Source of the DNA: Psychrobacter sp. LV10R520-6
GTDB lineage: Bacteria; Pseudomonadota; Gammaproteobacteria; Pseudomonadales; Moraxellaceae
Length of the DNA: 64,000 nt
NCBI RefSeq assembly: GCF_900182925.1
Contig: NZ_LT900024.1
Location: 62,001-126,000 of the forward strand
Reading direction: 5' to 3'
Part shown: positions 1-64,000 of the stretch, one piece after another
Numbering within the stretch: position 1 is the first letter of the stretch
Layout: every line of letters begins with the position of its first letter
The notes under the pieces: generated by a model
Told to the model about the DNA's origin: nothing
The model's database searches: none
What the model saw: only the letters and a program-made list of their open reading frames with translations
Translations under genes and position numbers: made by a program

Positions 1-773
1 GAGAAGACGGCTCAGACAGTCGATTTTTAGATTTTAAATTTTCGCGGGTTTATGAAAATAAAAATATCGCGCGTATTTTGGTCAACGTCAACGATGTTTC
101 AGATGCCATTTATTTAGAACAGCGTCTAGAACAAGAGCGTACGCAAAATGACATGCAGATTGAGATGTTAACGACCATCTTAAATGTTAATCCAAAAATT
201 ATTTATGAATTTATTACTAATACCAAATCACATATCGACAAGATGAATAACATCCTGAAGAATCCTGGTAGCTCGCAATATGAGCTTGAGGGTAAACTAA
301 ATGCGATTTATCGTGAAATGCACAGTCTAAAAGGCGAAGCTTCTGCGCTAAAACTGCACAGTTTCACTAAAATTGCCTCAGACGCAGAAGATCAGCTTAA
401 TGCATTGCAAAACCAAGGCAAGCTATCGGGCAATGACTTCTTATCATTGGCAGTACATTTGGATGACTTGTTAAGTCTGTCTAATACCATTGAGACCTTA
501 GGCGAGCGTATCAATCGAGCCTCACCAGCGAGTGCAACAGCTGTTAAAGCGGCAGCTCCGGTGACTACTGCGGTAGATAGTAATACGCCAAAGGTAGAGG
601 AAAGTGCCAATCAGACAATAGACCGTTCAATGAACACTGTTAGCGCTATGGACATTGAAGGCGGTGAGGATATCGACTTAGATGATCAATCGGACAGCCA
701 CCTGTTAGCGTACTACCAAGATTTTGCGCGAGATATCGCGGTAAGACAAGGTAAGCAAGTACAACTAAACAGT
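1..773 (+). pseudogene. 5' part of a PAS/HPt chemosensory histidine kinase gene, interrupted by an insertion sequence
   Basis: The reading frame is open from the left edge of the window, so the gene starts upstream. The visible part begins with the end of a PAS-like domain (residues resembling FSRVYENKNIARILVNVND), followed by a coiled linker and an HPt domain with the phosphorylatable His in REMHSLKGEAS. An acidic linker follows, then DFARDIAVRQGKQVQL, which in this family leads straight into a CheA-type ATPase. The frame instead enters insertion-sequence DNA and stops at 819-821. The ATPase half resumes at about 2674 on the far side of the element. The gene heads an operon with a CheY-like receiver and two CheX-like proteins, so it probably phosphorylated that receiver. 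Both halves lack other lesions, which suggests a recent insertion. Confidence 0.8.
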
Positions 774-950
774 GTTGACATACTCCCCCCACTTTCACAT
801 GGCTCAAGTGGGGGATTCTAAAAGCCGAAGCTCTTAGGTGACATCCTCACGGTTGTCACAAGTTTTCTGTTTCAACGGGCGACCTTTACTGCATCCTCCC
901 TCCACAGACAAAACGGCATGTCCTGCCGCCAATACATTACGTGCCGCATT
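774..950 (-). ncRNA. Candidate TnpB guide (omega/reRNA) scaffold
   Basis: TnpB proteins use an RNA made from the 3' end of their own gene through the element end, with the guide taken from adjacent host DNA. Here the scaffold would run leftwards from inside the 3' end of tnpB, through the 786-814 hairpin, to about 774, and the guide would continue into the kinase gene (minus strand, beginning ACTGTTTAGTTGTACTTG). The extent is inferred from the family; only the hairpin and gene order are seen directly. Confidence 0.4.
786..814. repeat. Subterminal hairpin, tnpB-side end of the IS605-type element
   Basis: CCCCCACTT (786-794) pairs perfectly with AAGTGGGGG (806-814) around an 11-base loop. It lies between the tnpB stop codon and the inferred element end. 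In this superfamily such hairpins are recognised as single strands by the Y1 transposase, and this one would also form the 3' structure of a TnpB guide RNA. Confidence 0.8.
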
Positions 951-2141
951 AAAATCTGCGTTCGCAACATACATACATTTAACGCACTCAAATTTTGCCT
1001 GAGTACGCCTATTTTCTTTCGCCACATGCTTGCATTTAGAGCAGGTTTGGCTGGTGTATCTTGGGTTTACCTTAATGAGTAACCCACCGCGCCATTGCTG
1101 CTTATACTCAAGCATTACGGTCATCATATGCCAACCTTGATCCAAAATTGATTTATTCAATCCTGACTTAGCTTTGACATTACGCCCTTTTTGAGCGGTT
1201 GTACCGCTTGCGGATTTCGACATATTGGCTACTTTTAAATCTTCAACAACGATCATGGCGTGGCTTTTGCTGAGCGTGGTGGTGACTTTATGCAAGTAGT
1301 CATGGCGAATATTGGCAATATGATGATGTAGCTTTTGAATCTTACGATTTTGCTTTTTCCAGTTTTCGCTAAATTTTACTTTCTTACTTAATCGACGCTG
1401 TAATTTGGCAAGTTTGATTTGATTGGCTTTAAAGCTGTTTTTGGGCTTGATGTACTGACCGCTTGAGGTGGTGAGTAGTTTTGTGATCCCCATATCCAAA
1501 CCTAACGCACTTTTAGAAGGATGGATTGGGTTTTCCAGTAACGCTTTCTCAGTGCCAAATGACACGTACCAGTGACCTGATTTCTTGCTAAGGGTGACAT
1601 TTTTGATTGTGCCGATAATGGCTTGAGATTTTCTAAACTTCACCAAACCAATGCCATTAGGTAGTTTCACCCGATTGCCCTCGACACGGCAGTATTTATC
1701 AAACTGAACCAAGCGAATTGAATCGCAGCCATCTGATTTATGCTTGAATCTTGGCATCAGCGCCCGTAACTGGATTTCTGACCCATCAGCCCGTTTAAAA
1801 AACTTGGGTTTTCTAGGTTTCTTTTTATTTTCTTTTAATCGTGCATGTACTTTAGGGTCAAAAAATCGTGACCAAGCAGCCGCAAGATCGCGTACCTTTT
1901 GTTGCAAAGACACCGCATTAGAATGGGTTTTTAAAAAGCCAAAATCAGGATTGTTCTTTAAATCCATGATTTTATTAACGAGATTAGTGGCGTTGATAAA
2001 CTCATTTTTGGCAAACATCTCAAGCGATATTGCCAGCATTTGATTCCAAACAAAACGTGCAGAGCCGACCAGATTATTTAAAATAACCTCTTGCTCCGAA
2101 TTAGGCTCAAGCCTAAATTTATACGCTTTGTTGATTTTCAT
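834..2141 (-). CDS. tnpB: TnpB, RNA-guided DNA nuclease of an IS605-type element
   Basis: 435 aa, normal for TnpB. The N-terminus (MKINKAYKFRLEPN) and helix-turn-helix-like region are typical of the family. The RuvC catalytic acids are visible: D216 in GLDMGIT, E300 in VVEDLKVANM and D396 in NADFNAARN. A zinc finger sits between the last two (C367, C370, C386, C389). TnpB is not needed for transposition; it is an RNA-guided endonuclease that helps the element persist by cutting copies of the site that lack it. The gene diverges from tnpA across 2142-2215. No frameshift or lost catalytic residue is seen, so it is probably functional. Start is the ATG at 2141. Confidence 0.93.
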   Translation of the reverse strand: MKINKAYKFRLEPNSEQEVILNNLVGSARFVWNQMLAISLEMFAKNEFINATNLVNKIMDLKNNPDFGFLKTHSNAVSLQQKVRDLAAAWSRFFDPKVHARLKENKKKPRKPKFFKRADGSEIQLRALMPRFKHKSDGCDSIRLVQFDKYCRVEGNRVKLPNGIGLVKFRKSQAIIGTIKNVTLSKKSGHWYVSFGTEKALLENPIHPSKSALGLDMGITKLLTTSSGQYIKPKNSFKANQIKLAKLQRRLSKKVKFSENWKKQNRKIQKLHHHIANIRHDYLHKVTTTLSKSHAMIVVEDLKVANMSKSASGTTAQKGRNVKAKSGLNKSILDQGWHMMTVMLEYKQQWRGGLLIKVNPRYTSQTCSKCKHVAKENRRTQAKFECVKCMYVANADFNAARNVLAAGHAVLSVEGGCSKGRPLKQKTCDNREDVT

Positions 2142-2215
2142 AAATGCTTTCTTTATTAATGAGTGTGTATTTGATAATATGTAGATAATACTAGCACTTA
2201 AGAGTTTTTATTACA

Positions 2216-2614
2216 ATGAGTGAGATATATAAAAATCGCCATGCGGCCTTTAATCTCCATGTTCACTTGGTTTTTATTACCAAGTATCGAAGAAAGGTAT
2301 TGGGCGGGGTGCATCACAAGTATTTCAGTGAGTGTGTTGCTGAGATATGCAAGAGCTTTGATGCTGAGTTAAAAGAATGTAACGGTGGAGCAGATCACAT
2401 CCACATGCTTATCCAGTACCCGCCAACGGTGCAATTAAGCAAATTGGTCAATAACTTAAAATCAGTCACCAGTAGACGAATGAGGGGTGATTTCATTGAC
2501 TTGAGAGCTGCTTATGCCAAACCTGTGCTTTGGTCACGATCATATTTTGCAAGCTCTTGTGGTGGCGCTCCATTAGAAATTATTAAGCAATACATTCAGA
2601 ACCAGCAAGGCTAA
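2216..2614 (+). CDS. tnpA: TnpA, Y1/HUH single-strand transposase
   Basis: 132 aa, a little below the usual 140-150 for IS200/IS605 TnpA. The HUH motif is H61-I-H63 in GADHIHMLIQ, and the catalytic tyrosine is Y126 in IIKQYIQNQ. The N-terminal FNLHVHLVFITKYRR and the segment SRSYFASSCGG are also family features. The enzyme excises and inserts the element as single-stranded DNA, acting on the subterminal hairpins. All catalytic residues are present, so the element could be mobile. Start is the ATG at 2216, just inside the divergent tnpA-tnpB spacer. Confidence 0.93.
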   Translation: MSEIYKNRHAAFNLHVHLVFITKYRRKVLGGVHHKYFSECVAEICKSFDAELKECNGGADHIHMLIQYPPTVQLSKLVNNLKSVTSRRMRGDFIDLRAAYAKPVLWSRSYFASSCGGAPLEIIKQYIQNQQG

Positions 2615-2622
2615 CAAGCGAT

Positions 2623-2667
2623 GCGAAATTCACCTCCACCCTGATGTCGGGTGGAGTCCTCTTTCGC
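2623..2667. repeat. Subterminal hairpin, tnpA-side end of the IS605-type element
   Basis: CTCCACCC (2634-2641) pairs with GGGTGGAG (2649-2656) and an outer GCGAAA (2623-2628) pairs with TTTCGC (2662-2667), giving an imperfect hairpin close to the inferred right boundary. It differs in sequence from the other end, as is usual for LE and RE of this superfamily. Confidence 0.75.
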
Positions 2668-2673
2668 TTTTTT

Positions 2674-3147
2674 GATAGCTTGGCGCAAGTTAAAGTGCCA
2701 GAGCGCCTCAAAAAAGCTGTCAAAGAGATCAGTATCCAGCTGTTACGTAACGCTGTGGTACACGGTATCGAAACGCCCAATACCCGCCTGTCAGCCAGTA
2801 AGCCCGCTGCCGGTATGATTGATCTAGAAATGCAGAGTAATGGCCAAGGTTTTGTTATTACCCTACAAGATGATGGTCAAGGTATCGACTACGATAGCAT
2901 TCGTGACAAATTAGTCACTGATGGTCGCTTTAGTGCAGAAGACGCCAGTCAACTCAATCGTAGTGCGCTACTAAAACAGTTGTTCTCATCGGGATTTTCT
3001 ACCAAAACTTCCGCAGATGAAGATGGGGGCCGCGGTGTCGGTTTGGATATTATTAAAGCCACAATTAAAGAATATGACGGCAAGCTCAATGTCAATAGCG
3101 AACTTGGTCGTATGACTCGTTTTGTCATTACCTTGCCTGCTGCTTAA
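2674..3147 (+). pseudogene. 3' part of the interrupted chemosensory kinase (CheA-type ATPase domain)
   Basis: After the element the host gene resumes with DSLAQVKVPERLKKAVKE and then a complete HATPase domain: N box in LLRNAVVHGIE, G1 box in DDGQGID and G2 box in GGRGVGLDIIK. It ends FVITLPAA at the stop codon at 3145-3147. An ATG inside the insertion sequence at 2644 could in principle start a 167-residue ATPase fragment in this frame, but without the HPt histidine it would not be a working kinase. Twenty bases separate it from the receiver gene at 3168, so the two belonged to one operon. The insertion probably also affects transcription of the genes downstream. Confidence 0.8.
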
Positions 3148-3167
3148 TTAAGGACAATAGATAAGCT

Positions 3168-3530
3168 ATGTATAAATTAATGATTGTTGATGATTCCAAC
3201 ATTATTCGCAACCGAATTCAACGGGCGTATGATTCAGGAGAGTTCATGTTGGTTGCCACGGCAACCAGCGGCGTCCAAGCCATTGAAAAGTTCAATATCC
3301 ATCGCCCTGACGTCATTACGATGGATTTGACCATGCCGCAAATGGATGGTCTTGAATGTATCGAAAAGATCATTGCGATTGATCCTGAAGTACGTATTTT
3401 GGTGGTATCGGCATTGTCTGATAAGTCCACCGGAATTGAAGCATTGTCGTTGGGCGCTAGTGGGTTTCTTTGTAAGCCCTTCTCAGAAGAAGAGCTCGTA
3501 GAATCTTTATATGAACTCATGCAAGACTAA
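3168..3530 (+). CDS. Stand-alone CheY-like response regulator
   Basis: A 120-residue receiver domain with no output domain. Acidic pocket D8-D9 (IVDDS), phosphoacceptor D53 (VITMDLTMP), switch Ser S81 (VVSALS) and Lys K103 (CKPF) are all present, so phosphorylation chemistry should be intact. It follows the interrupted kinase and precedes two CheX-like phosphatase genes, the arrangement expected for a phosphorelay with its own phosphate sink. The target is unknown: no flagellar or pilus genes are in the window, and Psychrobacter-type bacteria are mostly non-motile, so a type IV pilus or second-messenger role is only a guess. Confidence 0.9.
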   Translation: MYKLMIVDDSNIIRNRIQRAYDSGEFMLVATATSGVQAIEKFNIHRPDVITMDLTMPQMDGLECIEKIIAIDPEVRILVVSALSDKSTGIEALSLGASGFLCKPFSEEELVESLYELMQD

Positions 3531-3560
3531 TACTATCCAACGACTTAAGCAGATGTCATT

Positions 3561-4010
3561 ATGAAAGAACAAAAGCTACAGATTTTTTTGAATATTATTA
3601 CTAACTACTTTAATCAGTTTGGTAATGAAGAGTTGATCGTTGATACTCCTTATCTATTAGAAAATAAACAGCCGAAAGTTCACGATTATACCGGTGTGAT
3701 TGGTATATCAGGGGTGCAAAAAGGCGTGGTGTATTTTTCAGCGACTCGTGAGCTATTGGCTCGTATTCTAGATAGTATGGGTGAGACGGATAAAAGCGAG
3801 GATAATTTTGTAGACCTTGCTGGAGAAGTTGCCAATACTATCGCTGGCAATGCTCGTAAAGAGTTTGGGCCAGAGTTTCATATTTCTGTACCGCTAGTGT
3901 TCAAGGGCTCACCGCAAAGTATTATATTACCCAAGGATGAGCGTTCTTTTATCATTCCTGTCATGTGGAAAAGCCAAGTCGGGGAGATTGTGTTTTGTTT
4001 GCAGGATTAA
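3561..4010 (+). CDS. CheX-like phosphatase domain protein (first copy)
   Basis: 149 aa, the length of a single CheX/CheC-type domain. The phosphatase signature E-x-x-N is seen as E89 and N92 in AGEVANTIAGNARKEFG. In CheX this helix inserts into the active site of phospho-CheY and speeds dephosphorylation. The gene lies 30 bp after the CheY-like gene, so that receiver is the obvious partner. The product is probably cytoplasmic; no signal or membrane segment is visible. It is a paralogue of the next gene (shared DTPYL, YxGxIxISG and ANTISGNAR-type segments). Confidence 0.8.
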   Translation: MKEQKLQIFLNIITNYFNQFGNEELIVDTPYLLENKQPKVHDYTGVIGISGVQKGVVYFSATRELLARILDSMGETDKSEDNFVDLAGEVANTIAGNARKEFGPEFHISVPLVFKGSPQSIILPKDERSFIIPVMWKSQVGEIVFCLQD

Positions 4011-4050
4011 AAGCAACAGTCACAAATGATAAGTATGGACAATAATAACT

Positions 4051-4500
4051 ATGGTTAAAGTAGAAAAGTTAGGTGTGTTTTTAAGCTCAATCAGCTCATT
4101 TTTTGCGCAGATTGACGGCTCACCAGTGGCTATTGATACGCCCTATTTGAACAACAACAAGAGTGCCGTCGGCTATGATTATAGCGGGATTATTAAGATA
4201 TCTGGGCCACTTGAAGGCTGCGTTTATGTCAGCGCGCCCAGTAATATGCTGCGTGAAGTCATGAAAGTTATGGGTGAGCCTGATTCATCGATGACAATGA
4301 TGAAGGACTTACTGGGTGAGATGGCGAATACGATTTCGGGAAATGCTCGTACCGAGTTTGGGTCTGATTTTATTATCTCACCCCCTAAGATCGTTGAAGG
4401 GGTGCCCAGCATTTCTTTATTACCAAAAGATCGTCACAGCTATGTCACACCATTTACTTGGCGGGGTTATGAGGCAGTGATAGGCATCTGTATCGCCTAA
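4051..4500 (+). CDS. CheX-like phosphatase domain protein (second copy)
   Basis: 149 aa, the same length as its upstream neighbour, with which it shares order and spacing of motifs. The E-x-x-N pair is E90 and N93 in LGEMANTISGNARTEFG. Two adjacent diverged copies suggest tandem duplication; they might form a heterodimer or serve different receivers. It is the last gene of the operon: a palindrome (4522-4539) and a strong terminator (4593-4620) follow. Confidence 0.78.
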   Translation: MVKVEKLGVFLSSISSFFAQIDGSPVAIDTPYLNNNKSAVGYDYSGIIKISGPLEGCVYVSAPSNMLREVMKVMGEPDSSMTMMKDLLGEMANTISGNARTEFGSDFIISPPKIVEGVPSISLLPKDRHSYVTPFTWRGYEAVIGICIA

Positions 4501-4521
4501 CTGCCTAACTACACTATGATT

Positions 4522-4539
4522 TCATGTGAGCTCACATGA
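4522..4539. promoter_or_regulatory. 18-bp perfect palindrome after the second cheX-like gene
   Basis: TCATGTGAGCTCACATGA is its own reverse complement. It is too symmetric to be a normal looped terminator and resembles a dimeric repressor operator, but no adjacent promoter or regulator was recognised. Confidence 0.35.
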
Positions 4540-4592
4540 GTTTGTAGTCAAATGATAAACTGATGACAAGAGCAGTAACAAAAGCAGTAACA

Positions 4593-4620
4593 AAAAACGG
4601 CGTATCAACGCCGTTTTTTT
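4593..4620 (+). terminator. Rho-independent terminator of the chemosensory operon
   Basis: AAAACGGCGT pairs with ACGCCGTTTT around the loop ATCA, followed by a run of T. Confidence 0.9.
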
Positions 4621-5016
4621 ATGCAAGATCAATAAAGAAATTTATTTCTTGTCATCTCCTTTATAGTATTGTTTTAATAGCATTAATTGCCCTGGCATGA
4701 ACTAATAAATTGCTGGAGCTTAATAACCGTTATATGGTAAAATGCAGCGCAGCTATTTCTATAATCCATTTTATAACTTATGACGTGGTTTATAGTTTGA
4801 GTTTAGACATTTAGTTTAAAGTTAAACGATAGCTCATTTTTTAAACCAACCAATGACACACACATCATGGTAAAAAATTGCTGGGTGTTCGGCGACTTGA
4901 TTAATTTGCAATAGTACGGTGCTGTATTAATAAGCAGTAATCGTCAGCAGATGCGTATCGCGGAATAGGCAGTTTTTGTGATGTGGAGGCATAACCCAAC
5001 ACAAAGGACATTTTAC
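4621..5016 (+). promoter_or_regulatory. Long leader and promoter region of rpsB
   Basis: About 400 bp without a gene. A TAAAAT box near 4737 could be a -10 element. The rest is a long AT-rich leader before the AAAGGA Shine-Dalgarno at 5002-5007. Ribosomal protein S2 is known to repress its own mRNA through a leader structure in related bacteria, so an S2 leader is plausible here, but I did not derive a structure. Confidence 0.35.
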
Positions 5017-5937
5017 ATGGCTAATCAGAACCCAACACAAATCGCAATGCGCGACTTACTACAAGCCGGCGCTCACTTTGGTCACCAAACACGTTTTTGG
5101 AATCCAAAAATGGGACCGTACATCTTTGGTGCGCGTAACAAGATTCATATCATCAACCTAGAGCACACCGTAAAAGCTTTCAACGAAGCGCTAAACTACG
5201 TAAACAATCTAGCTAGCAAGAAAAATAAAGTCTTGTTCGTTGGTACTAAACGCGCTGCTAGCGGTATCATCCGTGAGCAAGCTGCCCGCGCTGGTATGCC
5301 TTACGTTGATCATCGCTGGTTGGGTGGTATGTTGACTAACTGGAAAACTCTACGTCAGTCAATCAATCGTCTAAAAGAGCTTGAAAAACAAGCAGAAGAC
5401 GGTACGTTTGCTAAGCTTACTAAGCGTGAAGCGTTAGAGCGTACTCGCGATATGGAAAAACTTGAGCGTTCACTAGGCGGTATTAAAGACATGGGCGGCC
5501 TACCTGATGCTATCTTTATCGTTGATGTTGATCATGAAGCGATTGCGATTAAAGAAGCTAAAAATCTAGGTATCCCAGTTATCGGTATCGTTGATACCAA
5601 CTCTAACCCAGATAACGTTGACTACATCATCCCAGCCAACGACGATGCTATTCGTGCCGTGACTTTATATGTAACTGTTATGGCTGACGCGATCATCGCT
5701 GGTAAAGAGTATGCACAGACTCAAGCTAGTGGTAAAGAAGCTGCTGAGCAAGAAAAAGCCGCAGCAGAGCAAGCGCCTGTTGCTGAAGAAGCCCCAGCTG
5801 AAGACGAAGCCCCAACTAAAGCTGCTGATGCTATCGAACAGCCAGAAGAAGCCCCAACTAAAGCGGCTGATGCTATCGAACAGCCAGAAGAAGCCCCTGC
5901 AGTAAAAAAACCAGCAGAAGCACAAACTGACCTATAA
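5017..5937 (+). CDS. rpsB: 30S ribosomal protein S2
   Basis: 307 aa starting [18 protein letters not shown], with AAAGGA upstream of this ATG. An in-frame ATG at 4978 lacks a good ribosome site and the added residues do not look conserved. The S2 core ([47 protein letters not shown]) is complete by about residue 230. S2 binds the 30S head-body junction and is needed for S1 attachment. The last 70 residues form an Ala/Glu/Pro-rich acidic tail, longer than the usual S2 C-terminus, built partly from a 42-bp tandem repeat. tsf follows after about 310 bp, the common rpsB-tsf order. Confidence 0.98.
5806..5889 (+). repeat. Two tandem 42-bp repeats in the rpsB tail
   Basis: Units 5806-5847 and 5848-5889 differ at one base and encode [14 protein letters not shown] twice; a partial third unit (GAAGCCCC) follows at 5890. 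The near identity indicates recent duplication and a potential for length change between strains. Confidence 0.9.
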
Positions 5938-6032
5938 GGTTCAGCACACAACGTTATAAATAGAAGGCTGCCTTGATAATTTCCTTATCAGCATCCATAT
6001 AATGTTAATGACAGCGTAAAAGCTTATAACAG

Positions 6033-6066
6033 GCATGATGTGGTTTTACTCGTCATGCTTTGTTGT
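6033..6066 (+). terminator. Possible attenuating hairpin between rpsB and tsf
   Basis: GCATGATG (6033-6040) can pair with CGTCATGC (6051-6058), with one G-T pair, followed by a T-rich but interrupted run. It may limit read-through from rpsB to tsf. The rest of 5938-6249 shows no gene. Confidence 0.35.
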
Positions 6067-6249
6067 TAGTGGATAAGCTATCAGTGAGCTAGTAGACGAG
6101 TATTATCGCCTATAATAGCAAGCATTGAGTTTATAGCTATAGTTACAAAGATCAACGGACGAATGAGCGCTTTTATTAAGGTTAAAGTAAGAAACGTTAT
6201 CAAACGAAAGTTAATCACTCCTATACATAACAATACTGAGGTAATTCTT

Positions 6250-7134
6250 ATGGCACAAGTACAAGTATCTGCCAAAATGGTAAAAGAGCTGCGTGACCGT
6301 ACTGGTCTTGGCATGATGGAATGTAAAAAAGCGTTAGAAGAATCAAATGGTGATGTCGAAACCGCCATCGATAATTTACGCAAGTCTGGTCAAGCGAAAG
6401 CGGCCAAAAAAGCCGGTAACATCGCAGCTGACGGCGCTATCATCATCGCTCAAGGTGATAACAAAGCCTTCCTAGTAGAAGTTAACTGCCAAACTGACTT
6501 CGTAGCAAAAGACGATAGCTTCACAGCGTTTGCAGAAAAAGTGGCCAATATAGCACTAGAAAACAACACTACTGATGTTGCTGCTATCTCTGAATTGCCT
6601 TATGGCGATGGTCAAACTGTTGAAGAAGCTCGCGTATCGTTGGTACAAAAAATCGGCGAAAACATCCAAATACGCCGTGTTGAAACCCTCGAAGGTGACA
6701 ATCTTGCTTCATACCGTCACGGTCTACGTATTGGTGTGGTTGTATCTTTTGAAGGTGGCAACGCTGATACCGGTAAAAACCTTGCCATGCATATCGCGGC
6801 ATTTAACCCGGTTGCGGTAGATGACGAAGACGTAGCTGCTGATGTATTGGCACGTGAAAAAGACATCATTGAAGCCAAAGCAAAAGAATCTGGCAAGCCT
6901 GACAACATCGTTGAAAAAATGATCGAAGGCGGTCTACGTAAATACCTAGACGAAGTCACTTTACTACGTCAACCATACGTCATGGACAATGACAAAAAAG
7001 TTGGCGACGTTCTAAAAGCGGAAGGCGTAAAAGTGCTTGGCTTTAAACGTCTAGAAGTCGGCGAAGGCATCGAGAAAAAACAAGAAGACTTCGCTGCTGA
7101 AGTTGCTGCTACCCAAGCATCAGCTAACAAATAA
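6250..7134 (+). CDS. tsf: Elongation factor Ts
   Basis: 294 aa from [16 protein letters not shown], with GAGG eight bases upstream; the in-frame start at 6163 adds a non-conserved basic stretch. The N-terminal UBA-like module ([15 protein letters not shown]) and the nucleotide-exchange motif [12 protein letters not shown], which reaches into EF-Tu to displace Mg-GDP, are present. The C-terminal dimerisation region [18 protein letters not shown] is complete. Its partner EF-Tu is encoded at 56861 in this window. A terminator follows. Confidence 0.98.
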
Positions 7135-7259
7135 GCGATAAGTTGGAATAGTGTACGCTTATATGAGTGCTGATTGGATTTCTACTCAGTATCCATTCGC
7201 TCAGTACTTATATGTTTTCTTCATATGATATCTTGATAAGTATGAAGTGACCAAGCACG

Positions 7260-7292
7260 AAAAAGCCTGTTATTGATTTAACGGGCTTTTTT
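7260..7292 (+). terminator. Terminator of tsf
   Basis: AAAAGCCTGTTA pairs with TAACGGGCTTTT (one G-T pair) around TTGATT, followed by T residues. Confidence 0.9.
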
Positions 7293-7329
7293 GTATCTGT
7301 TGTTTATAGTGAGCTTTTAGCTACTCAGG

Positions 7330-8136
7330 TTAGCGCAGTGCCGCATAAGCTGAGTTGGCATAGCTGGCGCTGCCACTGTTATTGCTGGTGCCATAGCTGA
7401 CATTTTGCATGCCGCCGCTGTTAGTAGAAGCATTATTGGCGCTCATGCTGCTACCAGAGAGTCCTGAGTCGTTTTTGTATAAACTATGATAGCGACTCAT
7501 GACCCTTTTGACATAATTACGTGTTTCTTTAAAAGGCGGAATACCACCGTATTTATCCACGTTACCTTCCCCCGCGTTATAACCAGCCACGGCATATTCG
7601 ACTTTATTATCAAAGCGGCGCATCAGCCAAGCGATATATTTGGCTGAGCCTTCGATATTTTCGGCAGGATTCCAAGCATTGCTGACTTTAAAGCGCCGTG
7701 CTGTGGCAGGCATCAATTGCATTAAACCTTGAGCACCTACAGGAGATCGAGCATTAGGATTAAAGGCCGACTCAGTATGCATCATGGCTTTCATTAGTGC
7801 AGGATCGACACCGTGACGGGTGGCAGATGCCAGAATATAGTCATCATAGGAATTACGACTACCACTTGAGCTGGCAGCACTACTGCCATAGTCGCTGCTA
7901 TTGCTACTACTACTATCGTAATTTTTTGAGTCTTTGTAGTAAGTAACTTTTACTTTTTTAGTGAATTTATCAAAGTTACCGCTTGGATTGACATTGGTGA
8001 GTAGCACTTGTCCGGCTTTATCTTTATAAATGTACATATTACCAGCTTGAGCAGTAACAGACAGAGTGGATAGGGCAACAGCAGTCAATAGAATAGGAGA
8101 CAGAAAGCGGTTAAATAAAGGTATAACATTCATCAT
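7330..8136 (-). CDS. Secreted lytic transglycosylase (DUF4124 plus SLT domain)
   Basis: About 268 aa from the paired ATGs at 8136/8133, chosen because they give a clean signal peptide (NRFLSPILLTAVALST then AQA). No strong ribosome site is visible at either these or the longer start at 8190. A DUF4124-like segment (MYIYKDKAGQVLLTN) is followed by a Ser-rich linker and an SLT catalytic domain. The catalytic Glu is E122 in MMHTESAFNPNARS, with GAQGLMQLMP and YAVAGYNAGEGNV motifs. Such enzymes cleave peptidoglycan glycan strands with formation of 1,6-anhydro-muramic acid, in the periplasm. A Ser/Asn/Gly-rich low-complexity tail ends the protein. Confidence 0.88.
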   Translation of the reverse strand: MMNVIPLFNRFLSPILLTAVALSTLSVTAQAGNMYIYKDKAGQVLLTNVNPSGNFDKFTKKVKVTYYKDSKNYDSSSSNSSDYGSSAASSSGSRNSYDDYILASATRHGVDPALMKAMMHTESAFNPNARSPVGAQGLMQLMPATARRFKVSNAWNPAENIEGSAKYIAWLMRRFDNKVEYAVAGYNAGEGNVDKYGGIPPFKETRNYVKRVMSRYHSLYKNDSGLSGSSMSANNASTNSGGMQNVSYGTSNNSGSASYANSAYAALR

Positions 8137-8190
8137 AGGGGTATCACTTTTTATCGAATAATAGCAAATCGCTTTGCCTATAGGGCGCAT

Positions 8191-8789
8191 TATTTGGCCG
8201 TCAAAACGGTTACCATGAACGCAGGTTTTTATAGCAATAAATGATATAAATAACCTAGAATCTTCACGCCTAACAGGAAACCACTTGCAATAGATACAAA
8301 AAATAATAGTGGCTTACTATAACATAAAATAACTTTTAGCCCCATCTGATTGTCGAGAAAGACAAACGAAATAACTTTGGATTTGTATAAAAGTTTATTT
8401 AAATCAAAACCCTAGCATCATTTGTTTTATAGATCAGACAAGTATTCTAATATCTACAACAGTAGATAACCTCATAAGAATATAAGTTATCAGCAATAAA
8501 AATTAAGAATAAATAGAGATATATTTTGAAAGAAAGAAGAGGCAATTAAGGCCCATAATATGTTTTAAAATTGTAAAAATTCGCAAGAAATGGCTATTCA
8601 AATAGAATCTAGTCAAGTAAAAGGAATGACGAATAAAGGCAGTTGGTATTGCCGATTTATAACAAAACAAATATAAGGAAGCGTAGCACAGGTTAACCAT
8701 TAATATGGCTAGCGAGGCTGAGAGCAGAGTCGTTTTATTCTGGGCATATTGTGCTCTGCTGCATTAAGCATTGAGTATTGAGTATTGAC
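8191..8789. other. AT-rich intergenic region, no gene seen
   Basis: About 600 bp between the transglycosylase start and the lrgB stop. A 65-codon open frame on the minus strand (8503-8700) has hydrophobic, random-looking content and no ribosome site. I see no convincing RNA gene or repeat. Confidence 0.5.
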
Positions 8790-9500
8790 TTAAGACGTCA
8801 GCGCACTGATAAATAGGGGCACCCAAACGGCGGTAAGCAAGCCATTAACCGCTAATCCAAAGGCGGCATAACGTCCAGCAGTAGGGCTGATTTGCCACGC
8901 TTCTACTGTACCAAAGGCATGAGCTGCTAATCCTAAAGCTAAGCCTTTTGCGCGATCGTCATTGATACTGCGAAATAAAAATCGAGCCAAAGTGGCACCT
9001 ATAAGTCCTGAGACAATAATAATTAGGTTGGCCATAGCCAGCGGTGCTTGTATAAGGCCTGCCACACTCAGGCCAATCGGTGTAGTCACTGAGCGTGTAG
9101 CAAATGCTAATATGGTGTCATGACTGAGCGAAAACAGATAAGCGAGTGACATGGGTAGCAGCGCGCCAACTAGACTAGCAATCAAGATAATCAAAGTGAG
9201 ACGTTTGATTGGTAACCCTTTAAAGTTCATCGCGGCGAGAGGTATCGCTAGCAGTACTGTTACATATCCCAACAGGTGATCGAATATTGGTTTGGCAACG
9301 CTATAGTACTCACTATAATCCCACTGTAAGGCGAATAAAAACACGATAACCAGTACAATAGCACTGATAACCATCGGTAGTCCTGATAGCTTTTTTGCCA
9401 GTACACGAGCAGTAATATGCGCGGCTAACGTTAATACTATAGCTGCGATGGTAGCAATGATAACGCTATCAAAGCCCGTTCCTGCGATGCTAAAGCTCAT
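8790..9500 (-). CDS. lrgB: LrgB/CidB-family membrane protein
   Basis: 236 aa, the family length, with about six to eight hydrophobic segments. The conserved stretch RSVTTPIGLSVA and the later FGTVEAWQISPTAGRYAAFGLAVNG are typical of LrgB. LrgB works with the holin-like LrgA in the inner membrane; the pair is linked to control of murein hydrolases, programmed lysis and, in some bacteria, transport of glycolate or pyruvate. Its start overlaps the lrgA stop by 4 bp, indicating translational coupling. Confidence 0.9.
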   Translation of the reverse strand: MSFSIAGTGFDSVIIATIAAIVLTLAAHITARVLAKKLSGLPMVISAIVLVIVFLFALQWDYSEYYSVAKPIFDHLLGYVTVLLAIPLAAMNFKGLPIKRLTLIILIASLVGALLPMSLAYLFSLSHDTILAFATRSVTTPIGLSVAGLIQAPLAMANLIIIVSGLIGATLARFLFRSINDDRAKGLALGLAAHAFGTVEAWQISPTAGRYAAFGLAVNGLLTAVWVPLFISALTS

Positions 9501-9943
9501 AGCTGTTCCCTATGCTCAGTGGCGCTATTAGTAGAGCTATTAGTAACGGTATCAGCCGAGCTACCAAGCCAACGATTGGCCAGTATTGCCAGACCCCAAA
9601 GTGGTATCAAAGTACTAATCACCATCGTTAGCATCACGCCCCAAAGCTCATCGCCTAGCGCAAATAATAGCAAGCCTGCGCCAGCAGATACCGGCAAAAA
9701 CGCAAAACCACTATCTACCAATAGTATATTACTGGCTCTGGTCAGCCAGTTTGGTAAGCCTCTAATCAATCGCCATGCCATCAAGATTAAAAACATCACT
9801 ACTAGGCCAACCACATTGGCTGCTTTTTCAATACCTGCCCATTGGCAAATGATCACTGCTGATTCGCGGACAACGATGACCATAACTAATGTTAGGCTCA
9901 AAGCAATCCATACTGGTAGCTTGGGGCCATTAGTAGGCTTCAT
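9497..9943 (-). CDS. lrgA: LrgA/CidA-family holin-like membrane protein
   Basis: 148 aa from the ATG at 9943, which has AAGGA six bases upstream; a TTG two codons earlier is less likely. Four hydrophobic helices with the family pattern VVGLVVMFLILM and NILLVDSGFAFLPVSAGAGLL. It probably forms small membrane oligomers that work with LrgB, encoded downstream with a 4-bp overlap. Apart from hflX, whose terminator lies between, no other gene appears to share the transcript. Confidence 0.88.
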   Translation of the reverse strand: MKPTNGPKLPVWIALSLTLVMVIVVRESAVIICQWAGIEKAANVVGLVVMFLILMAWRLIRGLPNWLTRASNILLVDSGFAFLPVSAGAGLLLFALGDELWGVMLTMVISTLIPLWGLAILANRWLGSSADTVTNSSTNSATEHREQL

Positions 9944-10238
9944 AAACAATCCTTGCTAAGTTTATTATCAATAAGGTGGTAATCATTAAGCGGAATGAAC
10001 AAGGTAGGGTATACATCAGTGGCGCAGAAGGCCCTAGTTTAAAATATGATAATTGAAGAGTGATAGTGAGCAATCATTAATGATCTGTATCAACTCTAAT
10101 TATCAACACTAATAATGACCTTCTGTTGATTATATAGATAATGAATAAACTAATAAACCCTGTCTAATAGCTAGGTTGCTCCTACAAAATTCAATGTTTT
10201 GATTTGGAAAAGATTATGAATACCAATCCTTATAGAGT

Positions 10239-10290
10239 AAAGGGCTGTTCGTATTTGCTAAATGGTAGCAAATACAGACAGCCCTTTATT
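10239..10290 (-). terminator. Long hairpin terminator downstream of hflX
   Basis: AAAGGGCTGTTCGTATTTGC (10239-10258) and a matching arm ending at about 10288 form a stem of over 20 pairs, flanked by A and T runs on both sides, so it could act in both directions. The rest of 9944-10367 shows no gene. Confidence 0.85.
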
Positions 10291-10367
10291 TAATTAAAGT
10301 AGTGATTTATTGAATAATCAGTCATCGAATAAGCCAGACATCAAGCAATCAGACATAAAGAGAGTAA

Positions 10368-11828
10368 TTAATCTTGCGGGTCAGACGGTCGTGATTTATG
10401 CTCAGAGTCAAGATCAGCCACTTTTTCTTCTGCTAAATAACCATCAGCGGTTAGCTCTTCCTCATCCTCATCTATGTCACTTTTCTTCTCTTCATTGCCT
10501 TTTTCAAACGCTTCTAAAACTGGCATTAATAAAGTCGCTTGTGCCAGTGGTAATACGTCCAGCGGTGATAATTCGGCCTGACCTAACAGCTGTTTAAGCC
10601 TGTCACTAGGCAAGCGAATCGTTAAGCATTCGTGACCCGTATCATCATAGCTTTCTCCCTGAATAACACCCAGCTCGTACAAAGTATTTTTGAACTGACC
10701 AGAATTATAAGGTAGCGTCAAATCAAACGTCGTCAGCGTACCGGTAAGCAGTTGTTGCACTGCTAGCGATAGCTCTTCCATACCTAGATTGTCTTGAGAG
10801 GAGACATAAACGCGATTGGGCTGACCTTCGCTAGCATAACCGATATGAGCAGGTTCATCAGTCAAATCAATTTTATTATAGATATTGAGTACAGGCACAT
10901 TGTTGTCAATTTCAGCCAACACAGCTTTTACTGCTTGGATTTGCTCATGCATATCTTCACTAGCTGAATCTATGACATGCAATAATAGATCTGCCTCTAG
11001 CGTTTCTTCTAGAGTAGCATGAAAAGACTCAACCAACTCATGCGGCAGATGACGTACGAAACCGACCGTATCAACTAATACTACCCGACCAACGCCTTGC
11101 CAATCTAAACGACGTAAGGTTGGGTCTAAGGTTGCAAACAGCTTATCAGCGGCATAGATATTTTCATCGACTAAGCGATTAAATAAGGTTGATTTACCCG
11201 CATTGGTATAACCTACCAATGAGATAGTCGGCACGTCTGATTTTTGGCGTCTGGCCCGACCTTGAGCACGAGTCTGTCGTACTTTATCAAGTTTGCTTTT
11301 GAGCTGATTGACCCGTGTTTGTAATAAGCGACGATCAGTCTCAAGCTGAGTTTCACCAGGGCCACGCAGACCGATACCGCCTTTTTGGCGTTCCAAATGC
11401 GTCCAACCACGTACTAGACGGGTCGATAAATGGTTCAATTGTGCCAGCTCAACCTGTAGTTTACCTTCATGAGTACGTGCACGCTGGGCGAAGATATCTA
11501 AAATCAAACCGGTACGATCCAGTACCCGACACTGTACCAACGCTTCAAGGTTACGTTCTTGTGATGGCGACAAGCTATGGTTAAAAAGCACAATATCGGC
11601 ATCGTGTTCACGAACCAATTCAGCGATTTCTTGTGCTTTACCGCTACCGACAAAATATTTGGCATCAGGTTTCATACGCGAACCCGTTACCAACGCATAA
11701 CGATCTGCGCCTGCTGAATCTGCCAACAGTTCAAACTCGCCCAAATCATCAGGGTCTTGCATTTGACGAATGTCTAAATGTACTAAAATGGCGCGCTCGC
11801 CACCCTTATGTTTTTCAAAATAGTCCAA
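10368..11828 (-). CDS. hflX: Ribosome-associated GTPase HflX
   Basis: 486 aa. The N-terminal HflX domain (GERAILVHLDI, FVGSGKAQEIAELV, NHSLSPSQERNLE, GLILDIFAQRARTHEGKLQVELAQL) precedes an Obg-type GTPase: P loop GYTNAGKSTLFNRL, DTVGF and NKIDL. The glycine-rich GIGLRGPGETQLE is also diagnostic. HflX splits stalled 70S ribosomes, especially under heat stress. The C-terminus carries an acidic extension (KSDIDEDEEELTADGY) of about 40 residues beyond the usual end. In many Gammaproteobacteria hfq lies just upstream of hflX; no hfq is seen here. Confidence 0.97.
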   Translation of the reverse strand: MDYFEKHKGGERAILVHLDIRQMQDPDDLGEFELLADSAGADRYALVTGSRMKPDAKYFVGSGKAQEIAELVREHDADIVLFNHSLSPSQERNLEALVQCRVLDRTGLILDIFAQRARTHEGKLQVELAQLNHLSTRLVRGWTHLERQKGGIGLRGPGETQLETDRRLLQTRVNQLKSKLDKVRQTRAQGRARRQKSDVPTISLVGYTNAGKSTLFNRLVDENIYAADKLFATLDPTLRRLDWQGVGRVVLVDTVGFVRHLPHELVESFHATLEETLEADLLLHVIDSASEDMHEQIQAVKAVLAEIDNNVPVLNIYNKIDLTDEPAHIGYASEGQPNRVYVSSQDNLGMEELSLAVQQLLTGTLTTFDLTLPYNSGQFKNTLYELGVIQGESYDDTGHECLTIRLPSDRLKQLLGQAELSPLDVLPLAQATLLMPVLEAFEKGNEEKKSDIDEDEEELTADGYLAEEKVADLDSEHKSRPSDPQD

Positions 11829-12226
11829 AGAGTATCACCTATGAATAAAGTAAATAAATCGCTACTATCGATATATAAATAACATTAAATGACATTTAAT
11901 ATTCTCAAGAATTATCGTTAAAGCAGCGTTCAGATAACTATGTATATGCGGTCTTATCACTTGATATTAAAGGGTCTTAGCATGATTAGTAATGGTTTTA
12001 TGTTACAGCAATCATTATTCAATTTATTACCCTACAATTTTAGTGGTAAAGAGTTGTCTGTATAGTAGTGATAAGATAGTAGTGATAATAAAATAACAGC
12101 GGTAAAACTAGAATGGCGGAAGAAACATATTGCAAAATCCAACTGAGTGAACAAATCGTCACTGACTGAGAGAATTTTGCTATACTTATTTCGTTTTTTA
12201 CAGATATCTAATTATGAGGGACACAG
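11829..12226. other. Divergent intergenic region between hflX and the acyltransferase gene
   Basis: About 400 bp, AT-rich. It should hold promoters for both neighbours; a TATACT box at 12181-12186 is a possible -10 for the rightward gene. No RNA or protein gene recognised. Confidence 0.45.
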
Positions 12227-13042
12227 ATGAGCCAATCTAAGTCAGGCTTTTCACTCAAAAAACAATTGGGCCGTGGCAAAAAAATCGCGGGCATGGCCAC
12301 GACGATCGCTGGTGGCTTGCGGACAGCGCAACGTATTGGTGCCTTTCGGCAGCCGCCACGCGAAAGACTACCACGCTACATTCAGACCTTTTGTCGTAAG
12401 ATGGCAGGCTCCTTTGGGGTAAAGGTCGTTGAGGTCGAGCCTGTACCGCAGCATCATGGTCTATGGGTATCCAATCATGTGTCATGGATGGATATTCCTG
12501 TGGTCGGTAGCGTGAGTCCGGCGTTTTTTTTATCAAAAGCTGAAATTGGTGAATGGCCTATATTTGGTAAGCTGGTTCAGGCGGCAGGGACGTTATTTAT
12601 TCAGCGCGGTTCTGGCGATGTTGACGCAGTAACGACGCAACTCACCAGCTTTTTGTCAGAAGGCTTTTCAGTCGTGTTCTTTCCAGAAGCGACTACGACT
12701 GATGGTAAGAAGATAAAGCGCATTCATGGCACGTTGTTGCAAGCAGCCATAGATGCCAATGTGCCTATTCAGCCGATGGTCTTGTCTTATGTCAATAAAG
12801 ACGGCACTTTGAGTGAAGCGCTACCTTATTATGGCAAGCTTACGATGAAAAACAGTATGAAGCGGGTACTCGATAGTAAAGATGTGACCGCTTATGTATT
12901 GCCGCTTGAGCCGATAGATCCAAACGGTCATACCAAAAGTGAGCTGACCAATATGCTACAGCAGCGTATGCGAGAAGGCTTAACTGAACTGCATACGCGG
13001 GTATTGAGACCATCAGCTAATGCTCAAGCGTCCGTGTCGTAG
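12227..13042 (+). CDS. 1-acyl-sn-glycerol-3-phosphate acyltransferase-like protein (PlsC family)
   Basis: 271 aa with GAGGGA upstream of the ATG. The acyltransferase H(X4)D motif is H84-VSWM-D89 in SNHVSWMDIP. The glycerophosphate-binding motif is FFPEATTTDG, a variant of FPEGT in which Ala replaces Gly. The conserved QPMVLSY segment is also present. It probably adds a second acyl chain to lysophosphatidate, or acylates ornithine or other lysolipids as some OlsA-type relatives do. A basic N-terminus may bind the membrane surface. It is monocistronic and followed by a strong terminator. Confidence 0.85.
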   Translation: MSQSKSGFSLKKQLGRGKKIAGMATTIAGGLRTAQRIGAFRQPPRERLPRYIQTFCRKMAGSFGVKVVEVEPVPQHHGLWVSNHVSWMDIPVVGSVSPAFFLSKAEIGEWPIFGKLVQAAGTLFIQRGSGDVDAVTTQLTSFLSEGFSVVFFPEATTTDGKKIKRIHGTLLQAAIDANVPIQPMVLSYVNKDGTLSEALPYYGKLTMKNSMKRVLDSKDVTAYVLPLEPIDPNGHTKSELTNMLQQRMREGLTELHTRVLRPSANAQASVS

Positions 13043-13074
13043 ATAACGTTTTTACCAACGGTTTAATTAATACC

Positions 13075-13110
13075 AAAAAGGCGCAAATCACTATGATTTG
13101 CGCCTTTTTT
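13075..13110 (+). terminator. Terminator of the acyltransferase gene
   Basis: AAAAAGGCGCAAATCA pairs with TGATTTGCGCCTTTTTT around a three-base loop; it could serve both strands. Confidence 0.92.
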
Positions 13111-13164
13111 ATGTCAGTTTATTGATATCACTAATAAGCGTAAAACAATAATAGCAATATCAGG

Positions 13165-14205
13165 CTATGGAGACGGATTAGGCTGGCGTGTATGTATCGC
13201 TTCGATAGCGTCTAATACGTCTGAGTCTAAGGTTAGATCAATACTGTCAATATTAGATTTTAGCTGTTCAGTATTGGTAGCTCCAATGATATTACTAGTG
13301 ACAAACGAGCGCGAATTGACAAAAGCCAATGACATCTGTGCCATATCCAAGCCTGCCTCAGCGGCAATCTTGGCGTATTGTTCGGTTGCCGATTTTGCTT
13401 GCTCATTGACGTAACGCTCGAAGCGATCATACTTAGTCAGACGCGCACCTTCAGGACGTTTGCCATCGAGGTATTTGCCTGATAACACGCCAAAGCCAAG
13501 CGGCGAGTAGGCAAGTAGACCGACATTTTCACGGTGTGAAATCTCTGCCATGTTTACTTCATATAGGCGATTAAGTAAGCTGTATGGGTTTTGAACGGTG
13601 ATAGGCGCTATTAAGCCGTTTTTATCCGCTTCCCAAAGATAGCGCATAAGACCCCAAGCAGTATCGTTTGACAGTCCATAAGCGCGAATGCGGCCTTTTT
13701 TGATTTCATCATTTAAAGCCTTGATGGTCTCTAAAAATGGGGTTAAATCCTCTAACGGCTGTGCTGCCATATCTTCATTATAACCACGCTGTCCAAAAAA
13801 GTTGGCTTGACGTTCCGGCCAATGCAGCTGATAGATGTCAATATAGTCCGTTTGCAAACGTTGCAGATTATCATCAATCGCAGCGCTAATATGCTCAGCA
13901 GTATAGCGGCTCTTGCCATCACGCAAAAAGCTCATCGGTGACATTTTACTGGCTAAGATGACTTTGTCGCGCTGTTTGGTTTTGCTAAACCAGGTGCCCA
14001 TAAAGCGCTCAGTATCGCCTTGCTTGTCTTTATCTGGCGGCGAAGGATACATCTCGGCAGTATCCCAAAAATTCACGCCCTCGCTCAGAGCCATATCCAT
14101 TTGTGCATGAGCGTCATCTTGGGTGTTTTGCTGACCCCAAGTCATGGTACCCAAACAGATTTTGGAGACCTTTTCATCGAGTTGTGGCAGTGTTTGGTAT
14201 TGCAT
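13165..14205 (-). CDS. Aldo/keto reductase, Tas-like
   Basis: 346 aa, starting MQYQTLPQLDEKVSKICLGT with AAGGA upstream. The tetrad residues of the aldo/keto reductase barrel are seen in NFWDTAEMYP (Asp, Tyr), ILASK (Lys) and YQLHWP (His). The spacing AEMYPSPPDKDKQGDTE matches the E. coli Tas subgroup. It should reduce aldehydes or ketones with NADPH in the cytoplasm; the physiological substrate of Tas-like enzymes is unclear. It stands alone; the FKBP gene upstream is about 60 bp away on the same strand and could share its transcript. Confidence 0.9.
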   Translation of the reverse strand: MQYQTLPQLDEKVSKICLGTMTWGQQNTQDDAHAQMDMALSEGVNFWDTAEMYPSPPDKDKQGDTERFMGTWFSKTKQRDKVILASKMSPMSFLRDGKSRYTAEHISAAIDDNLQRLQTDYIDIYQLHWPERQANFFGQRGYNEDMAAQPLEDLTPFLETIKALNDEIKKGRIRAYGLSNDTAWGLMRYLWEADKNGLIAPITVQNPYSLLNRLYEVNMAEISHRENVGLLAYSPLGFGVLSGKYLDGKRPEGARLTKYDRFERYVNEQAKSATEQYAKIAAEAGLDMAQMSLAFVNSRSFVTSNIIGATNTEQLKSNIDSIDLTLDSDVLDAIEAIHTRQPNPSP

Positions 14206-14265
14206 GCGGCTGTCCTTTTTTTATTCTATGTTATATGAGTTTATTATCGCTAAACGATAGTGTTT

Positions 14266-14763
14266 TTAAGCAAGCTGTATTCCAGTCACGCCAGGTGGCG
14301 TTACTTTAAATACTTTAACTTTGAATAGTACCGATTGACCAGCAAGCGGGTGATTAAAGTCCACTTCTACCTCATCATCACTGATAGCACTAATAGTACC
14401 GGGCAGGGTGTTTTTACCTTTGTCCTCAAACTCAATCATCATACCAATTTCTGGGTTATCTGCGACCAGTGCAAATTTAGTACGGCTAAAATGCTGGATA
14501 TTATCAGGATTCCAATCGCCAAAGGCTTGTTCGGGATCGAGATGAGCGCTGCGTGTGTCGCCAGCGCGAAGGTTCATCAGCACTTGCTCAAAGCCTGGCA
14601 ATAAACTCTCATCACCAATGGTCAGAGTAACTGGAGTATCACGGCTAAAAGTAGAGTCAACAACAGTGCCGTTCTCAAGCGATACTTCAAAATGTAGCTT
14701 CACTAAGCTGCCATGAGTGATGCGGGTGTCTTCATTGGGATTGATAAATTGGGATTCGGTCAT
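14266..14763 (-). CDS. fkpB: FKBP-type peptidyl-prolyl cis-trans isomerase, FkpB/SlpA-like
   Basis: 165 aa, slightly longer than FkpB. The FKBP core starts GSLVKLHFEVSLENGTVVDST and includes LLPGFEQVLMNLRAGD; an insert-in-flap domain follows (EQAFGDWNPDNIQHF). The C-terminus DFNHPLAGQSVLFKVKV is the family signature. Such proteins combine slow proline isomerisation with chaperone activity in the cytoplasm. In many genomes fkpB sits next to lspA; here lspA is about 3.4 kb away. Confidence 0.9.
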   Translation of the reverse strand: MTESQFINPNEDTRITHGSLVKLHFEVSLENGTVVDSTFSRDTPVTLTIGDESLLPGFEQVLMNLRAGDTRSAHLDPEQAFGDWNPDNIQHFSRTKFALVADNPEIGMMIEFEDKGKNTLPGTISAISDDEVEVDFNHPLAGQSVLFKVKVFKVTPPGVTGIQLA

Positions 14764-15140
14764 GATGGTCGTAACCTTTATTAAATAGGATATGGAAGGT
14801 TAATAATTAGAAATAGTTTAGCATAATCAGTCGATTGCACACGGTTATGTCATGGTAAGCATTTAAAACAAATATGAGCAAAAAAAGTGTAGTTCATCCT
14901 ACAGATATTATGATGGTTGCTTAAATCTTTTTCGGATACCATCAAATTCCTAACTCGATGTTTACATTCTTTAACCTAACGGTTACATTAGAGCAGTCTG
15001 GCGTGAATATAGAACATGTTATATAAGCCGTTTGGGAATGTTATATCCCCTCATATTGGTAACGAATAAATCTTTGGGCTTACTATCATAGGTAATTAAG
15101 CAGTAAAACTAAGTTTATTGGTTAACTAAAAGGAAGTGAA
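14764..15140. other. Intergenic region before the lipoprotein cluster
   Basis: About 380 bp with no gene. It should contain the promoters of fkpB (leftward) and the lipoprotein cluster (rightward). No operator recognised. Confidence 0.4.
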
Positions 15141-15536
15141 ATGAAAATTATAGTTGCCTTATTGGCTGTTCTGTCAATGGGTGGTTGCGTCTCCGCATCC
15201 ACTCATGCTGATCAAGTCCAAAACAACGGAAACATCTCTGTAGGAGTTGCCCAAAAAGAGATTAAAGTGGGGATGAGTGGTGCAGATGTAATACAGGCGC
15301 TTGGATCACCAAATATGGTTTCTACAGATGATAAAAGAAGAGAAGTTTGGGTTTACGATAAAGTCGCTACAGATACTGTCCAGTCGTCAAGCTCGGGTTG
15401 GGTATTTGCTGTTCTAGCTGGTGGGCAGTCTCGCTCAGGGGCAACTTCTACATCACAAAGAACCCTTACAATTGTCATAAAATTTGATGAACAAAATTTG
15501 GTAAGAGACTTTGCTTATCATTCGTCAAAATTCTAA
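15141..15536 (+). CDS. Small lipoprotein with a SmpA/BamE-like fold
   Basis: 131 aa with AAGGAAG upstream. A lipoprotein signal ends in LSMGGC, so mature protein starts at the Cys. The mature domain begins EIKVGMSGADVIQALGSPNMVS and continues to REVWVYD, the pattern of SmpA/OmlA (BamE-like) domains. A Gly/Ser-rich insertion (QSSSSGWVFAVLAGGQSRSGATS) interrupts the strand region. It is not BamE itself on visible features. It is the first of three co-oriented lipoprotein genes, 11 bp before the next, so they probably function together at the outer membrane. Confidence 0.8.
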   Translation: MKIIVALLAVLSMGGCVSASTHADQVQNNGNISVGVAQKEIKVGMSGADVIQALGSPNMVSTDDKRREVWVYDKVATDTVQSSSSGWVFAVLAGGQSRSGATSTSQRTLTIVIKFDEQNLVRDFAYHSSKF

Positions 15537-15547
15537 GGGGATATTAG

Positions 15548-16078
15548 ATGATAAAACTTAGATATATATTGATCGCTGCTGCTTTAGGATTGTCTGGCTG
15601 TGCCACTACTATTCCGGAAGATGCATTTAAATTGTCTGATACTTCATTGCAAGAAAGACAGCTTCAATCACGATTTTTTGAAACAAAGAACGAGGTAGAG
15701 CTTCTTTCGGCTGGAATAGCAGTGTTGCAAGATATGGGATATTCGATTGATGAAACAGAAAAAAATGCAGGGGTTGTTACTGCCTCTAAAACTGTAGATG
15801 CCACTAATGGTGGCCAAGTTGCCGCTGCGGTATTTTTAGCTCTAATGGGTGGTGGAAATGTAGCAATTGATAGCCAGCAAACAATCGAAGTTAGTTTTGT
15901 AACACTACCGTCCAAACTTAATCGAGATGGTTACTTGTCTAGAGTGACTTTCCAGCGAGTTGTTATAAATACACAAGGAATGGTATCAAGAGCTGAAACT
16001 TTAAATAACGAAGAGTTATATAGTGAGTTCTTTGACAAATTATCTAAATCGGTATTCTTAGAGGCACAAAAAATATGA
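15548..16078 (+). CDS. Lipoprotein of unknown function, paralogue of the next gene
   Basis: 176 aa with AGGGGA upstream. The signal ends LGLSGC at the lipobox. The mature part contains RQLQSRFFETKNEVELLSAG, a central GVVTASKTVDATNGG and ends near FFDKLSKSVFLEAQ. The next gene has the same landmarks (MQTRSFDTED, LGTVSATK, FFSVLSKSLFL), so the two arose by duplication. A hydrophobic Ala/Gly stretch (VAAAVFLALMGGGNVAI) lies mid-protein. No function is known to me. Confidence 0.78.
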   Translation: MIKLRYILIAAALGLSGCATTIPEDAFKLSDTSLQERQLQSRFFETKNEVELLSAGIAVLQDMGYSIDETEKNAGVVTASKTVDATNGGQVAAAVFLALMGGGNVAIDSQQTIEVSFVTLPSKLNRDGYLSRVTFQRVVINTQGMVSRAETLNNEELYSEFFDKLSKSVFLEAQKI

Positions 16079-16494
16079 ATTTATTAAAAATTACTCTTTT
16101 TACTACTTTATTGTTTGCTATTTCAGGCTGTGCTACTACACATGATAGTAGGATTTTACAAAGTGGCAATCAAGTAGAACTACGTAGTATGCAAACAAGA
16201 TCTTTTGATACCGAAGATAAGAATATTGTCGTTAGAAATGTAATTTCAACTTTACAGGACTTGAGCTTTGTTATCGATAAAGCAGATGCTGATCTTGGTA
16301 CAGTTTCAGCTACCAAGCTAAGTGGTTATAAAATTAGAATGACAGTGACTGTAAGACCTCAGTCTGGTGAGTCTGTATTGGTTAGAGCTAATGCACAATA
16401 TAATCTAAAGCCAATTGAAAATCCAAATGTATATCAAGACTTTTTTTCAGTATTATCTAAATCGCTTTTCTTATCAGCTAATTCAGTACAGTAA
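16075..16494 (+). CDS. Lipoprotein of unknown function, paralogue of the previous gene
   Basis: 139 aa. Its ATG overlaps the previous stop by 4 bp (ATGA), implying translational coupling. The signal ends in AISGC. It lacks the Ala/Gly hydrophobic stretch of its paralogue but keeps the same beginning and end of the mature domain. The pair may form a complex in or near the outer membrane. The unit is closed by the terminator at 16601-16628. Confidence 0.78.
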   Translation: MNLLKITLFTTLLFAISGCATTHDSRILQSGNQVELRSMQTRSFDTEDKNIVVRNVISTLQDLSFVIDKADADLGTVSATKLSGYKIRMTVTVRPQSGESVLVRANAQYNLKPIENPNVYQDFFSVLSKSLFLSANSVQ

Positions 16495-16600
16495 AAGTCC
16501 AACGGACTCATAAATAAAGACAAAATAGCTTACATTTTTTTCTTACTTATTGAGGTGTTAGGATTTTTAATATACTACTAGGTTCTTTACAGGCAATTAA

Positions 16601-16634
16601 AAAAGCTGAGAGCAAAATCTCAGCTTTTTCTATG
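16601..16634 (+). terminator. Terminator of the lipoprotein cluster
   Basis: AAAAGCTGAGA pairs with TCTCAGCTTTT around GCAAAA, followed by T residues. Confidence 0.88.
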
Positions 16635-16695
16635 AGTCACTGAAAAGGATATAATAATCGCTAACAATAGCTAATGATAAGAAGAGTAAATAAGC

Positions 16696-17355
16696 ATGAC
16701 CACCAAACAACAAGGCCATATCAAAAAATGGCAAGATGATAAAGGCTTTGGCTTTATTGAAACTGAGGCTGGCGAGTCAGTATTTTTCCATGTCAGTGAG
16801 TTTAAAACGCAGCGTCGTCCCAATGTTGGTGAGCAAGTGGTATTCACAGTGGGGCAAGACAATCAAGGGCGCAAGCAAGCCAAACAAGTACAAGAGCTGA
16901 GCTTCGTTCAGCAACAAATGGCGCAAAAAAATAAGCAAATCCGTCAGCGCAACCAAAAACGAAGCGCGCAAGCGGACTTTGAAGCGGGGCAGAAAAAACG
17001 TTCATTTCTCGGTGTTGGCTTTTATTCCGTATTGATATTACTAGCATTCATGGAAGATCTCAGCTGGCTGGTGGTCGGATGGTACGTAGTATTAGGACTG
17101 ATCACTTATATGATGTATGCCAAAGACAAGGCCGCTGCGCAAAATGGCGATTGGCGTACCCCTGAATCGACTTTGCATTTTTTAAGTGCGCTTGGTGGGT
17201 GGGTCGGAGCAATGTTCGCGCAGACTTATTTGCGCCATAAATCACAAAAACCTGAATTCCGAATGACTTATTATTTGACAGTATTGATTAACTTGGCGGG
17301 GTTGTTGTTTATATTGGCAGGTGGGGGTTTGGATGTTTTGCAAGGGTTGTTGTAA
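16696..17355 (+). CDS. Cold-shock domain plus DUF1294 membrane protein
   Basis: 219 aa. Residues 1-70 are a cold-shock domain with RNP1-like KGFGFIE and RNP2-like VFFHVSEF, which binds single-stranded nucleic acid. A basic Gln/Lys/Arg linker follows. From about residue 110 come hydrophobic segments and a DUF1294 domain (YMMYAKDKAAAQNGDWRTPESTLHFLSALGG, here split by family into YxxDKxxA and RxPExxLH motifs). This fusion occurs in many Proteobacteria; it suggests an RNA-binding domain held at the inner membrane, but its role is not established. It is a single-gene unit. Confidence 0.9.
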   Translation: MTTKQQGHIKKWQDDKGFGFIETEAGESVFFHVSEFKTQRRPNVGEQVVFTVGQDNQGRKQAKQVQELSFVQQQMAQKNKQIRQRNQKRSAQADFEAGQKKRSFLGVGFYSVLILLAFMEDLSWLVVGWYVVLGLITYMMYAKDKAAAQNGDWRTPESTLHFLSALGGWVGAMFAQTYLRHKSQKPEFRMTYYLTVLINLAGLLFILAGGGLDVLQGLL

Positions 17356-17453
17356 AGATAGAATTATTTTCTATCGTTTGCTTGTCTATTGTATGAGTAT
17401 AATAATTTGTACTTTATTAAAACCGTTTCACAAATAATAAAAGGCGTACCCTA

Positions 17454-18065
17454 GTGATTACATTATACAAATATACCCATCCAAGTCGGGCAGAAACAGT
17501 CGTTTGGGCCTTGCAAGAGCTCGGTTTAGATTATGAGGTCAAAGAAATAGACGGCAAAAAAGGCGAGCAAAGAAGTCCTGAATTTTTGGCAATCAATCCC
17601 TTTGGTAAAATTCCAGCGATTACTCATAACGGTAAAAATTTCACTGAATCGTTGGCTATTATTGAATATCTCAATGAGCTGCATTCTGATAAACCACTGA
17701 CGCCAAATAGAGAAGATGACGACTTCGCTGAGAAGAATTATAAACTTCGTCAAGTAATTTCATTCGGCTTGATTGAGATCGAAAGCTATTTATGGATACT
17801 CACTAAAATCAAAGTATTAGAAAATTACGAGAACTGGCCTGAAGGGGTTGATTCAAATTGCTTAGCATCCATTCAGAATGCTTTACCGATTGCTTGTGAT
17901 TGGTTGGATGGGCAGGAATATATAGCAGGAGACAGCTTTACGCTAGCAGATATTTATTATCATCATCTTTTTTCTTGGTTGAAAATGTTGGGGATAAAAC
18001 TGCCCGAGCAAGTTAAGACTTATCTTAAAAAATTGTCAGCGCGGGAGAATTTTCCTAGTAAATAG
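17454..18065 (+). CDS. Glutathione S-transferase family protein
   Basis: 203 aa, starting at a GTG with AAGG nine bases upstream; no in-frame ATG fits. The N-terminal thioredoxin-like domain includes PSRAETVVWALQELGLDYEV, NPFGKIPAI (cis-Pro) and the glutathione-binding TESLAIIEYL. The C-terminal helical domain has YIAGDSFTLADIYYHHLFSW. The substrate is unknown. A shared bidirectional terminator separates it from the convergent lspA. Confidence 0.88.
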   Translation: MITLYKYTHPSRAETVVWALQELGLDYEVKEIDGKKGEQRSPEFLAINPFGKIPAITHNGKNFTESLAIIEYLNELHSDKPLTPNREDDDFAEKNYKLRQVISFGLIEIESYLWILTKIKVLENYENWPEGVDSNCLASIQNALPIACDWLDGQEYIAGDSFTLADIYYHHLFSWLKMLGIKLPEQVKTYLKKLSARENFPSK

Positions 18066-18128
18066 AGTCTTAGGTTCTTGAGTATAAGCCCCAATAATTT
18101 AACTTATAAGAAATGACAGGCAAAAAAT

Positions 18129-18160
18129 AAGGTGGGTTACGTATTCGTTAACCCACCTTT
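18129..18160. terminator. Bidirectional terminator between the GST gene and lspA
   Basis: AAGGTGGGTTA pairs with TAACCCACCTT around a nine-base loop, with A and T tracts on the two sides. Confidence 0.85.
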
Positions 18161-18191
18161 GAAACTATAAAACTATCTAAAGTTATAATTG

Positions 18192-18863
18192 CTAAACTTC
18201 ACGCTTTTTTTCCAAAAATAGCATATCAATGATAATCATTGCTACCCCAATACTAATACCCATATCGGCAATATTAAAGATAGGATAATGCCAGACATCG
18301 GCGTTATGAACATGGATAAAATCGATGACATGACCATGTAATAAGCGATCAATCAAATTGCCGAGCGCACCGCCAAGCACCAATGCCAAACCAGTAGATA
18401 GCAGTTTGGCTCGACGCGGGGCTTTAATCAGATAGATTATTAAAAACAGAGACATTACCAGTGCTAAGCCAGAAAAGAACCATTTTTGCCAACCGCCCGC
18501 ATCCGCCAAAAAGCTAAATGCCGCCCCATAATTGTATGCCAGCGTCCAGTTAAGAAACGGCTCAATGACCGGAACCGGCTCATGGAAAGTTAGATTGGTT
18601 TCAGCCAACCATTTTGTCCATTGATCAATGATAAGGACGACAAGCGCGAGCAAATACCACCTAAAGGCGCGACTGCCATTAGCAATCATCTTTGGTGTCT
18701 TCACCAACCGACTTATGGGTATCATCGAATTGCCTGACGTAACGTGGGCAGCCGTAGGCGCGCTGGGACTGACACTATTAGCATCATCAAGTGGCTCTTG
18801 TCCTTGTGCGTCTGACAGGTCAGACGGGATGGGCCTGTCAGACGAATTAGGTGAATTAGGCAT
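18192..18863 (-). CDS. lspA: Lipoprotein signal peptidase (signal peptidase II)
   Basis: 223 aa from the ATG at 18863, which has GAGG nine bases upstream and overlaps the ileS stop by 8 bp; an ATG at 18881 is also in frame. Four membrane segments and the two catalytic aspartates are clear in [10 protein letters not shown] and FNIADMGIS. The N-box-like NYGAAFSF is also present. The enzyme cleaves diacylglyceryl-modified prolipoproteins, such as the three encoded at 15141-16494. The first 60 residues form a hydrophilic Ser/Pro/Asp-rich cytoplasmic extension absent from most LspA (about 165 aa). Confidence 0.96.
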
Positions 18864-21753
18864 AGTGACGTACCTCGCCATTACCGCTTACGTTAGCCAC
18901 GCAGCGTGCGCATAGCTCAGGATGGGCAGCGTCAACACCGATATCATCACGGATATGCCAGCAGCGAACACATTTAGTACCATCAGCCGCGCTGATTGTC
19001 ACGGTTAAATTTGTCAATTCATCCGTACTGTCTGTATCATTATCTGTTTTGGCTTCAGCAGACGCTTCACTCATTGGCTTCAATGCCGCGGTACTGGTAA
19101 TCAGTACAAAACGCAGCTCTTCACTAAGTTTAGCCAAGCTGTCGTACATTGCGCCATCAGCATATAAAGTCGCATCAGCAGATAAGTTAGCATTTATCAA
19201 TTTATTGCCACGGGCGGTTTCGATATGTTTATTAACCATCTCTTTGGCCTGCATAATACGCTGCCAGTCATCAGAACTAATGGCACTGAGTTCAACCTCA
19301 GGAAACTCATACCACGCTTGGGTAAACACGTAACCATTTGAATTGGCATCCGTACCGTGAAGTACTTCCCATGCTTCCTGAGCGGTGAAAGACAAAATCG
19401 GCGTAATCCAGCGAATCAAGGCTTGCGCGATATGATAAATTGCCGTTTGTGCTGAACGGCGTGGTTTGCCATCCGTTTGGGTTGTGTACTGGCGGTCTTT
19501 AATGATATCTAGATAGAAACCACCTAAGTCTTGTGAGCAAAATGCAGTGATATGCTGGGTAACTTGGTGGAAGTCCATGGCATCATAAGCGCTGATGATG
19601 TCTGCTTGTACGGTTTGCGCTCGCTCAATGATGAATTTATCAAGACTGACTAGCTCATTGATGTTTACGCTATCGGTGGCTGGATTAAAGTCATCGGTAT
19701 TGGCCAATAAAAAGCGCAAAGTATTACGGATACGGCGATACATATCGATAGCGCCTTTAAATGCTGTTTTACCCGCGTTCATCTCATAGCGATAGTCATT
19801 AGAGGCAATCCATAAGCGCAACATATCCGCGCCGGTTTTATTAATCTCTTCTTGCGGAGTGATGATGTTGCCGAGTGATTTACTCATCTTACGGCCATTT
19901 TCATCGACCACAAAACCGTGAGTCAGTACTTGCTTGAATGGGGTACGCTCGTACATGGCCTCAGAAGTTAATAGCGAAGTCTGGAACCAACCGCGATGTT
20001 GGTCTGAGCCCTCTAAATACATATCCGCAGGGTTAGTCAATTCATCACGCTGCTCAAGTACGGTGAAATGAGTCGTTCCTGAATCAAACCAGACGTCTAG
20101 CGTGTCCGTTGCTTTATCATAATCAGCAGCTTCCTCTCCTAAGAAGTCTTCACAGCTGGCATCAAACCACGCTTCGACGCCGCCCTCGCTGATTCTTTGT
20201 GCCGCAGTTTCCATTAGCTCTAAAGTGTTTGGATGTAGCTCGCCGGTTTCTTTATGGATAAAGAAGGCAATTGGCACGCCCCAAGTACGCTGGCGGGAGA
20301 TGCACCAGTCCGGACGACCGTTCAGCATGGACTCAATACGATTTTTCCCCCATGCTGGGGTCCAATTCACGGTTGAGACATCAGCAAGCGCTCGCTCACG
20401 TAATCCTTTGGTTTCCATATTGATAAACCATTGCGGCGTGGCCCGAAAGATAATCGGAGACTTATGACGCCAGCAATGTGGATAGCTGTGCTCAATTTTG
20501 GTATGGCTCAATAAGTGGCCATTCTCCTGCAAAGCCGCAATGATTTTTGGATTGGCTTTATAAATATGCTCACCAGCAAATACCGCTGCAGTACTCAAAT
20601 AAACACCAGTACCGCTGACTGGATTTTCGACTGGTAAATCATATTTTAGACCTACGATATAATCGTCTAGACCATGACCAGGTGCGGTATGTACCAGACC
20701 AGTACCACTATCAGTAGTAACGTGATCACCTAAGATAATTGGTACTTGACGGTCTTCAATTAGCGGATGCTGGGCGCGCAGACCTTCAAGCTCGCAGCCT
20801 GATACCGTGGCTAACACGCCCTGATTAGTAAGCTCAAGCGCGCTTAATGCACTGTCAATCAGGTCAGTGGCTAAGAACAGATTGCCTTTTTCAGTAGCAA
20901 CCACGCTATAGTCATGCTTAGGATGTACCGTGATAGCTTGGTTGGCTGGCAAAGTCCAAGGTGTCGTGGTCCAGATGACCGCAGCAATGCCATCTTTTAG
21001 CTCAGCCTCGTCAATCTCAGCAAAGGCAGTTACTTTTTCAGTATCTAAGACATCAAAGCTAACATAAATGGCGTCGGACACTTTATCTTGGTATTCGACT
21101 TCGGCTTCAGCCAGTGCTGAACTACAATCTAAGCACCAGTTGACTGGCTTCATGCCGCGTGTAACATGACCGTTATCATAAATTTTAGCCAGTGCGCGCA
21201 CAATATTGGCTTCTTGAGCGAAGTTCATGGTCAAATAAGGATTGTCCCAATCCCCGAAGATGCCTAAACGCTTAAAGTCTGCTTTTTGTAACTCTACTTG
21301 GCTACTAGCATACTCACGGCATAGACCACGAAACTCCGTCGCCGAAACTTTTTGTCCGACTTTACCGACTTTTGCTTCGACCTTTTGCTCGATAGGCAGA
21401 CCATGACAGTCCCAACCGGGGACATAAGGCGCATCAAATCCTGATAAGGTTTTTGATTTCACGATAATGTCTTTGAGTACTTTATTGACTGCATGACCTA
21501 AGTGAATCTGCCCGTTAGCGTAGGGAGGGCCATCGTGCAAAATGTATTTAGGAGCGCCATCGCGCGCCTGGCGAATCTTGCCATAGACGTCGTCTGCTTC
21601 CCAAGCATTTAACCAATCTGGCTCACGTTTGGCCAGATTGGCACGCATTGGGAATACGGTATCAGCAAGGTTTAGGGTGTCTTTATAGTCGTGGCTGGGC
21701 TTATCATTGCTTTGTTTAGTCGTGGGCTTATCAGTCATAGATTTGTCAGTCAT
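18856..21753 (-). CDS. ileS: Isoleucyl-tRNA synthetase
   Basis: 965 aa. The class I signature HIGH is seen in [16 protein letters not shown] and the KMSKS loop in [10 protein letters not shown]. The editing (CP1) domain includes [13 protein letters not shown] and [11 protein letters not shown]. The C-terminal zinc finger is CVRCW...CARC. It charges tRNA-Ile and removes misactivated valine. The short N-terminal extension is Lys/Asp-rich; two ATGs (21753 and 21738) are possible starts and neither has a strong ribosome site. It overlaps lspA, the usual ileS-lspA operon; ribF, often upstream, is absent here. Confidence 0.98.
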
Positions 21754-22718
21754 AAAAAGGTTCTTTATTTGAAGGATGGTGTTTGGTTTATAAATATCGA
21801 TTTAGATAGTAAATTAGTGATAAAGCAAATAGTTATATAAGAAATAGGTCTACAAAATGAGTAGCCAAAATATGCGCTTATGATGTAATTCTATATTTAC
21901 TTATGAAGGCAGCTATTATATGACAAAACGGATAGGGTAAAAAGGGCTGGGCAGCTTGGCCATCGTTTTAATAATTTTAGTTGCAGACTTTAATAATTAA
22001 GTGTACAACTGTACTTAATAACGGTTTGTTTTTGTGCGAACTTATCTGTGCTAGGTTTTCTATCCAATGACAAGTCACACGCTCACTAACTGCGCTATAA
22101 CTAATCATCGGACTATTACTGATAGCCATATTATCACTAAAAAACGGCTTAATATTGGATAAATTACATCTCATCAGTAATCGTATCACCGTTAGTCCAT
22201 AAACCTTTGTTAGTCCGTAAATCGTCGTAAGTCAGCAAGCCAATCAGCAACACTCTCAACAGTATATATCTGAAGTACTTCTAAAACCATCATAGTCAGC
22301 AGACTGATAATCCCATCTGCAACTGCAAAGCCGAATAATATTTTATAGCCAAGCGCTACAGCCAACTATTATGTTGGCATATTAAATTGCTTTATTGTCT
22401 ATAAATTCTAAGCTTTGATTTTAGGCCTTGATTCTAAGATTGATAGTTCTAACGTGGACTATCAAAAATTCCGTCTATCATTAGTGTTGATCACCTAATT
22501 TTATGATGACATACAAAAGCTATGCCACCTGCAGCTGACAGTAACCGCTACGCTTAACAGTTGTCTAGATGACATGAAATACCTTCGTCACATTCAATGT
22601 CGCACAGGGTCACATCAAATAAATATAACGATTAGAAATATAATGATCAAATGGAATCAAAATCTAGCCAATCTTTACTCTAACAAGTCTTACTTTAATA
22701 ATTATGCAAGGAGCAATC
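21754..22718. other. 965-bp region between ileS and ald, no gene seen
   Basis: Divergent intergenic region with no convincing protein or known RNA gene. A 70-codon minus-strand open frame (21977-22189) has no ribosome site or family resemblance. An imperfect palindrome TTAAGTGTACAACTGTACTTAA lies near 21998-22020, and TTAGTCCATAAA/TTAGTCCGTAAA are repeated near 22193-22224. No T-box is expected for ileS in this group and none was seen. The length leaves room for a regulator-controlled ald promoter or a small RNA. Confidence 0.4.
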
Positions 22719-23834
22719 ATGAAAATAGGTATCCCAAGGGAAGTTAAAAACAACGAAAATCGTGTTGGTCTACCACCGAACGGCGTCAGCGCTTTAGCCG
22801 ATAACAGTCATGATGTTTATGTCGAAACCGATGCTGGTATCGGTTCACAGTTCACTGATGAAGATTACAAAAATGCGGGCGCAACGATCGTTGATAGCGC
22901 TGAAAAAGCATGGGATGTCGAGCTGGTCATCAAGGTCAAAGAGCCTCAAGCTGAAGAATATCAATATTTCAGAGAAAATTTAACCCTATTTACTTATCTA
23001 CATTTGGCCGCTGAACCTAAGCTTGCTAAAGCACTGGTAAATAGCAAAGTAACAGGAATCGCTTATGAGACCGTGCAGTTAGCAGATAATTCATTACCGC
23101 TCTTAACCCCAATGAGTGAGATTGCAGGGCGTATGAGCACACAAATTGGGGCACAATTTCTGCAAAGTTTTTATGGCGGTAAAGGGATTTTACTCGGTGG
23201 CGTCCCTGGCGTTAAAAAAGGTAAAGTAACTATTATCGGTGGCGGTATATCTGGTACGGAGGCGGCCAAAATTGCTATCGGTTTAGGCGCAGACGTCATT
23301 ATTTTAGACTTAGATCCCAAACGTCTCAAGCAGCTGTCTGAGCTGTTTGGCAATGATGTACAGACATTGATGTCAACCAAAGTCAATATTGCTAAAAGTG
23401 TTGCAGAAAGTGATTTGGTTATCGGTGCGGTATTGATTCCGGGCGCAGCAGCACCGAAGCTGGTCACTGAAGATATGATTGAATCGATGAATGATGGTGG
23501 CGTTGTCGTTGATATCGCTATTGACCAGGGCGGTTTGTTTGAGACCACTGACCGTATTACTACCCATGATAATCCGACTTATATTAAGCACGGCATCATC
23601 CATTATGCCGTTGCCAACATCCCTGGTGCGGTACCACGTACAGCGACTTTAGCACTATCTAATGTCACCTTGCCCTATGTACTAGCGCTGGCCAAAAAAG
23701 GCTTTAAGCAAGCTTGTATTGACAATCCTGCCTTTGCAAAGGGGGTCAACACGACTCAAGGTCATGTGACTTATAAAGCTGTTGCTGAAGCGTTAGATTA
23801 TGATTATAAGGAACTAAGCTCGTTAATAAGCTAA
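22719..23834 (+). CDS. ald: Alanine dehydrogenase
   Basis: 371 aa from [22 protein letters not shown] lies seven bases before this ATG, so the in-frame ATG at 22704 is rejected. Substrate and cofactor regions are conserved: [14 protein letters not shown], the Rossmann motif [13 protein letters not shown], and [16 protein letters not shown] near the end. It interconverts L-alanine and pyruvate plus ammonia with NAD and is usually used to catabolise alanine. It is monocistronic. In relatives Lrp/AsnC-type regulators control ald; none is adjacent here. Confidence 0.97.
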
Positions 23835-23889
23835 GCTTTTTAATTGGCTGTGTTTTTAAACCAATAAAAAATGTGAAGAAAACTAATAG

Positions 23890-23961
23890 CCTGCTAATTG
23901 TGCATGATTGTCGATGTCGATGTCGATGTCGATGAAGTGCATATATAGCAGGTTTTTTTAT
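23890..23961 (+). terminator. Terminator of ald with a simple-sequence repeat in its loop
   Basis: CCTGCTA (23890-23896) pairs with TAGCAGG (23947-23953), with partial extra pairing of GTGCA segments, followed by seven T. The intervening loop contains the hexamer array at 23911-23934. Confidence 0.7.
23911..23934 (+). repeat. Tandem hexamer TCGATG x4
   Basis: Four perfect TCGATG units lie in the loop of the ald terminator. Such short repeats change copy number by slippage. Confidence 0.9.
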
Positions 23962-24108
23962 GGTTTTAAGCCATTCGATCTTTATGAGAAGACAGTCACT
24001 AACTAAGACTGATTAACAGGCAGTTAACAATCAATTCCATAGCTTCTTTTATAGAGATTATTGAGGTTTACATAGGTTTTTAGGCAATGCAATCAGGATA
24101 TCGCATGA

Positions 24109-24385
24109 ACTACCCACTACCTAAGAGGTAGGGGTTTCTTGGGTAATACCCATACTTATTTGCGATGTTCTGCAATAGCGGTTAGGCAAGTTTACCGAGC
24201 TATCCCCCTCGCACCGAGGGTTCACATTATTGCTGTTTTCAAGCAATTCGGTGACAGACTAACGATGATGTTATTAGATTGCTCTAAAGGTCTGAAATGC
24301 TGTTCCTTAAGTAGAATTTAGCAACTAAGCGAGATTTTGTCAAGACGCATTCAGCCCACTACCTTAGAGGTAGGAGACTTCTGCG
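24109..24385 (+). ncRNA. Candidate orphan HEARO/omega-RNA-like non-autonomous element
   Basis: A compact structured unit with no protein. Both ends carry the same 20-bp hairpin-bearing sequence, CCCACTACCTWAGAGGTAGG (24113-24132 and 24355-24374, direct orientation), like LE and RE of IS200/IS605-superfamily elements. It begins directly after ATGA (24105-24108), the integration site I recall for HEARO RNAs. Inside are consecutive hairpins: GGGT/ACCC (24141-24151), TTGC/GCAA (24160-24175), ATAGC with GGT paired to ACC with GCTAT (24175-24203), CCCTCG/CGAGGG (24206-24220) and a TCAC...GTGA stem enclosing ATTGCT/AGCAAT (24222-24254). CTGCAATAGCGG at 24170-24181 resembles the conserved CUGCAUAGCGG core of IscB omega RNAs. 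No iscB or isrB follows. The strand and class are inferences. Confidence 0.5.
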
Positions 24386-24425
24386 CTAAAATGTTAAAAA
24401 TATCGCCAGTAAGAGTTATTACTAT

Positions 24426-25064
24426 TTAACCAATTGAACTAAACCAAAGTCGCAATTTAAGCGACCATAACGGTTGAATACCCGTTAGGCCTTGAGTCAT
24501 CTCGCCATCTTTTAAGATCACATATGATGGCGTTACTTGTCCCTGCCAGTCGGCGAAGATGTCACCTTTTTGATCATTGATGGTAGTAAAGTTATAACTA
24601 TGTTCGCTCAGGTAGCTGTGTAGCTCTTGGTCTGTACCCGACTTTATGGCAACAGTCACGACCGGATAATTTTCTTGCGCCGCAAGAGTATTGACCGATG
24701 GAGAAGTCGTGCGACATATTGGACACCAGGTGCCCCAAAAGTATACTAGCGTCGGCTTATCAGCACTCAACGCTGCCAAATCAACCGCCTGCCCTTGATA
24801 GTCCGTAAGTTGCAGTTGCGGATTGGCTGGCATGACAGGTTGCCGCCACCAATTAATCGCGGTATAAACCACCACAAAAACCAAGCCATAAAGTAGCATT
24901 GTTTTTACTATCGACAGTAGCTTCTGTAGTGGGCTCTTCTTAGGTCCTTTTTTATTGTCTTTTTGAGGGTTTGGCGGCTTCTTCAGCTTGACGCTTACCT
25001 TGCTAGTATTAACTTTGGTGTCCTTCTCTTTATTATTAGTTTCATTGTTGGCATCAATAGTCAT
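24426..25064 (-). CDS. Membrane-anchored thioredoxin-fold protein (TlpA/ScsD-like)
   Basis: 212 aa. A basic Lys/Asn-rich N-terminal tail (about 48 residues) is followed by one transmembrane helix (TMLLYGLVFVVVYTAI) and a periplasmic thioredoxin-like domain. The active site is C114-P-I-C117 in FWGTWCPICRTT, with the cis-Pro loop in QVTPSYVILKDG. The CPIC pair resembles ScsD-type disulfide oxidoreductases more than CcmG. It probably reduces or forms disulfides in the periplasm; partners are unknown. A terminator at 25130-25154 separates it from the upstream gene, so it has its own promoter. Confidence 0.85.
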   Translation of the reverse strand: MTIDANNETNNKEKDTKVNTSKVSVKLKKPPNPQKDNKKGPKKSPLQKLLSIVKTMLLYGLVFVVVYTAINWWRQPVMPANPQLQLTDYQGQAVDLAALSADKPTLVYFWGTWCPICRTTSPSVNTLAAQENYPVVTVAIKSGTDQELHSYLSEHSYNFTTINDQKGDIFADWQGQVTPSYVILKDGEMTQGLTGIQPLWSLKLRLWFSSIG

Positions 25065-25129
25065 GACAGCTGCTTTTTAGGTTTTGAGGTTTAGACTGTT
25101 TGTTTTATGAGCTTAAATTGCATAAAAAT

Positions 25130-25156
25130 AAACGGCTGAATAATCAGCCGTTTTAT
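25130..25156. terminator. Terminator after the GNAT-nitrilase gene
   Basis: AAACGGCTGA pairs with TCAGCCGTTT around ATAA, with A and T tracts on either side; it ends the leftward transcript from 26856. Confidence 0.88.
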
Positions 25157-25218
25157 TAAATCTTTAATTAAATCGTTTTTTTTAAGAATTCGATTTGTAA
25201 AACCTAAGATTTTAACAC

Positions 25219-26856
25219 TTAAGGTTTTTGAGCCCGACCTTGCAGCGGTTCACCCTGTAGCACGCTACCTGAGTTTTCACGGCGTTCTTCATCGCTCAGC
25301 TTACTTGCTGAGACCCGAGATTTCTTCTTCCATCTAAGGCTAAATAAGTCATCACGGCGATCAAGCAGGTTATGTACCGAGCCTTCGTTACGCACATGGG
25401 TGAGTTTATCAAGGTTAACATCGGAGAAAAATATCATTTCAGTATTAGCTGTAGTTTCGGCCATGATGGCGTCATGTGGGAAGGCAAAGTCCGATGGCGA
25501 GAAGACAGATGATTGCGCGTACTGAATATCAAGACTTTCGACTTGCGGTAAGTTACCGACTGAGCCGCAAATCATCACATAACATTCGTTTTCGATGGCG
25601 CGCGCTTGGGCGCAAAGGCGCACGCGCAGATAGCCGTTTTTGGTATCTGTCCAAAACGGTACAAACAAGATATCCATGTCTTCTAGGGCTAGCAAACGAG
25701 CTAACTCTGGGAACTCAACATCATAGCAAACTAGAATGCCAACACGACCAGCATCGGTGTCGAATACTTGTACTTTATCTCCGCCTTCAATGACCCACGC
25801 GCTACGCTCATGAGGGGTGATGTGAATCTTACGCTGTTCCTCAACAGTACCATCGCGGCGACATAAATAGCTGACATTGTATAAAACGTCATCTTCATCT
25901 AATAGCGGCATAGAGCCCACGATAACATTGACGTTATAAGTAACCGCTAAATGCGAGACTTCGTTTTTGAACCATTCGGTATAACCGGCTAAAAAGCGAA
26001 TCGCAATGTTTTGATCGGTCGACTCACACAGTCCCATCAAGGGGGCATTAAAGAACTCTGGTAAGCAGGCAAAATCAGAATTGTAATCGGCCATCACATC
26101 AACGAAAAACTCAACTTGCTGCAGGAGCTCCTCAGGGGATTCGACCTCACGCATTTGCCACTGGATACCACCAATTCGCACCTCAGACTTACGAGTGCTA
26201 GGTTTATAATCTTTCGGCTCGTAGTAAATATTTGACCATTCCAGTAAGGTTGCAAAGCCTTTCGACTGGGTGTCATCGGGTAAGTAAGCGGTCAAAATAC
26301 GCTTAACAATAAAACCATTGGACAGTTGAAATGACAACGCTGAGTCGTGAATTTCACGCGATTCAACGGCATCAATGTATTCACCTGGCGTTAAGTCTTT
26401 GTGATTATAATAATTGGGGATTCGGCCACCGGCAAGAATAGCGCGGAAGTTTAACTGTCGGCATAGCTCTTTACGAGCATCATACAGCCGACGTCCAAGA
26501 CGATAGCCACGATACTCTGGATCAATTAGCGCATCTAAGCCATAAATCGCATCACCTTTTGGATTGTCTCTGATAATGTCTTTCTGGCCAATTAAATCCT
26601 CATAGGTATGCGGGTTAGAAAACTTAGCATAATCGACGCGCATTGACAGCACAATACCAATTAGTTGGTCATGGTCAAACATGGCAATCTGCCCTTCTGG
26701 AAAGGCATCAATCAAGGTATTGATGGTGGTTCTTGACCACGATCCGCCTAAGTTAGCATAAACGCGGTCCATCAAGGCCTTTAATTGGGGGTAGTCCTTT
26801 TTCTTAATTTCAGCAATCGTTAAATGAAAGTCATCGATTTTTTCTATTTTACTCAT
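25219..26856 (-). CDS. Fusion of GNAT acetyltransferase and carbon-nitrogen hydrolase domains
   Basis: 545 aa. Residues 10-220 form a GNAT domain with the acetyl-CoA loop in YRGYRLGRRLYDARKEL. Residues 225-510 are a nitrilase-superfamily domain with the catalytic triad Glu (ACLPEFFNAP), Lys (RKIHITPHE) and Cys (ILVCYDVEFPE). This two-domain protein is widespread in bacteria; the substrate is not firmly known, but the pair implies hydrolysis of an amide and acetyl transfer to a related amine. It is cytoplasmic. No partner genes are adjacent. Confidence 0.92.
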   Translation of the reverse strand: MSKIEKIDDFHLTIAEIKKKDYPQLKALMDRVYANLGGSWSRTTINTLIDAFPEGQIAMFDHDQLIGIVLSMRVDYAKFSNPHTYEDLIGQKDIIRDNPKGDAIYGLDALIDPEYRGYRLGRRLYDARKELCRQLNFRAILAGGRIPNYYNHKDLTPGEYIDAVESREIHDSALSFQLSNGFIVKRILTAYLPDDTQSKGFATLLEWSNIYYEPKDYKPSTRKSEVRIGGIQWQMREVESPEELLQQVEFFVDVMADYNSDFACLPEFFNAPLMGLCESTDQNIAIRFLAGYTEWFKNEVSHLAVTYNVNVIVGSMPLLDEDDVLYNVSYLCRRDGTVEEQRKIHITPHERSAWVIEGGDKVQVFDTDAGRVGILVCYDVEFPELARLLALEDMDILFVPFWTDTKNGYLRVRLCAQARAIENECYVMICGSVGNLPQVESLDIQYAQSSVFSPSDFAFPHDAIMAETTANTEMIFFSDVNLDKLTHVRNEGSVHNLLDRRDDLFSLRWKKKSRVSASKLSDEERRENSGSVLQGEPLQGRAQKP

Positions 26857-27370
26857 AGTATTCCTACTTTGTGTTTTTCGTGATGTATAGCATTGAATCT
26901 TAAAGTTTGTGCTGATTTTATGGCGTTTTATTTCTACGGATTTCTACGGAATTAAGGACGACACATCTTTTTGTAACAATATTCATAAAAATTCACCAAT
27001 AATGACACATAATCGTTACAATAATTTATAAGCACAGTATCGGATTTTGAGGAGCATTTTGTTTGAATTTTTTAGCTGGTTACTAGGTATTTTAACCAGT
27101 TGCCATTAGCTAACTATTAACTGGTTACATTAAAACTGGCTTTTATATTGCTCAAATATCCAAGTGTTGCCCGACTTTTTAGCGCTTCTTATTGCGTCCG
27201 CTATGATAACAAGCTAGAAGGGCGATAACAGTTGAACGTGGTAAATATTTGCTACGCTTTTGTGAATTAATTTTTTTCGTTCCTGTTGTTTTTATTGTGG
27301 TTGTCACTTTTTGCGTTTGCTCAGTTTTATTTATTACCTACTTATCGCCGCTGCTTTTTAGGATTACTTA
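26857..27370. other. Intergenic region before the BLUF gene, with a short direct repeat
   Basis: About 510 bp. The decamer ATTTCTACGG occurs twice in tandem near 26930-26950. The rest is AT-rich and should contain the promoters of both divergent neighbours. No RNA or protein gene recognised. Confidence 0.45.
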
Positions 27371-28003
27371 ATGATGTCCTTGCAACATATTGATATGGTC
27401 AGAACTTTAAAAGAAATAGAAGAGTCAGCGCTGATTCAGCTGGTTTACGTTAGTAGCCTGACTATGATGTCGCGCTTCAACAACTCACTATTTACTGATG
27501 TAAAAAGTCGGGCGGGTGCTAATAATGAACAGCACGGTATTACTGGTATTCTGTGCTACGGTAATGGTCATTTTTTACAGTGTATCGAAGGTGAGAAAGC
27601 GCACGTATTGGTGCTGCTACAGCGCATTTCTTCTGACAAGCGTCATAAAAATATCAAGGTACTGCTGATACAAGCTATTGATCAGCGCAGTTTCGTTGAT
27701 TGGCGCATGCGCTTATTATTCTTGGAGCGCTGGCTGTGGTCACCTGCTACCAAAGAGCAAGCGACCCAACTATCAAATTTTTTGTCATTTGCACCGCATG
27801 GCTGGGAGCCTGAGCGTACCGAACAGTTTTTGCAAACCATTAAGAACTTTGAATCCGATCCACATATTAGAGCTTCAGGTATTACTTATAGCGCATTGAG
27901 CAATATGTTTCGTCATATCATCGGCCCTCATCAAGCATTCTTGGTTGTTCAGGGAATTTTAAGCCTGCTTATTGTCGTTGCTATTATACTGTTATTTTTA
28001 TAA
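27371..28003 (+). CDS. BLUF-domain blue-light photoreceptor with a C-terminal membrane helix
   Basis: 210 aa. Residues 20-120 are a BLUF domain that binds FAD: light-sensing Tyr Y26 (LVYVSS), Asn N51/N52 (AGANNEQHGITGIL) and Gln Q70 (GHFLQCIEGE) are all present, as are W111 and M113 (FVDWRMRLL), matching W104 and M106 of AppA. About 65 residues of unknown fold follow, and the protein ends in a hydrophobic helix (residues about 190-210, ILSLLIVVAIILLFL). Short BLUF proteins relay a light-driven change to protein partners; a membrane tail would place this one at the inner membrane. No obvious partner gene is adjacent. Confidence 0.9.
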   Translation: MMSLQHIDMVRTLKEIEESALIQLVYVSSLTMMSRFNNSLFTDVKSRAGANNEQHGITGILCYGNGHFLQCIEGEKAHVLVLLQRISSDKRHKNIKVLLIQAIDQRSFVDWRMRLLFLERWLWSPATKEQATQLSNFLSFAPHGWEPERTEQFLQTIKNFESDPHIRASGITYSALSNMFRHIIGPHQAFLVVQGILSLLIVVAIILLFL

Positions 28004-28060
28004 AACACTCCTGATTGGTATTTTTAATCTCTGTATTCTCCTATAAAAGCAACACCATAA

Positions 28061-28098
28061 AAAATGACGCTAAGTTTTGACACTTAGCGTCATTTTTT
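28061..28098. terminator. Bidirectional terminator between the BLUF gene and the FAD dehydrogenase gene
   Basis: AAAATGACGCTAAGT pairs with ACTTAGCGTCATTTT around TTTGAC, with A and T tracts on both sides. Confidence 0.92.
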
Positions 28099-28124
28099 AT
28101 GCAATTTTTTCTAAAGCTTTTTAT

Positions 28125-29588
28125 TTAAACATCAAAGATCTTACCGCGGTTCATAATGTTATTAGGATCAAAGACTTTTTTGATTTCCTTTAAATACTCA
28201 ATCTCAGTCGCGCTGCGGCTGTAATGTAGATAGGGCTTCTTGGTCATGCCAACGCCATGCTCAGCAGAGACTGATCCACCATACTTTTGCACGGTTTCGA
28301 ACACATATTTATTTACCACCTGACATTCAGTAAAGAAGTCATCTTTGCTCATATTTTCAGGTTTTAGAATGTTTAAATGTAAATTGCCGTCACCGATATG
28401 ACCGAACCAACAGACCTCAAAGTCAGGGTAATTACTACTGACGATATGATCAATCTCATTAATAAAATTAGGTACGTGGCTGATTAATACCGACACATCG
28501 TTCTTATAAGGGGTAAATACTGAGATGGTCTCCGAAATATATTCGCGTAGCTTCCATAGCTCTGCAGCTTGAGCCATGCTTTGGCTCATAACCCCATCGA
28601 CCACCCAGCCTTGTTCCATACAGTGTTCAAATATCGCCATTGCCTTATCCATGATCGGCTCATACGGCGATTCAAACTCAAGTAGGGTATAAAACTTGGT
28701 GCGTGATTCAAACGGCTCTTGCACTTGTCCATGCACCATTAGCTTATCAATAGCTATACTGTCAAAAAACTCAAAAGCGGTTAGGTCAATCTGAGCTTGA
28801 AAGGCAGACAGCACGTTCATGATATCGGTAAACTCATCCATGCCCAGTACCATTACCGTCAAATCTTGCGGCGGACGCTCAAGCTTAATCTGTGCATGAG
28901 TTACCAGACCTAGCGTACCTTCACTACCAATAAACAGCTGACGCAAATCATAACCGGTAGCGTTTTTGACCATGCCGCGGTTGAGGTGCAAGATATCACC
29001 TTTACCGGTAACAACGGTTAGCCCCATAATCCATTGGCGGGTCATGCCGTAACGAATAACTTTAATACCGCCAGCATTGGTACCGATATTGCCACCCATT
29101 TGGCTAGAGCCTGCCGAGGCAAAATCCACAGGGTAATATAGGTCTTTGGATTCTGCAAACTGTTGCAGCTGTTGGGTCACGACACCAGCCTCAATCTCTA
29201 CCAGGCGATCAGCCAGATAAAAAGTGCCAATATGATTCATTTTATCCATGCTAACCACAATCTCGCCATTAGCAGCGACTGCGCCAGCAGATAGGCCAGT
29301 ACGACCACCACTGGGAGTCAATACTACGTTATGCTCATTTGCTAGTAGGACAATGGCTTGTACTTGTTCGGTAGTTTTGGGAAAAACAATAGCAGCGGGC
29401 GCCGGTGCAAAGTGTTTGGTCCAATCTTTGCCCCAGTGCTCCAGACTTTCAGCATCGGTTTTGATTTGCGTACTATCAAATTGGCACTTGTCTGTAAGCG
29501 TACTTAAAATCACTTGGACAGCAGTGCTATTGGCATTTGAGTCGGTATTATGATGGAAGTCGGCGGTAGGCAGGTTTGATGCAGTCAT
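28125..29588 (-). CDS. FAD-binding dehydrogenase, D-2-hydroxyglutarate dehydrogenase/GlcD-like
   Basis: 487 aa. The PCMH-type FAD-binding domain is seen in TPSGGRTGLSAGAVA, FASAGSSQMGGNIGTNAGGIKVIRYG split across two motifs (GSSQMGGNIGTNAGG, then RYGMTR) and GSEGTLGLVTHA. The C-terminal domain has the metal-binding H-x-GDGNLHLN and SAEHGVGMTK. It is divergent from serA. In pseudomonads a D-2-hydroxyglutarate dehydrogenase next to serA removes the D-2-hydroxyglutarate that SerA makes while regenerating NAD, so that role is likely. D-lactate or glycolate oxidation is the alternative. Confidence 0.88.
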   Translation of the reverse strand: MTASNLPTADFHHNTDSNANSTAVQVILSTLTDKCQFDSTQIKTDAESLEHWGKDWTKHFAPAPAAIVFPKTTEQVQAIVLLANEHNVVLTPSGGRTGLSAGAVAANGEIVVSMDKMNHIGTFYLADRLVEIEAGVVTQQLQQFAESKDLYYPVDFASAGSSQMGGNIGTNAGGIKVIRYGMTRQWIMGLTVVTGKGDILHLNRGMVKNATGYDLRQLFIGSEGTLGLVTHAQIKLERPPQDLTVMVLGMDEFTDIMNVLSAFQAQIDLTAFEFFDSIAIDKLMVHGQVQEPFESRTKFYTLLEFESPYEPIMDKAMAIFEHCMEQGWVVDGVMSQSMAQAAELWKLREYISETISVFTPYKNDVSVLISHVPNFINEIDHIVSSNYPDFEVCWFGHIGDGNLHLNILKPENMSKDDFFTECQVVNKYVFETVQKYGGSVSAEHGVGMTKKPYLHYSRSATEIEYLKEIKKVFDPNNIMNRGKIFDV

Positions 29589-29978
29589 GATAGTCTCGAA
29601 TGTTTATCAAATTTGTAGTAATAGAGAAGAGTATGGGGCTAAAAAAATTTATAGTAAATTAAGTAACTTGTTAGAATCTATTTAAAATCCATTTTAAGAT
29701 TCATCTATAGCCGAGTTAAAACTTACTGTTATTAAAAATGTTTTATCATCCAACTCTAATATTATCACACTGCTGACAGATAGCTAGAATAGCTTAACAG
29801 TCAAAATTGATATCATAGCGTAAAATAGTAACTATTTATTTGGGCTTCTCCTCTAACATCATGGCTTGATTTTGTGTAAGATAATCTAATGGTTTTCTTT
29901 TCATTCATCGCAGACTATTTATCTGGTAATCTATCAGCGAACCGGCAGGTTATCAGACAATTATAGGACAGGTTTCAC
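29589..29978. promoter_or_regulatory. Divergent promoter region of the FAD dehydrogenase gene and serA
   Basis: 390 bp, AT-rich, no gene. Both genes are read outwards from it, so co-regulation from this region is likely. No specific operator was recognised. Confidence 0.45.
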
Positions 29979-31205
29979 ATGGTATTATCACTACAAAAAG
30001 ATAAAATCCGGTTTCTATTACTTGAAGGTTTACACGAGAACGCCTTAAAAGTACTACAAGCTGCTGGCTATCAAAATATCGAATATCTCAGTCATGCACT
30101 GGATCAAGATGAGCTGATCGAAAAGATTAAAGATGCGCATTTTGTTGGCATTCGTTCGCGTACCCAGTTGACTCGTGAAGTACTTGAGCAGGCCCAAAAG
30201 CTTATTGGCATCGGCTGCTTTTGTATTGGCACCAACCAAGTCGATTTGGAAGCCGCTCGCGAGCTGGGTATTCCGGTTTTTAACGCCCCGTATTCAAATA
30301 CGCGCTCGGTTGCTGAGCTCGTATTAGCAGAAGCTGTTATGCTTTACCGCGGCATCCCTGAAAAGAACGCTATTGTTCATCGCGGTGGTTGGGGTAAGTC
30401 GGCTAAGAACTCAAATGAAGTACGCGGCAAGACTATCGGTATCGTCGGTTATGGCTCTATCGGCTCACAGTTGTCAGTATTGGCTGAAAGCTTTGGCATG
30501 AAAGTCATTTATCATGATGTTATGACTAAACTACCTTTGGGTAACGCCCATCAAGTCAGCAGCTTAAATGAATTGTTGTCACAAGCAGATATCGTCACCT
30601 TACATGTTCCTGATGAGCCCAGCACTCGCTATATGATGAAAGCGGAGCAGTTTGCGCAGATGAAAGAGGGTAGTTATTTTATCAATGCGGCACGCGGTAC
30701 TTGTGTTGAGATTGATGATCTAGCGGCGGTACTAGAGTCAGGCAAGGTCTTAGGCGCTGCGATTGATGTGTTCCCTAAAGAGCCAAAATCTGCTGATCAA
30801 GAGTTTGAATCACCGTTACGTAAATTCGACAATGTTATCTTAACCCCGCATGTCGGGGGCTCAACTCAAGAAGCGCAAGCCAATATTGGTTTAGAAGTGG
30901 CTGAAAAATTCGTCAGATATTCTGACCAAGGCGATACCATCACTGCGGTGAACTTCCCAGAGGTTTCTATTCCGTTTAAAGAAGGGACTCATCGTCTGCT
31001 ACATATTCATAGAAACGTTTCCGGCGTCTTGTCGCAGATTAACCGTCTGTTCGCTGAGGCGCATATCAATATCCTAGCCCAAAGCTTGATGACTGAAGGT
31101 GAGGTTGGCTATTTAATGATGGACGTTGATTATCATGATTCGGACGCTGCCCTTGATCAGCTCAAAGATGTGGAAGAGACCATTCGTATCCGTATTTTAT
31201 TTTAA
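29979..31205 (+). CDS. serA: D-3-phosphoglycerate dehydrogenase
   Basis: 408 aa, like the E. coli-type enzyme with one ACT domain. The substrate-binding IRSRTQLT and CIGTNQVDL, the Rossmann motif GIVGYGSIGSQL, the catalytic INAARGTCVE and the His-bearing LTPHVGGSTQEAQ are present. The C-terminal ACT domain (HRNVSGVLSQINRLFAEAHIN) would mediate serine feedback inhibition. It makes the first committed step of serine synthesis and also reduces 2-oxoglutarate. A strong terminator follows. Confidence 0.97.
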   Translation: MVLSLQKDKIRFLLLEGLHENALKVLQAAGYQNIEYLSHALDQDELIEKIKDAHFVGIRSRTQLTREVLEQAQKLIGIGCFCIGTNQVDLEAARELGIPVFNAPYSNTRSVAELVLAEAVMLYRGIPEKNAIVHRGGWGKSAKNSNEVRGKTIGIVGYGSIGSQLSVLAESFGMKVIYHDVMTKLPLGNAHQVSSLNELLSQADIVTLHVPDEPSTRYMMKAEQFAQMKEGSYFINAARGTCVEIDDLAAVLESGKVLGAAIDVFPKEPKSADQEFESPLRKFDNVILTPHVGGSTQEAQANIGLEVAEKFVRYSDQGDTITAVNFPEVSIPFKEGTHRLLHIHRNVSGVLSQINRLFAEAHINILAQSLMTEGEVGYLMMDVDYHDSDAALDQLKDVEETIRIRILF

Positions 31206-31274
31206 TGCAGATTTCTTTAAGTGAATAAAATATAAGTACTAGATTTTCTAACAGTAGCCAGTTCTATAAGTAAT

Positions 31275-31312
31275 AGCAGAAGATTTTGAAATCTTCTGCT
31301 ATTTTTTTTATT
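31275..31312 (+). terminator. Terminator of serA
   Basis: AGCAGAAGATTT pairs perfectly with AAATCTTCTGCT around TG, followed by eight T. Confidence 0.92.
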
Positions 31313-31716
31313 ATTTGAGTAGGCTTAATGTTGTGGCTCCTACATTCCACATACATTTAAGTATATAAATTAACATATACTTCATTATGAGGTATTAAAG
31401 ACAACTTATACTACACAACTGAGTGCATTATTGAACTTATTACTAATACTATCTATACTGATTGACACTAACATATAGCCATTAATGCCTAAATATCTCA
31501 ACACGATGATTTTAGTAATTGTTAAAATTAGTACTTTTTATAATGATACTCATTGATGAGATATTAGTTTTGTCATATCTGAGTTGATGGTCGATAACTA
31601 TCGTATAGATACTGTATGCAAACTTATTCTATTAATAACTAAACTAAAGGACGCTTTATCAGCGTACGGTTATAGCACCTATCGTGGTAGCTAAGTCTAA
31701 TTAGTAAATATCAGAA
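31313..31716. other. Intergenic region between convergent serA and trhO, no gene seen
   Basis: About 400 bp of AT-rich sequence between two terminators of convergent genes. It has no clear open frame or repeat and looks like decayed or spacer DNA. Confidence 0.4.
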
Positions 31717-31752
31717 TAAAAAAAAAGATGCTTAATTGAGCATCTCTTTTTT
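31717..31752 (-). terminator. Terminator of trhO
   Basis: AGATGCT pairs with AGCATCT around TAATTG, with an A run on the left that gives a U run in the leftward transcript. Confidence 0.85.
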
Positions 31753-31786
31753 ATGGAAGACAGTTTTGTAAGTAAAAAATATAAGC

Positions 31787-32845
31787 TTAACCGGCTTTGG
31801 CTTTATTGGCGGCATCAGCTTTACGGCGGGCTTCAATCTTAGCTGCTTTGCGCTTTTCAATCACCTCAATGACGTCGCTACCGATATGCACTTCACCGCG
31901 TGTTTGTGCCAGCTGCATTTGGTGCTCACGCTCACGAAAGCGTGCTTTTTGCTCATCGGTGGCTTTATCAATACAGTGCGGGCAGGATTCACCTTTGATA
32001 TAGGCAGAGTTTTGTTGATCCGCTTCTGTGATGGGCATACGGCAAGCAAAGCACTGCTCATAAGCGCCTTTTTCTAAGTTATGATTGACTGATACCCGGT
32101 TATCAAAAACGAAGCAATCACCTTCCCACATAGACTCTTCGCTTGGCACTTCTTCGAGATATTTTAAGATACCACCTTCTAAATGATAAACCTCTTCAAA
32201 CCCTTGCTGACGCATAAAGGCGGTTGATTTTTCACAGCGAATACCGCCAGTACAGAACATAGCGACTTTCTTATGTTTGCTAGGATCCAGCTCTTTTGCC
32301 ACGTAGTCTGGGAACTCACGAAAGGTTTCGGTCTGTGGATTCACAGCATTTTTAAAGGTGCCAATCTGTACCTCATAGTCATTACGAGTGTCGATTAATA
32401 GCACTTCCGGATCTGAGATCAGCGCATTCCACTCGCTCGGTTTCACATAACGCCCAACCGACTGTAATGGGTCAATATTTTCCACGCCCATGGTAACAAT
32501 TTCTTTTTTGAGCTTAACTTTGGTGCGATAAAACGGCTGCTCATTAGTATAAGATTCTTTAAACACTAAGCTACCAATCGCTTCAATAGTACGCAGATAA
32601 TCAAGGACGGTATCAATGCTGTGGCGCGTACCAGAAATAGTGCCGTTAATACCTTCGGCGGCGATAAGTAGGGTGCCTTTAACCCCATTATCTAACATGG
32701 TATTCAAAATTGGCTCACGATACTGCTCAAAATCTGCAAAGCGCGTAAACTTATAAAGTGCCGCAACGACGATATTATTGGTGATGCTGTCGTATTCGGT
32801 GGCTTTTTTGCTATCACTAATCATGTTGTCTGGGGTAGTACTCAT
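31787..32845 (-). CDS. trhO: tRNA uridine(34) hydroxylase TrhO (YceA), rhodanese family
   Basis: 352 aa with AGGAGAA just before the ATG. The N-terminal YceA domain contains [17 protein letters not shown]; the rhodanese domain has [14 protein letters not shown] and the active-site loop [16 protein letters not shown]-terminal Cys cluster ([12 protein letters not shown]) may bind metal. TrhO adds the hydroxyl that leads to 5-carboxymethoxyuridine-type modification of wobble uridines, using oxygen. The C-terminus is Lys/Ala-rich. It is monocistronic. Confidence 0.94.
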
Positions 32846-33222
32846 ATTGTTCTCCTGCTGGCTAAGTCGTAAACCTAGTGCAATCGTTTATTAAAAGGAT
32901 AACACTGTTCTAATTGTGGAATTAGAAAAGTGCGCATGCAGTGTAGCAAATTTCATCGGGTTTTGGGATGTTTTATATTTAGAAAAACGGCAAAAGAAGA
33001 AGGCAATACTGATTTATCCTGACCAGATTGTTTAAATACTGTCTAAATATTGTTTTAATAGTTTAGGTTTTTTCAATACTCAATAGCATTAAGTTTATTC
33101 ATTTAGCCTATTATGTCGCGCTAACATATATCCTATTGGTAGACCTTGCTATAGTAGACGTTTGCCGATTATCTCGTTGTACTTTACTATTCGAATTTTA
33201 TTCCACCGTTTAAGGCGCTTGT
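32846..33222. other. Divergent intergenic region before the restriction-modification gene
   Basis: About 380 bp, AT-rich, with no gene. No controller-protein gene or C-box-like pair was recognised next to the restriction-modification gene. Confidence 0.4.
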
Positions 33223-36200
33223 ATGTCTCTATTTCAGTCCGTTGTGGTCACCCGCTATGTTAATGAGCTCGATGCGCAGCTACTTGAACAGGCATGGCAG
33301 CGTTATGCCAGCTGCTTTTTAGATCCGCTCAAGCAAGCCAATATTCGCGTCAGTAAAGAAGAGCAATATCAAGAAGGCTTTTTGCGGGATTTATTCGTCG
33401 AGGTATTTGGCTATACTTTAAATCCCAATCCTAACTATGACCTCACCACTGAGTTCAAAAACCAGACCAGCAGCAAAAAGGCAGACGGCGCGATACTCAA
33501 AGACGGTCATGCTATCGGAGTGGTCGAGCTAAAAGGTATGAATACCACTGACCTTAGCAAAATCGAGCAACAAGCCTTTGGTTATAAAAACAATCAGCCT
33601 CAATGTCGCTATGTTATTACTTCTAATTTCCAAAAGCTGCGCCTGTATATTGATAATGCGGTCGAGCATATTGAGTTTGATTTATTTACCATGACTCAAG
33701 ATAAATTTGCGCTACTGTATTTACTGTTGCATCGTGATGGCGTCATGTCTGATTTGCCTGCCAAGATTAAGTCTGAATCATTGTCGCAAGAAGAAGCCAT
33801 TACTAAACAGTTATACAAGGACTATTCGGTCTTTAAGCGGGAGTTATTTGCTGATTTAACCGCCAACAATCCCGATATTGACCCGCTAATACTATTTCAA
33901 AAGTCACAAAAGTTACTTGATCGGCTGTTATTTATATTCTTCGCTGAAGACAGGCATTTGCTACCGGCCAACTTTGCCAAAGGTATCATCAGTGAGTGGG
34001 AGCAGCTCAAAGCCCTCAAAAGAAACGAGCCGCTGTACGACCAAGTCCAACAGTACTTTACTTTTTTAGACACCGGCTATAAGGATGAGCACTGCGAGAT
34101 ATTTGCTTATAATGGTGGTCTGTTCCGCACTGATGAATTGCTTGATCGCATCATTATCAGTGATGAGCTGCTACGTAGTCATATTCTCACCCTGTCTGAA
34201 TATAACTTCGCCAGTGAAGTCGATGTCAATATCTTGGGGCATATTTTTGAAAACTCCCTAACTGAGCTGGACGAGGTCAAAGCAGAGCTGGCAGGCGAGG
34301 CGCTGGACAAATCGCAAACCAAACGTAAAAAGGATGGGGTCTTTTATACGCCCAAATACATCACTAAATATATTGTTGAAAATACGGTCGGCAAGCTCTG
34401 TGCAGATAAAAAGGCTGAGCTGGCGCTGAATGAAGAAGATTATCAGCAAGACGTTACCCTTAATAAAAGCGGTAAAAAACGTAAAAAAACACCACAACAA
34501 ATTGCCAAAGAAACGCAAGCATTAGACCGATTAAACGCTTATCGAGATTGGTTATTACAAATCACTATTTGTGACCCTGCTTGTGGTAGTGGCGCGTTTT
34601 TGAATGAAGCCTTGAACTTTTTAATCGCCGAACATGGCTATATCTTAGAGCTGGAAACCAAACTCTTTGGTCATGGTCTGGCATATCCTGATATCGAAAA
34701 TAGTATCCTAGAAAATAACTTATTTGGGGTGGATATCAATGAAGAAAGTGTCGAGATTGCCAAGTTGTCACTCTGGCTACGCACCGCGCAACCACACCGT
34801 AAGCTTAATGACTTAAATAACAATATTCAATGTGGTAACTCCCTGATTGATGACAAGGCAGTAGCAGGGGACAAAGCCTTTAATTGGCAAACGGCATTTC
34901 CGCAAGTATTTGTTAACGGCGGCTTTGATGTGGTGATTGGCAATCCGCCTTATGGGGCTAGGTTAAGTGAAGTAGAGAAGTTTTTTCTTGAAAATTCTTA
35001 CAATTCTTTCGAATATCAAGTTAATTCTTATGTAGTTTTTTATGAAAAAGGCATTAATATTCTCAAGCAGAACGGACTCTTAGGTTTTATTACTCCTTCT
35101 ACTTTCACTTATCAACACTATTTCAGAAATATAAGAAAGATTCTAAATAGATTTAAACTTATCGGAGTCTCTAAGTATTTTTATGAAGTGTTTGATGATG
35201 CCGATATTGGAGATTCTGTAACATGGATTATTGAGAAAAGTCATGAGAATAGTTCAAACGTTTTATACCAGATTTGTAAGAATGAACAAGATGCAATGAA
35301 GCTTCCTTTAGTTAGAAACTATAGTGAGATTGTTAACGATGATGGTACTTATTCACTATCAAGCCTTGCTATTAATCTTAATAGAATTCAGAAACTCACA
35401 ACTCCTCTCGTAGATATAGCTGAAATTACCGCTGGTATAAAGCCTTATCAGAAAGGAAAGGGTGTTCCTAAACAAACAGCAAATGATGTAAAAGAGAAGA
35501 GGTTCAATTCTAATGAAAAATTAGACGATAGCTATATTCAATGTATTATAGGGAAAGATATAAAACGTTATGGTTTCTTAAGTGAACCAGAGTTATATTT
35601 AAGCTATGGGAAATGGTTAGCCGAACCAAGAGGAAGTGCACCTTTTTTTGATGAAGAAAAGATAATATTGCGACAGACGTCGGACTCTTTGATTTGCAAC
35701 TTAGAGACAGGTAAAAGAATTAATCTTAATAACATATATAATATTGGAAAAAAAGAAGTAGGTATAAGTTTAAAGTATATATTGACTATCATGAACTCAA
35801 AATTACTCAATCTAATATATCAAAATATAGCGCAAGAAAAGGGAAGAACGTTTGCAGAGGTAAAAAAAGTCTACTTATCTAAACTTCCTATCAGAAAAAT
35901 TAATATGGATGAGCAAAAACCTTTTACTGAAAAAGCTGACCTAATGCTATCCCTTAACCAACAACTACAAACCCTTAGCGACAAATTTATTCGTACTTTA
36001 CAGCGCAAGTTTAATATCGATAAACTCAGTAAAAAATTAGAAAACTGGCATGACCTCACTTATGCAGATTTCATCAAAGAGCTGGGCAAAAAGAAAGTCA
36101 AAATGAGCTTGGGTGATGAGGCGGAGTGGGAAGACTATTTTTTGGCCGAACACGGCAAAGCTCAGCAACTTACATTACAGATTGAGCAAACCGATAGCGA

Positions 36201-36270
36201 GATTGATCGTATGGTCTACGCTTTGTATGAACTAACGGAAGATGAGATAGCCATTATCGAAGCCAGTTAA
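33223..36270 (+). CDS. Type IIG restriction-modification enzyme (nuclease and N6-adenine methyltransferase in one chain)
   Basis: 1015 aa. The N-terminal PD-ExK nuclease site is D88...E102-L-K104 (KADGAIL, GVVELKG). A helical linker follows, then a gamma-class methyltransferase: motif X region DGVFYTPKYITKYIVENT, motif I DPACGSGAF from about residue 451 and catalytic motif IV N574-P-P-Y577 (VIGNPPYGARL). The target-recognition region is from about residue 590 to 900, and the C-terminus is a helical bundle (LTYADFIKELGKKK). Such single-chain enzymes methylate one strand of their site and cut at a distance. From about 34970 to 35900 the DNA is visibly AT-richer than both flanks, as if the recognition region had been exchanged. 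The recognition site is unknown. Confidence 0.9.
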   Translation: MSLFQSVVVTRYVNELDAQLLEQAWQRYASCFLDPLKQANIRVSKEEQYQEGFLRDLFVEVFGYTLNPNPNYDLTTEFKNQTSSKKADGAILKDGHAIGVVELKGMNTTDLSKIEQQAFGYKNNQPQCRYVITSNFQKLRLYIDNAVEHIEFDLFTMTQDKFALLYLLLHRDGVMSDLPAKIKSESLSQEEAITKQLYKDYSVFKRELFADLTANNPDIDPLILFQKSQKLLDRLLFIFFAEDRHLLPANFAKGIISEWEQLKALKRNEPLYDQVQQYFTFLDTGYKDEHCEIFAYNGGLFRTDELLDRIIISDELLRSHILTLSEYNFASEVDVNILGHIFENSLTELDEVKAELAGEALDKSQTKRKKDGVFYTPKYITKYIVENTVGKLCADKKAELALNEEDYQQDVTLNKSGKKRKKTPQQIAKETQALDRLNAYRDWLLQITICDPACGSGAFLNEALNFLIAEHGYILELETKLFGHGLAYPDIENSILENNLFGVDINEESVEIAKLSLWLRTAQPHRKLNDLNNNIQCGNSLIDDKAVAGDKAFNWQTAFPQVFVNGGFDVVIGNPPYGARLSEVEKFFLENSYNSFEYQVNSYVVFYEKGINILKQNGLLGFITPSTFTYQHYFRNIRKILNRFKLIGVSKYFYEVFDDADIGDSVTWIIEKSHENSSNVLYQICKNEQDAMKLPLVRNYSEIVNDDGTYSLSSLAINLNRIQKLTTPLVDIAEITAGIKPYQKGKGVPKQTANDVKEKRFNSNEKLDDSYIQCIIGKDIKRYGFLSEPELYLSYGKWLAEPRGSAPFFDEEKIILRQTSDSLICNLETGKRINLNNIYNIGKKEVGISLKYILTIMNSKLLNLIYQNIAQEKGRTFAEVKKVYLSKLPIRKINMDEQKPFTEKADLMLSLNQQLQTLSDKFIRTLQRKFNIDKLSKKLENWHDLTYADFIKELGKKKVKMSLGDEAEWEDYFLAEHGKAQQLTLQIEQTDSEIDRMVYALYELTEDEIAIIEAS

Positions 36271-36371
36271 TCATTTTGTGCCTAAAGATTTTCTGATACT
36301 TGCATTTATTTAGCCAGTTTTAGTAAAGTTCCTAAGGAACTCAAATATAACAAAGTCAATGGAGATGACAT

Positions 36372-36956
36372 ATGAGCAGTTCACCCATCAGCCGATACCC
36401 TGTACCTTCTTTAGATAGCATGCCTGCTGACATTCTTGAACGTATCCTCGCGGTTCAAGAAAAAGCTAAATTCATTCCTAATGTATTTTTAGCTTTGGCA
36501 TACCGCCCAGCAGAGTTCAGAGCTTTTTTTGCCTACTACGATGCCACTATGGAGCGAGAAGGGAGCACGTTAAGCGCCGCCGAAAAGGAAATGATCATTG
36601 TGGCCACTAGCGCCGCCAATGGCTGCCAATATTGTGTGGTCGCTCACGGTGCGCTGCTGCGGGTGTTCTCTAAAGAACCGTTGCTGGCAGATCAAATAGC
36701 CATCAATTACTTGCATGCGCCTATCAGCCCTAAACAGCAAGAGATGCTGTCATTTTCTCTGAAACTTTCGCGAACACCGGAACTTATTCAGGACTCAGAT
36801 TATGCAGCACTTAGAGAACACGGCTATGATGATGAGGACATTTTAGATATTACCGGCATCACTGCTTTTTTCGGTTTGTCTAATAGAATGGCGATTGTGA
36901 TGAACATGCAGGCAAATACAGAATTCTACACCATGGCGCGTGAGGCGAGGAAGTAA
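36372..36956 (+). CDS. AhpD-like/carboxymuconolactone decarboxylase-family peroxidase-related protein
   Basis: 194 aa, the length of the uncharacterised peroxidase-related subfamily. The redox site is C85-Q-Y-C88 with H92 in NGCQYCVVAHGALL. A GGAG site precedes the ATG. Proteins of this fold reduce peroxides or act as disulfide-exchange partners. It lies between the restriction-modification gene and a remnant of a second such gene, so it may have been carried in with the restriction-modification cassette. A possible promoter (TTGCAT with TAGTAA 17 bp later) is in the 100-bp spacer. Confidence 0.86.
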   Translation: MSSSPISRYPVPSLDSMPADILERILAVQEKAKFIPNVFLALAYRPAEFRAFFAYYDATMEREGSTLSAAEKEMIIVATSAANGCQYCVVAHGALLRVFSKEPLLADQIAINYLHAPISPKQQEMLSFSLKLSRTPELIQDSDYAALREHGYDDEDILDITGITAFFGLSNRMAIVMNMQANTEFYTMAREARK

Positions 36957-36966
36957 GACTTTTTTT

Positions 36967-37053
36967 AGACAAGCTAATGGCCAGATAGATCGCATGGTTT
37001 ATGATTTATATGACTTGACCGACGCTGAGATTGCCATCATCGAAGCCAGCTAA
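36967..37053 (+). pseudogene. 3'-end remnant of a second type IIG restriction-modification gene
   Basis: This short frame reads GQIDRMVYDLYDLTDAEIAII then EAS and stop, closely matching the last residues of the gene at 33223-36270 (SEIDRMVYALYELTEDEIAI and the same EAS end). At the DNA level the two differ at roughly a quarter of positions, so it is not a fresh copy but the tail of a diverged allele. No further upstream part is recognisable; the AhpD-like gene starts in its place. Confidence 0.8.
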
Positions 37054-37089
37054 TGGCTTTAACCACGAACTTTTATTTATTCTAAACCC

Positions 37090-37119
37090 AAAAAATCCAG
37101 CAATAGGCTGGATTTTTTA
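37090..37119. terminator. Bidirectional terminator after the restriction-modification region
   Basis: AAAAATCCAGC pairs with GCTGGATTTTT around a short loop; it also lies directly downstream of the leftward Sel1 gene. Confidence 0.88.
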
Positions 37120-37143
37120 TGAGCACAAGACTGATGTTAGGGC

Positions 37144-37725
37144 TTATTTATTTTGGAACCAGCTATCAGCTTGGCTACGAGCGCTGGCGATATCAGAGCT
37201 AGATAAGTTCAATGCCAATTGCCCAATCTTACCGCGAGCTTTGGTACGTACCTTTTCGTCTAACATGCCATCACGAGCAGCAAGGTCATACCATTTATAA
37301 GCATCGACTAGATTTTTTTGTTTTTCATCTAACAATGCAAGCGTATAGCTGGCACGATTATCGCCGCGCATGGCTGCTTTTTCTAACCAAACGCGAGCTT
37401 GTTGTAAGTTTGGCTTGACGCCTTCACCGCGCAAATACATGATAGCTAGGTTAAGCTGGGCAGGGGCGACGCCTTGTTGTGCTGCTTTGGTATACCACTG
37501 AATCGCTTGCTGAGTATTTTGGGCGATACCTTGGCCTTTTTGTAGGCGTTTGGCTAAGTAGAACTGCGCGTGATCGCTACCTTGGGCGGCGCGGGCAGAC
37601 AATTCACTGATCGGCATAAGCTCAAAACGTGAGGTATCAAGCGGTATGTTTGCGGTCAATTCAGCATTTGCTAGTCCAGCGCAAGAAAAAATAGCAGTGA
37701 ACAAGGCAGCTTTTAATAATTTCAT
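37144..37725 (-). CDS. Secreted Sel1-like repeat protein
   Basis: 193 aa from the ATG at 37725, which has GGAG six bases upstream and a signal peptide ending GLANA; a longer frame to 37806 lacks these. The mature protein consists of Sel1-type TPR repeats: AQFYLAKRLQKGQGIAQNTQ, APAQLNLAIMYLRGEGVKPN, ASYTLALLDEKQKNLVDAY. Such proteins are periplasmic adaptors for protein-protein contacts; no specific partner can be named. Confidence 0.88.
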   Translation of the reverse strand: MKLLKAALFTAIFSCAGLANAELTANIPLDTSRFELMPISELSARAAQGSDHAQFYLAKRLQKGQGIAQNTQQAIQWYTKAAQQGVAPAQLNLAIMYLRGEGVKPNLQQARVWLEKAAMRGDNRASYTLALLDEKQKNLVDAYKWYDLAARDGMLDEKVRTKARGKIGQLALNLSSSDIASARSQADSWFQNK

Positions 37726-37806
37726 AGCGGCTCCAAAAATAGGCAGTTGATAAGCAATGGATAAAGTTATGCCGCTAAAATAAAATTTATATACGGCGGT
37801 AACCAT

Positions 37807-38114
37807 TAAGTTAGACGTTGCAATATTAACTTACCTAAGTATTAGCAACTTTACGCTAATTTAACAGATAAGCGGTTGTAATAAGGGTGTCGTTGACATT
37901 GATTTGATAGCTTACCACCCAAACTTACGAAACTCAAATACTAATTATCTAATTTAACGTAGGCTTGTCTCTTATAGAGTGTAACAAAATCATGCAGTTA
38001 CTAAGCTGTAAGAATATCTAAACAACATATTAAGGTTGGATAGAGTAGTTATTAACTTTATATTATAGCCATAGACTTATGTATTCACAGTCGTAAAGTT
38101 AATTAACAAGCACG
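37807..38114. other. Intergenic region, no gene seen
   Basis: About 300 bp of AT-rich sequence between the Sel1 gene start and the metW stop. No clear hairpin terminator for metW and no gene recognised. Confidence 0.4.
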
Positions 38115-38732
38115 TTAAGCGGGTTGGCGCTTGGTCACTCGATAAATGGCGACATCCGCCAGCAGGTTAGGCGCTTGCCGTATCAATGCGGTCATTAGAG
38201 GCGTATGACCTCTATCAGAATCACTAACGGCAAAGCGGTTGATGATATGAATATCATGCTGCGCACACAGCTGCTCAAAATCTTTAAAGGTACATAAATG
38301 GATATTTGGGGTATTATACCACTCGTAGGGCAGCGCCTCTGAGACCGGCATTAAGCCTTTCAGCCCTAAGTGAATACGGTTTTGCCAATGGGCAAAGTTA
38401 GGGAAGGTGATAACCGCTTCGCGTCCGACTCGTAGCATATCGAGCAGTAGCACGTCGGGAGACTTGACCGCTTGCAGAGCGCGTGCCATAACCACGGTAT
38501 CGAAGCTATTATCCGCGAAACGCCCGAGACCGTCATTAAGGTCTTGCTCAATAATAGAAAGCCCTTTGGCTATCCCATCATTAATCTTCTCTTCGTCAAT
38601 CTCTAACCCGTAGCCCGTGGCGCCTCGATTTTGCTGCAAGTGCGCAAGCAGCTCGCCATTACCACAGCCCAAGTCCAGCACATGCGACTGGGGGGCAATC
38701 CAACGCTCGGCCAATTGATGATCCATTCTCAT
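38115..38732 (-). CDS. metW: Methionine biosynthesis protein MetW
   Basis: 205 aa. The SAM-binding motif is [15 protein letters not shown], with the family segments [32 protein letters not shown] and [16 protein letters not shown]. MetW is needed together with MetX for homoserine acylation in many Proteobacteria. Its start overlaps the metX stop by 4 bp, so they are translated together. Confidence 0.96.
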
Positions 38733-40171
38733 GAGCGTTCTCCTGCGGCTTGATGGCTATCGGTAATAAATGGCGCGCTTAAAAAGCCTTTAACAGCGCC
38801 CATATAACGTGGAATATCGAATAAAAATGAATCATGACCGTGCGGGGCGTCGACGTTGATATAGCTGACCGGTTTGCCAGTTGCCATAAGAGCATTAACA
38901 ATTTCTTGTGAGCGTTCGGGTGCAAAGCGCCAATCGGTGGTAAACGACACTACTAAATACTGGCATTGGGTGTGAGCAAATGCAGCTTTGAGCGCATCAA
39001 GTTCTTGATAGTGCGCGTTGTCGCTGTCATCATTCGCATCGTTGGTATTTATAGCGTCATCAGAGTCACTCTCAGTATCATGGTCAGTGCTACGGTTGCG
39101 CGGTTCTAGTGGTTTTGCTAACAGGCCTGCGAGATTTTCTTTGGTTGGTTCTGATTGCTCGGTTGAAGACTGCTCTATGGGATAGTCGCGAGTTGGATCA
39201 AAATAATCTAAGGCTTTGGTCATCAATAGATAAGTATTGGCATCGAAGTTTTCGCTAAAGCGTTCGCCTTGATAGCGTAGATAGCTCTCAACCTGAAACT
39301 CAACATCATAGCCATACATAAACTTGCCAGATTTTAAATCGCGACCGAATTTTGCTTTCATGGCATCATCGGTTAAATAAGTGATGTGACCGACCATCCG
39401 CGCTAAGATAAGACCGCGGCGTGGATAAGTACCTGCTTGTAGATAGCGTCCTTCTTTAAAATCTGGATCCGATAAAATAGACTGGCGCGCGACTTCATTA
39501 AAGGCAATATTTTGTGCCGATAGCTTAGGGGTACAAGCGATAACCACGCAACGTTTTAGGCGGTTTGGATAATCTACTGCCCATTGTAGCGCCTGCATAC
39601 CACCCATTGAACCACCGACAATCGCGTGCCAAATATCAATGCCTAAGCGGTCTGATAACATAGCCTGGGTTTTGACCCAGTCTTTAATCGTAATTAGAGG
39701 AAAATCGGGGCCATAAGGGCGCGGGTTTCCTGTTTTAGTGCTGTCGGCTTTGGTACTGTCCGTATTAACACTGTCCGGATTAATAGTCGTTGGGCCAGTA
39801 GAGCCAAAGCAGCTGCCAATATTATTGACACACACCACAAAGAATTGGTTGGTATCGATGGCCTTGTTTGGCCCAATCATATTGTCCCACCAGCCCGATT
39901 TTTTGTCATCGCTACTGTAGAAGCCTGCCGCATGGTGACTGCCAGACAAGGCATGGCAAATCAATACGGCGTTTGAATGGTCGCTATTTAGCGTGCCATA
40001 AGTCTCTACTATCAAGTCAAACGAGGGCAGCGTACGATTACATTCTAAGGTCAATGGCTCAGAAAAATGAAAATTTTGGGGCGTGACAATGCCCACTGAG
40101 CCAGTTGATCCAGCCGAGTGAGGGCGATCATTAGTGGAGTGGTCACTGGTAATATTAGGACATGCGTTCAA
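38729..40171 (-). CDS. metX: Homoserine O-acyltransferase MetX with two extra low-complexity insertions
   Basis: About 480 aa, against roughly 370-390 for normal MetX. No ATG exists near the N-terminus; the TTG at 40171 is chosen because GAGG lies five bases upstream (TTG at 40189 is the alternative). The alpha/beta hydrolase triad is visible: Ser in [11 protein letters not shown], Asp in [11 protein letters not shown], His in DAPHGHDSF. Two insertions stand out: a Thr/Asp/Ser/Lys repeat ([13 protein letters not shown] 39731-39775) and an acidic Ser/Asn/Asp stretch of about 60 residues between DPTRDY and LKAAFAHT (DNA 38993-39181). Both fall at surface loops by position in the family. It activates homoserine for methionine synthesis, in operon with metW. 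Confidence 0.94.
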
Positions 40172-40189
40172 AGCTACCTCGCAAAACAA

Positions 40190-40649
40190 CAGTCATCAAT
40201 AAAAATAAAAAACCATAGGCAATATACCACCCTACAGCTCTGTTTGCCTATTGTATGGCGATGCGCTTATGAGTACAACCTCCGCGCTGGTCTATTCTAC
40301 GATACTGAAATAAGAATTCTCTAACACGCTATTAAAGTTACTGCATTTATTATCCTAAAGTAACGTTCATTGAATGGCTTATACTTTTGCGATGCGTTCA
40401 TCATTGATAAAATGCTACACTAAGAAGGCTTGACAGCCGTATTATTTGGTCATCATTTCTTATATACTCTAATTAACGTTATTTTAATAATAACCAAGTG
40501 TTGTTAACTATAACTTAATGGCAGCTTACTCTGTATCTTGACCTGCTTTGCTGTTTTAATAATGCTTTGACAACGTAACCGCTTTCTTTATCCTATTAAT
40601 TCTAATATCTACTTACAACCACTTATCACTACTTATAAAATGTGACGCT
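40190..40649. other. Divergent intergenic region between metX and hemH
   Basis: About 460 bp without a recognised gene. It should contain the metXW promoter. No SAM riboswitch features were recognised. Confidence 0.4.
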
Positions 40650-41669
40650 ATGAAACCTGATCTGCCCCCACGTATTGCCGTCTTATTAATCAATCTTGGT
40701 ACGCCTGATGAGCCTACTGCACCAGCGGTACGGCGTTATTTACGTCAGTTTTTATCAGACCCACGGGTAATCGAAATTCCTAAGTTTTTATGGGCGATTA
40801 TTCTTAATCTATTTGTATTGCCCAGCCGCCCCAAACGCGTGGCAAAAGCTTATGCCAGCATTTGGGATGGCGATTCGCCGATGCGCAATATCCTTAATAA
40901 GCAGGTTGAGATGTTGCAGCCACGTTTGGCTGAGACTGCCTCTCCTTTTCGAGTGTCTGTCCATTCAGCGATGAGCTATGGCAATCCAGGCTTGCCTGAC
41001 GTTATGGATAAGCTGCGAGCTGAAGGTGTTGATCACTTTGTTATGTTGCCGGTATTTCCACAGTATTCAGCGACCTCAACCGGCGCAGTTTATGATGCGA
41101 TTACTAAATGGTCACTTAAGCAGCGTAACTTGCCTAACATCACGATAGTAAAAGATTATTTTGCCCATCCGCTATATATTAAAGCACTCGCGGATAGTAT
41201 TCGCCGCTTTCAAGCTAAGCATGGCAAGCCTGAAAAGTTAATGTTTAGCTTTCATGGTATTCCGCAGCCGTATATGGATAAAGGCGATCCGTATCCTAGG
41301 CGCTGTAAATGTACCGCTGCACAAGTGGCTCATGAGCTGGGGCTTAATGAGGACGAATGGATTATTAGCTTCCAATCCCGCTTTGGTAAGCAAGAATGGG
41401 TGAAGCCTTATACCGACGTAATATTAGATGAATGGGCCAAGTCCGGCGTGCGCTCAGTACAAATTCTCAGCCCTGCATTTTCAGCGGATTGTTTAGAGAC
41501 GCTAGAGGAATTAGCAATTGAGAACCGTGAGAACTTTATCGAAGCAGGCGGCGAAGAATATCACTATATCCCAGCGTTGAACGCAGATGAAGCACACATT
41601 GATTTGTTAGAAGCTATGAGCGCGCCCTTGGTAAAAGGTTGGGCAGGAACATTAGATGGTTGGGCCTAG
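40650..41669 (+). CDS. hemH: Ferrochelatase
   Basis: 339 aa. Family motifs: [31 protein letters not shown], the metal-binding His in [16 protein letters not shown], and [15 protein letters not shown] containing the conserved acidic residues. It inserts ferrous iron into protoporphyrin IX as the last step of haem synthesis, at the inner face of the membrane. It is monocistronic; no strong ribosome site is seen before the ATG. Confidence 0.97.
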
Positions 41670-41699
41670 TTGCTATTCTGAGTAAGTCATAAAATTTTA

Positions 41700-41732
41700 A
41701 AAAATACCGGACATGATGTTCGGTATTTTTTT
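41700..41732 (+). terminator. Terminator of hemH
   Basis: AAAATACCGGACAT pairs with ATGTTCGGTATTTT (one G-T pair) around a single G, followed by T residues. Confidence 0.88.
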
Positions 41733-41903
41733 GGCTTAATTTTCTTAATAAAAACTAGACTAATGAAATAAAGTTGGGATTTTAAATATTAATGTGTAAG
41801 ACTGTCGACAAAAGAAAATAATAGTACTTCTGAATTTTATAATATTGACATTTTATTTTTACTTACTCTGGTTTTATTTTTAACAGCAACTTTGAGGCTT
41901 ATG

Positions 41904-42887
41904 ATGTCTATATCCAATAATTCAGACCTACCAGACCCAAATGTATCGCTACAAAAGTCTAATAACGTTCCGCCAGATTTACCATCAACTGACAAATATG
42001 GCGACCTTCTGCCGCAGCTGTTGTCTGAGCCAAACTCCTGTGAAGCAGCGGCTGGCATCAGTTGGCTAATGAAAGCGGCGAGTATGATCAAACAGAATTT
42101 TTTACTTTGGTTGGGTATCAGTCTGACATTTTTATTTATTGTCGGGATATTAGGTAATATTCCGGTTATCGGCTTCATTTTCAGTCTTATGGGATTGATA
42201 TTTGTTGGCGGTATTATGAAAGGTTGTGCGGCGCAAGCTCAAGGTGAAGAGCTTAGGTTTGATCATTTATTCTCAGGATTTAAGACTCATCTACAGCCCC
42301 TTATTATTCTCTGCTTACTTTACATAGTAGGCATCGTTATTGCGTTGATACCGCTGTTCCTAGCGTTTGGTAGTCTATTTTTGTCGATACTATTCGATAA
42401 TAGTATGTCAAACATTAATAATTTTTCAATAGCGGCTATATTAGTTGGCTTGTTGTTATCATTGCTATTAATCATTCCTTTGATGATGATTATTTGGTTT
42501 GCACCACCGTTGATTGTATTGCACGACTTAGACGCTATTAGTGCGATGAAAAAAAGCTTTCAAGGTTTCTATAGTCGATTCAATTTAAAAACGATACAGT
42601 GCTACTGGGATGAATTTTTTGCAGCCTCTGTCCCGCTTGCGAACAGCACGCAAGAAAAAATTATACCAGTAGCACGCTGCTATACACGACTCTCTTTTAT
42701 TGTGAACTGACTATATGCCAATATGATACCCATGACGGTCTGTGGATTGGTAAGCGCTATCGTATTAACTGTTTTTGTGGTAGTTACTTTAGGTTTTGGT
42801 ATTATCGTCGTGGTTCCACTAATAATAGTGACCTATTACACCAGCTACCGTGATGTTTGGACGGATCAGCCCTTATCGGCAGCATAA
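41904..42887 (+). pseudogene. BPSS1780-family membrane protein gene disrupted by a MITE
   Basis: The start is the second of two adjacent ATGs, six bases after GAGG. A hydrophilic N-terminus of about 45 residues is followed by membrane helices (FLLWLGISLTFLFIVGILG, IIPLMMIIWFAPPLIVLHDL) of the BPSS1780/YciC-like type. At 42570 the frame enters a 146-bp palindromic element and stops at 42708-42710. Beyond the element the same frame continues (MIPMTVCGLVSAIVLTV, then TYYTSYRDVWTDQPLSAA and stop at 42885-42887). Removing 42570-42713 rejoins GFY and ANMIPMTV exactly. Translation as it stands gives a protein lacking its last helices. Confidence 0.85.
42570..42715. mobile_element. Correia-like MITE inserted at a TA dinucleotide
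   Basis: The 146-bp element begins TATAGTCGATTCAATTTAAA and ends with the imperfect complement (reverse complement of the end: TATAGTCAGTTCACAATAAA). Second-level inverted repeats are GTGCTACTGG (42600-42609 region) with CCAGTAGCAC (42665-42674 region), AATTTTTT with AAAAAATT, and CTTGCG with CGCAAG at the centre. TA is present at both ends, consistent with a TA target duplication. It encodes no transposase. Size, TATAG/CTATA termini and palindromic build match Correia elements of Neisseria, although the interior sequence differs. Confidence 0.8.
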
Positions 42888-42939
42888 ATTGAGTTTAACT
42901 GCGCCATAGTGATAATTTTATTTATACGGCTCTCAAAAT

Positions 42940-42977
42940 AAAAAAGCACGCTTACTATAATTAAGCGTGCTTTTTTA
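42940..42977. terminator. Bidirectional terminator next to the disrupted membrane protein gene
   Basis: AAAAAAGCACGCTTA pairs with TAAGCGTGCTTTTTT around a seven-base loop; it serves the rightward membrane gene and the leftward acidic protein gene. Confidence 0.92.
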
Positions 42978-42999
42978 TTGACTATAGGATAGCTAGATT

Positions 43000-43317
43000 T
43001 TATAGATCATTTTCATTGCTATGTTCTGCCGCATCTCTATCCGCAATATCGACAATATCAGGATAGTCGCTATCATCTAAATTGTCTTCGACTAACACTT
43101 CATCAACGCGGGCTTCATCAATATTTTGACGGTGCATCGGCGTAAGACCTTGAGTGGCATCGTTGCCTGCTTGCGAGTTATCAAATCCTGCGCTATTGTC
43201 AATGACATCATCATTATCAATAGTATGTAGCATAGGGTTGTCTAAATCGACTTGCTGATTGTTATTGCCGTCGATGCGGTTTTGTTCATCAGGTAACGGG
43301 GTTTTTGAGTTGTCCAT
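43000..43317 (-). CDS. Small acidic hypothetical protein
   Basis: 105 aa from the ATG at 43317, with AAGGA seven bases upstream; the frame extends further to 43356 without a better site. The composition is extreme: Asp, Asn and Glu dominate and no hydrophobic core is apparent, so it is probably disordered (NMxxD-rich segments such as DDSDYPDIVDIADRDAAE). No family recognised. It is a single-gene unit between two terminators, which supports it being a real gene. Confidence 0.65.
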   Translation of the reverse strand: MDNSKTPLPDEQNRIDGNNNQQVDLDNPMLHTIDNDDVIDNSAGFDNSQAGNDATQGLTPMHRQNIDEARVDEVLVEDNLDDSDYPDIVDIADRDAAEHSNENDL

Positions 43318-43478
43318 GATATCTTCCTTAGTTTTCATTAAAAGTAAGTCATTCATACATATTAAAACTTTGAGTACTGTACTATTTAGTTTGTATGGTT
43401 ATGCTCTTTATCGCTAGTAGTAAGGTGTCACAGCATGTTCAAAAAATGTAAGGCTAATAAAAATACAAAACACTCAAA

Positions 43479-43518
43479 TAATAATAACGGCTACTCATAT
43501 TGGGCAGCCGTTATTATT
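43479..43518. terminator. Terminator after the SDR gene
   Basis: AATAATAACGGCT pairs with AGCCGTTATTATT around a 14-base loop; it ends the leftward SDR transcript. Confidence 0.85.
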
Positions 43519-43554
43519 TTGCATTAGAGCTGAATTTTATAATTGACTTAAATA

Positions 43555-44343
43555 CTACTTCGCACCGACTCTACTATTGACCCAACGCAAGAGTGGGTCA
43601 GGCGTAACTTGTGAGAGTTTTTGTAATACTTTGGCTGGCATACCGATAGGATAGTGGGTACGTGATAGCTTACGATTGGCGCTACCGCTAAGTTTGCACA
43701 AGGTTTTAGCGACATCATCAACGGTCAGGTTGATACCTAAGCGATCAATGCTGGTAACGCTCACGTCTTTGGTCATATCGGTCTTGACCCAAAGCGGCAT
43801 CACATCAATGACCTTAATACCAAGTTCAGCGTATTCAATATTAAGCGCTTCCGTTAAACCACGTACAAAGAACTTACTGGCAGAATAAGGCGCAATTTCA
43901 GACTGACCATAGATAGCAGAGGCGGAGGATACGTTAATAATTTTACTGTTTTTGGCATCTGCTAAATAAGGGGCTAGCTTATGACAGCCAATCAATACCC
44001 CTTTACAGTTAATATCAACCAGCGACAACTGCTTATCCAAATCGGTGGTAGGTAGCACGCCACTGATTAATATGCCGGCGTTATTAATCAGCGTATCAAT
44101 GCTGCCAAAGTTATCAATCATGTGTTCAATGGCTGTGTCCCATGCCTCAGGCTCAGTCACATCGAGATGACCCTGGACGATGCGCTTATTCTTTAGCGCT
44201 TTTTTAAACACTTTATCATTGACCGCGCGCTCAAGCTCAGCGGTATCGATATCAAAAAGGCCAACGCTATGACCTTTTGCTGCCAGTTGTTTGGCAGTTG
44301 CTAGACCGATACCGCGTGATGCGCCAGTGATTAATATATTCAT
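43555..44343 (-). CDS. Short-chain dehydrogenase/reductase
   Basis: 262 aa classical SDR. The NAD(P)-binding motif is TGASRGIGLATA, NNAG is in LINNAGIL, and the catalytic Ser-Tyr-Lys is in NVSSASAIYGQ and YSASKFF. An Asp after the second strand (GLFDIDTAEL) favours NAD over NADP. The C-terminal region (PAKVLQKLSQVTPDPLLRW) suggests membrane association as in related SDRs of this length. The substrate is unknown. Confidence 0.9.
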   Translation of the reverse strand: MNILITGASRGIGLATAKQLAAKGHSVGLFDIDTAELERAVNDKVFKKALKNKRIVQGHLDVTEPEAWDTAIEHMIDNFGSIDTLINNAGILISGVLPTTDLDKQLSLVDINCKGVLIGCHKLAPYLADAKNSKIINVSSASAIYGQSEIAPYSASKFFVRGLTEALNIEYAELGIKVIDVMPLWVKTDMTKDVSVTSIDRLGINLTVDDVAKTLCKLSGSANRKLSRTHYPIGMPAKVLQKLSQVTPDPLLRWVNSRVGAK

Positions 44344-44574
44344 AGTGACTCACTTAATAGTTATTAATAACGATTATCGCTTTTTGCTTTCATTTTTAGT
44401 ATAGCAAATTACTGACAAAAGACTAATAGTAAGACAAAACGGCAACGTCGACTTTATAACTTGCTTGTACGCATGCCTAGGGTTAAGAAGAGGAGATAAG
44501 GTCATGGCTACCGTTCAGGACATTGTTTGTTACTGTGGCTTTTGATACTGCGCCGCTTGCTATTGCATAGTTAC

Positions 44575-45123
44575 TTATTGCATAGTTACGTTATTGCGAG
44601 TAACATCAAAATCGGGTCTATTCGCTAAGCGTGATTCAAAATCCGCTAATGTAAAGGTCCATAAATAAATCAAGGCGACAATATAGATTACATTTTCAGC
44701 CAGTTCTTCGATGATGATACCCAAGGAATAGGGGAACATAATGGCGTTTTCTCCCATATATTGAATGAGCACTAAAACCGTAACGCCAAGATATAGCAAT
44801 CGGGAGATGTTCTTTAAAACGGTCCAAAAATAACGCCATGAGTAAGCCAATAAGCCAAGCATAACAATGATGATGACTAAGAGAACCATATCCTCCCACC
44901 AATCGTATGAATAACCTAGAAATATAAAGTCGCTTGGTACCATTGAATCTAACAAATAGCTCAACTCTCTACGAATAGCGCTAATGAATATTAGAACTGA
45001 TGCCAACCACAAGTATCGCCCCTGTTTGAGGCGACTTTGTATAGCATATTGCATACAACGCAGCAAACACAGGACTAAGACAGTTGCCTCACCAATTTCG
45101 ATGATACTGTTTTCAGTAAAAAT
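44575..45123 (-). CDS. Integral membrane protein of unknown function, probable ATT start
   Basis: Up to 183 aa with four or five hydrophobic segments and no recognised family. Conventional starts (TTG 45066, ATG 45054) have no ribosome site and cut off an upstream hydrophobic helix (IIEIGEATVLVLCLLR). The frame stays open upstream without any ATG, GTG or TTG until past GGAGAG at 45130-45135, which is six bases before an ATT at 45123. That placement gives a complete first helix, so an ATT start is proposed. Arg/Glu in a helix (ISAIRRELSYLLDS) and EELAENVIYIVAL may be functional. It lies downstream of polA's terminator. Confidence 0.65.
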   Translation of the reverse strand: MFTENSIIEIGEATVLVLCLLRCMQYAIQSRLKQGRYLWLASVLIFISAIRRELSYLLDSMVPSDFIFLGYSYDWWEDMVLLVIIIVMLGLLAYSWRYFWTVLKNISRLLYLGVTVLVLIQYMGENAIMFPYSLGIIIEELAENVIYIVALIYLWTFTLADFESRLANRPDFDVTRNNVTMQ

Positions 45124-45151
45124 GGTAATCTCTCCGTATATAATGAATAAA

Positions 45152-45175
45152 AAAGTGAGCCCGAAAGCTCACTTT
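45152..45175 (-). terminator. Terminator of polA
   Basis: AAAGTGAGC pairs with GCTCACTTT around CCGAAA; the leftward transcript has a U run after it. Confidence 0.85.
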
Positions 45176-45378
45176 AAACGTTGAATATTCCCTGCAAAAA
45201 GAATAGTTTAACGTAGGTCTATTATATTGCTAATCTCAATATCCTGTCAGCATTAAATCTGAACGCCACAGATTCAATAAATTTTAAAAATCTATTAACG
45301 CTTTTTTAGTATATTGTGTTGAATCCAAATAAAGCAATACAAAAAAGTCATGCCATTCGACTGTTAATGCGACTCTCT

Positions 45379-48300
45379 TTAATGCGCCTCATCCCAATTC
45401 TGACCAATATCGGTCTCAACCAATAATGGTACGGCAAAGTCCACATCCCAACCTTTATCTTTCGCGGTTACTGACAAGACTTCTTGCATGGCGTTTGTAA
45501 CCAGTTGGGCGATTTCATCAGCCTTGTCGGCATCGACTTCGAATACCAGTTCATCATGGACCTGTAGCAGCATTTTTGCCTGCGATTTTGGCAATACTTT
45601 ATCTACTGCAATCATCGCCAGCTTAATAATATCTGCGGCTGAGCCTTGTAATGGCGCATTAATAGCAGCGCGTTCAGCACCTTGCTTGACCATGCGATTG
45701 CTATTATTAATATCAGGCGTGTAGAGCTTACGGGCTAATAAGGTTTCGACATAGCCTTTTTCATATGCGCTGGCACGAGTATTTATCATATATTCTTTGA
45801 CACTAGGATAACGATTGAAGTACATATCGATATAGTCCTGCGCCTCGCCGCGACTCATCTGGAGTTGCTTGGCCAGTCCAAAGGCGCTCATGCCGTATAA
45901 CAGCCCGAAGTTGATAGCTTTGGCATTACGGCGTTCAGTAGCACTAACTTCATCCACAGTTTTGCCCAATACTTCAGCAGCAGTAGCGGTGTGAATATCC
46001 AGCCCTTCGTTAAAGGCTCGGGTCAGATTTTTATCGCCCGAGAAATGCGCCATTAGTCTTAGCTCAATTTGCGAGTAATCCGCTGCTAAAATAACGCGGC
46101 CTTCTGGAGCGATAAAGGCTTGGCGAATCAGGCGACCGGTGGCAGTGCGAATAGGAATATTCTGCAAGTTAGGATCTGTTGATGACAGTCTACCGGTACT
46201 GGTCAGCGCTTGATGATAGCTGGTATGAACGCGATCAGTCTTAGCGTCTGCGACCGCATCAAGCGCATCGGTATAAGTGCTTTTAAGTTTCGCTAAGCTG
46301 CGATATTCCAAGACAATATCAGCCAGGGGGTGGTCAATCTTGGACAATACCGCTTCGCCAGTTGAGTACTGACCCGATTTAGTCTTTTTACCACCGACGA
46401 CCTCGAGCTTATCAAATAACATCTCACCCAGCTGTTTAGGAGAGCCTACATTAAATTCTTCGCCAGCCACTTCATAAGCACGCTGCTCTAACGCTATAAT
46501 TTCTTCATCAAAACGTTTTGATAACTCATTTAAAAACGAGCGCTTAATTAAGATACCGTGAGCTTCCATCTGACATAAAATCTCTGCAGTTGGGATTTCT
46601 AACTCGTGCAATAACTTAGCATTGTTATTAAGGCCGTTATCATCGTCGGCAAGTTTTTTGCTAAAAATATCAAACAACTGGTAAGTAATATCCGCATCTT
46701 CACAGGCGTAGTCGCTAGCAATATCAATAGCGACCTGATCGAATGTCACCTGCTTAGCGCCCTTACCGGCGACATCTTCATAAGTAATGGTTTGCTTTTG
46801 CAAATAATGCCGTGCCAAATCGTCCATACCGTGACGGGTAATCGCCGCATTAATCACATAGCTGGCAAGCATGGTATCCATTGCCCAGTTATTTTTTGAC
46901 TGCTGACTGTCTTTCTTGGCAGCGTCTTCATCAACAGGGGCATGAATATCTCCCACCAAATCAATATCGTAATGACTTAGAATGTGGGCATCATATTTAA
47001 GATGCTGGCCAATTTTACCAATATTTGAATTTTCTAAAATGGGTTTTAGGCGGGCGAGGACCGTATCGCGATTAAGTTGCTTTGCGGTTAGCTCATCACC
47101 TTCTAAACTGTGGGTTAGTGGAATGTAATAGGCTTCATGCGCTTGCATCGCAAAAGACAATCCAACCAATTCAGCCTGTCGCCAATAAACACTGGTGGTT
47201 TCGGTATCGATAACAAAGTGCGGGGCGGCTTCTAACTGCTCAACTAAGCCATCAAAAGCAGGTACATCTAAAATGGTATGCCATGCTTTGTCATGATGCT
47301 TACTGTTTTTGACATTATCAATTTTGGTGGACTGTAATGATTTGGCGATTTGCGCTTGTGATTCGGTTTCTGCTTGTCTAGCAGCGACGTCGTTTGTTCC
47401 TTGGCCATTTGCAGGATGATTGGGATGATCAAGCGAGGCCAGCTCATTCTTAAACTCAAGCTCGCCATATAAGTCACGTAGCTCGTCAATATAGGCGCAA
47501 GGGTCCGTATTAATCTTTAGGTCGCCCCAATCTTGGCCGATATCCAAGTCAGTAACGATAGTCGCCAGCTGAGCATTCAATGGAATATCGTCTGCATATT
47601 CGACCAAGTTTTTCGCCCCACGACCTTTAATATCCGCGACGTTTTGCAACATATTCTTTATATTGCCATATTCATTAAGCAAATCCTTGGCGGTCTTTTT
47701 GCCAATGCCCGGTACGCCTTTGATACCGTCAGACGAGTCGCCCATCAAGGTTAAAAAATCAATCATCTGATCCGGTTTAATACCAAATTTATCGACCACC
47801 CCTTGGCTATCGGTAATTTTACCCGTGAAGCTGTCTTCCAAAATCACGCAGTCATTGACCAGTTGTGCCATATCTTTATCACCGGTCGATATGACCACAT
47901 GATGACCTTCGGCAACGGCACGATGCGCCAATGTACCGATAATATCATCGGCCTCCGCGCCTTCAATACGTAGTAGCGGAATGCCCAAAGCAGTCACCAA
48001 ACGATGGAGGTAAGGTATTTGCTGCGCCAGCTCAATATCCATCGGTGGGCGGGCGGCTTTGTAGTCCGTAGACAAATGATGACGAAAAGTGGGCGATTTG
48101 GTATCAAAACAGACCGCCATATGAGTCGGATGATAGCGCCGCATGACTTTCAATAGTGCATTTAACGTACCGCGAATAGCGTTGGTATGCTGACCTTGAG
48201 TGGTCATCATTGGCGGTAGGGCATGATAAGTGCGAAATAGATAATAAGAGCCATCGACTAAGATAAATGGCGGCTTGTCCTTGTCCACGTGACTGGTGTC

Positions 48301-48408
48301 CATAGTCGCCACATTAGGCATAGTATCAAAGCTTGGTAGCATAGCCGGGTCAAGGGCTAGGTGGGAGTTGTGGTCACTGTCGGTCATGTTGTCGGTCATA
48401 AGGGTCAC
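45379..48408 (-). CDS. polA: DNA polymerase I
   Basis: 1009 aa, longer than the usual 920-930 because of an N-terminal extension of about 40 residues before PPFILVDGSYYLFRTYHALPP. The 5'-3' exonuclease domain (GDKDMAQLV, GIKGVPGIGKKTA), the 3'-5' exonuclease (FVIDTETTSVYWRQ) and the polymerase (RLSSTDPNLQNIPIRT, ADYSQIELRLMAHFSGD, RNAKAINFGLLYGMSAFG, LQVHDELVFEV) are complete. It fills gaps in repair and Okazaki fragment processing. A Gln/Asn-rich linker (ARQAETESQAQIAKSLQS) lies between the first two domains. The frame starts with GTG; an ATG at 48399 is equally possible. Confidence 0.97.
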   Translation of the reverse strand: MTLMTDNMTDSDHNSHLALDPAMLPSFDTMPNVATMDTSHVDKDKPPFILVDGSYYLFRTYHALPPMMTTQGQHTNAIRGTLNALLKVMRRYHPTHMAVCFDTKSPTFRHHLSTDYKAARPPMDIELAQQIPYLHRLVTALGIPLLRIEGAEADDIIGTLAHRAVAEGHHVVISTGDKDMAQLVNDCVILEDSFTGKITDSQGVVDKFGIKPDQMIDFLTLMGDSSDGIKGVPGIGKKTAKDLLNEYGNIKNMLQNVADIKGRGAKNLVEYADDIPLNAQLATIVTDLDIGQDWGDLKINTDPCAYIDELRDLYGELEFKNELASLDHPNHPANGQGTNDVAARQAETESQAQIAKSLQSTKIDNVKNSKHHDKAWHTILDVPAFDGLVEQLEAAPHFVIDTETTSVYWRQAELVGLSFAMQAHEAYYIPLTHSLEGDELTAKQLNRDTVLARLKPILENSNIGKIGQHLKYDAHILSHYDIDLVGDIHAPVDEDAAKKDSQQSKNNWAMDTMLASYVINAAITRHGMDDLARHYLQKQTITYEDVAGKGAKQVTFDQVAIDIASDYACEDADITYQLFDIFSKKLADDDNGLNNNAKLLHELEIPTAEILCQMEAHGILIKRSFLNELSKRFDEEIIALEQRAYEVAGEEFNVGSPKQLGEMLFDKLEVVGGKKTKSGQYSTGEAVLSKIDHPLADIVLEYRSLAKLKSTYTDALDAVADAKTDRVHTSYHQALTSTGRLSSTDPNLQNIPIRTATGRLIRQAFIAPEGRVILAADYSQIELRLMAHFSGDKNLTRAFNEGLDIHTATAAEVLGKTVDEVSATERRNAKAINFGLLYGMSAFGLAKQLQMSRGEAQDYIDMYFNRYPSVKEYMINTRASAYEKGYVETLLARKLYTPDINNSNRMVKQGAERAAINAPLQGSAADIIKLAMIAVDKVLPKSQAKMLLQVHDELVFEVDADKADEIAQLVTNAMQEVLSVTAKDKGWDVDFAVPLLVETDIGQNWDEAH

Positions 48409-48555
48409 TTATTAAGTATCAGATAAATTAGGTATAAGATAAAAAGTTGCCCTTATTATAACGATAAAATCAGCACGTGCCGAACTTCTCGATCGTGGCG
48501 ATGAGTATGTGCTAAAAAGGCAGCTTATAAACATCGGCTATGAACGAAGTCCATA

Positions 48556-48588
48556 AAAAGAGAACCCAGTGCTTACTGGATTCTCTTA
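48556..48588 (-). terminator. Terminator of ohr
   Basis: AAGAGAA-CCAGT and ACTGGATTCTCTT pair with one mismatch; it lies in the spacer between the ohr stop and the polA start, on the side expected for leftward ohr transcription. Confidence 0.75.
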
Positions 48589-48658
48589 GATAATATTTAG
48601 AGTTTCTATTTACTTCAACCATGCTACCTCGACGGTACCATTTTTTAACCGTGGCTTC

Positions 48659-49075
48659 TTATGATTTTACTTCTGAAGTCACTTCGACATCGATATTACC
48701 GTGAGTGGCTTTAGAGTAAGGGCAGACTTCATTGGCTTTTTCGACCAGTTTTTGGAACTCGTCAGCTGATAGATCTGTACTTTCAGCAATGATATGGAGT
48801 TTTACAGCGAGATTATAGTCGTGACCATCACCCTGTAATAAAGATACACTCGCTTCAGTGGTCGAACCGAAGCTGGCTTTTTCCATTTTTTTGACTACGG
48901 CTAGTGCCCCATCAAAGCAGGCAGCATAGCCCATAGCAAATAGTTGTTCTGGATTATTACCCTCTTCACCCGAACCTGGCGCTACCATATTAATCTTCAG
49001 GTCGCTGTCTTCGAGGCTGGCATTGCCTGTACGACCGCCAGTAACCGTTGCTTTAGTAGAATAGAGTGTTTTCAT
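48659..49075 (-). CDS. ohr: Organic hydroperoxide resistance protein
   Basis: 138 aa OsmC-fold protein. The two redox cysteines are C53 (GYAACFDGAL) and C118 (EVCPYSKATHGN). The N-terminus LYSTKATVTGGRTGNA is characteristic of Ohr rather than OsmC. It reduces fatty acid and other organic hydroperoxides using lipoylated proteins. OhrR, the usual MarR-type regulator, is not adjacent. Confidence 0.95.
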   Translation of the reverse strand: MKTLYSTKATVTGGRTGNASLEDSDLKINMVAPGSGEEGNNPEQLFAMGYAACFDGALAVVKKMEKASFGSTTEASVSLLQGDGHDYNLAVKLHIIAESTDLSADEFQKLVEKANEVCPYSKATHGNIDVEVTSEVKS

Positions 49076-49206
49076 GATATGTCCTTTTATATGAATTTTT
49101 ATAAATTATTTTAATAACTAACTTTTAAATAGCATACTTAGCATAACAAATCATGTGGCCAGTTCTATATAGTCGTAGTAAATGTATGATACGGATTTGT
49201 AAGTAA

Positions 49207-49398
49207 GCCTTACTAATTAATAATCGATACACTGGTATCAATTATGATAATGATATTTATGAAGCGGATTATATCGCCGATGGCACTACTAACCCTAACA
49301 CAGACAGTTTCCGCGGGGTGGTTGATTGTACCTTGGTGAATGATGTGGCAGCAGACTTCTTGGCAGAGCAGATAGCGGACAATTATACCAACCAGTAG
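49207..49398 (+). pseudogene. C-terminal gene remnant of unknown family
   Basis: An ATG-less open stretch of 63 codons ends in TAG at 49396-49398. It reads like protein (GINYDNDIYEADYIADG, then DSFRGVVDCTLVNDVAADFL) and is GC-richer than the surrounding spacer. I do not recognise the family. It lies in the 620-bp gap between ohr and prfC, where the rest (49399-49704) shows no gene. Confidence 0.4.
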
Positions 49399-49704
49399 CT
49401 ATAAAAGATATTATGGGTAACAACTAATAGTCGTTAAAGCCAGCTTCTTTTTAGGACTCATCGCATAAAAATAGAAGACCGTAAAAGACGACAACGCTGA
49501 GCAAAATTGTGACGTTATTGCCTTTTAGTCGCTGCCTATTAGCACCCTATTAAGTCTATATAACCTTTTGACACATACGAGCAAAAATAGCATCTTGACC
49601 ATAAATCCGCTACAATATGCACACTAAAATCTTTCATATCTACTGTTAAACCTTTTATTAAATCCTGCTATTTTCTTCCAAAATTTAACGATAAGTTATT
49701 GACT

Positions 49705-51327
49705 ATGAGCGCAGATACCAAACTTCCAACAGCCAAGCTCTCAGCAACCAAGCTCGCCCGTGAAGTTGCCAAACGCCGCACCTTTGCCATCATCTCGCAT
49801 CCCGATGCAGGTAAAACCACTATGACTGAAAAGTTATTGTTATGGGGTCAAGCCATTCAGGTCGTCGGTGAAGTCAAAGGTCGCAAGACTGACCGTCATG
49901 CCACCTCAGATTGGATGAGTATGGAGCAAGAGCGTGGTATCTCTATTACCACCTCAGTCATGCAGTTTCCGTATCAAGAGCATGTGGTCAATCTGCTTGA
50001 TACCCCTGGTCATGCTGACTTTAGTGAAGATACCTATCGCACATTAACCGCAGTGGATAGCGCGCTGATGATGGTTGATGGCGCAAAAGGCGTCGAGGAA
50101 CGTACCATCAAGCTGATGGAAGTGTGCCGGATGCGTGATACGCCGATTATATCATTTGTGAATAAATTGGATCGGCAGATTCGCGAACCGCTTGAACTGC
50201 TCAGTGAGATTGAGTCGGTACTGAAAATCAAATGTATCCCTTTGACTTGGCCGATTGGCATGGGTCAAGATTTCATTGGGGTCTATCATTTAACCGAAAA
50301 CAAGACGTACTTTTATCAAAAAGGTAATGGTGGTAAGACGATTATTGTCGAGACCCGCGATGGCTATGACTATCCTGATGTGCGTGAACGTTTGGGTGAG
50401 CTAATGTTTAATGCCTTTGAAGAGTCGCTTGAGCTAGTGCAAATGGCGCTAGAAGACTTCAGCGTTGAGGCGTTCTTGGCGGGCGAGATGACGCCGGTAT
50501 TGTTCGGAACGGCGTTAGGAAACTTCGGTGTCAACATGGTACTTGATACCCTTGTGAAATATGCGCCACCGCCAAAAGCTCATCCTGCGAACGAGCGGGA
50601 AATTGCCGCGACCGAAACTGACTTTACAGGATTTGTGTTTAAAATACAGGCCAATATGGATCCGCGTCACCGTGATCGTATTGCCTTCTTACGAGTATGC
50701 TCAGGCAAGTATGAGAAAGGCATGAAGATGAAGCATGTGCGTCTGGGTAAAGAGGTGCGTATTGCTGATGCTTTGACCTTTTTGGCCGGCGATCGTGAAG
50801 CGTTAGAAGAAGCCTATCCTGGTGATATCATTGGCTTGCATAACCACGGTACTATCTCTATTGGTGACAGTTTCACTGAGGGCGAGGAGCTAAATTTCAC
50901 CGGTATTCCGCATTTTGCCCCTGAATTATTTCGCCGCGTAGTGCTGAGAGATCCACTCAAATCTAAAGCCTTACAAAAAGGCCTGAAACAGTTGAGTGAA
51001 GAGGGTGCCACGCAGGTATTTATGCCGCAGATTAATAACGATTTAGTCTTAGGTGCAGTTGGGGTGTTACAGTTTGAAGTGGTGGCGCATCGTCTGAAAG
51101 AAGAGTACAAAGTTCAATGTACTTTTGAGCCGGTATCTATTGCCACGGTACGCTGGATTCATTGTGATGATGAAGTTGCTTTGGCGAAATTTAAACGTAA
51201 AGCCCATGATCAACTATCACTCGATGGCGGTGGTTATTTGACTTATCTTGCACCTTCAAGAGTTAACCTGCAACTCATGCAAGAGCGCTATCCGGAAGTT
51301 ACTTTTAGTAATACCCGCGAGCATTAA
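49705..51327 (+). CDS. prfC: Peptide chain release factor 3
   Basis: 540 aa from the ATG at 49705 (an in-frame TTG two codons earlier is less likely). Translational GTPase motifs: G1 [16 protein letters not shown]2 in [13 protein letters not shown]3 [15 protein letters not shown]4 NKLDR. RF3 releases RF1/RF2 from the ribosome after termination. C-terminal domains III-IV are complete ([31 protein letters not shown]). A terminator follows at 51385-51412. Confidence 0.97.
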
Positions 51328-51384
51328 AACCAAGAACCTGTTTTTCTCCTAGTATCACCTTAGTACTTACTTACTATCAACTTT

Positions 51385-51413
51385 AAAAGACACGCTAAAC
51401 GTGTCTTTTTTAT
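51385..51413 (+). terminator. Terminator of prfC
   Basis: AAAAGACACG pairs with CGTGTCTTTT around CTAAA, followed by T residues. Confidence 0.88.
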
Positions 51414-51568
51414 TGTCTATCGATTGTTTATTTTGTAAATATCACTTTAAAGTTACTTTTTTAGAAGTAGCAACCCCTCAAAAACACAAACAGTGTTCCA
51501 ACAATATACCGGAGTGGTTACGGTAGACTATTAGGAATGATATCTATAACAAGTGCCGTCTATAACAA

Positions 51569-52483
51569 ATGTCATCAAATTATCAAAGAGGATATATACC
51601 AATAACGACTCAATCTGCTACCACTAAGCCGTCCGTGGCTCAGCAATTAACGATTAAGCCCAGTCTTCTGCGCCTAATGACTATGTGGGGTGGGTTGGGT
51701 AGGTTAAGTAAGTTGGGCAATGGAGTACTACTTGGCGCAATAAGCTTATCAGCGAGTGCGAGCACTCTTATAAGCAGTAGCGACTATCTCGATTATGAGC
51801 TCCCCAAAACAGTACAAGACAATTGTAGTGAGCACCAGAATTGTCCAGAGATTGAGGTCAAGTATCTTAAAACCAATCATCACTGGATAAATGACATTAC
51901 TAACAAACGTATAAATAACCTAGTTGTTAATAGTAAACCTAGTGAGTCTTCACCTATTACTGTCAAAAATAGTGGAAATTCGAAAGTTATTAAAGCGGCT
52001 ATTGATGAATTTGTAGCATCGCAATTTTCAGACTTACCTGATGACAGTGTTTTTGTTTATAGCTTGATGGTCACGCCTGACTATTTAGGCCATGTAGATA
52101 GCTTTGAGTTGTTCGAAGTTAATTCTTATGTCTTTACAGGGGGCGCTCATGGCATGCCTTATAGCGAATATTTAATCTTTGATCCCAGTACTAAAAAGCA
52201 AGTACGACTAGAGGATATGCTCCAGAAAGGTAAAAAATCAGACTTTGAGGCGCTAGCTTACGATGCCTATAAAACGTGGGTTAAAACGGTTGATCAGGAT
52301 GTTAGTAGCTACGAGAAAAACTGGCCATTTATTTCAAATGATAACGTTACGTTGACTGATAAGGGTATTGATATTCGCTATCAGCATTATTCTATCGGCC
52401 CCTACGCTTACGGTATGCCAATCCTCAGCATCCCTTATGATAAGCTACGCAGAATAATCAAACCCCATTTTTCCCCCAAGTAA
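51569..52483 (+). CDS. Exported RsiV/DUF3298-family protein
   Basis: 304 aa from the first ATG; a start at 51677 (MTMWGGLGRLSKLGNG) would give a more ordinary signal sequence. A hydrophobic stretch (GVLLGAISLSASAS) acts as export signal. The C-terminal part has the DUF3298 pattern YVFTGGAHGMPYSEYLIFD and VRLEDMLQKG, ending in GPYAYGMPILSIPYDKL. The fold is that of the lysozyme-sensing anti-sigma factor RsiV, but no membrane-spanning anti-sigma part or sigma factor gene is present. It probably has a periplasmic, cell-wall-related role. Confidence 0.8.
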   Translation: MSSNYQRGYIPITTQSATTKPSVAQQLTIKPSLLRLMTMWGGLGRLSKLGNGVLLGAISLSASASTLISSSDYLDYELPKTVQDNCSEHQNCPEIEVKYLKTNHHWINDITNKRINNLVVNSKPSESSPITVKNSGNSKVIKAAIDEFVASQFSDLPDDSVFVYSLMVTPDYLGHVDSFELFEVNSYVFTGGAHGMPYSEYLIFDPSTKKQVRLEDMLQKGKKSDFEALAYDAYKTWVKTVDQDVSSYEKNWPFISNDNVTLTDKGIDIRYQHYSIGPYAYGMPILSIPYDKLRRIIKPHFSPK

Positions 52484-52678
52484 ACATACAGCAACAGCGA
52501 TGGTCTTATACTAGGTTGTAAAGCTGCTAAAACAAAATAAAAAAGTTGATTTATCTGATGCCTTGGACAACAAGATTTTGAATAGCAAGGTAATGACTAA
52601 TCAAAAAGATATATAATTACTTGACAATAATAATGGATCAAACATTGAATAATGAACTAAATAACAAGGAGCAATAGT

Positions 52679-53884
52679 ATGGCGAGCAACTTAGAGGATA
52701 AAAATATGACCAAAGCAGACACGGTATTAGAAGCAGAAGAAGTAAATACTTGGCATCTTAATGCCTTAACCGAAGCGCTTGGTGATTTAACATTAAACGT
52801 CAGTGATAGCCTGTCAGTTGGGCGTGGTAGTGATAATAATGTGGTGCTGGGCAGTAAGCAAGTATCGCGTAATCATGCGCTGCTTAGCGTGCTAAATGGT
52901 AAGTTGTATGTTAAAGATTTGGACTCATCGAACGGTACGTTTATTAATGACACCCGTATTGAAGGCAATCAGTCTAAACACCTTCAAGCGGATGATACCC
53001 TTGGTTTTGCCAGCTTTTCTTTTCAAGTTATGAAGCCAATAGCGGCGAAAGTAACCAGTACAGATACCCCAGATGTTGAAGCAAAACCTGTGCCTGTAGT
53101 TGATGAACAAGTGGCTGGTACTGATGAGGCAGATTCTTCAGCAGCGCCAGTAGCTGATTTAGAAACAACAGACGCTCAGCCTGCGGTTGCTTCACCAGCA
53201 GAACCAGTTGTTGCAGAGGAAACGGCTGTTGCCAGTACTGAGGCGGATAATATATCGAGTGTAGATAATGTAGCAAGCGCAAGTAAGACAGATGATCCAG
53301 TGGTAAAAGAGACGATAATTGAAGAAGTGTTGTCTTCTACTGCGATTTCATCTCCTACTACGGAAAGTACGGACGCGCCAGTCGCCGACGTGGTAGACCC
53401 TGTACCTTCATTAACTTCATCGCCAAGTATGGCTTATGAGCAGGAGACTGTGATGTCCAACGATACTTCTAACGAGGCACTAAATAAAACGCCACTAAAT
53501 AATGAATCGGTAAACAGGGAGCCAGTAGCAAGCGAACCATTAGCGACAGAGCCAACGGTTCATCAAGAACCGACTACGCGACAAAAGTCAGTAGTCAGTC
53601 CAGAACATGATAAAACCACCAAGACCGAGTTACAAGAAGAAGCCGACCCCGATGTGCTACGCGCCAAACAAGCGGCCACTGCGCAATTCTCAGGAACGGC
53701 TAATTTAGGCCAGTCTCGTGATCTTGGTACTAAAGGCAATAATGCCATGGATCAGGCAATTAATAATCCCGCTAATGACGGATATGTAGAGAAAAAACCC
53801 AGTGGCGGTTGGTTTATTTGGGTATTTATTGCCATCATTATTATTGGATTGGCCCTATGGCTGTTCAACATGGGCGGTGCGTAA
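52679..53884 (+). CDS. FHA-domain protein with a disordered linker and C-terminal membrane anchor
   Basis: 401 aa with AAGGAGC before the ATG. Residues 35-115 are an FHA domain: SVGRGSDNNVVLG, SRNHALLS and LDSSNGTFINDTRI carry the phosphothreonine-binding Arg, Ser and Asn. Residues 120-360 are Ala/Val/Thr/Glu/Pro-rich low complexity. A single helix (WFIWVFIAIIIIGLALWLF) ends the protein, so it is anchored with its FHA domain in the cytoplasm. FHA domains bind phosphothreonine partners; no Ser/Thr kinase gene is seen in the window. No operon partner is evident. Confidence 0.87.
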   Translation: MASNLEDKNMTKADTVLEAEEVNTWHLNALTEALGDLTLNVSDSLSVGRGSDNNVVLGSKQVSRNHALLSVLNGKLYVKDLDSSNGTFINDTRIEGNQSKHLQADDTLGFASFSFQVMKPIAAKVTSTDTPDVEAKPVPVVDEQVAGTDEADSSAAPVADLETTDAQPAVASPAEPVVAEETAVASTEADNISSVDNVASASKTDDPVVKETIIEEVLSSTAISSPTTESTDAPVADVVDPVPSLTSSPSMAYEQETVMSNDTSNEALNKTPLNNESVNREPVASEPLATEPTVHQEPTTRQKSVVSPEHDKTTKTELQEEADPDVLRAKQAATAQFSGTANLGQSRDLGTKGNNAMDQAINNPANDGYVEKKPSGGWFIWVFIAIIIIGLALWLFNMGGA

Positions 53885-54180
53885 TTGATAGCTTAGATCT
53901 ACCGCTCACCCTAAAATTTTCTACCAGCTTATAAATGTTGATTTATAAGCTGTCAGTATATTGATTCGCAAACTGTTCAGTTCGCCTAAACAGTAACAAC
54001 ATCAGTCAGTTTTGTTATACTGTCGAGCTAGATTTTAGCCCCATCAGAGCTGTGGATGTCCGCTATTTATAGCATGCTATATTTACCAGAATATCAATGC
54101 ATGTTGTAACTCTATTGTTTGTGATTCCTGTTTTTACCACTCTCATCTTTTGCCAATATTGTGCTAAGAGACTATTTACT

Positions 54181-55677
54181 ATGATAACTTTTGAAGAATA
54201 TCAAGCCTTTAAAAATCGTGGCTTTAGCCACGCGCCACTGGTTAAAAAACGTTTAATGGATGCTCAGACTCCGGTATCTGTGTTTTCTAAAGTACGAGAC
54301 CTAAGTGGCTCAGCGTACTTATTTGAGTCAGTGGTAGGTGGTGAGCGTTGGGCACGATATTCGATGATCGGCTTAGGTAGTGATCTTATTTTGCAATATG
54401 CAGATGGTAACATGACGATCAAAAAAGACGATCATATTGATATCAACGCAGTTGATGAGCCGTTTGACTACATTCGTAAGCTGATGGCAGGCTATAAGAT
54501 GCCAACATCAGATGACGTCGAAGCATTACCCAGTTTTAGTGGTGGGCTAGTAGGCTATTTTGGCTATGATATGGTACGTGTTATCGAGCCTAGTGTTGGC
54601 TTATCTGACGCGCCCAATCCAATGTCATTGCCTGATATGTGGTTAATGCTATCGATGAGTGTGATCGTTTTTGATAATCTAGAAAATACTTTATCGATTA
54701 TTGTCTATGCCGATTGTAATGACGAAGAGGGTTATGGTGCTGCTATTCGTGAGCTTGAAAAGATCGAAGACAAGCTCGCCGAAATGCCAAATTTAAGCGC
54801 GCCGATTATGCCAACCCCGAAGTTTGTATCGCAGACGGGACAAGAAAAATACTGTGCCGATGTCAATAAAATTAAAGACTACATTTTGGCAGGAGACGTA
54901 ATGCAGGTTGTGCCTGCGCAGCGTTTGACTGCGGATTATAAGGGTGACTCCCTTGCCGTATATCGCGCCCTGCGGTTTTTAAACCCGTCGCCATATCTAT
55001 TTTTAGTCCACGGGTATACTCTTGATGATCATAAGCGCTTCGATATTATTGGGGCTTCTCCTGAGATATTGTCACGTATTGAAAATGGCAAAGTGACGGT
55101 CCGTCCATTAGCAGGAACGCGTAAACGTGGCCAAGACGAAGCCGAAGACTTAGCGCTTGAAAAAGAGCTACTCAGCGATAAAAAAGAAATTGCCGAACAT
55201 TTAATGCTGATTGATTTAGGGCGTAATGATATTGGCCGTGTCTGTGAATATGGCAGCGTCAAAGTTACGGAAAAAATGTTCATTGAGCGCTACTCGCAAG
55301 TGATGCATATTGCTTCTAATGTCGAAGGTACCATATTACCCGATAAAGACGCGCTTGATGTGTTTTGTGCAACCTTTCCGGCAGGTACGCTCTCAGGAGC
55401 ACCCAAAATCCGCGCAATGCAAATTATTGATGAGGTTGAACCAGTACGACGTACGGTATTTGGTGGTTCAGTCGGTTATCTAGGCTGGCATGGTAATATG
55501 GACACCGCTATTGCCATTCGAACCGCAGTCATGCGCCGAGGTAAGATACATATTCAAGCGGGTGCTGGTGTGGTCGCTGATTCGGTTCCAGAAGCGGAAT
55601 GGGAGGAGACCAATAAAAAAGCTTTGGCCTTGGTTAAAGCGGTAAAAATGGCTTGCGATGGACTGCGGATTCGCTAA
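54181..55677 (+). CDS. trpE: Anthranilate synthase component I
   Basis: 498 aa from MITFEEYQAFKNRGFSHAPL; an upstream in-frame ATG at 54097 would add a hydrophobic leader not expected in TrpE. Chorismate-binding motifs are GDVMQVVPAQR, GASPEIL, RPLAGTRKRG, LIDLGRNDIGRV, FPAGTLSGAPKIRAM and GGSVGYLGW. It makes anthranilate from chorismate with TrpG, which is not in this window. The tryptophan-binding site (LSGSAYLFESVVGGERWARYS) is present, so feedback inhibition is expected. No trp leader peptide was found. Confidence 0.96.
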   Translation: MITFEEYQAFKNRGFSHAPLVKKRLMDAQTPVSVFSKVRDLSGSAYLFESVVGGERWARYSMIGLGSDLILQYADGNMTIKKDDHIDINAVDEPFDYIRKLMAGYKMPTSDDVEALPSFSGGLVGYFGYDMVRVIEPSVGLSDAPNPMSLPDMWLMLSMSVIVFDNLENTLSIIVYADCNDEEGYGAAIRELEKIEDKLAEMPNLSAPIMPTPKFVSQTGQEKYCADVNKIKDYILAGDVMQVVPAQRLTADYKGDSLAVYRALRFLNPSPYLFLVHGYTLDDHKRFDIIGASPEILSRIENGKVTVRPLAGTRKRGQDEAEDLALEKELLSDKKEIAEHLMLIDLGRNDIGRVCEYGSVKVTEKMFIERYSQVMHIASNVEGTILPDKDALDVFCATFPAGTLSGAPKIRAMQIIDEVEPVRRTVFGGSVGYLGWHGNMDTAIAIRTAVMRRGKIHIQAGAGVVADSVPEAEWEETNKKALALVKAVKMACDGLRIR

Positions 55678-55858
55678 TAAATATTTGCTTTATGAATGAT
55701 AGGCAGACGCTGCTAGAAATAGCAGTGTCTGATGCTTATAAAAATAGTAGCATAATCAAACATTTAAAATTATTTATCAAAAATAATGCGAAAATATAGA
55801 AATAGGGGTTGTGTTATACAATATATTTGATAGAATACACCCCACTTTGAGAGAACAA

Positions 55859-55934
55859 GCCGACTTAGCTCAGTTGGTAGAGCAACGCACTTGTAATGCG
55901 TAGGTCGCCAGTTCGAACCCGGCAGTCGGCACCA
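55859..55934 (+). tRNA. tRNA-Thr (anticodon TGT)
   Basis: 76 nt with encoded CCA. Acceptor GCCGACT pairs with AGTCGGC; the anticodon stem ACGCA/TGCGT encloses CTTGTAA, anticodon TGT. It is first in a four-tRNA cluster upstream of tuf, like thrU-tyrU-glyT-thrT-tufB of E. coli. Confidence 0.96.
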
Positions 55935-56017
55935 TTTCTTTCAAAGTAGCTTTTTTTAGAATTACTTTAATTTGAATTTATTTTGATTAAAAGTGACTTT
56001 TATAAAAAGCAACCTAA

Positions 56018-56101
56018 GGTGGGATTGGGGAGCGGTCAAACCCAACAGACTGTAAATCTGTCGCGAAAGCTTCGAAGGTTCGAATCCTTCTCCCACCACC
56101 A
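56018..56101 (+). tRNA. tRNA-Tyr (anticodon GTA)
   Basis: 84 nt with a long variable arm and encoded CCA. Acceptor GGTGGGA pairs with TCCCACC; the anticodon loop CTGTAAA gives GTA. Confidence 0.96.
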
Positions 56102-56198
56102 TATTTTTCTAAAGTTTGTCATAGCGCCAAGCATACTCTAAACCAAAACAGCTACTGGTTTGACACCAAGACTGTTTTTGGTTAAATATAGAGTTAAT

Positions 56199-56272
56199 GC
56201 GGGTGTGGTATAATGGTAACACCTTAGCCTTCCAAGCTAATGACGCGGGTTCGATTCCCGCCACCCGCTCCA
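56199..56272 (+). tRNA. tRNA-Gly (anticodon TCC)
   Basis: 74 nt with encoded CCA. Acceptor GCGGGTG pairs with CACCCGC; the stem TTAGC/GCTAA encloses CTTCCAA, anticodon TCC. Confidence 0.96.
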
Positions 56273-56399
56273 TACATGTGGCATCAATCGCAAATGGTAG
56301 CTTTAAATAGCGACGAATAATTCATCATGACAGTCAGCTGATATAGCTTATACTGCTTCGTGATATTTTTTAGTATAACCTACTGGTTGTCTAAAATAC

Positions 56400-56474
<75 letters not shown>

Positions 56475-56860
56475 TTTATTATTCAAGTTTGCGTGGTCGA
56501 TGTACGATTTAGGCATGATATGAAGAAGCGGGCTATAACCATATCAATCTTATATAACACCGTTATAAACTTTTGGCCGATATTGAAAAAAATTCAGCAG
56601 ACTCGGTAAGTAATGATTCAAAGGTGACACTGAGGTGTTGCCTTTTAGTGCTGCCAGTATATTAATTGCTATGTAATACTCTTGTTTTACATACCAAACA
56701 GATTGAAAAAATTAGCATAGTGCCCATATAGAGTAGTTAAATAGACTAATAGATAATATTCAGTAGATAAGCCATAGCGTCAACGGTTTGATGGTTTTAA
56801 CTCTGTCATAAGCCGTCAAACAGCTATTCATTATGATTCACCAATAAAGAGGAATACCCC
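56475..56860 (+). other. Spacer between the tRNA cluster and tuf
   Basis: 386 bp with no gene. It is much longer than the short thrT-tufB spacer of E. coli, so tuf may have its own promoter here. A GAGG ribosome site lies at 56849-56852. Confidence 0.45.
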
Positions 56861-58051
56861 ATGGCAAAGGCCAAGTTTGAACGCAACAAGCCACACGTCA
56901 ACGTCGGTACTATTGGACACGTTGACCATGGTAAAACCACCCTTACTGCTGCTATCGCAACAGTAGCCGCTAAAACCTCAGGTGGCGAAGCCAAAGACTA
57001 CGCGTCTATTGACTCAGCCCCTGAAGAAAAAGCACGTGGCATCACCATCAACACCAGTCACGTAGAATATGACACCGAAGCCCGTCATTATGCTCACGTT
57101 GATTGCCCAGGTCACGCCGATTATGTTAAAAACATGATCACTGGTGCCGCCCAAATGGACGGCGCAATCCTAGTCGTATCAGCGACTGACGGCCCTATGC
57201 CACAAACCCGTGAGCACATTTTGCTTTCACGTCAGGTTGGCGTACCGTACATCGTCGTATTCATGAACAAATGCGACATGGTTGATGACGAAGAATTGCT
57301 TGAGCTAGTAGAAATGGAAGTTCGCGAACTTCTTAGTGACTACGACTTCCCAGGTGATGACACCCCAATCGTTAAAGGGTCTGCTACCGAAGCCCTAAAA
57401 GGCAGCGAAGGTCCATACGGCGCACCTGCTATTGTTGAACTACTAAACATTTTAGACACCTACATCCCAGAGCCTGAGCGTGACGTCGACAAAGCATTCT
57501 TAATGCCAATCGAAGACGTCTTCTCAATCTCAGGTCGTGGTACCGTTGTTACTGGCCGTGTTGAATCAGGCATTGTTAAAATCGGTGACGAGATTGAAAT
57601 CGTCGGTATCAAAAACACCCAAAAGACGACTTGTACTGGTGTAGAGATGTTCCGTAAACTGCTTGACGAAGGTCGTGCAGGCGAAAACTGTGGCGTATTG
57701 CTACGTGGTACTAAACGTGAAGACGTACAGCGCGGACAAGTATTGGCCAAACCAGGTTCAATCACCCCGCATACCAAGTTTGATGCTGAAGTATACGTAC
57801 TAAGCAAAGAAGAAGGTGGTCGTCATACCCCATTCCTAAACGGCTATCGTCCCCAGTTCTACTTCCGTACCACTGACGTAACTGGCGCAATCCAATTACA
57901 AGACGGTACTGAAATGGTCATGCCTGGTGATAACGTTGAGATGGGCGTAGAGCTTATCCACCCAATCGCTATGGACAAAGGTCTTCGCTTCGCTATTCGT
58001 GAAGGCGGCCGTACGGTAGGCGCTGGTGTTGTTGCTACTGTTAAGGACTAA
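56861..58051 (+). CDS. tuf: Elongation factor Tu
   Basis: 396 aa, highly conserved. GTPase motifs are [40 protein letters not shown] and NKCDMVD. It delivers aminoacyl-tRNA to the ribosome; its exchange factor Ts is encoded at 6250. The position after four tRNA genes marks it as the tufB-type copy; a second tuf copy elsewhere is likely but not visible. Confidence 0.98.
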
Positions 58052-58090
58052 TACTTAGTTACTGATTTCAGTACTTAAGTGTTTGACTAA

Positions 58091-58127
58091 AAAGCTGCTC
58101 TCTTAATCGAGGGTGGCTTTTTTTATG
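58091..58127 (+). terminator. Terminator of tuf
   Basis: AAAAAGC-TGCTCTC pairs with GAGGGTGGCTTTTTT, with wobble pairs, around TTAATC, followed by T residues. Confidence 0.82.
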
Positions 58128-58209
58128 GAAGAGGGTAAGCGTTAGGGTGGTAATATTACTTATTAATGAAAAATGAGCTTTATTTAAAAAGAAAAATAAA
58201 GGAAGGATA

Positions 58210-58689
58210 ATGCTAAGTATAAAAAAGCTATCAGACGATGCCGCTGAACGTCAGAAAAATATTCAAGCAGTAGCGGATATCGAAGCAGTTGTTCAGATGC
58301 AAGATGCATGGACTTATCAGGCGCTTACTGACTTACTTGCACAAAATAGTATGAAGTTGATGACCGCTACTCATCCCATTAATGAAGATATATTAGGGTA
58401 CTGTCTATATCAAGTGGTCTTTGAGCAAGCAGAAATATTGCGTATCGGCACCCATCCTAAGCATCAAAGGCAAGGTATTGCCTCGCAGCTGTTTGCTGTC
58501 CTAAATAAAGAAATGGAAGCTAACAGAGTTGAGAGTCTTCTATTAGAAGTACGAGCAGATAATGCACCAGCGATAGCTTTATATGAGCAGCAGGGGTTTA
58601 CAGTTATTCATCGACGTAAAAACTACTATCAACAGCCGCATCAGTTATCGATAGATGCGTTGATTATGCAGCTTAGTTATGTTGAGTGA
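58210..58689 (+). CDS. rimI: GNAT acetyltransferase, RimI-like
   Basis: 159 aa with GGAAGG before the ATG. The acetyl-CoA loop is HQRQGIASQLF in RIGTHPKHQRQGIA, followed by LLLEVRADNAPAIALYEQQGF and RRKNYYQ, the hallmarks of RimI, which acetylates the N-terminal alanine of ribosomal protein S18. The substrate assignment rests on these motifs alone. It is convergent with the MerR gene, whose stop is only 6 bp away. Confidence 0.82.
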   Translation: MLSIKKLSDDAAERQKNIQAVADIEAVVQMQDAWTYQALTDLLAQNSMKLMTATHPINEDILGYCLYQVVFEQAEILRIGTHPKHQRQGIASQLFAVLNKEMEANRVESLLLEVRADNAPAIALYEQQGFTVIHRRKNYYQQPHQLSIDALIMQLSYVE

Positions 58690-58695
58690 CTGTTT

Positions 58696-59133
58696 TTAAG
58701 AAGTTGGTGACGTTTGCATTTTACAGTCTTCAATATTGTGCTTATAGGTACTGTCTGCTTTCATACGTTCGAGGACAGCAATGCGCTCGGCGAGTAGCTC
58801 AACCATAAGATTAATATTGGCCTGTTGTTTTTTAACTTGTTCAAGTTTTTGCTTGGTAACAACTAACTGATCATCGAGATCAAGGTATCCATCATAGTAA
58901 TCATTAAGGCTGTCTTTGATTTCAGTCAAAGTAAAGCCAATGACCTGTGCGCTTTTAATCAGTTCAATACGCTCAACACATTCTGGATGAAACTCAGTAT
59001 ATAAACGTGATCCTGCTTGGCGTTTGCGAGATTTTAGTAGCCCTAATTGATCATAATGGCGAACGGTATCTTTGGTGGTATTGGCCTGTGTGGCTAGTGT
59101 TCCAATGAGCAAAAATGAGGTATCAAGTGCCAT
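58696..59133 (-). CDS. MerR-family transcriptional regulator
   Basis: 145 aa. The winged helix-turn-helix begins LIGTLATQANTTKDTVRHYDQLGLL and continues through YTEFHPECVERIELIKSAQVIGFTLTEI. A coiled dimerisation helix follows (QLVVTKQKLEQVKKQQ). The effector end has only one Cys near the C-terminus (IEDCKMQ), so metal sensing is not obvious. It stands divergently from nothing in particular: aat, upstream, is on the same strand. Its target promoter was not identified. Confidence 0.88.
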   Translation of the reverse strand: MALDTSFLLIGTLATQANTTKDTVRHYDQLGLLKSRKRQAGSRLYTEFHPECVERIELIKSAQVIGFTLTEIKDSLNDYYDGYLDLDDQLVVTKQKLEQVKKQQANINLMVELLAERIAVLERMKADSTYKHNIEDCKMQTSPTS

Positions 59134-59221
59134 AGCATAACCTTGTGAGCATAAAGAACAAGCTAATATTCAATAAAAAATTAAGAATTAAAACAATAAA
59201 ATAGTGCAATAATCGCTCATT

Positions 59222-60079
59222 TTAAGACTCGTTTTTTTGTATTTGCCACGGCGTTGGGGACTCTAGCATAGCAACTGCCAATGCTTGATGAGAGTTAGGT
59301 TGCCATGTTACTGAGCGACTGCCAACTAAGGTATCTAATTGGGTGAGGAACTCAGCGCGTGGTAAGGTTTTCGCACCTAAGCTCATCAAATGCTCATTGG
59401 GCAGCTGACAGTCTACCAGTGCCACATTACTCTGTGTACATAAGCGCATCAGTCCCCAAAATGCCAGTTTTGAGGCGTTTGATGCACGGTGAAACATGGA
59501 TTCGCCAAAATAGATGCCACCTATTTTTAGCCCGTATAGACCACCAATCAGCTGTTGTTGGTCATCCCAAACCTCAATGCTATGAGCAAAGCCGTGAGCA
59601 TGCAGCTCGGTATAAGCGTCGATCATCTCGTCGTGAATCCAAGTGTGCTCGCCTTCAGCCAACCCATCACTGCGCGGTAAACTACAGGCGTGTATGACCT
59701 CATCAAAAGCTTGATTAAGCGTTAATTGCCAACGCTCACGTTTGGCTTGGCGACGTAGAGACTTGCTCGGCTGATAGTCAGTCGGTACCATCACGCAGCG
59801 CGGCTCAGGGCACCACCAAGCGATAGGTTCATCTTCATTGAACCAGGGGAATAGCCCTTGAGCGTAGGCAGAAATTAAGGTTTCAGGAGCTAGGTCACCG
59901 CCTACTACCACCACGCCGACACCATCAGGGTCGACGTTAGCAGGGTTTGGGAAATTATAACACCCAAGACTTTTTAAGGTCTCAGGCGTTATATACGCGG
60001 CTTCAAAAGGACGCGTAATAGAGTCGCTAATGGCCGTTCGCGCCGCTGTATTATGAGCGGCTTGATCAGAATGGCTCAC
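59222..60079 (-). CDS. aat: Leucyl/phenylalanyl-tRNA--protein transferase
   Basis: 285 aa, a little longer than usual because of an N-terminal tail of about 30 residues. Family motifs are VGGDLAPETLISAYAQGLFPWF, WWCPEPRCVM, HTWIHDEMIDAY, GGLYGLKIGGIYFGESMF and DCQLPNEHL. It adds Leu or Phe to proteins with N-terminal Lys or Arg, marking them for ClpAP (N-degron pathway). Its ATG follows the trxB stop with no gap, so they are co-transcribed. Confidence 0.96.
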   Translation of the reverse strand: MSHSDQAAHNTAARTAISDSITRPFEAAYITPETLKSLGCYNFPNPANVDPDGVGVVVVGGDLAPETLISAYAQGLFPWFNEDEPIAWWCPEPRCVMVPTDYQPSKSLRRQAKRERWQLTLNQAFDEVIHACSLPRSDGLAEGEHTWIHDEMIDAYTELHAHGFAHSIEVWDDQQQLIGGLYGLKIGGIYFGESMFHRASNASKLAFWGLMRLCTQSNVALVDCQLPNEHLMSLGAKTLPRAEFLTQLDTLVGSRSVTWQPNSHQALAVAMLESPTPWQIQKNES

Positions 60080-61766
<1,687 letters not shown>

Positions 61767-64000
61767 GTGATATCAGCACCGCTCATTGAGTATTTAAAAA
61801 AAGGTATATTTACCCTTCTTGGGTCAATATTGGCAGTTTATCTGTTCATTATTCTATTGACCTATACCGGCAACGATCCCAGTTGGTCGCATATCAGTAG
61901 CGATATGACCACCATTAATAACATGGGCGGCGCGATGGGGGCTTGGTTGTCTGACCTACTCTATAGCTTTTTTGGCTTTGGAGCATGGTGGCTGCTGGCG
62001 TTTTTGGTCTATGAGTCTGTTTTAATTTGGTGGGACAATAAGCCGACGTTTTGGCTATTGCGGCTAGTCACTTACGTGTTTTTGATATTAAGTGTGAGTG
62101 CCTTGTTTGCACAATTGGTAGCCTTGATTCAGCAGGTGTCAGATCCAGTAGCAACAGGGCTTGAGGGCGTTGCTGGTGGTATTATTGGACTTGAGTTACA
62201 AGCGCGTTTGGCCCAGCTATTATCGCAGTGGGGTAGTGTGGCATTTTTGGTAGTATTCGTTATTATTACTGCCACCTTTGCATTCAATATCCATTGGCTG
62301 GCTCTTTATCATAAGCTTACCAACTTAGCCTGGTTTGGTTCTAGCGTTAAGGCTGAGGATAGTGTGCAGAATGCCGGGCAAGAAAATGACGCCACACAAC
62401 AAAGTAACACCATACAACAAAATACCAAAAGCTTGCTCACTGATGAAGATGCAAAAAACAAGAATGCTCAGCGAGAGAAACCAGACAATGGGCAATTGCC
62501 ACTTGAGCTGCAACCTGCTCACAATTCTCTTAACGGCAATCAAGCATCAGATAACAGCGGTCGCTTCAGTGATGTGTTGACAGATTTTTTAGCTAAATCA
62601 GGGCTTGGCGCCAGCGTCAAAGCATCTATGGCAGCTGCGGCGGCGAATAATGCTATGAATGATGGCTTACAAACAGCTGCATCTACCCCTAACAGTCATT
62701 CTACTAATTTTGCCAATGACTCCCATTCCGCTGCAGCTACCTCTAATCCTACCACCGCAACCGTACGCAAAGTGGAACCTAGTTTTGCATGGAACGACGC
62801 AGGTACTGTTGATGATTTATTAGCAAATGGGTCAATGACTGAGCAAAATACGTTTGCTCCTAGTTCTTATAGTAATGCTACAGCTCCTTCAAACGTTGAG
62901 TTATCAAATGCTTCAGTATCACAGGTAGGGTCAACTGCGGCTGTAGAAACACCCACGGCTGATTTTACTCCCAACCATGAACAAGGTTCTGTTCAGCAAG
63001 CATCTGATGAGGTGGTCACTAATACGCCAACTGCTGCTGAGTCTAGTACTGCTGAACCACATACTTTAACGTCAAATACTGATAGCTTAAATACTGATAG
63101 CTCAAATGTTGATAGCTTGGCAGACGCTTGGTTAGCAGAGCATGCTCCAGCTCCAGTAGCTGCACCATCAGAATTTACAGAATCAGAAAACGATCATAGC
63201 TCGACTGCTCAACCAGCGCTAAAGACGCCATTAGATTCTGCTAACGATTTATCTGCTGATCTAACTGATGATTCTAAATTATCAAATGCTTCTGAGCCGT
63301 TAATTTCACCTAAAGTACCAAGTGCTTCTCAAGTAGCAAGTATCGTTTCACCAGCACCAGCACCAGCACCAGCACCAGCGAGCACCAGTCATTCACATCA
63401 GCAAGAACCGAGTGCGGTAGCTGATATGACTCCGACCAATACACCACCTGCTAATCCAAAAGCTACTCCAACGGTAGCGACCACTAATTCAGGTGCGACT
63501 GCCAATCAAAGCACAAGAGTTGAGACTGTAATAGATCCTAAATCAACCTTTAGCTTTGCAGTAGCAGATGGTGATTCGAGCAATCATATTACCGACATGA
63601 TGCCAGAAGACGATAAATCGTCTGAAGATGATTTGCATACACCAGTTATGCCTGAAATTCATGATGATGCCGCCTTTTCTCAGCGTTCAAGGTCGATGCA
63701 AACGGCTAAATATCGTGACAGTCTTTCGGCTATTCCAGCGATATCTATTCTTGATAAGCCAGACCCTAATCGCCAGCCTAGCTATACCTTGGCTGAGCTT
63801 GAGCAATTGTCAGAACTGTTAGAAATTAAACTGCAAGATTTTAATGTAAAAGCGGAGGTAGTGAATGCCATTCCTGGGCCGGTAGTTACGCGCTTTGAAG
63901 TGGAACTGGCTGCTGGTGTAAAAGCCAGTAAAGTGACGGGTATTTCACGCGATTTGGCGCGCTCGCTATCAATGGCGTCTCTGCGTGTAGTCGAGGTCAT
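61767..64000 (+). CDS. ftsK: DNA translocase FtsK (partial, 3' end beyond the window)
   Basis: Open to the window edge (744 codons visible). The start is a GTG at 61767, preceded by AAGG and by an in-frame stop six codons upstream. Four membrane helices lie within the first 190 residues (VYLFIILLTYTGNDPSWS, WWLLAFLVYESVLIWW, FLVVFVIITATFAFNI). A low-complexity Ser/Thr/Asn/Ala linker of about 450 residues follows, including an Ala-Pro repeat. The visible end is the start of the motor domain (LAELEQLSELLEIKLQDFNV, GPVVTRFEVELAAGVK). FtsK anchors at the division septum and pumps DNA to resolve chromosome dimers. Confidence 0.95.
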   Translation, partial: MISAPLIEYLKKGIFTLLGSILAVYLFIILLTYTGNDPSWSHISSDMTTINNMGGAMGAWLSDLLYSFFGFGAWWLLAFLVYESVLIWWDNKPTFWLLRLVTYVFLILSVSALFAQLVALIQQVSDPVATGLEGVAGGIIGLELQARLAQLLSQWGSVAFLVVFVIITATFAFNIHWLALYHKLTNLAWFGSSVKAEDSVQNAGQENDATQQSNTIQQNTKSLLTDEDAKNKNAQREKPDNGQLPLELQPAHNSLNGNQASDNSGRFSDVLTDFLAKSGLGASVKASMAAAAANNAMNDGLQTAASTPNSHSTNFANDSHSAAATSNPTTATVRKVEPSFAWNDAGTVDDLLANGSMTEQNTFAPSSYSNATAPSNVELSNASVSQVGSTAAVETPTADFTPNHEQGSVQQASDEVVTNTPTAAESSTAEPHTLTSNTDSLNTDSSNVDSLADAWLAEHAPAPVAAPSEFTESENDHSSTAQPALKTPLDSANDLSADLTDDSKLSNASEPLISPKVPSASQVASIVSPAPAPAPAPASTSHSHQQEPSAVADMTPTNTPPANPKATPTVATTNSGATANQSTRVETVIDPKSTFSFAVADGDSSNHITDMMPEDDKSSEDDLHTPVMPEIHDDAAFSQRSRSMQTAKYRDSLSAIPAISILDKPDPNRQPSYTLAELEQLSELLEIKLQDFNVKAEVVNAIPGPVVTRFEVELAAGVKASKVTGISRDLARSLSMASLRVVEV
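63348..63381 (+). repeat. CAGCAC-type hexamer array in the ftsK linker
   Basis: About five copies of ACCAGC encode an Ala-Pro run (SPAPAPAPAPAS). Copy-number change would lengthen the linker without frameshift. Confidence 0.85.

What the first reader, a model, noticed from the sequence alone, without database searches (positions are those of the whole stretch)
24109..24385. Orphan HEARO/omega-RNA-like element with no nuclease gene
A 275-bp unit has identical 20-bp hairpin-bearing sequences at both ends in direct orientation and five successive internal hairpins. It carries a CTGCAATAGCGG core resembling that of IscB omega RNAs and starts right after ATGA, the site I recall for HEARO insertions. 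No iscB/isrB gene is present. It may be a non-autonomous mobile RNA element that depends on a transposase and perhaps an IscB elsewhere, or a domesticated guide RNA. If it follows IscB logic, the guide would be the bases just left of 24109.
Basis: partly seen in the sequence, partly recalled or inferred. Interest (0 to 1): 0.72.

Follow-up and report, generated by a model that had tools for sequence, protein, structure and literature searches.

The report
Gene-less transposon carrying TnpB guide RNA
A 289-base mobile DNA element with no genes of its own carries, on the opposite strand from the one first read, a complete guide-RNA scaffold of the TnpB type (TnpB is an ancestor of Cas12), so it may borrow both the transposase and the RNA-guided nuclease of larger elements in the same bacterium.

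Summary
The element is real but was misread. It is not HEARO/IscB: no Rfam HEARO hit at E<=10 on either strand. It is a non-autonomous IS200/IS605 element (PATE-type) of 289 bp, window 24393-24105, on the MINUS strand. Six copies, 98-100% identical, lie in the genome, and a 90% relative in one other Psychrobacter genome. Two copies have base-exact empty sites in relatives: insertion directly after TTTAA, no duplication. "ATGA" is the element's own end (TCAT), not the target. Bases 24222-24105(-) are a TnpB reRNA/omegaRNA scaffold: a covariance model built only from 28 tnpB-linked right ends finds it at 125.9 bits, E 6.6e-24, with conserved, covarying pairs. Of 88 strong model hits in 105 genomes, 78 have tnpB sequence upstream, 3 lie at contig ends, 7 (these copies) have none. 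They carry instead a 119-bp middle not traceable to tnpA/tnpB, and a sigma70-like promoter pointing at the scaffold. Best reading: a mobile, self-transcribed guide RNA that uses TnpA and TnpB in trans. Anatomy and family are shown; transcription, TnpB use and mobility by TnpA are inferred.

The parts
24105..24393 (-). the whole 289-bp gene-less IS200/IS605 (PATE-type) element, left end at 24393, right end at 24105
   Evidence: same length in L002-L006 and the G017 copy, window copy by the same arithmetic; base-exact empty sites for L004 and L006
24394..24398 (-). TTTAA, target of insertion and presumed TAM
   Evidence: TTTAA before 6 of 7 full copies, ATTAA before the seventh, L005; TTTAA at the join of empty sites
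24342..24393 (-). left end with subterminal hairpin (24355-24376)
   Evidence: matches left ends of tnpB elements in own and related genomes
24315..24343 (-). promoter-like site TTGACA-17-TAAATT (10 of 12, TG before the second hexamer) pointing at the scaffold
   Evidence: 48 of 2000 shuffles of the element have a site as good on that strand; G017 copy keeps TTGACA and TG with TAAGTT
24223..24341 (-). middle/leader of 119 bp, found only in these gene-less elements
   Evidence: 3 of 299 family genomes match; not above chance in 13 of 14 tnpB elements, 3 of 60 shuffles reach the score in the 14th
24105..24222 (-). TnpB reRNA/omegaRNA scaffold, 118 nt
   Evidence: model R1 (built without these copies) 125.9 bits, E 6.6e-24; covariation
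24113..24134 (-). right-end subterminal hairpin, also the last hairpin of the scaffold
24085..24104 (-). presumed 20-nt guide (GCGATATCCTGATTGCATTG)
   Evidence: directly follows TCAT; in G092 and G073 the related sequence directly follows TTTTAA

Best explanation
It is a gene-less IS200/IS605 element that keeps both transposase-type ends and the complete reRNA scaffold of a TnpB element, with a short middle and its own promoter-like site in place of tnpA/tnpB. Shown: copies, boundaries, insertion after TTTAA, scaffold identity and conserved pairing, presence of tnpA and tnpB elsewhere in the genome. Inferred: resident Y1 transposase TnpA moves it as single-stranded DNA; it is transcribed on the minus strand from the site at 24343-24315; a resident TnpB binds (perhaps trims) this RNA and uses the 16-20 nt beyond TCAT as guide to cut the TTTAA-plus-flank joint left by excision, or an empty allele, so that repair restores the copy.
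For: Six copies at 98-100%, a 90% full copy in G017, 289 bp each. Empty sites. Right end 82-89% like the 3' ends of five tnpB elements in the same genome, two of which carry tnpA. Model hit E 6.6e-24. 12 of 32 pairs with changes on both sides, 99.4% of cells paired. Private changes 2-3 per gene-less copy against 0-6 in tnpB-linked scaffolds. TnpB of L017 has OrfB_IS605 and TNB domains and aligns over residues 7-370 with solved TnpB (E 2.1e-64), D, E, D at the places I recall as the RuvC triad. Promoter-like site. The keep-by-cutting model for TnpB is from PMC8612924 (passages).
Against: No RNA or biochemical data. The promoter could be chance (48 of 2000 shuffles) and is degraded in the G086 relative. 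All three gene-less scaffold rows carry A at column 20, where the tnpB-linked rows all have T, and two G000 rows also C at column 33; column 20 may lie in a pseudoknot (my inference, not tested). With leader and guide attached the predicted fold keeps the first and last hairpins but changes the middle helices. The pair-type measure does not exceed shuffles (28 against 30.1).
Confidence: 0.5

Rival explanations
1. A passive PATE: a derivative moved by TnpA in trans whose reRNA-like right end is an inherited relic, not transcribed or not used by TnpB.
For: PATEs of IS605-type elements are known (PMC3119063, passages), one with a full 160-nt right end (PMC7290912, section read). The right-end hairpin is also a transposase-type end. 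Scaffold changes at column 20.
Against: The scaffold keeps 118 nt with compensated pairs, more than the terminal hairpin, whereas other relics in the same genome keep only a single hairpin. Promoter-like site upstream. Scaffold 95% alike between the G000 and G017 copies, against 89% for the left end and 91% for the aligned part of the middle; 5 of the 6 scaffold differences are at unpaired columns, small numbers.
Confidence: 0.42
2. Domesticated guide RNA serving the host by directing a TnpB-like protein to a fixed gene.
For: It lacks a nuclease gene and has a promoter-like site.
Against: Six copies with six guides. The window site and the sites of L004 and L006 lack the element in relatives. 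No second match to TTTAA plus the window guide at up to 3 mismatches.
Confidence: 0.03
3. Orphan HEARO/IscB omegaRNA on the plus strand, as first proposed.
For: Superficial: hairpins, a recalled core motif, ATGA at the left end.
Against: No HEARO hit at E<=10; none in the whole genome (but its control rang in none of 14 genomes, so that search alone is weak). Strong TnpB-scaffold match on the other strand. Empty sites join at TTTAA.
Confidence: 0.01

Closest known systems
PATEs of IS605-type transposons (Haloquadratum walsbyi, PMC3119063, passages)
   Same: no genes, subterminal palindromes, no target duplication, ends related to resident IS605-type elements, core deletions leaving terminal relics
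   Different: in the passages seen no guide RNA is discussed; here a whole reRNA scaffold is kept and a promoter-like site is added
PATE-like sequence of Halanaerobium hydrogeniformans (PMC7290912, section 3.8 read)
   Same: about 271 nt, left-end hairpin plus an entire 160-nt right end
   Different: single copy and a plain deletion that keeps the last 58 nt of tnpB; here six copies and a middle not traceable to tnpB
TnpB reRNA/omegaRNA of IS200/IS605 elements (ISDra2, PMC8612924, passages)
   Same: scaffold at the right end, ends at the element boundary, guide = flank, target motif at the left end serves as TAM
   Different: there encoded with tnpB in the same element; here no tnpB
HEARO / IscB omegaRNA (recalled; Rfam RF02033 tested)
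   Same: works-like parallel only: a guide-RNA element without its nuclease gene
   Different: other nuclease family, scaffold, target site and strand

Membership tests
HEARO / IscB omegaRNA | match to the Rfam HEARO covariance model | tested here: not met
   no hit at E<=10, both strands
   ATGA belongs to the element; empty sites join after TTTAA
HEARO / IscB omegaRNA | iscB/isrB gene adjacent or in the genome | not tested
   none seen in the ORF list of 20000-30000; no profile search was run
PATE of the IS200/IS605 family | no coding sequence for a transposase | tested here: met
   longest listed ORF over the element is 60 aa; no tnpA/tnpB match in L001-L006 inside the element
PATE of the IS200/IS605 family | subterminal palindromes related to those of resident IS200/IS605 elements | tested here: met
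PATE of the IS200/IS605 family | insertion 3' of a short fixed target without duplication | tested here: met
   base-exact for two of six copies; TTTAA before 6 of 7 copies
PATE of the IS200/IS605 family | a matching Y1 transposase in the genome | tested here: met
   tnpA in L018 and L020, Y1_Tnp domain
PATE of the IS200/IS605 family | mobilised by TnpA in trans | not testable with these tools
   needs an excision assay
TnpB reRNA/omegaRNA | match to a scaffold model built from tnpB-linked right ends | tested here: met
   125.9 bits, E 6.6e-24
TnpB reRNA/omegaRNA | conserved secondary structure with compensatory changes | tested here: met
TnpB reRNA/omegaRNA | scaffold ends at the element boundary, variable flank follows as guide | tested here: met
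TnpB reRNA/omegaRNA | conserved pseudoknot | not tested
   only inspected by eye; column 20 changed in gene-less copies
TnpB reRNA/omegaRNA | transcribed, bound by TnpB, guides cleavage | not testable with these tools
   no RNA or protein data; only a promoter-like site

The most novel reading that the evidence does not exclude
The mobile unit is the guide-RNA gene itself: promoter, leader and reRNA scaffold wrapped in transposon ends, parasitising both the transposase and the RNA-guided nuclease of resident IS200/IS605 elements in trans, and acquiring a new guide at every jump so that TnpB enforces its retention.
Probability: 0.5. Interest if true: 0.62.

Novelty: new variant of a known kind. 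Interest (0 to 1): 0.45.

Why it matters
If the RNA is made and used, TnpB serves other elements as well as its own, and gene-less elements gain retention from a nuclease they do not encode. Six near-identical copies with six guides, two of them with base-exact empty sites in relatives, make this directly testable. It would also show a guide-RNA gene separated from its nuclease gene while still paired with it, a separation also seen between Cas12 and its RNA loci (inference).

Tried and rejected
HEARO/IscB reading: rejected. Other Rfam families: only chance-level matches near the element, four tRNAs at gathering in the whole window, nothing for the tnpB-linked relative L017 3950-4260 or for 12 loci at gathering.

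Origin of the middle in tnpA/tnpB: against 14 elements, 3 to 54 of 60 shuffles reach the score (lowest L059, 3 of 60), so no origin is shown.

Plasmids: no match. Phages: 16 Streptococcus phage records match the scaffold at 73.5% in the listed rows; the two opened are complete tnpA+tnpB elements, not stand-alone RNAs.

Extra target of the window guide: only its own place.

Papers: listings (20 of 24 shown; 25 of 57; 8 of 8; 15 of 21; 6 of 6; 12 of 72) showed no title or abstract start about a stand-alone TnpB reRNA in a gene-less element; the library holds open-licence papers only. PMC12558985 held none of the terms asked and PMC11656645 gave only reference-list passages. Meers 2023, the paper under PMC10691335 and the one under PMC8929163 are not held, so whether they mention such elements is unknown. 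Novelty is therefore not claimed beyond these searches.

Weak points found on the way: the window site in G092 and G073 is not a simple empty site (36 bp lie between the matched flanks); the L003 site in G092 matches only up to TTTAA; no match spanning the join was listed for L002 or L005, and the L005 right flank is a repeated sequence (list cut).

Full report
What is there. The window lies in a 3.22-Mb single-contig genome. A same-genus relative, G086, has a 505,034-base contig with this element's middle, and the one contig found with a 21-base piece of that middle is a 505,034-base contig of Psychrobacter sp. APC 3426; I take the genus to be Psychrobacter. The named region belongs to a repeat with six full copies in the genome, the window's included, at 98-100% identity. 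In one orientation L002-L006 and a 90% copy in G017 are each 289 bp from YATTTTA to GGGTAGTTCAT; the window copy is 24393 to 24105, minus strand. G086 has a relative whose right end is largely lost.

Orientation and family. L018 and L020 also carry tnpA. L017 TnpB and L018 TnpB have OrfB_IS605 and Cas12f1-like TNB domains, L018 TnpA has Y1_Tnp. L017 TnpB aligns over residues 7-370 with solved TnpB chains (8h1j, E 2.1e-64) and shows D, E and D at the places I recall as the RuvC triad of ISDra2 TnpB.

Insertion sites. Of the six own copies, two (L004 in G073, L006 in G092) have a continuous empty site in a relative: the join falls exactly after TTTAA, without TCAT/ATGA and without duplication. 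L003 in G092 agrees only up to TTTAA. At the window site G092 and G073 lack the element and have TTTTAA directly before the sequence that is the guide here, but hold 36 bp between the matched flanks; a deletion between TTTTA repeats in the window lineage is my inference. For L002 and L005 no spanning match was listed. TTTAA precedes 6 of 7 full copies, ATTAA the seventh.

The RNA. One search gave 32 distinct right ends; I left out four rows of the gene-less element and aligned the other 28 (27 distinct). In each an ORF stops between 16 bases before and 100 bases after the scaffold start; at least one (L029) is a broken tnpB. Model R1 was built from these 28 only. It finds 24222-24105(-) at 125.9 bits, E 6.6e-24; the only other window match up to E 1 is the left-end hairpin at E 0.23. 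With three gene-less rows added, the 32 predicted pairs hold in 99.4% of cells, 12 pairs and 69 cells have changes on both sides against means of 8.0 and 17.0 in shuffles (0 of 500 reach them) and at most 3 and 7 when slid. The measure of further pair types does not exceed the shuffles (28 against 30.1, 482 of 500 reach it). The structure comes from these sequences and shuffles ignore relatedness. Of 57 columns invariant in tnpB-linked rows, two are changed in the window copy; private changes are 2, 3 and 2 in the gene-less rows against 0-6 in the others. The model's E-values are rough by its own statement.

How unusual it is. R1 over 105 genus genomes gave 92 hits in 25 genomes, 88 above 112 bits and 4 below 49. 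At most 35 candidates per genome were scored with stricter filters, and G086 alone has 33 hits, so counts are lower bounds. All 88 strong hits were looked at: 78 have whole or partial tnpB sequence upstream, 3 in G086 sit at contig ends and cannot be judged, 7 have none (6 in G000, 1 in G017). Those seven are this element. Their 119-bp middle is found in 3 of 299 family genomes and does not align to tnpA/tnpB elements beyond chance (3 to 54 of 60 shuffles reach the score in 14 elements).

The promoter. On the minus strand 24343-24315 reads TTGACA-17-TAAATT with TG before the second hexamer, the best of four promoter-like sites in 23800-24700, where shuffles give 2.3 on average. In 2000 dinucleotide shuffles of the element 48 have a site as good on that strand. 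G017 keeps TTGACA and the TG with TAAGTT; in the G086 relative both hexamers are altered. Suggestive, not proof. The scaffold alone folds close to the family shape; with leader and guide the first and last hairpins stay and the middle helices change.

Mechanism. TnpB with its reRNA cuts TAM-plus-guide targets, the excision joint is such a target, and repair can reinstate the element (PMC8612924, passages). TnpB can trim its RNA at the 5' side (PMC10278001, abstract and passages). IS200/IS605 scaffolds end at the element boundary (PMC10711439, passages). [quoted passage not shown] Applied in trans to this element these give the best explanation. Transcription, TnpB binding, cutting and movement by TnpA are inferred. 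The main rival is a passive PATE (PMC3119063, passages; PMC7290912, passages and one section).

Verdict. Gene-less IS200/IS605 element with a complete TnpB reRNA scaffold on the minus strand: about 0.95. RNA made and used in trans: about 0.5. New variant of a known kind.

Noticed in passing
L023 3035-3086 and L024 about 2176-2227 (own genome): Single-hairpin relics: left end, one hairpin and right end TCAT fused, as expected from recombination between the two direct hairpins with loss of the core; such core deletions are described for PATEs in PMC3119063 (passages).
   Followed up: partly
L019 1769-1836 (own genome): A copy cut at its 5' side that keeps only the last 68 bases of the right end, 100% identical to the window element.
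   Followed up: no
window 24394-24398 and L055/L056: G092 and G073 carry 36 bp at the window's insertion site that the window lineage lacks, bounded by TTTTA repeats.
   Followed up: partly
G086 (33 hits): One relative carries at least 33 TnpB scaffolds; most of those with room upstream have tnpB but no tnpA match in the stretch fetched.
   Followed up: no
L004 2260-2865 (-): A distant TnpB relative (29% identity to L018 TnpB over residues 143-369) lies about 470 bp from another gene-less copy.
   Followed up: no
L180 and L181 4001-4114: Streptococcus thermophilus phages carry an IS200/IS605 element (tnpA+tnpB) whose right end is 73.5% like this scaffold.
   Followed up: partly
window 23910-23934: GTCGAT tandem repeat in the same intergenic region, 12 bp shorter in G092.
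   Followed up: no
window 55859-56471: Four tRNA genes in a row.
   Followed up: no
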